A program made the position numbers and the translations under genes. A stretch of 25,898 nucleotides of DNA from a virus, in IMG/VR virus record IMGVR_UViG_3300032069_000048, positions 1-25,898 of that record; one strand, given 5' to 3'. Positions 1 through 25,898 of the stretch are shown piece by piece. Within the stretch, counting starts at the first letter, position 1. Each line of letters starts with the position of its first letter. The notes under the pieces are model-generated. The model saw nothing but the letters and a program-made list of their open reading frames with translations, ran no database searches and was not told the DNA's origin.

Positions 1-125
1 TCTGAGTTAGGATAAGTATCACATGAACATTTATTCAAATCATATCTTCCATCCCGCTTAAAAATGTGATGATTTTCTCCATCACAGATAACTCTTGATC
101 CTGAAAATAAATATTTTACTTTCAT
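1..125 (-). CDS. Small hypothetical protein, C-terminus cut by window edge
   Basis: A leftward reading frame starts with ATG at 125 and stays open to base 1 (41 codons visible), so it continues outside the window. The start is preceded by a purine-rich ribosome site (AGGGAGGGATGAGAG). The visible peptide begins MKVKYLFSGSRV and is polar, with two cysteines near the cut (CSC) and a double histidine. It follows the 57-residue gene at 155-328 with a 29-base gap, so the three leftward genes probably form one transcript. I do not recognise a family. The coding call rests on the ribosome site, the open frame and the operon position. Confidence 0.55.
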   Translation of the reverse strand, partial: MKVKYLFSGSRVICDGENHHIFKRDGRYDLNKCSCDTYPNS

Positions 126-154
126 CTCTCATCCCTCCCTCTTAGTTTTTCCTT

Positions 155-328
155 TCATTTCAGTCTCTGAAATTGTAACGTGTTACTAAACTCTTCCAGA
201 GCCTTAAGTAAATGGCTATGGGCTATATCTATTTCATTGCTCCTCAACTCTGCTTTGCTCCAGTCGATCTTCTCGATCTCGACGTTGAGTTTATCTATCA
301 CTTTTTTTAGTTTGGCTGCCTCGTCCAT
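155..328 (-). CDS. Small coiled-coil hypothetical protein (57 aa)
   Basis: ATG at 328 is preceded by AGGAGAAGAAAG, a good ribosome site. The 57-residue product (MDEAAKLKKVIDKL at the N-terminus) is charged and heptad-like almost throughout, so a helical, probably dimeric coiled coil is likely. It overlaps the end of the zinc-ribbon gene (291-557) by 38 bases and lies upstream of the partial gene at 1-125, so the three are probably co-transcribed leftward. No catalytic motif is visible and I cannot name a function. Small helical proteins of this kind are common in phage accessory operons. Confidence 0.6.
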   Translation of the reverse strand: MDEAAKLKKVIDKLNVEIEKIDWSKAELRSNEIDIAHSHLLKALEEFSNTLQFQRLK

Positions 329-557
329 CTTTCTTCTCCTTTCCTTTTTTAGCTATAAACAAATATGGCCAAAACTCATCTGTAATTTCTTTTTTCCTTT
401 CTGTAGCCGCCTTTTTAGCTGAACATCCTGCGCAAAGACCCTCGTCGGTAAGACCTCCTACCTCACGGCAAGTTTGGCCGCAACAGGCGCACCGTGCGGG
501 ACCGCCACAATAGGGACATCTGGGATTATATGCCGATCCGATACGATCCTTTTTCAT
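291..557 (-). CDS. Small zinc-ribbon-like protein (88 aa)
   Basis: ATG at 557 follows GAAAGGAGAAAAAA, a strong ribosome site. The first half is cysteine-rich: CPYC, CACC, a further Cys, then CAGC, within residues 14-45. That is the spacing of one or two structural zinc-binding ribbons. The C-terminal 35 residues are Lys/Glu/Arg-rich and probably disordered or nucleic-acid binding. It is the first gene of the leftward set and sits about 25 bases downstream of a sigma-54-type promoter (592-608). Function is unknown; a nucleic-acid-binding or adaptor role is inference from the zinc ribbon only. Confidence 0.6.
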   Translation of the reverse strand: MKKDRIGSAYNPRCPYCGGPARCACCGQTCREVGGLTDEGLCAGCSAKKAATERKKEITDEFWPYLFIAKKGKEKKDGRGSQTKKSDR

Positions 558-591
558 TTTTTTCTCCTTTCTTTGTTTTTACTTCTTATAA

Positions 592-608
592 TGCAAGTGG
601 TGTGCCAA
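592..608 (-). promoter_or_regulatory. Sigma-54 (-24/-12) promoter candidate
   Basis: On the minus strand the sequence reads TTGGCACACCACTTGCA. This matches the sigma-54 consensus TGGCAC-N5-TTGCA with the invariant GG and GC exactly 10 bases apart. The predicted transcript start is near 581, giving a leader of about 24 bases with a ribosome site before the ATG at 557. A weaker sigma-70 reading overlaps it (TTGAGT at 614-609 and TATAAG at 590-585, spacer 18). Confidence 0.6.
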
Positions 609-666
609 ACTCAAAAAGAATTTATAACTTCATAATATTAATGATATTTTCTTGTTTTTTCTAACT

Positions 667-681
667 TTGTGAACTTGTGAA
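667..681. repeat. Tandem TTGTGAA heptamers upstream of sigma-54 promoter
   Basis: Two copies of TTGTGAA occur at 667-673 and 675-681, 8 bases apart in the same orientation. Relative to the predicted start near 581 they lie at about -86 to -100, the usual range for an enhancer-type activator site. They are short and could be chance. The rest of 558-764 is AT-rich with no reading frame I can support. Confidence 0.25.
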
Positions 682-764
682 AAGTGGTAAATAATTAACC
701 AAAAATAATATTTATTTTACAAAAATGTACAATTAAAAACATAACTATTTGATATTATTGATTT

Positions 765-1220
765 TCATTTATTAAATTTAGTGGTAGAAGATTTACCAGC
801 ATTTTTACTATAAAGAAATGATTCAGAATTTTGAATATGAATTAATTTTCTAAGATTATATTTTTTAATCCATCCTCTCATGGTCGCTCTGCTTAACCCC
901 AATTCTCTTGCGGCCTGAGAGATATTGCCATTTACCCTAATTAATGTTTCTTCAAGACTTTTTTTCTTTAAAAAATCTATCTTATTCATTTTATTTACCA
1001 AAATTATATTTGATGATTTTTTAAATGAACTTCCCTTTTTTCTATTGCAAATAGAATGGATTAATTGAAGATTTTCTATATTATGTGAGCCCCCATTAGA
1101 AAAAGGCATTATATGGTCTATTTCAGGTGGTGATATTTCACTAAATTCTTTCTTACATAATTGACATAAATCTCCATCTCTTTTTCTTAAAATATCAATA
1201 ATAGTGATTCTCCAGTTCAT
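765..1220 (-). CDS. HNH endonuclease with C-terminal Fis-type HTH (151 aa)
   Basis: The HNH nuclease domain spans residues 15-65: CQLC (19-22), the EIDH motif (33-36), Asn50 and a final Cys58 that completes the zinc site. Residues 89-125 form a Fis-family helix-turn-helix (GNISQAARELGLSRATM). It probably cuts DNA in a metal-dependent way, with the HTH giving site preference. I place the start at 1220, not at the upstream in-frame ATG 1256. The 1220 ATG has a perfect AAGGAGGT ribosome site at 9-base spacing, and the promoter -10 box (1262-1257) would put the transcript start downstream of 1256. It is probably a free-standing mobile endonuclease; a regulatory role through the Fis-like domain is possible. 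Confidence 0.8.
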   Translation of the reverse strand: MNWRITIIDILRKRDGDLCQLCKKEFSEISPPEIDHIMPFSNGGSHNIENLQLIHSICNRKKGSSFKKSSNIILVNKMNKIDFLKKKSLEETLIRVNGNISQAARELGLSRATMRGWIKKYNLRKLIHIQNSESFLYSKNAGKSSTTKFNK

Positions 1221-1256
1221 TTTATGATACCTCCTTATATGGTAATTTTTAGCCAT

Positions 1257-1285
1257 ATTATAATACTATGGTGGAAATTTGTCAA
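1257..1285 (-). promoter_or_regulatory. Consensus sigma-70 promoter for leftward HNH gene
   Basis: On the minus strand TTGACA (1285-1280) is followed by a 17-base spacer and TATAAT (1262-1257), a perfect match to the housekeeping consensus. Transcription should begin near 1250, 30 bases before the ATG at 1220 and just ahead of its AAGGAGGT ribosome site. Confidence 0.8.
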
Positions 1286-1350
1286 TAGTTTATTTTAAAA
1301 ATTTACCAGTCGATAACAAAACTGAACACAAAACAATTTCAAAAAAAGAC

Positions 1351-1380
1351 TTGACTTATCATAAAAATATAATTTATAAT
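1351..1380 (+). promoter_or_regulatory. Sigma-70 promoter for rightward HNH gene, leaderless geometry
   Basis: TTGACT (1351-1356), an 18-base spacer and TATAAT (1375-1380) stand 6 bases before ATG 1387. The predicted transcript start coincides with the A of the start codon and no ribosome site precedes it, so the mRNA is probably leaderless. Confidence 0.6.
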
Positions 1381-1386
1381 GATACT

Positions 1387-1998
1387 ATGAAAATTTGTAA
1401 AATAGAAAATTGTTTTAAAAAACATTATTGCAAGGGATTTTGCAAAAATCATTATATCAACTTTTATAGAACTGGAAATCCTTTGGGTAAAAGAAAAATC
1501 CAATCTTGTTCTTATGTTGGATGCCAAAAAAAACACGTTGCCAAAGGATTTTGCACTTTCCATTATCAACGATATATTCATAAACGCCCCCTTGATTTAC
1601 CACTTAATTATAGATTAACGGGGAAACTTGGAGGAGCTAAAGAGGGAAAAAATATTAATTGGAAAGGCGGAATTGCCGAATATCCTAATCACTATCAGAT
1701 GAAAAAAATTAGAAAGCAGAAATTAATTGAGGGAAATTATATCTGTCAACTTTGTGGGCAAAAAGCTAACGAAGTTCACCATATTGATAAAACAAAGACA
1801 AATCATAATTTAGATAATTTAATTATTCTTTGCCATAAATGCCATATGATAAATTTTCATAGACAGAAAAAACAAACGTCAAAATTCATTAGATTATATG
1901 GGAATACCGTCGAAGATATTAAAAAAATCCTAAATAAATCTTACTGGCAAGTATATTACCTACATAAAAAAGATTTATTAAAATCTCTTTTAGCTTGA
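1387..1998 (+). CDS. HNH endonuclease with two N-terminal zinc-knuckle repeats (203 aa)
   Basis: Residues 1-60 hold two related Cys/His modules (Cys4, 9, 15, 19, His22 and Cys41, 46, 56, His59), each ending in a GFC-x2-HY signature typical of zinc-binding elements in phage homing endonucleases. The HNH domain is at about 118-160: CQLC, then EVHHID, Asn residues, and a closing CHKCH. The C-terminus (about 170-200) is helical and HTH-like. I choose ATG 1387; an in-frame TTG at 1279 would add 36 residues but lies upstream of the best promoter. Expected activity is sequence-specific DNA cleavage supporting its own spread. Lys, Asn and Ile codons are more frequent than in neighbouring structural genes, in line with recent acquisition. 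Confidence 0.8.
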   Translation: MKICKIENCFKKHYCKGFCKNHYINFYRTGNPLGKRKIQSCSYVGCQKKHVAKGFCTFHYQRYIHKRPLDLPLNYRLTGKLGGAKEGKNINWKGGIAEYPNHYQMKKIRKQKLIEGNYICQLCGQKANEVHHIDKTKTNHNLDNLIILCHKCHMINFHRQKKQTSKFIRLYGNTVEDIKKILNKSYWQVYYLHKKDLLKSLLA

Positions 1999-2044
1999 CA
2001 AAAGAAAATGGATTTGATATAAGGGAAAATCATAGGTGGGAAGT

Positions 2045-2158
2045 GTGAAAACAGAAAAAACCCAAAAGGAAGCCCTGATTGAACAAGCCCTGAGAATGGG
2101 CCAGGTCTCACAGCCTGCCACCTGTTCGTCAGGGCTTTTCTTTTGGTATGAGGTTTAA
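2045..2158 (+). CDS. Possible 37-aa leader peptide upstream of replication gene
   Basis: A GTG at 2045 preceded by AGGTGGGA opens a 37-codon frame (VKTEKTQKEALIEQALRMGQ at its N-terminus) ending with TAA at 2156-2158, overlapping the first codons of the replication gene (ATG 2148). That gene has no ribosome site of its own, so translational coupling through this peptide is plausible. The frame runs across the hairpin at 2062-2146, so its translation would disrupt that structure. No family is recognised. It may not be a real gene. Confidence 0.3.
   Translation: MKTEKTQKEALIEQALRMGQVSQPATCSSGLFFWYEV
2062..2146 (+). terminator. Terminator/attenuator-like hairpin with two competing 5' arms
   Basis: TCAGGGCTT (2129-2137), followed by the T-rich TTCTTTT, can pair perfectly with either of two AAGCCCTGA copies (2070-2078 and 2085-2093). 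The first pairing can extend outward through CCAAAAG (2062-2068) with CTTTTGG (2140-2146). The shorter pairing encloses a nested CAGGT/ACCTG helix (2102-2106 and 2120-2124). The element sits between the HNH gene and the replication gene, where it could stop readthrough or attenuate replication-gene expression. Confidence 0.5.
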
Positions 2159-2903
2159 GACGGCTAACCCGCAAATTGAAGATGGACATGTTGACCTTGC
2201 AAATGATATTGTAGAGGCGCTTGCAAGAACCAGATTATCAGGTCAAGAAATGCAATGCCTATGGGTTATCATTCGCAAGACCTATGGATGGCACAAAAAA
2301 GAAGATAAGATAGCGTTATCACAGTTTAGTTTAATGACAGGGATGCCGAGGTCTTTAGTGTGTAGAGTTCTTAAAAAACTGTTACACAAAAGGTTAATAG
2401 CTGTTGCACAAAATGATAACAGTCAGATCAATTCATATAGATTTAACAAGGATTTTGAGAAATGGCAACCGTTGCACAAAAAGATAACCCTGTTGCACAA
2501 AAGTGACATGACTGTTACACAAATTGATAATGACTGTTACACAAAAGGTGACATACAAAAGAAACTATTACAAAAGAAACTATTACAAAAGAAAGAATAT
2601 AGCTCGAATTTCCTTTCCTTCTGGAATTCATACCCCAAAAAAGTAGGTAAACTCAATACCTTTAAACAATGGAAAAAACTTAAACCCGACCTTGAGATCC
2701 TACTCAAAGCTCTCAATGCACAAAAACAAGAAAAGGAAAACCTAATCAATGAAAATAAGTTCTGCCCTGAATGGCCAGATCCGGAAAGATGGATTAAAAA
2801 TAAACGCTGGGAAGATGAAATATTAGAACCAATGCCAACTGATGAAACAGACCGAATAATCTACGAAATGAAGAAAGAGAGGGAAAACAATGAATATTCT
2901 TAA
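2148..2903 (+). CDS. Phage replication initiator, O-protein type (251 aa)
   Basis: The N-terminal ~110 residues match the phage replication protein O family. They start with NPQIEDGHVDLANDIVEAL, then ARTRLSGQEMQCLWVIIRKT, and a winged-helix segment (about 55-85) that in lambda O binds the origin iterons. A low-complexity linker (about 125-155) is encoded by the origin repeats themselves. The C-terminal part (about 155-235) resembles helicase-loader-recruiting tails of phage initiators: FWNSYPKK near 162-169 and a PDPERWIKNKRWEDE motif near the end. It should bind the internal origin (2379-2590) and recruit host helicase. No helicase gene or separate loader is seen nearby. The start has no ribosome site, suggesting coupling to the upstream leader frame. 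Confidence 0.85.
   Translation: MRFKTANPQIEDGHVDLANDIVEALARTRLSGQEMQCLWVIIRKTYGWHKKEDKIALSQFSLMTGMPRSLVCRVLKKLLHKRLIAVAQNDNSQINSYRFNKDFEKWQPLHKKITLLHKSDMTVTQIDNDCYTKGDIQKKLLQKKLLQKKEYSSNFLSFWNSYPKKVGKLNTFKQWKKLKPDLEILLKALNAQKQEKENLINENKFCPEWPDPERWIKNKRWEDEILEPMPTDETDRIIYEMKKERENNEYS
2379..2590 (+). other. Replication origin: phased iterons plus AT-rich repeats inside initiator gene
   Basis: Six 13-base iterons with consensus CTGTTRCACAAAA start at 2379, 2401, 2469, 2490, 2512 and 2534. The intervals are 22, 68, 21, 22 and 22 bases, so four run in phase at two helical turns. They are followed by a tandem 15-mer (GAAACTATTACAAAA) at 2561-2575 and 2576-2590 in an A-rich, strand-asymmetric stretch that could be the unwinding element. 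This is the architecture of the lambda origin, which also lies within its O gene. The iteron core TGTTRCACA differs from the DnaA box TTATNCACA at only two positions. Confidence 0.75.
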
Positions 2904-3210
2904 CCCATCTAAAAATTATATTGATTACCGATGTGCAGTTCACAGGAAGGAAGGAGATGATTTAGAAAAAGCAAAAAAGAAATTCTATAAAACTTTTAAC
3001 TGCGAAGAAGAGATAAACCAGTGTTTTAATCGGCTATATGAACAAAGAAACAACATGACTTTACCTATTGAAAAGATTGAAATCCGAGAAGGAGACGGTA
3101 AAAAACATGGGAATGTAATAGCAATGATGATTTATGATATTGAATACTGGAGAGAGAATAAAGAAATTAAAAAAAGAAAAATATACATACCAACCTATGG
3201 CCCATTCTAA
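2890..3210 (+). CDS. Hypothetical early protein (106 aa)
   Basis: ATG 2890 overlaps the end of the replication gene by 14 bases and is preceded by GAGAGGGA, so it is translationally coupled. The product starts MNILNPSKNYIDYRC and is rich in Lys, Glu, Tyr and Ile. A helical N-terminal half (about residues 22-55) is followed by alternating hydrophobic strands (IEKIEIREGD and VIAMMIYDIEYW) that suggest a small alpha/beta fold. There is no membrane segment and no catalytic motif. It lies between the replication initiator and the RAMP-like gene and may belong to either functional unit. Function unknown. Confidence 0.6.
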   Translation: MNILNPSKNYIDYRCAVHRKEGDDLEKAKKKFYKTFNCEEEINQCFNRLYEQRNNMTLPIEKIEIREGDGKKHGNVIAMMIYDIEYWRENKEIKKRKIYIPTYGPF

Positions 3211-3448
3211 ATTAATAATTATCAATCCAGGATCAGAATATTCTGTTTCTGTAGGGGGCCAAAGCCGAATCATTAGAACTTTTTACGAAGGCGATAATTT
3301 CATTCTCCGATATTTCAAGGATGATAATGCGCGCATTGAATTTTTAGGTGAAGAAATTTTTGACAAAGATGGATTCAAGGTATATGATTCCTATATTGAA
3401 AATAATGGTTTATGGCCAAAAGGGTATGAAAAAAGGTTTCTAAAATAA
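3197..3448 (+). CDS. Hypothetical small beta-rich protein (83 aa)
   Basis: I start at ATG 3197 (MAHSKLIIINPGSEYSVSVG), which overlaps the previous gene by 14 bases. The longer frame from 3134 would overlap it by 77 bases and adds only a low-complexity Lys-rich tail. Alternating hydrophobic and polar residues with turns predict an all-beta domain. No ribosome site is obvious, so translation is probably coupled. It ends 28 bases before the RAMP-like gene. No family is recognised. Confidence 0.55.
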   Translation: MAHSKLIIINPGSEYSVSVGGQSRIIRTFYEGDNFILRYFKDDNARIEFLGEEIFDKDGFKVYDSYIENNGLWPKGYEKRFLK

Positions 3449-3476
3449 ATTAAGAAAGATGAAAGGAGAAAAAATT

Positions 3477-4103
3477 ATGTGGAAAACAGCAAAAATCACG
3501 ATTAGTTTTATTGGGAGATTATGTGGAAGTGTTCCCTTAAAAAAGGAAATTGTTGATGCCTGGTTAACTGCACGAATGCCAAAAGAAAAACCAGAAGAAG
3601 GAAGATCCCTCGAAGAAATTAAAAACGAAGTATTAGAAAGTATTCAAGAAACCGAAGAAAAAGTGACATTAGGTTTTCAAAATAATAAAAATGGTTTAAT
3701 CGTTCGAGGAGGCTGTTGGAAAGCTCATCTAAAGGATTGTGCCAACGAGATAAAAAAATCCATTAAACCGGAGATAAAAGCAATGAGATCAAAAGTAGCA
3801 AATAAAATTTATGTTGATGAATATTTTGTCCATCTCAAGAGAAATGGGAAAGATATTTCTCAATCTGATGGGACTTTTGACCAACCTGTTCATGTGATGA
3901 CTCCTCTCGGCCCTCGCAATGCTTTAAAGACAATTCAATATGTCGAAAAAGCAATTGTAACTTTTCATTTGAAACTTCTGGAGGATAAAGAGATCACACC
4001 TGAAATTGTTCAACAGATTTTTGAATATGGAAAGATTCATGGATTTGGTGGTGAGCGTGGCATGGGAGAAGGCCGATATGAATTTGAGATTGAATGGCAA
4101 TAA
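3477..4103 (+). CDS. RAMP/Cas7-like phage protein of unknown function (208 aa)
   Basis: ATG 3477 has AAAGGAG at ideal spacing, so I prefer it to the in-frame ATG 3459, which lies upstream of that site. The protein opens with a beta strand and Gly turn (KITISFIGRLCGSVPLKK). A charged helical segment follows, then GLIVRGGCWKAHLKDCANEI (residues ~78-97), resembling the 'G-x-x-x-K-x-x-L-R-x-A' turn-helix of Cas7/RAMP proteins. A conserved-looking HVMTPLGPRNALK follows around residue 140. The C-terminal glycine-rich loop and strand (GFGGERGMGEGRYEFEIEW, ~188-206) resembles the RAMP signature G-rich loop. Such folds bind RNA in CRISPR effectors. Assignment to the superfamily is by eye and needs a structure search. 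The gene is followed after five bases by the ordered array at 4108-4444, which strongly suggests a functional link. Confidence 0.5.
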   Translation: MWKTAKITISFIGRLCGSVPLKKEIVDAWLTARMPKEKPEEGRSLEEIKNEVLESIQETEEKVTLGFQNNKNGLIVRGGCWKAHLKDCANEIKKSIKPEIKAMRSKVANKIYVDEYFVHLKRNGKDISQSDGTFDQPVHVMTPLGPRNALKTIQYVEKAIVTFHLKLLEDKEITPEIVQQIFEYGKIHGFGGERGMGEGRYEFEIEWQ

Positions 4104-4107
4104 AAAT

Positions 4108-4444
4108 GAGAAGTGCTTTGCTTTGAAATGGTCTGCGGTGCCTTCGGGGAGTGGTTTGGATTGGCATGCTTTGTTGTGATCTGCCTTCGAGATGTGAATT
4201 GCGTTGCTATGAGATGGAATGCCTTCGAGAGTTGAAATGACTTGCCATGTTCTGCCTTGGATTGCCTTCGAGTAATGAAGTGGCTTGATTTGAGTTGAGA
4301 TGTCTTCGAGAATTGGTCTGGAGTGGAATGTAATGCCTTCGAGAAGTGACATGGTTTGGACTGCATTGTTGTGGGATGCCTTCGAGGGCTGAAGTGCGGT
4401 GCGGTGCTTTCGAGGAATGGAGTGACGTGGCGTGGGTTGTACTG
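4108..4444 (+). repeat. Phased NNNTG pentamer array with CCTTCGAG separators (novel array)
   Basis: Nine spacers consist of exact multiples of the pentamer NNNTG, with 6, 7, 6, 7, 6, 5, 7, 4 and 6 copies. They lie at 4111-4140, 4149-4183, 4192-4221, 4230-4264, 4273-4302, 4311-4335, 4344-4378, 4387-4406 and 4415-4444. Eight separators start at 4141, 4184, 4222, 4265, 4303, 4336, 4379 and 4407. Five are CCTTCGAG; the others are CCTTCGGG (4141), TCTTCGAG (4303) and CTTTCGAG (4407). A half-separator GAG (4108-4110) opens the array. All 54 TG dinucleotides are intact, while the triplets show no repeated pattern. It is not protein coding: the 5-base period is incompatible with codons, and antisense frames through it are by-products. 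It lies between the RAMP-like gene and the gpZ-like gene in an apparent operon, so it is probably transcribed rightward. Function unknown; a guide-RNA array is my leading inference. Confidence 0.85.
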
Positions 4445-4481
4445 AAATTTAATTAAACAAGATTAAAAAGGAGAAGATAAA

Positions 4482-5057
4482 ATGTTTAGAATGTCAGCAG
4501 AATTTAATAAGGCAGATATCGAAGCTCTAAAGCAAACCTATTCGGGTGACCTGATAAGAAAGGCAATTCGTTCTGCTCTTGATAAGACAGGGACATGGGG
4601 AAAAAATTATCTTGCTAATGATGTCTCATCTAACTACAACCTGACCGCATCAAGAGTAAAGAAAGCAATTAATGTTAAACGAACTACACAGACGAAGATG
4701 GAGACATCCCTTACCATATCTGGGAAAGGTCTCTCTATTCTTGATGATTTTAGAGCAATACAAGATTCTGTTGGAATAAAGGCCAATGTTAGTAGGACTA
4801 AAATATTTAGCGTTCCTCATGCTTTCATTAATGTAGCAAGAGGAGCAGGCAAGAAGGTGATTATGTTGCGTAAAGGAAGACAAAGATATCCAACAACAGG
4901 CAAGCCAGGACGAGGGCCGAGTGTTGCGATACTTGCGAATCGGGTGGTCCATAGAGAAAAGATGGATAGTGATTTAACGAACCATCTCTATCAAGAGATG
5001 GAAGCACAGATCACGAAGCGGACAATGGGAGTGGGAGGGACACCATTGATTGAATAA
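4482..5057 (+). CDS. Prophage minor tail protein Z-like (191 aa)
   Basis: The start ATG follows AAAAAGGAGAAGATAAA. The N-terminal pattern (IRKAIRSALDKTGTWGKN, then LTASRVKKAINVKR) resembles the lambda GpZ minor-tail family, in which an N-terminal helix pair precedes beta segments. The C-terminal half carries FSVPHAFINVARGAGKKV and a basic turn (RKGRQRYPTTGKPGRGPS), also typical. Lambda gpZ acts at tail completion or head-tail joining. Here the gene lies before the terminase genes, about 10 kb from the head-tail joining genes and next to the array, an unusual place. Moderate confidence, since recognition is by pattern only. Confidence 0.55.
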   Translation: MFRMSAEFNKADIEALKQTYSGDLIRKAIRSALDKTGTWGKNYLANDVSSNYNLTASRVKKAINVKRTTQTKMETSLTISGKGLSILDDFRAIQDSVGIKANVSRTKIFSVPHAFINVARGAGKKVIMLRKGRQRYPTTGKPGRGPSVAILANRVVHREKMDSDLTNHLYQEMEAQITKRTMGVGGTPLIE

Positions 5058-5171
5058 TAATTTATAGGTTCTTTCTGGTTATGGTTTGGTTGAGGCGCTC
5101 AAGCCCATAATTTTATTTTATAGTTGGACTTTTTTTAGGGGTTTTCAATTCATTGATTTAAAAGGAGAACA

Positions 5172-5249
5172 TTGAAACAAATTCAGATTCGATGTAAGGG
5201 CACCTCAATCATCCCCCTTCAATCCCTTTCTTACACTGAGAGGAGATGA
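5172..5249 (+). pseudogene. Short ORF (25 codons) with good ribosome site, possible truncated gene 5' end
   Basis: TTG 5172 follows AAAAGGAG at ideal spacing and opens a 25-codon frame ending in TGA at 5247-5249. The +1 frame then continues open to 5487. Its last codons are AGG AGA TGA, with an internal Shine-Dalgarno-like GAGAGGAG. It may be the true beginning of the next frame, separated by a frameshift, or the remnant of an unrelated gene. Confidence 0.3.
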
Positions 5250-5274
5250 AAGGGCTTCAAAATTATTATATCAT

Positions 5275-5487
5275 TTGGCCATTACTCCAGGGATCGATTT
5301 AAAAATAGAAAATCTAAAATTTTTTGAATTGATTCTTGGTAAGACAGGAATAAAAATTGAAGAACTAATAGAAGAAATTCCTATAGAAAAACCACTTCCA
5401 TATGATTTTATTAAGGGAAATATATCAAAGGAAAATCTTCAAAAGATGTGGAATAATTATAAGGATTTAATTTTAAATGGCGAATGA
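5275..5487 (+). CDS. Hypothetical helical protein, start uncertain (up to 70 aa)
   Basis: The frame is open from about 5176 to the TAA at 5485-5487 but has no ATG, GTG or ribosome site. The first usable codon is a weak TTG at 5275. The part from about 5242 looks coding (DERASKLLYHLAITPGIDLK), then an amphipathic stretch (IKIEELIEEIPIEKPL) and a helical C-terminus. A strong start signal exists only in another frame (5172), so a frameshift or fusion is likely. It overlaps the small terminase gene by 11 bases, which supports real translation of its 3' part. Function unknown. Confidence 0.45.
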   Translation: MAITPGIDLKIENLKFFELILGKTGIKIEELIEEIPIEKPLPYDFIKGNISKENLQKMWNNYKDLILNGE

Positions 5488-5965
5488 AGTCGAACTTGAA
5501 AAAGTGGCTAAATCCGTTTTTGGAATCACCTCACGCCGTTATAGGCAGATGGCAACGGATGAGATTGTTCCTGCTGTCGTTAAGGGTAAAATTGATTTTA
5601 TTGCGGCATCGAAAAGTCTTATTGCATATTATCGCAAGCTTGCCGAAGGTCAGGGATCGCTCAACCTCACCGATGTTCGCACCCGGAAAGAAAATGCCAG
5701 GGCGGAACGTGAAGAGCTAATTGTAAAAAAATTAAAGGGGGAGTTGGTGTTAAAGGATCAAGTCGAGCAGTGGCTTCATGGTCATGTCGAAGAAGCCAAG
5801 ACCGCTTTTTGGGGATTACCAAGAAGAATGGGACCAGTATTTAGTTCAATCGCTGATGAAAAAGAAATTGAATTCTTATTAAGGGAAGAAATTCATAAGA
5901 TATTGGAGGAGATGGGAAAACCATTAAAAAGGAAGGGGGTGAGAAAAAATGTCAAAAGAAAGTGA
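5477..5965 (+). CDS. Terminase small subunit, Nu1-like (162 aa)
   Basis: The N-terminal ~60 residues form a DNA-binding HTH of the phage packaging Nu1 type (VEKLEKVAKSVFGITSRRYRQ-like segment, then an IVPAVVKGKIDFIAAS stretch). A linker and oligomerisation helix follow (NARAEREELIVKKLKGELV), then a helical C-terminus ending in a basic tail. Residue pattern, length and position directly upstream of the large subunit all fit. It should recognise the packaging site and load the large subunit. It overlaps the previous frame by 11 bases and the next gene by 17, so the packaging genes are a coupled operon. Confidence 0.75.
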   Translation: MANEVELEKVAKSVFGITSRRYRQMATDEIVPAVVKGKIDFIAASKSLIAYYRKLAEGQGSLNLTDVRTRKENARAEREELIVKKLKGELVLKDQVEQWLHGHVEEAKTAFWGLPRRMGPVFSSIADEKEIEFLLREEIHKILEEMGKPLKRKGVRKNVKRK

Positions 5966-6137
5966 GTTGAAAATTAAGATTAAAGTAATTGACTATCGGA
6001 AGAGAGTTCATGCTTTAGAGGTATTAACCCATAAATTGAAAGAGGCAACTTTGGCTTGTCAAAAATTTGTAGAAGCTCAAAATATCGCCTTGAAGTCGCT
6101 TTATAAATTTAAGGAAAAATTGAATGCGGAAAAATAA
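5949..6137 (+). CDS. Small coiled-coil protein between terminase subunits (62 aa)
   Basis: ATG 5949 follows GGAAGGGGGTGAG, a strong ribosome site inside the end of the small terminase gene. The product is helical over most of its length (IKVIDYRKRVHALEVLTHKL at residues 11-30). Heptad-like Leu/Val spacing fits a coiled coil. It overlaps the large terminase by 14 bases. It may be an assembly or packaging accessory factor; no family is recognised. Confidence 0.6.
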   Translation: MSKESELKIKIKVIDYRKRVHALEVLTHKLKEATLACQKFVEAQNIALKSLYKFKEKLNAEK

Positions 6138-8079
6138 TCTCGCAGAAAAAATCCCAGAAGATCAAAGGCAATGGTGGCGACCGCCTGAACGGATTACCGT
6201 TCCAGATTGGGTGGAGAAGAATGTTAGGCTTCCTCGCTTCACCTCTGCCGAACCTGGACCATTTCGAATTTCACGCCTTCCCTATACCAGGGGGCCTCTT
6301 CTTGCTTTTGGATCTCTTTTTATAGAGCAGACCGTTTCTGTCTGGGGGCGCCAACTTGGCAAGTCGACTCTCCAATATGCTTTCCTTTGCTATTGCATTG
6401 CCCAGGATCCCGGGCCTGCCATTTGCTTATTGCCTACGATCGATAAGGCCAAATATACCTCAAAAAAAAGACTTCAGCCAATGTTTAAGGCTTGCGAACC
6501 AGTCCGCGCCCAAATGACAAATAATCCAGATGATTTCACCCTTACGGAAATGCAGTTTCAAAACATGATTCTTTCTATGGCCTGGGGCGGATCGGAGATG
6601 CAACTCACCACCCGGCCAGCGAGGTATCTTTTTCGGGATGAGATTGACGAATTAAAAAAAACTGTTGGACAAAATGCGGTTGATCCTATGAAAGCAATTG
6701 AGCAGACTACATCCAATTTTTCAAATCGTAAAATTGTGGATACTGGAACACCCACTACACCAGAGGGGAATATCTGGGAAGAACTTAAAACCTGTCAATA
6801 TATCTTTGAATATTGGGTGGCCTGCCCTTACTGTGGAGTTTATCAAATTCTCTATTGGGAAAATGTTAGATTCGGGGAAAAAGACGGAGAACATCATGAT
6901 CCTGTGATCGTCGAAGAAAATGCCTATTATGAATGCGAAGGTTGTCAAAAAGAAATTTCCAATCTCGATAAAATCAGGATTCTTGCAGGTGGGGAATGGA
7001 GGGCCAGGCTGACCCTCGATCCTTGTAATCAGATCATAAAAAATATCCGGGCTAAGATTGAAGATACGATTTCTCTGAATGAAATTCTGGATAAACCTAA
7101 ATATCGTCGTATCAAAAAAATCGGCTTCCATCTTCCGAAGTGGTATTCGCCGTTTTCAGGAGGCACATTTGGAATAATCGCAAAAGAATTTCTTGAAGCC
7201 AACAATTCCCTAAAAGAAGGTGATGATTTCGCACCGATGCGAAACTGGAGGATTTATAACGCCGCCAGACCGTGGGAAGAAGAAGCCCTATCCAAAACAG
7301 AAATAGAATTGATGGAAAATAAAATTGATCTCGAACCGAATACCTGTCCTAAAAATACGGTTGTTCTCACTTGCGGAATCGATCCAAGTGAAGGGGGTTT
7401 CTTCATCGATGTTTTGGCTTGGCATATGCACGAGCAAACAATCAGCGCCCATCTTCTGGATTATCGGACGATTTATGATTGGGATGAACTTGAAAACTTT
7501 ATAAAAAATGCGGCCTATCCGATTGATGGAGAAACATTTAAAAAGAAAATTCTGATTTCTGGACTCGATACTGGTGGATCAGAATATGAGGGAGAAGATA
7601 CGACGATGACTGAAGCGGCCTATCTTTGGCTTTTAAAAATGAGAAAAATGGGCCTCAATGTCTTTGGCACAAAGGGGGCTTCTCATCCCATGAAAGATCG
7701 GGCTAAACAAATAAAGATTGGGAAGATGCCTGGTCGATCAGGGAAACCCATTCCTGGGGGCATCATTCTTTGGGAGATCAACACGAATGAAATGAAGCGG
7801 GTGCTTTGGTTCCATCTCAAAATCGAGAAAGACAAACCGGGCCGGTTTACTTTTCATTCTCGGACCGAAGGGGATTATATCAAACATATTCTCGCGGAAA
7901 AGGAAGTCCGAGATAAAAATGGGAATTGGGAATGGGTGAGAAGAGGGAGAAATCATCATCTGGATGGAACGATCATTGCCTTGACTTTGGCCGAAATGGA
8001 TTGCTACGGTCTCCAGATTTTTAGTGGAACCGGAACGAAATCTTCGGCAAGGCGAACTATTTCAAAAGGAGTGGAATGA
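6124..8079 (+). CDS. Terminase large subunit, GpA family (651 aa)
   Basis: This packaging motor of the lambda GpA family has every expected element. They are a Walker A-like GRQLGKST (75-82), Walker B YLFRDEIDE (168-176), and a zinc ribbon between ATPase and nuclease (CPYC 234-237, CEGC 271-274). The RNase H-like nuclease has acidic residues Asp420 (CGID), Asp482 (SGLDTGG) and Asp614 (HHLDGT). Length is typical. It translocates DNA into proheads and cuts the concatemer. AAGGA precedes the ATG, and the next gene overlaps by ATGA. No truncation or missing key residue is seen. Confidence 0.95.
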   Translation: MRKNNLAEKIPEDQRQWWRPPERITVPDWVEKNVRLPRFTSAEPGPFRISRLPYTRGPLLAFGSLFIEQTVSVWGRQLGKSTLQYAFLCYCIAQDPGPAICLLPTIDKAKYTSKKRLQPMFKACEPVRAQMTNNPDDFTLTEMQFQNMILSMAWGGSEMQLTTRPARYLFRDEIDELKKTVGQNAVDPMKAIEQTTSNFSNRKIVDTGTPTTPEGNIWEELKTCQYIFEYWVACPYCGVYQILYWENVRFGEKDGEHHDPVIVEENAYYECEGCQKEISNLDKIRILAGGEWRARLTLDPCNQIIKNIRAKIEDTISLNEILDKPKYRRIKKIGFHLPKWYSPFSGGTFGIIAKEFLEANNSLKEGDDFAPMRNWRIYNAARPWEEEALSKTEIELMENKIDLEPNTCPKNTVVLTCGIDPSEGGFFIDVLAWHMHEQTISAHLLDYRTIYDWDELENFIKNAAYPIDGETFKKKILISGLDTGGSEYEGEDTTMTEAAYLWLLKMRKMGLNVFGTKGASHPMKDRAKQIKIGKMPGRSGKPIPGGIILWEINTNEMKRVLWFHLKIEKDKPGRFTFHSRTEGDYIKHILAEKEVRDKNGNWEWVRRGRNHHLDGTIIALTLAEMDCYGLQIFSGTGTKSSARRTISKGVE

Positions 8080-8282
8080 AGAAAGATTCTAATGGCAAAA
8101 TAAATGGTTGGCTTTATGGTTGGAAAGATATAGCCCAATACGTTGGTTGTGATGTTTGCACTGTGAGAAAATATGTTATCAAAAATAACCTCCCAATTTA
8201 CCGTTTACCCAATGGAAAACCAATCGCTATGCCCGACGAAATGGATAGATGGATTAAAAACCTCAAAAAACCTCAATTTTAA
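8076..8282 (+). CDS. Small HTH DNA-binding protein, excisionase/MerR-like (68 aa)
   Basis: It overlaps the terminase stop by ATGA and has AAAGGAGTGGA before the start. The core (YGWKDIAQYVGCDVCTVRKY, residues ~14-33) followed by a short wing (LPIYRLPNGKPIAM) is the winged HTH of the excisionase/DNA-binding HTH_17 group. Such proteins act as repressors, activators or excision factors. The operator-like inverted repeat at 8356-8372, about 75 bases downstream, is a plausible own target. Its place at the end of the packaging operon suggests control of the head genes that follow. Confidence 0.7.
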   Translation: MKKDSNGKINGWLYGWKDIAQYVGCDVCTVRKYVIKNNLPIYRLPNGKPIAMPDEMDRWIKNLKKPQF

Positions 8283-8329
8283 TACCATTTTACTATCGTT
8301 TTGATATAAATTACAACACCTTCCTCGCC

Positions 8330-8356
8330 TTGACTTTACTTCCCGTTTAGTATAGT
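8330..8356 (+). promoter_or_regulatory. Weak promoter candidate for head operon
   Basis: TTGACT (8330-8335) and TATAGT (8351-8356) are separated by a short 15-base spacer in the AT-rich gap before the gpW-like gene. The short spacer makes this uncertain, or dependent on an activator. Confidence 0.3.
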
Positions 8357-8372
8357 GATATCTCAAATATCA
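8356..8372. promoter_or_regulatory. Operator-like inverted repeat TGATAT-N5-ATATCA
   Basis: A perfect 6-base inverted repeat (TGATAT, CTCAA, ATATCA) overlaps the end of the candidate -10 box. A further TGATAT half-site lies at 8302-8307. Placement at the transcript start suits a repressor, possibly the HTH protein at 8076-8282. Confidence 0.35.
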
Positions 8373-8398
8373 AATTTTTTGTTTAATATTTTAAATCT

Positions 8399-8614
8399 AT
8401 GGCCAGAACCCTTGCTCAGGCAGAAGAAGAATATACCGCCATTCGGGTGGCCTATCTCAAGGCGCTTCAGGCTGAATCTTATGGCGTATCGGGGCGTTCC
8501 GTTTCAAGGCCCCGGTCAACCGACCTAAGAAAGCAGATGGATCAATTAGCCGAAGAGATTGCCAGATTCGAGGGATCCGGGATCAAGGTAGTGGCCGTAA
8601 CCCCAGTAGGATAG
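8399..8614 (+). CDS. gpW/DUF6148-like head-tail connector (71 aa)
   Basis: The protein (MARTLAQAEEEYTAIRVAYL at its start) has two helices joined by a short Gly/Ser/Arg-rich hairpin (SYGVSGRSVSRPRS) and a small C-terminal strand. This is the layout of gpW-like or DUF6148 proteins found between the terminase and portal genes of many phages. In lambda, gpW seals the portal after packaging. Length and position match the family. No clear ribosome site precedes the ATG. The family name is by pattern and context. Confidence 0.65.
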   Translation: MARTLAQAEEEYTAIRVAYLKALQAESYGVSGRSVSRPRSTDLRKQMDQLAEEIARFEGSGIKVVAVTPVG

Positions 8615-8645
8615 AGAAATGAATGGCTGAAATTTGAGACGAACC

Positions 8646-10262
8646 ATGCCTTTGCAGTTGAACCCAAATACGGGTCAATGGGAAAAAGCCTCTCCCGTGA
8701 CAATCCTTTATGATCATCATGGTCGGGCTATGGCTATCTCTTCGGGCGCTTATACTGGCGCCTCCACTTCCCGTCGCGCTCTTCGATATTTTAATCCTAA
8801 AAATCTTGATGCTGATTCTGCTCTCCTTCCCGAACTTGGCAGATTGAGAGATATTTCCGAGGATCTTGCACGAAATTCCCCCCTTGCTCTTGGTGCGATT
8901 AATACCGCCGTAACGAATATCGTTGGTTCGGGTTTAAAACTTCAATGTCGTTTAGATCGAGAATTCTTAAAGATGGAAGAAGATCAGGCCGATGAATGGG
9001 AAACCAATACAGAAAGAGAATTCCATTTATGGGCTGATTCTCAAGATTGTGATGTTGCAAGAACTCTCCCATTTCCTGAAGGACAAGATTTAGTTTTTAG
9101 GAAAGTTCTTGTTGATGGGGATATTTTCATTTTGATAACCCGGAAAGAAAATAAGAATTCTCCATATTCTCTTAAACTCCAATATATCGAAGGGGATAGG
9201 GTCAAAAATAAAGATAATCTCTCTGAAACAAAAACTCTTAAAGGTGGTATTGAAAAAGACGAAAATGGAGCCCCTATAAATTATCACATTATGAAGGATT
9301 CTCCGGGATCTATGTATCCTCCCATTAAACAAGAATGGGATGTTATTCCTGCTTTTTCAGACAAGACGGGTCTTCGAAATGTGATTCACCTCTATCGCAT
9401 GCTTCGTCCTGGACAATCAAGGGGCCTTCCCTATCTTTCACCTGTTATCGAATTACTGAAACAACTTACCCGTTATTCTGAGGCCGAAATCATGGCCGCC
9501 GTCGTGGCTTCATATTTTACTGGCGTTATTGAGACTGAAGCGGGCAGCCAAGGAATGATCGGCAATATGATAGGGGATGATGATGTTGATACCGCCGTGG
9601 AGGGAAGCACATCGGATCAGGATATTAAACTTGGTCCAGCAGCATTGGTTGCCCTCAAAGTTGGTGAAAAGATCACCTTTGGCAATCCCGGGCGTCCGAA
9701 TACTGCTTTTGGTGAATTTATGAATGCCATCCTTCAGCAAATCGGTGTGGCTCTCGAAATTCCATTTGAAATTCTAATTGGTCACTTTTCGGCTTCGTAT
9801 TCGGCTTCAAGGGCAGCCCTTCTCGAGGCGTGGAGATTTTTCCGGGGTCGTCGGTCATGGCTCGCACGGAATTTTTGTCAACTCGTCTATGAAAATTGGC
9901 TTTATGAAGCCGTGGCCATAGGTCGGGTCAAGGCCCCTGGATTTTTTAAGGACTTTATGATCCGCAAGGCCTTCTCGAATGCAATCTGGATCGGTGAGGC
10001 TCCGAGTCAGATCGATCCCGTGAAAGAAGTTGATGCGGCTGAGAAGAGATTGAATCTTTTTCTCACCACAAGGGATGAGGAAACTGTGGCCTTGACAGGC
10101 GGTGACTTTGAGGCGAATTGGCCAAGGATAAAGAAAGAGAAAAAAATGATCAAAGAGATTCATCCAGAATCTAAGCCAACAATTCCCCCCACCAGCAAAG
10201 AAATGCCTGAGAATATGGGCAGCGACATAGAAGATGAAACGAAGCAGGAGGCGCAGCAATGA
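8646..10262 (+). CDS. Portal protein, lambda family (538 aa)
   Basis: The sequence fits the lambda-type portal family: an N-terminal arm with RALRYFNPKNLDADS, then a core with DISEDLARNSPLALGAINTA and TNIVGSGLKLQ. The wing and stem region has RMLRPGQSRGLPYLSPVIEL. A tail segment (SASYSASRAALLEAWRFFRG) is characteristic of this family. It forms the dodecameric portal at the capsid vertex. I start at ATG 8646; an in-frame TTG at 8634 would add four residues and neither has a strong ribosome site. The stop overlaps the next start by four bases (ATGA). The C-terminus is Glu/Pro-rich and probably disordered. Confidence 0.92.
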   Translation: MPLQLNPNTGQWEKASPVTILYDHHGRAMAISSGAYTGASTSRRALRYFNPKNLDADSALLPELGRLRDISEDLARNSPLALGAINTAVTNIVGSGLKLQCRLDREFLKMEEDQADEWETNTEREFHLWADSQDCDVARTLPFPEGQDLVFRKVLVDGDIFILITRKENKNSPYSLKLQYIEGDRVKNKDNLSETKTLKGGIEKDENGAPINYHIMKDSPGSMYPPIKQEWDVIPAFSDKTGLRNVIHLYRMLRPGQSRGLPYLSPVIELLKQLTRYSEAEIMAAVVASYFTGVIETEAGSQGMIGNMIGDDDVDTAVEGSTSDQDIKLGPAALVALKVGEKITFGNPGRPNTAFGEFMNAILQQIGVALEIPFEILIGHFSASYSASRAALLEAWRFFRGRRSWLARNFCQLVYENWLYEAVAIGRVKAPGFFKDFMIRKAFSNAIWIGEAPSQIDPVKEVDAAEKRLNLFLTTRDEETVALTGGDFEANWPRIKKEKKMIKEIHPESKPTIPPTSKEMPENMGSDIEDETKQEAQQ

Positions 10263-11158
10263 AGATCATTGATTTGCTAACTTCACCTTGGGCTATCATT
10301 CCATCCAAATTGATCGAGATAGTCGAAATTTATAACACCCATCTGAAGGGCGAAAAAATTGATTTAAAAATCGTAGAGGCTCAGATGGGAAAACCTTTGA
10401 ATCGGGAAGAGCAGGGATATGAAGTGGTTGATGGTGTAGCCGTGATTCCTATTGATGGCGTGATTTCTAAAAAAATGAATTTATTTACAAAAATTTCCGG
10501 TGGGGCATCCACTCAATTGATCGGAAGGGATTTTCAACAGACCCTAAATGACCCGACAGTTAAAGCGATCGTTCTGAATATCGATTCTCCTGGAGGATCG
10601 GTTGATGGGACATTTGAATTGGCAAATATGATTTATGAATCAAGAGGGAAAATTCCAATTCTCGCCTATACCGATGGGGTAATGGCATCTGCCGCCTATG
10701 CTATCGGATCGGCTGCCGATAAAATTTATATCTCAGGAGACACAACCCAAGTTGGTTCTATTGGAGTCATTGCCATTCACCGTGACATTTCGAAGGCCGA
10801 AGAGAAAGCAGGGATCAAAACCACACATATTGTCGCCGGGAAATATAAGGCCGTGGGTTCTCCTTATGCTCCCCTGAGCGAGGATGATAGGGTCATAATC
10901 CAGAAGGATATTGATTACCTCTATTCTGTTTTTGTTCAGAATGTTTCCCGAAATAGGGATGTTTCTACAGATCAAGTTTTATCCGATATGGCAGAAGGCC
11001 AAATTTTTATTGGGAAGCAGGCAATCGAGGCCGGATTGGTGGACGGTGTTTCCACTCTTGAAAGCCTTGTTTATCAATATAGTTCAGCCAACTTGCCTTT
11101 CAGGGTCAGGGCGACCATTGAAAGCAGAGTAAAGGAGGTATGCTATGCCGTATCCTAA
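10259..11158 (+). CDS. S49-family prohead protease, SppA-like (299 aa)
   Basis: This serine protease of the S49/ClpP-fold group occupies the place of lambda gpC. The strand-turn AIVLNIDSPGGSVDGT (103-118) forms the oxyanion region. Ser144 in VMASAAYA is the predicted nucleophile and Lys195 or Lys197 in AGKYKAVGSPYAPL the general base, so a Ser/Lys dyad. A C-terminal GKQAIEAGLVDGVSTLESLV completes the family. It should process the prohead after assembly. The scaffold domain that often follows in one polypeptide is here a separate downstream gene (11769-12560). The 3' end contains an AAGGAGG ribosome site for the broken ORF at 11145. Confidence 0.92.
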   Translation: MKIIDLLTSPWAIIPSKLIEIVEIYNTHLKGEKIDLKIVEAQMGKPLNREEQGYEVVDGVAVIPIDGVISKKMNLFTKISGGASTQLIGRDFQQTLNDPTVKAIVLNIDSPGGSVDGTFELANMIYESRGKIPILAYTDGVMASAAYAIGSAADKIYISGDTTQVGSIGVIAIHRDISKAEEKAGIKTTHIVAGKYKAVGSPYAPLSEDDRVIIQKDIDYLYSVFVQNVSRNRDVSTDQVLSDMAEGQIFIGKQAIEAGLVDGVSTLESLVYQYSSANLPFRVRATIESRVKEVCYAVS

Positions 11159-11177
11159 TGAAGGGAAAAAGGTCTAA
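11145..11177 (+). pseudogene. Severed 5' end of scaffold gene (10 codons)
   Basis: An AAAGGAGG ribosome site and ATG 11145 encode MPYPNEGKKV before a TAA. The downstream gene begins MPFPGEHSCRLREP with its own ribosome site. Joining MPYPNE to HSCRLREP gives the start expected for this phage family, so this is most simply the original start, cut off by the HNH gene insertion at 11174-11719. Confidence 0.6.
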
Positions 11178-11719
11178 AAGGTGATCCCATGGGCAGAAAG
11201 AAGATTCTCAAGATATCTAATTCTGGCAACCATATCTTTTATGGTATCATGTTCTGTATTGGGAAAAAGTTCCAAATTTTCAGGCTGATTATTTCCTCTT
11301 TTTCCATCTTTATGATGAACATGTTCCCATCTTTCAAGAGGCCGTTTGAGTATTTGAGACATGATAAGTCGATGTTCATATATCTCACCTCTTTTATCTG
11401 CCATAGGATTTTCTGGGGCAAAGATTTTCATGTAACCAGCATCATTAAGTCTTCGTCTTGCTGGACGGAGACGGTGTTTCTCTTTCCATGTAAGAGTTTT
11501 GTAACATTGTTTACAAAATCCAGTAAATTCGCCAGTTCTCATTTTTCTTTGAACCATATCAAGTCTCCAATATCGCTTGATATTACATTTACCACATATG
11601 ATTGGAATTACAATGCGTTTGGTATGATTTGGGTCAATCTGAGAAACTGGTTCATCCCAATGAATTATAGAACCTTTAAAAATTTGTTGAGACTTTTGAG
11701 GAAGTTTGAGTTTTTTCAT
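11174..11719 (-). CDS. HNH endonuclease inserted antisense in head operon (181 aa)
   Basis: The HNH_3-type core is clear: YEHRLIMSQILKRPLERWEH, then VHHKDGKRGNNQPENLELF and a closing HD. An N-terminal zinc site is suggested by CGKC (42-45) and CKQC (69-72). I start at ATG 11719 (MKKLKLPQKS), 6 bases after a -10 box; the longer frame to 11824 runs back through the promoter. It is the only leftward gene within the rightward structural operon and interrupts the beginning of the scaffold gene, the pattern of a recently arrived homing endonuclease. Expected function is site-specific cleavage of phages lacking the insertion. Confidence 0.85.
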   Translation of the reverse strand: MKKLKLPQKSQQIFKGSIIHWDEPVSQIDPNHTKRIVIPIICGKCNIKRYWRLDMVQRKMRTGEFTGFCKQCYKTLTWKEKHRLRPARRRLNDAGYMKIFAPENPMADKRGEIYEHRLIMSQILKRPLERWEHVHHKDGKRGNNQPENLELFPNTEHDTIKDMVARIRYLENLLSAHGITF

Positions 11720-11725
11720 GATCCT

Positions 11726-11755
11726 AATATACCATATTTGACAGAACAATGTCAA
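11726..11755 (-). promoter_or_regulatory. Sigma-70 promoter for antisense HNH gene, leaderless geometry
   Basis: On the minus strand TTGACA (11755-11750), an 18-base spacer and TATATT (11731-11726) lie 6 bases before ATG 11719, so the mRNA should start at or next to the AUG. The -35 box also begins an inverted repeat TTGACA-N6-TGTCAA. It lies a base from the AGGAGGT ribosome site of the opposing scaffold gene. Confidence 0.65.
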
Positions 11756-11768
11756 GAGGAGGTGTAAA

Positions 11769-12560
11769 GTGCCTTTTCCAGGGGAGCATTCATGTCGTTT
11801 ACGGGAGCCTGTTGAAGGAGCCAAGACCCGTCGAGATAATGGGGCCCGGAATCACAATGGTAAAAAATATGATGTGATTTATCAGGAGCAAGATAAAAAA
11901 TGGGTTGAGCAGGCTTATAGATATCCCAAAGAGACCTGGACCGCTTCTGAAGCAGGAAGCCATTGTAAAAGTCATAGCGGATCATTTGAAGCCGCACAAG
12001 AGGAAAAGAAAGGAGAAAAAGTCATGGAAGGAATCGTAACGAAAGAAACATTTTCAAAGGCATATCCAGAAATCTTCTCCGAAATCCAGAAGGAATCTAA
12101 ATTACTTGGGGTTTCTGAAGGAATTGAGACTGGAAAGAAAGAAGGTTTTGTCTCCGGTGCAGAGGCAGAACGAAAAAGAATTAAGGCAGTTCAAGATCAA
12201 TTGCTTCCAGGGCATGAAGCATTGATTGAAACTTTGAAATTTGATGGAAAGACCACGGGACCAGAGGCGGCAGTTCAAGTTCTCGGTGCAGAAAAAGCTC
12301 TGCTGGATGGGAAGAAAAAGGAATTGATGGAAGAGGGTCAAAAACCAATTTCTCAGACCAATCTTGGAACTGGGAAAAAGGAAGAGATCGATTTAAATCT
12401 TCCAATTGAAGAAAAGGCAAAAGCAGTCTGGAATAAAGATCCGGACCTGAGAAAGGAATTTGGAGATAATTTCGATTCCTATCTGGCTTTTACTAAGGCC
12501 AGCGTAGAAGGCAGGGTCAAGATTTGGAACAAAGAAAAACCGAAGGGAGGTAATGAATAA
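11769..12560 (+). CDS. Head assembly/scaffold protein with nested start (263 aa)
   Basis: GTG 11769 follows a perfect AGGAGGT. Residues 1-80 form a small conserved phage domain (EHSCRLREP, HNGKKYDVIYQ, EQAYRYPKETWTA and HCKSHSGSFE). The rest is a helical scaffold-type segment (SEGIETGKKEGFVSGAEAER, then GHEALIETLKFDGKTTG and AAVQVLGAEKALLDGKKK), which in related phages follows the protease. An internal in-frame ATG at 12024 has its own AAAGGAG site and would give a 178-residue scaffold alone, like lambda Nu3 nested in gene C. The original 5' end was displaced by the HNH insertion just upstream. It acts in prohead assembly together with the S49 protease. Confidence 0.7.
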   Translation: MPFPGEHSCRLREPVEGAKTRRDNGARNHNGKKYDVIYQEQDKKWVEQAYRYPKETWTASEAGSHCKSHSGSFEAAQEEKKGEKVMEGIVTKETFSKAYPEIFSEIQKESKLLGVSEGIETGKKEGFVSGAEAERKRIKAVQDQLLPGHEALIETLKFDGKTTGPEAAVQVLGAEKALLDGKKKELMEEGQKPISQTNLGTGKKEEIDLNLPIEEKAKAVWNKDPDLRKEFGDNFDSYLAFTKASVEGRVKIWNKEKPKGGNE

Positions 12561-13324
12561 TGACGACTTTAGCAGCAGATAAAAGGAGAGCTTTGGTTCT
12601 TGGCGATGTCAATGAATTCCCCGTGATTGCGGCTGACATTATTTATGAAGGTGCAGCCGTAGGGACAGTTATCGCATCTGGCCATGCAAGGCCACTAACC
12701 TCGGTTGATGAGTTTGTGGGTTTTGCGGAGCAGAAGGTGGATAACTCGGCTGGGGCGGCAGCCGCAAAAAATGTGAGGGTTGTCACTAAAGGAACGGTCA
12801 AACTTTCAATCTCAGGTGCGGTGATCACCGATGTTGGGTTGCCTGTCTATGCAACCGATGACGATACTTTTGTCTTTCTTCCGACAGGCGGTGTCTTTGT
12901 CGGTTTTGCGAGGAGATTTTATTCCTCCGGGATTATGGAGGTTGAATTTGACGCCATCAACTTCAAAGATCCATGGGAAGCGTATAAAAAGGAAACTTTG
13001 TCAGCGGGTACCCTGACATTGGATATCCAGGATAGCGGGAAACTCATTTGCTGCACCTTGACGACAGTAATCACTCTGCCAGCAACGGCGACAGCAGGAC
13101 GATTCGCAGTTTTGAATTGTGGGCCATATGGGACCGTTCAGATCAGCCTCAGCCCAAATGCATTAGATAAGATTCAGGGGCCGGATATTGGAGGAACCGA
13201 TGATAAGGATCTTATCAACACACTTGCCACGGCGAATCGTGGGGATTATTGCATTTTTGACAATGGCGATGCCAATGGTGCGGTTATCAGAGGATTGAAA
13301 GGGACCTGGGCCACAGAAGCATAA
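12560..13324 (+). CDS. Head decoration/cement protein, DUF2190-like with C-terminal extension (254 aa)
   Basis: The start overlaps the previous stop (TAATG) with GGAGGTAATGAATA upstream. The first ~120 residues resemble capsid cement proteins of the DUF2190 type (IIYEGAAVGTVIASGHARPL, then FVGFAEQKVDNSAGAAAAKN, VRVVTKGTVKL and GLPVYATDDDTFVF). The last ~115 residues are an additional beta-rich domain (LTTVITLPATATAGRFAVLN, GPYGTVQISLSPN) probably exposed on the capsid surface. Position just before the major capsid gene fits. It is followed by the terminator that separates it from that gene. Confidence 0.75.
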   Translation: MTTLAADKRRALVLGDVNEFPVIAADIIYEGAAVGTVIASGHARPLTSVDEFVGFAEQKVDNSAGAAAAKNVRVVTKGTVKLSISGAVITDVGLPVYATDDDTFVFLPTGGVFVGFARRFYSSGIMEVEFDAINFKDPWEAYKKETLSAGTLTLDIQDSGKLICCTLTTVITLPATATAGRFAVLNCGPYGTVQISLSPNALDKIQGPDIGGTDDKDLINTLATANRGDYCIFDNGDANGAVIRGLKGTWATEA

Positions 13325-13343
13325 TATAAACTAAAATCGGGGT

Positions 13344-13373
13344 TCTCTTAAAGTCCGGCCAGACTAAGAGAGA
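13344..13373 (+). promoter_or_regulatory. Leader hairpin downstream of decoration gene
   Basis: TCTCTTA (13344-13350) and TAAGAGA (13367-13373) are perfect inverted repeats with an inner GTC/GAC pairing around a CGGCCA loop. The 5' arm and loop (13347-13360) match the decoded triplets of array spacer 1. It may be an mRNA stability or regulatory hairpin. Confidence 0.4.
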
Positions 13374-13388
13374 GGAAAGAATAGAAAA

Positions 13389-13435
13389 GGGGATGCAGGT
13401 GAGTGCTCACCCACTCAATTTGCATTCCCTTTTTT
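13389..13435 (+). terminator. Rho-independent terminator before capsid gene
   Basis: GGGGATGCA (13389-13397) pairs with TGCATTCCC (13421-13429, one G-U pair) and is followed by a run of T. A nested GGTGA/TCACC helix (13398-13411) caps the stem. It would end most transcripts from the head operon and set the capsid gene apart, possibly with antitermination. Confidence 0.75.
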
Positions 13436-13466
13436 ATTGCCCCTAAGAAAAAAGGAGGAAACTAAA

Positions 13467-14426
13467 ATGTCTGGAATTGGATTAACAACCTCAAGGGCGA
13501 TTATTGGCGAGTTCTATGCTCGCCTATCGCAGAATGTTGGAGCCGAATGGGTTCCAGCCGTTTCTATGCTGATGCCATCGGTTCAGGAAACAGAAAACTA
13601 TAAATGGCTTGGAATGTCTCCCGCCATGAGACAATGGATCGGTGGCCGTCATGCCAAGGGTTTTAAAACCCAGGGATTAAGTATTACAAATTTGGAATAT
13701 GAGGCCACACTTGAAGTTCTTACTCGTGAACTCCGGAGAGATAAAACGGGCCAGATTATGACAAGGGTTCGGGAATTGGCAGATCGGGCTAATTCTCATT
13801 GGGCTTCTCTTTTAACAACCCTGATCGTCGCTGGAGTAAGCAGTGTTTGCTATGACACTCAATATTTCTTTGATACCGATCATGCCGATCCTGGGGCTAC
13901 CTATTCAACATCTCAGGATAATGATCTTTCCATCGACATATCGGCTGAGGCGGCTGCCGTTCATGGAACGATTACGGCGCCATCGACCGAAGAAATGCGT
14001 CAGTGTATTCTCAAAGCAATTGCAGCAATCGTTGGATTTTTGGATGATGAAGGGGAACCGATGAACGAGAATGCGAATTCATTCATCGTCATGACCCCTT
14101 TAAACCTCTATCCATCCGCTCTCGCTGCATGCAGTCTTCCAATTGTGGCTGGTGGGGAGCAGAATGTTCTCGCAAAGGCGGGATATCAATTGACACCAGT
14201 TGCTAATGCAAGACTGACGAATGCCACTGCCGTATTTTATGTTTTCAGAACTGACGGTCAGGTGAAACCTTTGATCCGTCAGGAGGAAGTCCCGATCACC
14301 ATTGAAGCCATCGCGGAAGGCTCGGAATTGGAATTTAATGAGCACAAACACCGCTATGGTGTATGGGCTTCAAGGAATGTCGGATATGGTTATTGGCAAC
14401 ACGCTTGCGTCGTGACCATGACCTAA
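13467..14426 (+). CDS. Major capsid protein, Mu GpT-like (319 aa)
   Basis: AAAAAAGGAGGAAACTAAA precedes ATG 13467, one of the strongest ribosome sites in the window. The sequence fits the Mu-like major head subunit (GpT) family: IGEFYARLSQNVGAEWVPAV at the N-terminus, then NYKWLGMSPAMRQWIGGRHA. A helical spine carries NLEYEATLEVLTRELRRDKT and a C-terminal part has FNEHKHRYGVWASRNVGYGY. It should adopt the HK97 fold and form the capsid shell. The gene is isolated between two terminators, which allows separate, high-level expression. Confidence 0.9.
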   Translation: MSGIGLTTSRAIIGEFYARLSQNVGAEWVPAVSMLMPSVQETENYKWLGMSPAMRQWIGGRHAKGFKTQGLSITNLEYEATLEVLTRELRRDKTGQIMTRVRELADRANSHWASLLTTLIVAGVSSVCYDTQYFFDTDHADPGATYSTSQDNDLSIDISAEAAAVHGTITAPSTEEMRQCILKAIAAIVGFLDDEGEPMNENANSFIVMTPLNLYPSALAACSLPIVAGGEQNVLAKAGYQLTPVANARLTNATAVFYVFRTDGQVKPLIRQEEVPITIEAIAEGSELEFNEHKHRYGVWASRNVGYGYWQHACVVTMT

Positions 14427-14450
14427 AAATGCGGAAAATAACCATTTACC

Positions 14451-14480
14451 GGGGCGGGGTTAAGGCCTCGCCCCATTTTT
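14451..14480 (+). terminator. Strong rho-independent terminator after capsid gene
   Basis: GGGGCGGGG (14451-14459) pairs with CCTCGCCCC (14466-14474) through one G-U pair around a 6-base loop and is followed by ATTTTT. It directly follows the capsid stop codon. Confidence 0.85.
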
Positions 14481-14495
14481 AAAAGGAGGTTCTTT

Positions 14496-14738
14496 ATGCA
14501 ATTTTACAGGACGACAGGTATTCTCAATGTTCCGGTGGGTTTTAAATTAGGTCTGGATGAAAATCAAATCAGGGATAGAGTGCGGAATCTTATTATCAGG
14601 GCAAAAGGAAAATGTGAGGTTATAGCTCCCATTCAATTTAAAAGGGGTGAGATAATTGGTATCGAAAAACCTGATAAGATCATGTTGAAAGTTTTGGAAG
14701 AGGAATCAGAGAAAAAAAATGATATTAAGGAAAAATAA
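14496..14738 (+). CDS. Small hypothetical protein after capsid gene (80 aa)
   Basis: AAAAGGAGGTTCTTT precedes the ATG. The product has a helix (LDENQIRDRVRNLIIRA) followed by beta strands (CEVIAPIQFKRGEIIGIEKP) and a charged tail. Small proteins of this size follow the major capsid gene in many phages and may be minor head or connector components, but no function is shown by the sequence. It stops three bases before the head-tail joining gene. Confidence 0.65.
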   Translation: MQFYRTTGILNVPVGFKLGLDENQIRDRVRNLIIRAKGKCEVIAPIQFKRGEIIGIEKPDKIMLKVLEEESEKKNDIKEK

Positions 14739-14741
14739 TTC

Positions 14742-15032
14742 ATGACCTTTAAAACAGATATCATCGATGATATCGATACTATCCTTGTGGATTGGGACGA
14801 CGTTATTTGGAATGGTGTTATCTATAAGGGCATCTTTCATAATGAATATGAGGCGGCTTCTCTTTTTGAGGGGGAGATCGAATCGAAAAATCCTTTCGTC
14901 CAAGTGAGAGAATCGGATTTTTCGGCGATTACCCATGCTGATACGGTGACGATCAATTCTGTGGTCTATAAAATCATGGCAATTGAACCCGATGGCATGG
15001 GGATGATGGTTTTGAAACTATCTAAAGATTGA
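14742..15032 (+). CDS. Head-tail joining protein, lambda FII-like (96 aa)
   Basis: The protein resembles the phage head-tail attachment family (lambda gpFII): an acidic N-terminus (FKTDIIDDIDTILVDWDDV), a beta core (VQVRESDFSAITHADTVTIN) and a terminal strand with VVYKIMAIEPDGMGMMVL. These proteins bind the connector after packaging and give the surface to which the tail docks. Length and place after the capsid gene agree. The gene follows the previous stop with no clear ribosome site. The exported gene at 15044 follows after 11 bases. Confidence 0.7.
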   Translation: MTFKTDIIDDIDTILVDWDDVIWNGVIYKGIFHNEYEAASLFEGEIESKNPFVQVRESDFSAITHADTVTINSVVYKIMAIEPDGMGMMVLKLSKD

Positions 15033-15043
15033 AGGAGGTTTCC

Positions 15044-15370
15044 ATGAAGCGAATCATTCTCATTATTTTGGCTATGGTGTTTATGGCAAGTCCTGTGTTG
15101 GCTGCTCCATTTCTTGTTTGCGATCCACAAGCAGGAGTAATTGATTATAAACTAACAGGGCCTGCATGGGTTCCTGTGAGCATAACTGCTCAACCTGATG
15201 GAAGCATTAGGATGGATGTGGCAAGCTCAACAGTTGGGTTAAACTCTCTGACTATTGCGGCTTGTAAGAATGATGCGATATGGGGGGAGTTATGCTCAGA
15301 TTATGTCCCTTTCGACTATACTCGACCATCGGCGGCTGCACTCCCAGGAAATTTGAAGTTAAGTAAATAA
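15044..15370 (+). CDS. Exported small protein with Sec signal peptide (108 aa)
   Basis: ATG 15044 has AAGGAGGTTTCC upstream; an in-frame ATG at 15029 overlaps the previous gene and lacks this site. A signal peptide is clear: MKR, then the hydrophobic IILIILAMVFMA and a cleavage site near VLAA-PF (about residue 19-20). The mature part is beta-rich and Ig/FnIII-like (VIDYKLTGPAWVPVSITAQP), with three cysteines of which two (CKNDAIWGELC) could form a disulphide. A secreted protein inside a head-tail gene cluster is unusual. It may be a host-altering moron or envelope-acting factor. No family is recognised. Confidence 0.65.
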   Translation: MKRIILIILAMVFMASPVLAAPFLVCDPQAGVIDYKLTGPAWVPVSITAQPDGSIRMDVASSTVGLNSLTIAACKNDAIWGELCSDYVPFDYTRPSAAALPGNLKLSK

Positions 15371-15384
15371 TAAGGAGATAGATT

Positions 15385-15828
15385 ATGGCAACAACTTTTA
15401 AATGGGTAGCTGGTGAGGGAGCAATAACAGCTCTTACGACAGAACTTAATGCCTTGGCAAGTGCCGCCTTTTCTGCCGCCAGTGCGGCAATAGACAATAC
15501 TGTTGGTTTATATCGATGGATGGATATAGAACTGAATCTTGCAAGTTTTACTCCTGGTGCTGGTTCGCCTTATTGTGCTGCGTGGATCAATTTATCTTTG
15601 GATGGCACTAACTATGAAAAAGTTCCCGACGGGAGCAGTGGAGATAAACCACCTGAGGCTATTTTCCCATTGGAGGCGAGTGTGGCTCAGGCAAGTCGAG
15701 TAGTCATAGCCAACATTCCAATTCCGCCCTTGAAGTTTAAATTATGTTTGCAGAATGTTTCTGGAGCAGCCTTAGCGGCTACGGGGAATACTTTATCTTA
15801 TAACAGACATTATGAGCAGAGTGTATAA
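15385..15828 (+). CDS. Putative virion surface protein (147 aa)
   Basis: A ribosome site AAGGAGATAGATT precedes the ATG. An Ala-rich helix (ALTTELNALASAAFSAASAA) is followed by a beta domain (LYRWMDIELNLASF, CAAWINLSLDGTNYEKV, IPPLKFKLCLQNVSGAAL). This is the pattern of small jelly-roll or Ig-like accessory proteins often encoded near fibre genes of metagenomic siphoviruses. It overlaps the LamG gene by one base (TAATG), so the two are translated together. Function inferred only from context. Confidence 0.55.
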   Translation: MATTFKWVAGEGAITALTTELNALASAAFSAASAAIDNTVGLYRWMDIELNLASFTPGAGSPYCAAWINLSLDGTNYEKVPDGSSGDKPPEAIFPLEASVAQASRVVIANIPIPPLKFKLCLQNVSGAALAATGNTLSYNRHYEQSV

Positions 15829-16631
15829 TGAGCGATATTAGTCGACTACATAATCATTTTCTCAAACCCCGATGGGAGTGGAGACCAAGACTTAATCCGA
15901 ATCATCCATTGAGTATTGGGCTGGTGGGATTGTGGCTATTCAACGAAACAGGAGGGCTAAAGGCTTATGATCTTTCTGGTAAGCATAATGATGGAACTTT
16001 GATAAGTGGCCCAACCTGGAAACCTGGAAAGTTTGGTCAATCCCTCTCCTTTAATGGAACGAGTAGTTATGTGAATGTGCCTCATTCGAGTAGTTTAAAC
16101 CTTCCAAATAAAGTGACTTTTGCAGCTTGGGTATATCCGACAAGTTTTACCGATTATGACACTGTAGTTGCCAAGGACTATGGAACTGGATTTTGGTTTG
16201 GACTTTATATTACTACGGGAACTATACAATTATGGATTGGAGGTGCCGCAAACCAATCTGATGGAGCAGTTCAATTAAATAAATGGTCTCATATTGCTGC
16301 TACTTGGGATGGAACAACGATAAATTATTATATAAATGGGGTTTATGATAGTTCGGACACTAATTCAAATGCAGCCACGACAAATACTTTAAATATGTAT
16401 ATTGGAGCTGATAGGAAATCGAGTGCTGACCCATTTTATTGGTTTCCTGGCCTCATTGACGGAGTCCGCATTTACAATCGGGTGCTGTTGGCGAGCGAAA
16501 TCCGATGGCTTTATCAAGACCCCTTTGCTGGAATTGATGTTCCAATATTTAAGGATTACTGGCCTGAAGTGGCGGCAGGGGGTCTTTCAATCCCAGTGGC
16601 AATGCGTCATTATAGAGAAATGAGGAATTAA
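15828..16631 (+). CDS. LamG/concanavalin-like domain virion protein (267 aa)
   Basis: After an N-terminal linker (~30 residues) lies a complete LamG-type lectin fold (about 40-230): GLVGLWLFNETGG, then GQSLSFNGTSSYVNVPHSSS, VTFAAWVYPT, KWSHIAATWDGTTINYYING and ending GLIDGVRIYNRVLLASEI. Such domains bind carbohydrate and in phages decorate capsids or tails, probably aiding attachment to host glycans. The C-terminal ~35 residues are a probable anchoring segment. Translation is coupled to the previous gene through TAATGA. Confidence 0.8.
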   Translation: MSDISRLHNHFLKPRWEWRPRLNPNHPLSIGLVGLWLFNETGGLKAYDLSGKHNDGTLISGPTWKPGKFGQSLSFNGTSSYVNVPHSSSLNLPNKVTFAAWVYPTSFTDYDTVVAKDYGTGFWFGLYITTGTIQLWIGGAANQSDGAVQLNKWSHIAATWDGTTINYYINGVYDSSDTNSNAATTNTLNMYIGADRKSSADPFYWFPGLIDGVRIYNRVLLASEIRWLYQDPFAGIDVPIFKDYWPEVAAGGLSIPVAMRHYREMRN

Positions 16632-16633
16632 AA

Positions 16634-17653
16634 ATGGATGGATGGCTTAAACAATCAGTGGCAATTACATTAAGCATAGGGCCTTTTCTTGATTCAACCG
16701 ATGGAAACACTCAAGAAACTGCTCTAACGATTGCTCAGGCAGATGTTGTTCTGTCAAAGGCAGGTGGAGCTTTCGCAGCTAAGAACGATGCCACAAGTTG
16801 CACCCACGATACCAAGGGTTATTATTCCTGTCCTCTTAATGTGACTGATACAGGCACACTTGGAATGCTAAAACTTGCCGTCCATGTCGCTGGGGCTTTA
16901 GCAGTTTGGCATACATGGATGGTGGTTTCCGCTCAAGTCTGGGATTCGCTTTTTGGCGCAGATAAACTTGATGTTGCTGTGGTGGAACAAGCCAACATTG
17001 ACTTTGGAGCTCTCCAGAAAGCCTCTCTTAATGCTGCGACTCCAGCCTCGGTGGTTGGGGCGGTGGGTTCAGTAACAGGGGCAGTAGGTAGTGTAACAGG
17101 TGCAGTGGGTTCAGTGACAGCAGGAGTAACCGTCGCCACAAATAATGATAAGACTGGATATGGACTAAGCGCAGCAGCGGTTCAAGCTGTTTGGGATGCT
17201 CTTCTAACTGCTCTCACTACCGCTGGTTCTATTGGAAAGAAACTTGCCGATTGGGTTGTCGGGACAATAGACACTTACACTGGGAATACTAAGCAAACAG
17301 GTGATGCTTTTGCTCGATTGGGCGCTCCATCTGGGGCTTCGATAAGCGCTGACATTGCGGCAGTAAAATCAGATTCCGGGGCCATTCTCGCCGATACCGG
17401 AACAGATGGGGTTGTCGTGAATGCCGCTGGCCTTGCCGCTGATGCCGTGGATGAAATATTGGATGAGATTGTTGAAGGGACAATAACGTTAAGACAAGCA
17501 ATGAGACTTTTACTTGCGGCTGATTCTGGGAAATCTGGAGGTGGCGGAACAGCCACATTGACATTTCGGGATGTGGCAGATTTAAAGGCCAGGATTACGG
17601 CCACGGTTGATGCCAATGGCAATAGGACTGCAATCACCAGGGATGGGACATAA
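16634..17653 (+). CDS. Fibre-like virion protein with VGAVGSVTG repeats (339 aa)
   Basis: The N-terminal ~110 residues form a beta domain (VAITLSIGPFLDSTDGNTQE, ALTIAQADVVLSKAGGAFAA, MLKLAVHVAGALAVWHTWMV) found in virion proteins of environmental phages. A linker with three 7-residue repeats (VGAVGSVTGAVGSVTG) encoded at 17060-17122 leads to Ala-rich helices and a C-terminal part ending in ATLTFRDVADLKARITATVD. Probably a fibre or head-surface appendage. It overlaps the next gene by one base. Confidence 0.55.
   Translation: MDGWLKQSVAITLSIGPFLDSTDGNTQETALTIAQADVVLSKAGGAFAAKNDATSCTHDTKGYYSCPLNVTDTGTLGMLKLAVHVAGALAVWHTWMVVSAQVWDSLFGADKLDVAVVEQANIDFGALQKASLNAATPASVVGAVGSVTGAVGSVTGAVGSVTAGVTVATNNDKTGYGLSAAAVQAVWDALLTALTTAGSIGKKLADWVVGTIDTYTGNTKQTGDAFARLGAPSGASISADIAAVKSDSGAILADTGTDGVVVNAAGLAADAVDEILDEIVEGTITLRQAMRLLLAADSGKSGGGGTATLTFRDVADLKARITATVDANGNRTAITRDGT
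17060..17122 (+). repeat. Three tandem 21-bp in-frame repeats
   Basis: Three 21-base units (17060-17080, 17081-17101, 17102-17122) encode GAVGSVT-type repeats in the fibre-like protein. The copies differ at several third positions, so the repeat is not brand new. Confidence 0.8.
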
Positions 17654-17928
17654 TGGCCCTTCTCAATCCAGGATATTGGCAATCTACTTATTGGCAAGAT
17701 AGTTATTGGCAGCAGGATTTTTGGCCGGAATATGGGATTCCCATTGCTCCAACGGAGACCATCCGGCAACAGATAATCGATGCTATTGATGCGAGGTTTA
17801 AAACGATTGGTAAGTATGGTCTTGGAGAAGGGCCTCTTGGAGAATATTTTCTTGGAGGTGAAGCGGGAGATTCAATCCGGCAACAGATAATCGATGCTAT
17901 TGATGCGAGGTTAAAGACAATATTATGA
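17653..17928 (+). CDS. YW-repeat protein fused to duplicated tail-terminator N-terminus (91 aa)
   Basis: Residues 1-27 carry aromatic repeats (GYWQSTYW, DSYWQQDFWPEYG) like small virion proteins of related phages. Residues ~36-51 and ~74-89 both read IRQQIIDAIDAR-(F/L)-KTI, encoded by a 38-base exact direct repeat. This segment is the usual N-terminus of tail-terminator (gpU-like) proteins, and the remainder of such a protein lies 2.1 kb downstream at 20048-20407. The ORF is therefore probably a fusion of a small virion gene with the severed start of the tail-terminator gene. Whether it still functions is unclear. Confidence 0.6.
   Translation: MALLNPGYWQSTYWQDSYWQQDFWPEYGIPIAPTETIRQQIIDAIDARFKTIGKYGLGEGPLGEYFLGGEAGDSIRQQIIDAIDARLKTIL
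17761..17912 (+). repeat. 38-bp exact direct repeat (17761-17798 and 17875-17912)
   Basis: Both copies begin ATCCGGCAACAGATAATCGA and end GATGCGAGGTT, 114 bases apart, so the duplication is in frame and codes for the same peptide. Exact identity points to a recent duplication or recombination event. Confidence 0.9.
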
Positions 17929-19508
17929 AAAAAATTCTTTCGATTTTAGCCTGTATTCTGATCGCTACCACGATCTATGCTGGTACGACGACTAATTTTG
18001 GTTGGAACTATGGCACTCAGGGGCAAACACCTTGGTGGGATGTCTGGACGGGAATCTTCCAATCCATTGACACCGAACTCTATAGTGTCAAAACTGGTAT
18101 GGGTGTGCACAATGGTCTGCTCATGCCTGTTAGTACTTATATTAATTTTGGAACTACTTATGGATCAACTGGGTATGGACTGCGTGATAATGCGGGTACA
18201 CCACAATATAAGATTTCGGGTGCAGACTGGATAAACATTGGCACTGGCGGAACCCCAGCCCTCGACGATGTGACCGATCCTGATGCTGCCAAAACTTTTA
18301 CTCTTGTCGATAATAATGCCTCTGCCCTCTCTTTCGGTGCTACGGGTGCTGCTGATATTCTAAAGATAGGAACTTTAGATGCAGGGCCAACGGTAACAAT
18401 AGGAGGTCAACTCCTCCTCCCCGCTGGTTCGGTGGATACTCCGAGTTTGGCTCCAGCGAGTAATCCCCATATAGGTTTACATTGGAGTCCTACTGGGAAT
18501 TTACACCTTTTTAATACTGCTACAGGACAAGCACCGTTTGTAATTAAGGGGACGCTTAACAAACCTGATCTCATAATTATTGATCCTACAAGTAACATTC
18601 CGCTTGCCGCATTGGATTCTCAGGGAATGATTGTATCAAGAGGAGGAATGATGATAACTGGGGACTATTCTGCGACTTATAACCCTACTACTGGAATCTA
18701 TACCCAGGCGAGTTGGGGGTATGAAACAATACCTGGGCCTGCTATGATTGGAGTTGTAGATGACGTTGCTGGGCCTTCCATTCATATCTGCACAGCGAAT
18801 GATGAATCATCAACGCATTTTGTAGGAAGAGAAAGGGTACCTGGTCTTCTTCCTGTTCCGTCTGTTCCTAATTTTAGAGTGGATCGAAAAGGAAATATGG
18901 ATATTTTTGATTCCACTACTGTTGGATTAGAAAGTCTTAATGAGACAGACTTTACCACTCATGTTAAATGGGATGTAACTGGAGATTTTAACGATACAGG
19001 TGGAAATGCTAGGTATACCCATTCTACAGGTGCTGGAACATTAACTCAAACCGCCGCTAATCTCGCAGTAGCTTTAAAAGGAAATCGTTGGTATAAATTC
19101 GTCTATACTGTTTCAAGTGTAGTCGGGACTCCAAAAGCAACTATTCCAGATACGGTAGCTATTATTGGTTTAGGAGGGGTGCCTAATTATCCCAAACAAT
19201 TAACTATATCTGATGGAGCCAACAAAGTATTGATTTTTAAAACCGTTGCCTCTCCAACGGATTTTGTTATTAATGGAACTTCAACCACTATTGGCCATAC
19301 ATTTACCTTGGATGATTTAAGTTTGAAAGAAATCGAAGATGGAAATATTAATTTAGGCGGGAAATTATATGTTGGATCGGCTCAGACTACTACTGGAGCA
19401 GGAGCAGGAACGTTGACCAATGCACCAACGGCAGGCGATCCAACAGGATATTTGAAGATTGTAGTTGATGGGGCAGTAAAAGCAATCCCATATTGGGATG
19501 TGCCATGA
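17925..19508 (+). CDS. Large exported/fibre-like protein with signal peptide (527 aa)
   Basis: ATG 17925 overlaps the previous stop (ATTATGA). The N-terminus is a Sec signal peptide (MKKILSILACILIATTIYA, cleavage before Gly20). The mature part opens with GTTTNFGWNYGTQGQTPWWD. It is rich in beta turns, Thr, Gly and Asn, with a central GYGLRDNAGTPQYKISGADW segment and a C-terminal beta domain around residues 335-465, then a short tail (GYLKIVVDGAVKAIPYWDVP). This C-terminus is common in phage tail-fibre and surface proteins. A signal peptide on such a protein is unusual because phage assembly is cytoplasmic. It is the first gene of the 2.1-kb cassette that splits the tail-terminator gene. Confidence 0.6.
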   Translation: MKKILSILACILIATTIYAGTTTNFGWNYGTQGQTPWWDVWTGIFQSIDTELYSVKTGMGVHNGLLMPVSTYINFGTTYGSTGYGLRDNAGTPQYKISGADWINIGTGGTPALDDVTDPDAAKTFTLVDNNASALSFGATGAADILKIGTLDAGPTVTIGGQLLLPAGSVDTPSLAPASNPHIGLHWSPTGNLHLFNTATGQAPFVIKGTLNKPDLIIIDPTSNIPLAALDSQGMIVSRGGMMITGDYSATYNPTTGIYTQASWGYETIPGPAMIGVVDDVAGPSIHICTANDESSTHFVGRERVPGLLPVPSVPNFRVDRKGNMDIFDSTTVGLESLNETDFTTHVKWDVTGDFNDTGGNARYTHSTGAGTLTQTAANLAVALKGNRWYKFVYTVSSVVGTPKATIPDTVAIIGLGGVPNYPKQLTISDGANKVLIFKTVASPTDFVINGTSTTIGHTFTLDDLSLKEIEDGNINLGGKLYVGSAQTTTGAGAGTLTNAPTAGDPTGYLKIVVDGAVKAIPYWDVP

Positions 19509-19726
19509 TGAAAAAGTTAATTTTAGGGCTTATCCTCTTATCCTTCTTTCTCTCAACTTCTTTTGTATATGCAGGTGAGAAGGAAGAACTTCAACTTCAA
19601 AAAGCTCTTTGTATAGAAATCATCAAACGGGCAACCTACGAAGCTGAACTTGCTAAAAGGGAAATCCAAGAAATAGAGAAGAAGATTCAGGCGATCTCTC
19701 AAAAGGAAAAGGAAAAAGTAAAATAA
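19505..19726 (+). CDS. Small exported coiled-coil protein (73 aa)
   Basis: ATG 19505 overlaps the previous stop (ATGATGA), a better choice than an in-frame ATG at 19493 inside the previous gene. A signal peptide (LILGLILLSFFLSTSFVYA, cleavage before Gly) is followed by a Lys/Glu-rich helix, a coiled coil (LQLQKALCIEIIKRATYEAE to the end). The mature product is about 50 residues, periplasmic or envelope-bound. Spanin-like roles can be imagined, but there is no lipobox and no partner lysis gene. Function unknown. Confidence 0.6.
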   Translation: MMKKLILGLILLSFFLSTSFVYAGEKEELQLQKALCIEIIKRATYEAELAKREIQEIEKKIQAISQKEKEKVK

Positions 19727-19824
19727 ATGGCAGAGTTTGACTCCAACTCAGAAGGATCAGATTAAGACTATTTTAGGAGCTCAATAAGAAGATAAAAAGA
19801 CTTCGACCTTTAAAAGGGAATTTT

Positions 19825-20019
19825 ATGAAAATTAGCGATCTAAAAATAACCCATATTATCCTAATAATTGCAATCGTACTTTGGGCCTATCTCTTTTTTG
19901 ATTGGCAAAAGACGAAGTATCAGCTTCAATTTGAGGGCCGGAGAAATGCGGTGACTCAATCTGTTAATAATCTAAATACGAGAGTAACTGCACTTGAGAA
20001 AAAGGTAAAAATACCATAA
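19825..20019 (+). CDS. Small membrane protein with coiled coil (64 aa)
   Basis: AAAAGGGAATTTT precedes the ATG. One transmembrane helix (ITHIILIIAIVLWAYLFF, about residues 8-25) is followed by a short basic loop and a C-terminal coiled coil (NNLNTRVTALEKKVKI). It is probably anchored in the inner membrane with the coiled coil outside. Resembles small phage-encoded envelope proteins (spanin, antiholin or superinfection factors) only in architecture. It is the last gene of the 2.1-kb cassette. The 98 bases upstream (19727-19824) hold only a short fragment coding for LTPTQKDQIKTILGAQ, perhaps a gene remnant. Confidence 0.55.
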   Translation: MKISDLKITHIILIIAIVLWAYLFFDWQKTKYQLQFEGRRNAVTQSVNNLNTRVTALEKKVKIP

Positions 20020-20047
20020 GACAATGGCTAATTTGGCGGGATAATTT

Positions 20048-20407
20048 ATGGCTTTAGGGGATAACATCTTTGCATGGAGAAAAACTCCTCTTCAGGCTTC
20101 CGAACTTCCGGCCTTAGTCTATCGGGATCGGACGGAAATGAAAGAGCCAGGATGGGGGATTTATGAAAATAAACTCATAATTGATGTAGAAATTTATACC
20201 AATACCGTAGCCGAGATCAGAGAATGTATCGCCGATTTAGAGGTAGCCATCTTAAAAGACGAGACGTGGGGAGATTTGGCCCTATACAGTGAACTCGATG
20301 TCAATGAAATGGAGATCGAACAGAAGGAAAATATATTTGTGGCATCAAAAATCATTATGATCGTTGAATATCGGACAGTGAGAGGAGATCCTTATACTCA
20401 AGGGTAA
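20048..20407 (+). CDS. Tail-terminator-like protein, N-terminus severed (119 aa)
   Basis: The protein (ALGDNIFAWRKTPLQASELP, then ALVYRDRTEM, VEIYTNTVAEIRECIADLEV and KIIMIVEYRTVRGDPYTQG) matches the C-terminal three quarters of gpU-like tail-terminator/completion proteins. The frame is open upstream except for one TAA at 20042-20044. Read through, it gives KT-MANLAG-stop-FMALGDNIFAW. The missing N-terminus, IRQQIIDAIDARLKT, is at 17875-17920. ATG 20048 with weak GGGA upstream now serves as start. It caps the tail tube and joins the head; whether the shortened form works is unknown. Confidence 0.65.
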   Translation: MALGDNIFAWRKTPLQASELPALVYRDRTEMKEPGWGIYENKLIIDVEIYTNTVAEIRECIADLEVAILKDETWGDLALYSELDVNEMEIEQKENIFVASKIIMIVEYRTVRGDPYTQG

Positions 20408-20422
20408 AAAAGTCCGCCGGCC

Positions 20423-20435
20423 TGGCCTTCGGCCA
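20423..20435. other. Short hairpin between tail genes
   Basis: TGGCC-TTC-GGCCA forms a compact hairpin in the gap after the tail-terminator gene, flanked by two similar CCGCCGGCCT and CCACCGGCCT elements (20414-20423 and 20464-20473). No T-run follows, so it is not a classical terminator. Confidence 0.35.
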
Positions 20436-20488
20436 ATAGAAGCACTGACATTCGAAAAGAAGACCACCGGCCTAAAAGGAGGAGAGAT

Positions 20489-20644
20489 ATGTCATGGAGA
20501 CTTAAAGAAGAGGAAAATGAATTTCAGGTAACACGGGAAGGAGAATTTGAATATTATAACTTCCGACATGGCCTGATCTATTTTAGAATTCCAAAAGAAG
20601 AAGAAGATCGATTCGAATTCATTGAAGGAGGTGAAGAAGAATGA
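20489..20644 (+). CDS. Small acidic hypothetical protein (51 aa)
   Basis: AAAAGGAGGAGAGAT precedes ATG 20489, and the stop TGA overlaps the next start (ATGA at 20641), giving two independent signs of real coding. The product (MSWRLKEEENEFQVTREGEF at its N-terminus) is strongly acidic with an aromatic centre (EYYNFRHGLIYFRIP). It sits where small tail accessory proteins occur, directly before the tube gene. No family is recognised. Confidence 0.65.
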   Translation: MSWRLKEEENEFQVTREGEFEYYNFRHGLIYFRIPKEEEDRFEFIEGGEEE

Positions 20645-21936
20645 GATCATTTCAAGCGACTTACGATTTATTGGCAATATCAGCTAACAATAAAGAGACA
20701 GCGATTAATACCGAACAGACGCTTGATACCGGCATGCTTTGCGATATGAGTGTTGTCCTGAATTATGATCGGCGAAGAGAATCCAATGCCGATGAAGCTA
20801 TTGGAAAAGAGGAACCTGATACTCTTTATGATCTGGGCGCTCTTGCCACAATGAGTCTCAAATTTTCGAAAGCCCAAGCCCAGCATATCGCTTCGATTTT
20901 GGCTTATGCTTTGGGTTCCATTTCAAATGTTGCCGCCGGGGCAACCGGATATAAACATACCATCACTCCGATCTCCGGGGATCTCGATGTCTCCAGATCT
21001 AATCCTTCGTTTACAGCGGCCATGCGATACGGCAAAAATCTTCTCAAACAAAGGTTAGCCTCAAATTTCATCGATTCTTTTGTGCTTTCAATGAAAAAGG
21101 ATTCCTGGGTTTCGATTGAAGCTGAGGTAAAATCCACAGGAAAACGGACCACAAACATGTTTGAAGAATCGGTTACGGCTGCCTATAATACTACAAGCCT
21201 TACGCTCGCCGCCAATGGCGTGGCTGGATCCACTGCACAAGAACGAGTTGATAATGTCCATCATATCCGGGTCCAAGTACCAACAACTCTTGAATGGAAA
21301 GATGTCGTTTTTTCTGCGGTCTCTGCTGCAACGCCAGCGGTTATTACAATCTCCCCTCCCGGAGGAGTCGTTACTTCAACGACCTATAAGATTCTTTATA
21401 ATATCGCTGAATCGGGAATCTATAGTTGGTGTTCATTCCCCGCAAGAATATCCGAACCTCCCCTTCGCACGGGAGATTTTTTAATTAAATTAGGAGGCCT
21501 CTGGAATGGAACTACCTGGCTTGAGGGCCATCAGATGCAGGCCGAAGTCAAAGGACTCGACTGGACATTTAATCAGGGTCTTGTTCCAGAGTTTGTCCCG
21601 GGTGCTGGAACTACAGGTTATGCCAACCGGGCATTAAGGGCCGGAAGAGTACAAACGATCAAAATTGACCATGATTTTAGAGATTACATTATCGCCAATC
21701 GAGCCGATTTGACCGAAGCATTTATGGTTTATGCGATCGCTGAGGGACCGGAATATGAAACAGGCCAAAAATATACAGTTGAAATTATTTGGCCACAAGT
21801 AGCTGTCCTTTCAGCTCCGATTACCCTCGATGGCAAACGGCTTGCTGAGGCGGGGGATCTGACTGTTCTCGAACATGATACTTATGGTTCGGTTATCGTC
21901 AATGTCAAAAATAAAGTAGCGACCTATGCAGCATAG
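20641..21936 (+). CDS. Tail tube-like protein (431 aa)
   Basis: AAGGAGGTGAAGA precedes the ATG, suggesting high expression. The protein begins with a conserved N-terminus (RSFQATYDLLAISANNKETA, INTEQTLDTGMLCDMSVVLN). Beta repeats with an Ig-like insertion follow (about residues 180-240, TTYKILYNIAESGIYSWCSF after it), then a C-terminal beta domain (YANRALRAGRVQTIKIDHDF, DLTEAFMVYAIAEGPEYETG). Position between the terminator and the chaperone genes is that of the major tail tube protein in siphoviruses. Family placement is by context and pattern. Confidence 0.65.
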   Translation: MRSFQATYDLLAISANNKETAINTEQTLDTGMLCDMSVVLNYDRRRESNADEAIGKEEPDTLYDLGALATMSLKFSKAQAQHIASILAYALGSISNVAAGATGYKHTITPISGDLDVSRSNPSFTAAMRYGKNLLKQRLASNFIDSFVLSMKKDSWVSIEAEVKSTGKRTTNMFEESVTAAYNTTSLTLAANGVAGSTAQERVDNVHHIRVQVPTTLEWKDVVFSAVSAATPAVITISPPGGVVTSTTYKILYNIAESGIYSWCSFPARISEPPLRTGDFLIKLGGLWNGTTWLEGHQMQAEVKGLDWTFNQGLVPEFVPGAGTTGYANRALRAGRVQTIKIDHDFRDYIIANRADLTEAFMVYAIAEGPEYETGQKYTVEIIWPQVAVLSAPITLDGKRLAEAGDLTVLEHDTYGSVIVNVKNKVATYAA

Positions 21937-21944
21937 GCAATATA

Positions 21945-21980
21945 GGGTCTCTTTTAAGAGATCGGTCATGAGCGAGACCC
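21945..21980 (+). terminator. Terminator-like hairpin after tail tube gene
   Basis: GGGTCTC (21945-21951) pairs with GAGACCC (21974-21980), followed by TTCCC. An inner TCTCTT/AAGAGA inverted repeat (21949-21962) offers an alternative fold. The T-run is poor, so it may reduce rather than end transcription after the abundant tube gene. Confidence 0.4.
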
Positions 21981-22041
21981 TTCCCATGGGCAAAGAATAG
22001 ATCGTCGTTTCTGACGCAAAATTTAAAGAACTGGAGGGTTT

Positions 22042-22395
22042 ATGGAGATTAACCGTATTAGATTTAAAAATCCGGACACGGGCGAGGAAATCGTTTTTGA
22101 TTATCGGGATCCTGAACCTGATGAATGGATCAAGTATAGTGCCCGGATTACGGCCATTTATAGCGTCGATAATGAGGATAAAGAAGTAAAGCTCGAGAAA
22201 ATTCTAAAAACCCAATTTGAGATGGGATCTCCTCTTATTGAGGGGTTTTCGGGATCGAGTGGAATATTTAAGAATTTGACAATAGAGAACCCCGACTGGA
22301 AAGAAATTCTAAAAAAGAAGGCAACCCAACTCATCATCCTTTTCGCTCAAGAAATCTTTGAAAGAAAGAATTTTGATATTGAAAAAAACTTCTGA
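22042..22395 (+). CDS. Tail assembly chaperone, short (gpG-like) form (117 aa)
   Basis: AACTGGAGGGTTT precedes the ATG. The acidic, mixed alpha/beta protein (IRFKNPDTGEEIVFDYRDPE, WIKYSARITAIYSV, TQLIILFAQEIFERKNFDIE) occupies the place of lambda gpG between the tube and tape-measure genes. It ends DIEKNF just after the slippery A-AAA-AAC at 22383-22389. Most ribosomes should stop at TGA 22393-22395 and make this form; a minority shift -1 and make the longer product. Confidence 0.8.
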   Translation: MEINRIRFKNPDTGEEIVFDYRDPEPDEWIKYSARITAIYSVDNEDKEVKLEKILKTQFEMGSPLIEGFSGSSGIFKNLTIENPDWKEILKKKATQLIILFAQEIFERKNFDIEKNF

Positions 22396-22682
22396 AAGAC
22401 ATTGGAGTCATCTTCTCCTCCAATGTCTGTACCGAAGAAGAAGAGAATAAATGTAAGAAAGAAATTGGAAGCGAGGAATTCATAGAATGGGCATGTTCGA
22501 AATGTGAAAAGAAAAAACAGGATGAAATAAAAATAAGTCCAAGTACGAATCATCTTTTAAAATTGCGGTATCTTATTAAGGCCGGTTATCCATTTTCAAA
22601 AACCGATCTTAAATATGAAGAATGGCTCGCTCTGGGGCAACTTAATGAAGAATTTGATAAAAGGATGAAGGGGATTTTTTAA
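22042..22682 (+). CDS. Tail assembly chaperone, -1 frameshift (gpGT-like) form (213 aa)
   Basis: After a -1 shift at 22383-22389 the second frame continues CTT CTG AAA from 22389 and is open to TAA 22680-22682. It adds 97 residues. The extension begins LLKDIGVIFSSNVCTEEEEN, has Cys residues that could bind zinc (including CSKC), and ends with the typical chaperone pattern LLKLRYLIKAGYPF and YEEWLALGQLNEEFDKR. The region has no start codon or ribosome site of its own. It should bind the tape-measure protein and deliver tube subunits, as gpGT does in lambda. The stop directly abuts the ATG of the tape-measure gene. Confidence 0.85.
22383..22428 (+). promoter_or_regulatory. Programmed -1 frameshift signal
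   Basis: The heptamer A-AAA-AAC (22383-22389) is in the correct frame. After a 7-base spacer, AGACATTGGAG (22397-22407) pairs perfectly with CTCCAATGTCT (22418-22428) around a 10-base loop. Slippery site, spacer and stem match known gpG/gpGT signals. Confidence 0.92.
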
Positions 22683-24425
22683 ATGGCAGAAAAAGATCTC
22701 ACCTTAAAATTTAGAGTTACCGATGAAGGGACTGTTGTTCTGGATAAAATTTCCAGCAAAATCAGCGAGATAGAAAGCAATACCGGCAAGATGAGTAGTA
22801 GTCTCGGCTTGATCAAACTCGATTCAATCATCAATCTCGGAGAGAGAGCTTTTCATACTGGCCAACAAATATATAATATGGCTCGAAATGTGGCTTCCAG
22901 CATCAATGATATTGATCGGATGGCCAAGATTTCTGGATTATCCAGTGAACAATTTCAGAAATTATCCTATGCAGCAAAAATGGCCGATGTAGATACCGAA
23001 TCCCTTGGGAGAGGGATGAAGATCCTGGCTGGTCATATGGAGGATGTTCGAAAAGGAAACGCGGAAGCTGTTTTTCTTTTTCAGAGTATTGGACTATCCA
23101 CAACGGATGCAGCAGGAAAGACAAAGTCTTTTGATGAGATCCTCGGCGATCTTGCCAATCGTTTTAAGATGATGCCCGATGGAGTGGAAAAAGTTGCATT
23201 GGCGACCGATCTTTTTGGAAGGACCGGACAAAATCTTATCCCCATGCTCAATAAGGGTAGCGAAGGATTAAGGGAATTTTATCAAGAAGCCGAAAAGCTT
23301 GGCATCGTACTTGATGAGAGTTTGCTTAAAAAAGGTTCTGAACTCGAAGATAAATTTAAAAAAGTAGAAGCTTGGTGGTCATCCTTTTTTAAAAAAATTG
23401 TGGTCGGAGCCTATGAAGCAATTGAGGCTTTGGAAAAACTTATAGAAAAAGGGGCGGAGGCAGGTTCTGATATAGCCGAAAGATCAAGACAAGCGACAGC
23501 CGATTGGAAGAGAAAAAGAGGATATCCCGAGAGTGAGATTCCAAAACCAACCAGAAAAGAAGTTTCTATGTTTTCGGTAGGAGATATTGGTTTGGAGAAG
23601 GTAGAGGAGATTCCGGCTTATTTTCGGCAGAGTGAAGAGGCAATAAAAGCCATGGCAGAGGCCCTTAAAAAAACGTATGAAGAGGAAGTCAAACTCAATG
23701 TTTTTTTTGCGAATGATGTGGAACTTCTAAAGCAGGCTAATCGGGAAGTTGAAAATAGAAATAAAGCGATGGATATTATGGAAAAATTAGGAATTAAAAC
23801 GAAAATCGGAGCGCAAAAAGAAATTGATGCTATCGAAGAACAATTTAAATCTCTTCTTGGAAAAGGATATAGTCTCGAAGAAATGGCCCAGGCCAAAGAG
23901 AAACTCCTCGAAGAACTCAAAAAAGTTCAAGAAAAATATTCTATGAAACCCGGAGAAGAAGGACCCGGAGGCCGTTGGGAAGAGATTATAGTTCCTTCAG
24001 GGAAAGAAATTTCTGGAATCCATGCGAAGACTACTTGGGAATCTGATTGGAGGTGGATTGAAGATATCGGTGTCAAGAGCAACGAGGCGAAAGACAAACT
24101 GACCCGAAATGTTGAAGAGATGGTGAATAAGAGCATCGAGGAACTCAACCGGATGCAGAGGCAGATGGAATCACTGACTACTGTCCCTCAAAAAATAATG
24201 ATCGATACTTCTCAATTTGATTCCGTGAGTCAGGGCATAGATGTGTTGCGTCAAAAGATGGAATCCTTGACCAGCCAAACCTATCCTCTTCGGATATCGA
24301 TTGTTGGAGGAGAGAGGGCGGGTATTACCGATATTTATCAAATCGACAATGAGTTTACAAACCTTGCTCAAAATAAAAGATCGAAATTTATGGAATTGGT
24401 CAAACAAGCGCAAGCCGAAGAATAA
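22683..24425 (+). CDS. Tail tape measure protein (580 aa)
   Basis: The N-terminus (DLTLKFRVTDEGTVVLDKIS) is followed by the family signature region about 75-190 (IDRMAKISGLSSEQFQKLSY, MADVDTESLGRGMKILAGHM, LATDLFGRTGQNLIPMLNKG). Long helical, coiled-coil stretches follow to the end, with Glu/Lys-rich segments around 310-420. It sets tail length and fills the tube before DNA ejection. At about 0.15 nm per residue, 580 residues predict a tail of roughly 85-90 nm, an ordinary siphovirus length. No transmembrane hairpins or lytic domain are evident. Confidence 0.88.
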   Translation: MAEKDLTLKFRVTDEGTVVLDKISSKISEIESNTGKMSSSLGLIKLDSIINLGERAFHTGQQIYNMARNVASSINDIDRMAKISGLSSEQFQKLSYAAKMADVDTESLGRGMKILAGHMEDVRKGNAEAVFLFQSIGLSTTDAAGKTKSFDEILGDLANRFKMMPDGVEKVALATDLFGRTGQNLIPMLNKGSEGLREFYQEAEKLGIVLDESLLKKGSELEDKFKKVEAWWSSFFKKIVVGAYEAIEALEKLIEKGAEAGSDIAERSRQATADWKRKRGYPESEIPKPTRKEVSMFSVGDIGLEKVEEIPAYFRQSEEAIKAMAEALKKTYEEEVKLNVFFANDVELLKQANREVENRNKAMDIMEKLGIKTKIGAQKEIDAIEEQFKSLLGKGYSLEEMAQAKEKLLEELKKVQEKYSMKPGEEGPGGRWEEIIVPSGKEISGIHAKTTWESDWRWIEDIGVKSNEAKDKLTRNVEEMVNKSIEELNRMQRQMESLTTVPQKIMIDTSQFDSVSQGIDVLRQKMESLTSQTYPLRISIVGGERAGITDIYQIDNEFTNLAQNKRSKFMELVKQAQAEE

Positions 24426-24447
24426 AAAATTTTATATGAGGTAAAAC

Positions 24448-25728
24448 ATGGATCCTATAAAAAACTTTGCAAAGGTTACGGTATCCGGAGGATATAACGA
24501 ATCGGCGGTCACAATCGTCCTATCGAGTGGCCACGGGGCGAAACTTCCTGATCCATCGACGGATGGCGCTTTTAATCTTGTTTGGTTTAATGCGACCGAT
24601 TATGCCGATCCCTCTGACGATCCAAATATCGAGATCGTAAGATGCACCGCCCGAAACGTTGATACCCTTACCGTAACGAGAGGTCAGGAAGGCATTGCCT
24701 CCCAGACCCACAATATAAGCGGTAAAGTCTATAAAATGATTTTGTCCCTTACAAAAAAAATGGCTGATGATTTTGCGAGTCTTACAGGTCGGGCTGGCGG
24801 GCAAACCTTGATTCTTGGACCAAATGCTTTAATCAATGAAAATTATTGGGGTCTGACCGATCTTGATTATCCAGCAAGCAGATTGAACATTATTGAAGGT
24901 TCTCAAGCAGTCCCAGTTACCATAAATGAATGTATGGGATATTATGAGAGACATGTTGCTGCTACAGTAGGCGATGCCTATACTGGCCCAACTTACGATA
25001 CACATAAGTGGGTGACTTTTTATGAAACAGGCCATAGTCTTTATTCTTGTGTTGGAAGATTTGAATTTAGAGAACGTAGCGGGAATAATCTTCATGATAT
25101 TTGTGCTTTGTTTGTATCGGGTCGGCCAACAGTTGCTAATTCAGGTCAAGGAGTTTTCGGCATTGGTGGTGTGATTGCTGACCATATCGATTCGGATAAA
25201 CCCAATGCTATTGGAATTGAAATGGATATTGAATGTAATCGAGCAGGATTATCGATAGATCCCTGGGGTGGATATGGCATAACAAGGGCAGGAATTTACA
25301 TGGTATCCTATGGACCTCAAAAGCCCCATGCCGCCTTCTTAAATGATGCAGCAGCAGGGAAAGCGAATTGGCAAAAGGGAATAGCAATCAGAAAAAGCGA
25401 TATTTGTTTTTATGCCTTAACAGCTACAGACACAGATATTGATGGGGCTATAAAAATTAGAAATTCGGGGAATACAGCAGATATTTTTAATGTATCCAAT
25501 ACTGGAACGATCTATGCTATGAACAACATTATATGTTACCAAAATATTTACACAGGTGGTGCAAGTCCATTAAAAGTTGTTGGTTCAAGGGTAACTGGTT
25601 GGGCAGCGGCAACAGGGACTAAATCTAAGGCCACTTTTATCACTGATAGTGTAACATTGCCCGACTTGGCTGCAAGAGTTGGACAGGTCATTGACGATCT
25701 TATCGCTCATGGATTAATTGGAACATAA
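24448..25728 (+). CDS. Tail fibre/receptor-binding-like protein (426 aa)
   Basis: The start follows ATGAGGTAAAAC. The N-terminal ~110 residues are a virion-anchoring domain frequent in phage fibre proteins (KVTVSGGYNESAVTIVLSSG, CTARNVDTLTVTRGQEGIAS). A central beta region follows (YERHVAATVGDAYTGPTYDT, CVGRFEFRERSGNNLHDICA), then a lectin-like part with GIGGVIADHIDSDK and YGITRAGIYMVSYGPQKPHA. The C-terminus is a trimerising-type tail ending in DLAARVGQVIDDLIAHGLIG. It probably recognises the host surface. Function is inferred from position and domain style. Confidence 0.65.
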   Translation: MDPIKNFAKVTVSGGYNESAVTIVLSSGHGAKLPDPSTDGAFNLVWFNATDYADPSDDPNIEIVRCTARNVDTLTVTRGQEGIASQTHNISGKVYKMILSLTKKMADDFASLTGRAGGQTLILGPNALINENYWGLTDLDYPASRLNIIEGSQAVPVTINECMGYYERHVAATVGDAYTGPTYDTHKWVTFYETGHSLYSCVGRFEFRERSGNNLHDICALFVSGRPTVANSGQGVFGIGGVIADHIDSDKPNAIGIEMDIECNRAGLSIDPWGGYGITRAGIYMVSYGPQKPHAAFLNDAAAGKANWQKGIAIRKSDICFYALTATDTDIDGAIKIRNSGNTADIFNVSNTGTIYAMNNIICYQNIYTGGASPLKVVGSRVTGWAAATGTKSKATFITDSVTLPDLAARVGQVIDDLIAHGLIGT

Positions 25729-25737
25729 GGAAAATTT

Positions 25738-25898
25738 ATGGAACGAAAACCAATAAATGAATTGACAAAACTGAAACTTCAAAATGCTAATTTATCTCTC
25801 CAAATTCTTCAAATGCAAGCGAATCAGATAATGGCAGAAAGAGATAGAGTTCTTAAAGAAGAATTTGAAAGGCTTGAATGTAATCCCGAAGAGTGGAA
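25738..25898 (+). CDS. Coiled-coil protein, 3' end cut by window edge
   Basis: TAAGGAAAATTT precedes ATG 25738 and the frame is open to the window end (53 codons). The peptide (MERKPINELTKLKLQNANLS at its start) is helical with Leu/Gln heptads (LQILQMQANQIMAERDRVLK), so a coiled coil. Short helical proteins of this kind often follow fibre genes as accessory or assembly factors. No family is recognised. Confidence 0.6.
   Translation, partial: MERKPINELTKLKLQNANLSLQILQMQANQIMAERDRVLKEEFERLECNPEEW

Follow-up and report, generated by a model that had tools for sequence, protein, structure and literature searches.

A phased NNNTG array beside a RAMP protein gene in a phage, and its likeness to Viral Interference Programmable Repeats

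Viral Interference Programmable Repeats (VIPR), as set out in the main text of an April 2026 preprint (PMC13142463 / bioRxiv 2026.04.26.720920), combine a phage RAMP protein with guide RNAs made of 9–16 YNNGG repeats. Double-stranded DNA is recognised by an xNN rule in which the skipped base falls on the codon wobble position, and in the VIPR of phage SUSP1 only N1N2 pair with the target, the skip base going unread (PMC13142463). According to the same text, VIPR acts against competing phages, with binding, repression and phage-defence assays in place, and comprises seven types with varied array layouts and the consensus GGY/NN 'or a related consensus' (PMC13142463). TIGR-Tas systems use a Nop-domain protein and 9-nt contiguous dual spacers (PMC12045711). 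Viral CRISPR mini-arrays serve competition between viruses through spacers directed against related ones, and work with host CRISPR repeats and host Cas proteins (PMC11656645).

Here we compare these systems with a locus in a 25,898-nt stretch of viral DNA (IMG/VR record IMGVR_UViG_3300032069_000048), hereafter the window. An array of pentamers and the RAMP protein gene next to it very probably make up an RNA-guided system for nucleic-acid recognition, encoded by the phage, that belongs with VIPR as a triplet-coded variant.

A phased pentamer array and its neighbouring gene

The array proper occupies 4111–4444 (334 nt) and consists of 54 NNNTG units in nine runs of 6, 7, 6, 7, 6, 5, 7, 4 and 6 units (30, 35, 30, 35, 30, 25, 35, 20 and 30 nt, each a multiple of five), through which the TG phase is unbroken. 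The chance likelihood of 54 phased TG pairs is about (1/16)^54. This recount agrees with the initial annotation, which had reported 54 pentamers with TG in phase without exception and nine spacers of multiple-of-five length; its end coordinate also stands, whereas the start moves from 4108 to 4111, positions 4108–4110 closing a degenerate separator (AAAATGAG). Eight 8-nt separators divide the nine runs (CCTTCGGG, five copies of CCTTCGAG, TCTTCGAG and CTTTCGAG), and all eight differ from the consensus by at most one change, as had been stated. The features are listed in Table 1.

Table 1 Coordinates of the RAMP gene and of the parsed array in the window.
Feature	Position	Strand	Content	Basis and remarks
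RAMP (Cas7/Csm3-like, Vipr-like) gene	3459..4103	+	214 aa	family beside array in all evaluable loci; fold match; start at 3477 also possible
Degenerate leading separator	4103..4110	+	AAAATGAG	array parse; weak alone; abuts upstream gene's stop codon
Guide 1	4111..4140	+	6 units, AAG.CTT.CTT.AAA.GTC.CGG	array parse
Separator	4141..4148	+	CCTTCGGG	array parse
Guide 2	4149..4183	+	7 units, GAG.GTT.GAT.GCA.CTT.TTG.ATC	array parse
Separator	4184..4191	+	CCTTCGAG	array parse
Guide 3	4192..4221	+	6 units, ATG.AAT.CGT.CTA.AGA.GAA	array parse
Separator	4222..4229	+	CCTTCGAG	array parse
Guide 4	4230..4264	+	7 units, AGT.AAA.ACT.CCA.TTC.CCT.GAT	array parse
Separator	4265..4272	+	CCTTCGAG	array parse
Guide 5	4273..4302	+	6 units, TAA.AAG.GCT.ATT.AGT.AGA	array parse
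Separator	4303..4310	+	TCTTCGAG	array parse
Guide 6	4311..4335	+	5 units, AAT.GTC.GAG.GAA.TAA	array parse
Separator	4336..4343	+	CCTTCGAG	array parse
Guide 7	4344..4378	+	7 units, AAG.ACA.GTT.GAC.CAT.TTG.GGA	array parse
Separator	4379..4386	+	CCTTCGAG	array parse
Guide 8	4387..4406	+	4 units, GGC.AAG.CGG.CGG	array parse
Separator	4407..4414	+	CTTTCGAG	array parse
Guide 9	4415..4444	+	6 units, GAA.GAG.ACG.GCG.GGT.TAC	array parse

The nine guides are mutually distinct, none being a duplicate of another. Tandem Repeats Finder called no repeat at the array, and true pentanucleotide microsatellites look quite different; an ordinary tandem repeat was therefore rejected, in line with the earlier view that no spacer is a copy and that this is not ordinary tandem duplication. 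Uninterrupted dinucleotide runs of at least eight at periods 3 to 12 were found nowhere in the window, the longest in the array being seven. Rfam returned no match for the array, and its predicted RNA folding was no better than that of shuffled sequences. Antisense ORFs drawn over the array were dismissed as artefacts of the CANNN pattern.

An all-against-all comparison of neighbouring ORFs yielded one cluster that adjoins the array in 35 loci. Its member in the window is the RAMP gene directly upstream, which the initial annotation overlooked and which is half of the system. A protein profile built from 29 members was then run against IMG/VR without use of the array and detected 66 loci, several of which are near-identical copies of one phage. 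Three of these (L115, L131 and L132) are truncated at the gene or directly behind it, and a same-strand array lies beside the RAMP gene in every one of the remaining evaluable loci (63/63), including L076, L125 and L133, whose units more often carry CG, TT or TC. The neighbour-ORF clustering gave no other gene common to most array loci, and no universal accessory gene comparable to vap of VIPR was seen. A small unknown protein ('..DAKTADALNTTLKGATYLNVKLKMDY..', in ORFs of 76–153 aa) follows the RAMP gene in eight loci (for example L029:8674-8904, L051:5904-6167 and L055:3130-3525); PHROGs held no match for it, and it is a candidate accessory gene.

The AlphaFold model of the window's RAMP protein has a pLDDT of 91. 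Foldseek matched this model best to type VII Cas7 (E = 1.1e-8) and also to type III Csm3, and every one of the 50 PDB matches listed is a CRISPR RAMP backbone structure. The closest viral models include a phage protein annotated as RAMP superfamily, and a G-rich C-terminal motif is conserved in the family. At the sequence level, PHROGs and PADLOC contained no family for the protein, Pfam produced noise only, and NCBIfam gave only a weak cas5_csm4 match, with no family model reaching its cut-off. Among named phages and plasmids, a single match at 24.5%, in Microcystis phage Mae-JY09, came from searching with a relative.

The array family in other phages

An IMG/VR scan for TG recurring every 5 nt, with a single gap of 11 nt, returned 51 stretches, most of them NNNTG runs with 8-nt NNNNCGAG separators (examples of this type across the family are ACGCCGAG, TAGCCGAG, ATGCCGAG and ACTTCGAG). 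The non-CGAG matches were plain pentamer microsatellites, such as GCTGT, and were discarded; a stricter pattern gave 44 stretches. The initial annotation had proposed a pattern search of genomes and metagenomes; in IMG/VR, dozens of phages share the grammar (NNN-YG)4-12 between NNNNCGAG separators. Counted over 4833 units, TG makes up 79% of the fixed pairs, CG 12.5%, GG 3% and AG 2%; the separators of the family follow A[C/A]G[T/C]CGAG, and guides are mostly 4–10 units in size. Among GTDB species genomes the pattern matched at only four places (L065, L066, L067 and L068). The full system is present in L065, a Dehalococcoidia MAG contig, L066 and L067 look like chance matches, and L068, a Lachnospiraceae MAG contig, carries GGAATGGAATGCAATGAAATGAAATCGA repeats that resemble human satellite DNA and that we take to be probable assembly contamination.

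The close relatives L093, L095 and L025 differ in that entire guides have been lost or gained, and one guide is common to L121 and L049 at different positions. The initial annotation had proposed comparing relatives and held that conserved triplets would speak against a function; this objection does not apply, because relatives share or lose each guide in its entirety, which is how guides should behave. Nearly every genome has a single array region. In one phage (contig IMGVR_UViG_3300026536_000001; G032, with loci L195, L196 and L197) about fifteen small arrays are dispersed over 59 kb on both strands, and some of them directly adjoin the carrier's own homologue of the guide-matched gene. A complete-looking array also lies on the reverse strand of a 43-kb contig (L010:1394-1714) where the RAMP profile detects no protein.

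What the triplets spell and match

With YG omitted, dinucleotide preference from N3 to the next N1 correlated at 0.61 with that of contiguous phage DNA, against -0.17 ± 0.25 when the order of units was shuffled (observed z = 5.5). The control pairings (N1 with N1', N3 with N3', and N3 with the next-but-one unit) carried no contiguity signal, and the signal was weak (z = 0.9) in phages whose N3 is not G-rich. By this sequence measure, the triplets joined without YG read as contiguous natural sequence. They are also as codon-like as real genes; the codon-phase mixture of the guides gives weight to phases without peptide support as well, and no strand claim is drawn from it. Triplet composition, N3 included, follows genome G+C, with N3 being G-rich in G+C-rich phages.

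Guide translations were searched against phage proteomes. By far the top match was a 20-unit guide antisense to LPWFVGNARLGFVYPEHGF (score 91), which adjoins the carrier's own gene with LPWFTGSARLGYIYPEQGF. In other phages, two homologues match this guide at 44/60 and 43/60 bases; the carrier's own gene matches it at 37/60. From inspection only, the matched gene appears terminase-like; Pfam had no match for it and PHROGs unknown families only. Further peptide matches were VTDPPYG (DPPY methylase) and LKTGYLPY and, more weakly, HDLRHT (tyrosine integrase motif), matched in two phages. The LPWFVGNARLGFVYPEHGF, VTDPPYG and LKTGYLPY matches exceeded the controls by a wide margin, and frame (-,1) gave 3 matches against 0 expected at a score excess of at least 18. 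We gave no weight to a match in the sense frame (KTMEEWG) or to two guides resembling tRNA, since none of these exceeds chance by itself. The guide reading HGYAGERRDG matches another phage's RAMP gene at 26/30 bases, with all four mismatches at N3, and its own RAMP gene at 18/30 only. Wherever a coding match is clear, N3 coincides with the wobble position of the codon.

The genes matched in other phages encode a methylase, an integrase, a terminase-like protein and a RAMP protein; the guides that match them are those of related phages, not those of the window. Of the matched guides, four read antisense and the one for the RAMP gene reads sense; matching on both strands fits DNA as the target. 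These codon matches in other phages, the contiguity seen once YG is removed, and the retention of N1, N2 and N3 while Y4 drifts (see below) uphold the earlier proposal that information is stored in the triplets. One guide, CAC.TTG.TCG.GCG.AAG.TTT.TCG, is common to four phages (L165, L186, L204 and L096) with changes almost only at Y4/G5, and its antisense reading is ENFADK.

Searching with N1N2 at target period 3 gave 43 matches against about 12.5 in controls, although 24 of the 43 come from the single RAMP-gene guide and the excess among the other 19 is modest. Neither N1N2 at periods 2, 4 and 5 nor N2N3 or N1N3 at period 3 showed an excess. As the N1N2 excess appears only at period 3, one 5-nt unit corresponds to three bases of the target. 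No target turned up for any of the window's nine guides, either in their own locus or in the N1N2 period search. The full 21-mer of guide 7 had no match in IMG/VR, nor did two strong guides when their exact N1N2 patterns were used, and most guides across loci had no match in the sequences searched. Own-locus targets with gaps of 1–6 bases between triplets showed no excess, none was seen in all loci with gaps of 1–3, and other position subsets and periods gave no own-locus targets. Compared by Blast with named phages, 18 concatenated long guides gave marginal matches only (E of 0.3 or higher).

Interpretation, kinship and genomic context

In a system of the VIPR kind, the array would be transcribed, probably together with the RAMP gene. 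RAMP subunits would line each guide, one per pentamer, holding YG aside and offering NNN for pairing, and the complex would bind the genes of competing phages as DNA and repress them. The separators would serve as the ends or handles of single guides, and arrays would evolve through gain, loss and exchange of whole guides. Transcription, RNA processing, binding and repression are here modelled on the VIPR precedent, by which the RAMP protein probably uses its guides against rival phages.

Several other explanations were weighed. That the array is a degenerate microsatellite or a chance periodicity deserves practically no credence: true pentanucleotide microsatellites do surface in the same scan, but the triplets are free, the 8-nt separators are conserved, and the strict link to one protein family in 63/63 loci already refutes it. 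We also think it very improbable that the array provides the RAMP protein with a repeat or scaffold RNA that targets nothing, the triplets being free filler. Such filler could track genome G+C, as the triplets do, and would leave most guides unmatched; it fits poorly with the contiguity signal across YG, the codon-like triplets, the peptide matches to conserved motifs and the conservation of NNN over Y4 between phages. Somewhat less remote, yet still improbable, is an array that autoregulates the adjacent genes of the carrier phage and not those of other phages. In L196, L195 and L097 the carrier itself has a homologue of the matched gene and the array lies next to it, but own genes match worse than the homologues of other phages, and own-locus searches gave no excess under any rule.

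A far more serious contender, which we rate a little short of an even prospect, is that the ordinary VIPR rule holds, so that pairing with the target is confined to N1N2. Under that rule N3 would face a target base that is skipped unread (the codon wobble) and would be a scaffold position under loose constraint, and no triplet code would exist. The wobble base lies on N3 in the matched genes with mismatches concentrated there, no position pair other than N1N2 at period 3 is in excess, and N3 is G-rich in G+C-rich phages, which is close to the first G of NNGGY. Against this, among guides common to different phages and picked by N1N2 alone, N3 has changed in 6.5% of units (about five independent groups); N1 differs in 7.3% and N2 in 12.5% when each is left out in turn, and Y4 in 23.4%, so that N3 behaves like N1 and N2. 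Moreover, N3 depends on N2 and on the following N1 just as neighbouring bases of contiguous DNA do, and the window array shows no G-richness at N3. The converse, a VIPR type with a true triplet code in which all NNN bases are read against a contiguous target and only YG is left out, with many short head-to-tail guides and an 8-nt CGAG handle as in a CRISPR array, distinct from the seven described types, is a possibility that we consider less likely than not.

The locus resembles VIPR in its small phage-encoded RAMP protein, the RRM core and glycine-rich loop being represented here by the Foldseek matches to Cas7/Csm3 and by the G-rich C-terminal motif, and in pentamer-repeat guides with fixed and variable positions, which lie beside the RAMP gene in an array that would be transcribed. 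It also shares three target bases per five-base unit with wobble at the third position, and, in guides of the window's relatives, matches on both strands and targets in other phages that include their RAMP genes. It departs from VIPR type II (SUSP1) in the unit, NNN-YG with a free N3 instead of NN-GGY, and in its mostly 4–10-unit guides set head to tail with 8-nt NNNNCGAG separators, as opposed to 9–16 units and a folded tail; N3 is as conserved as N1 and N2, unlike under the SUSP1 rule. In the sequence of Escherichia phage SUSP1, YNNGG tracts adjoin a gene encoding a protein with a G-rich loop at its end. The family RAMP profile (A1) had no match in SUSP1, and hhalign of this profile against SUSP1 Vipr aligned only the G-loop end (probability 3.8%). 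With no match at the level of protein profiles, kinship with VIPR therefore rests on fold and architecture. Since the preprint allows for 'a related consensus', the NNN-YG family, compared here with its main text, may be one of the seven types. The initial annotation was right to set the format apart from CRISPR, DGR, DnaA-trio and iteron elements; its statement that no known element has such a format gives way to VIPR (PMC13142463).

Class 1 CRISPR-Cas (type VII Cas7, type III Csm3) is approached in the RAMP fold, by structure match only, and in the guide array, whose guides would be read in segments interrupted by protein. The separators here are 8 nt long, and type I/III crRNAs have an 8-nt repeat-derived 5' handle. 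Unlike class 1 systems, the locus has a period of 5, not 6, and degenerate 8-nt separators in place of identical repeats of 24–47 nt, with a fixed YG every 5 nt inside the guide; Pfam and PHROGs found no cas1, cas2, cas6, cas10 or cas5 among the window genes tested. TIGR-Tas is likewise a phage-encoded array with 8–12-nt repeats and one associated protein, but the protein here is a RAMP and not a Nop-domain protein, and the array has a single separator type and pentamer units. Spacers against related viruses are shared with viral CRISPR mini-arrays, whereas the phage here has its own protein and its own code.

These findings offer an independent, sequence-only confirmation of VIPR logic, with the guide written in five bases per unit and the target read in three, and extend that logic to a large family of phages whose consensus differs and whose arrays pack many guides compactly. 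Triplet coding together with CRISPR-like separators bears on the origin of class 1 CRISPR arrays and of their 8-nt handles, and a true triplet code, if confirmed, would fall naturally between VIPR and class 1 CRISPR as an intermediate. NNNYG units and NNNNCGAG separators let a simple pattern search find such systems and make their targets decodable, so that phage-phage conflict networks in metagenomes become readable.

The window is a phage by its replication O-like protein, terminase subunits, portal, head protease, major head protein and tape measure protein (Pfam/PHROGs). Named phages and plasmids gave no match for the window protein or region. Direct repeats (CTGTTACACAAAAGTGACATGA three times and TACAAAAGAAACTAT 2.7 times) lie at 2490–2594, inside the replication O-like gene (2148–2903). 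The lambda ori sits within gene O, and by analogy these repeats are possibly the phage replication origin. Further in-gene tandem repeats, of 21-nt and 15-nt units, occur at 17057–17120 and 17674–17711, at the border of two unknown genes.
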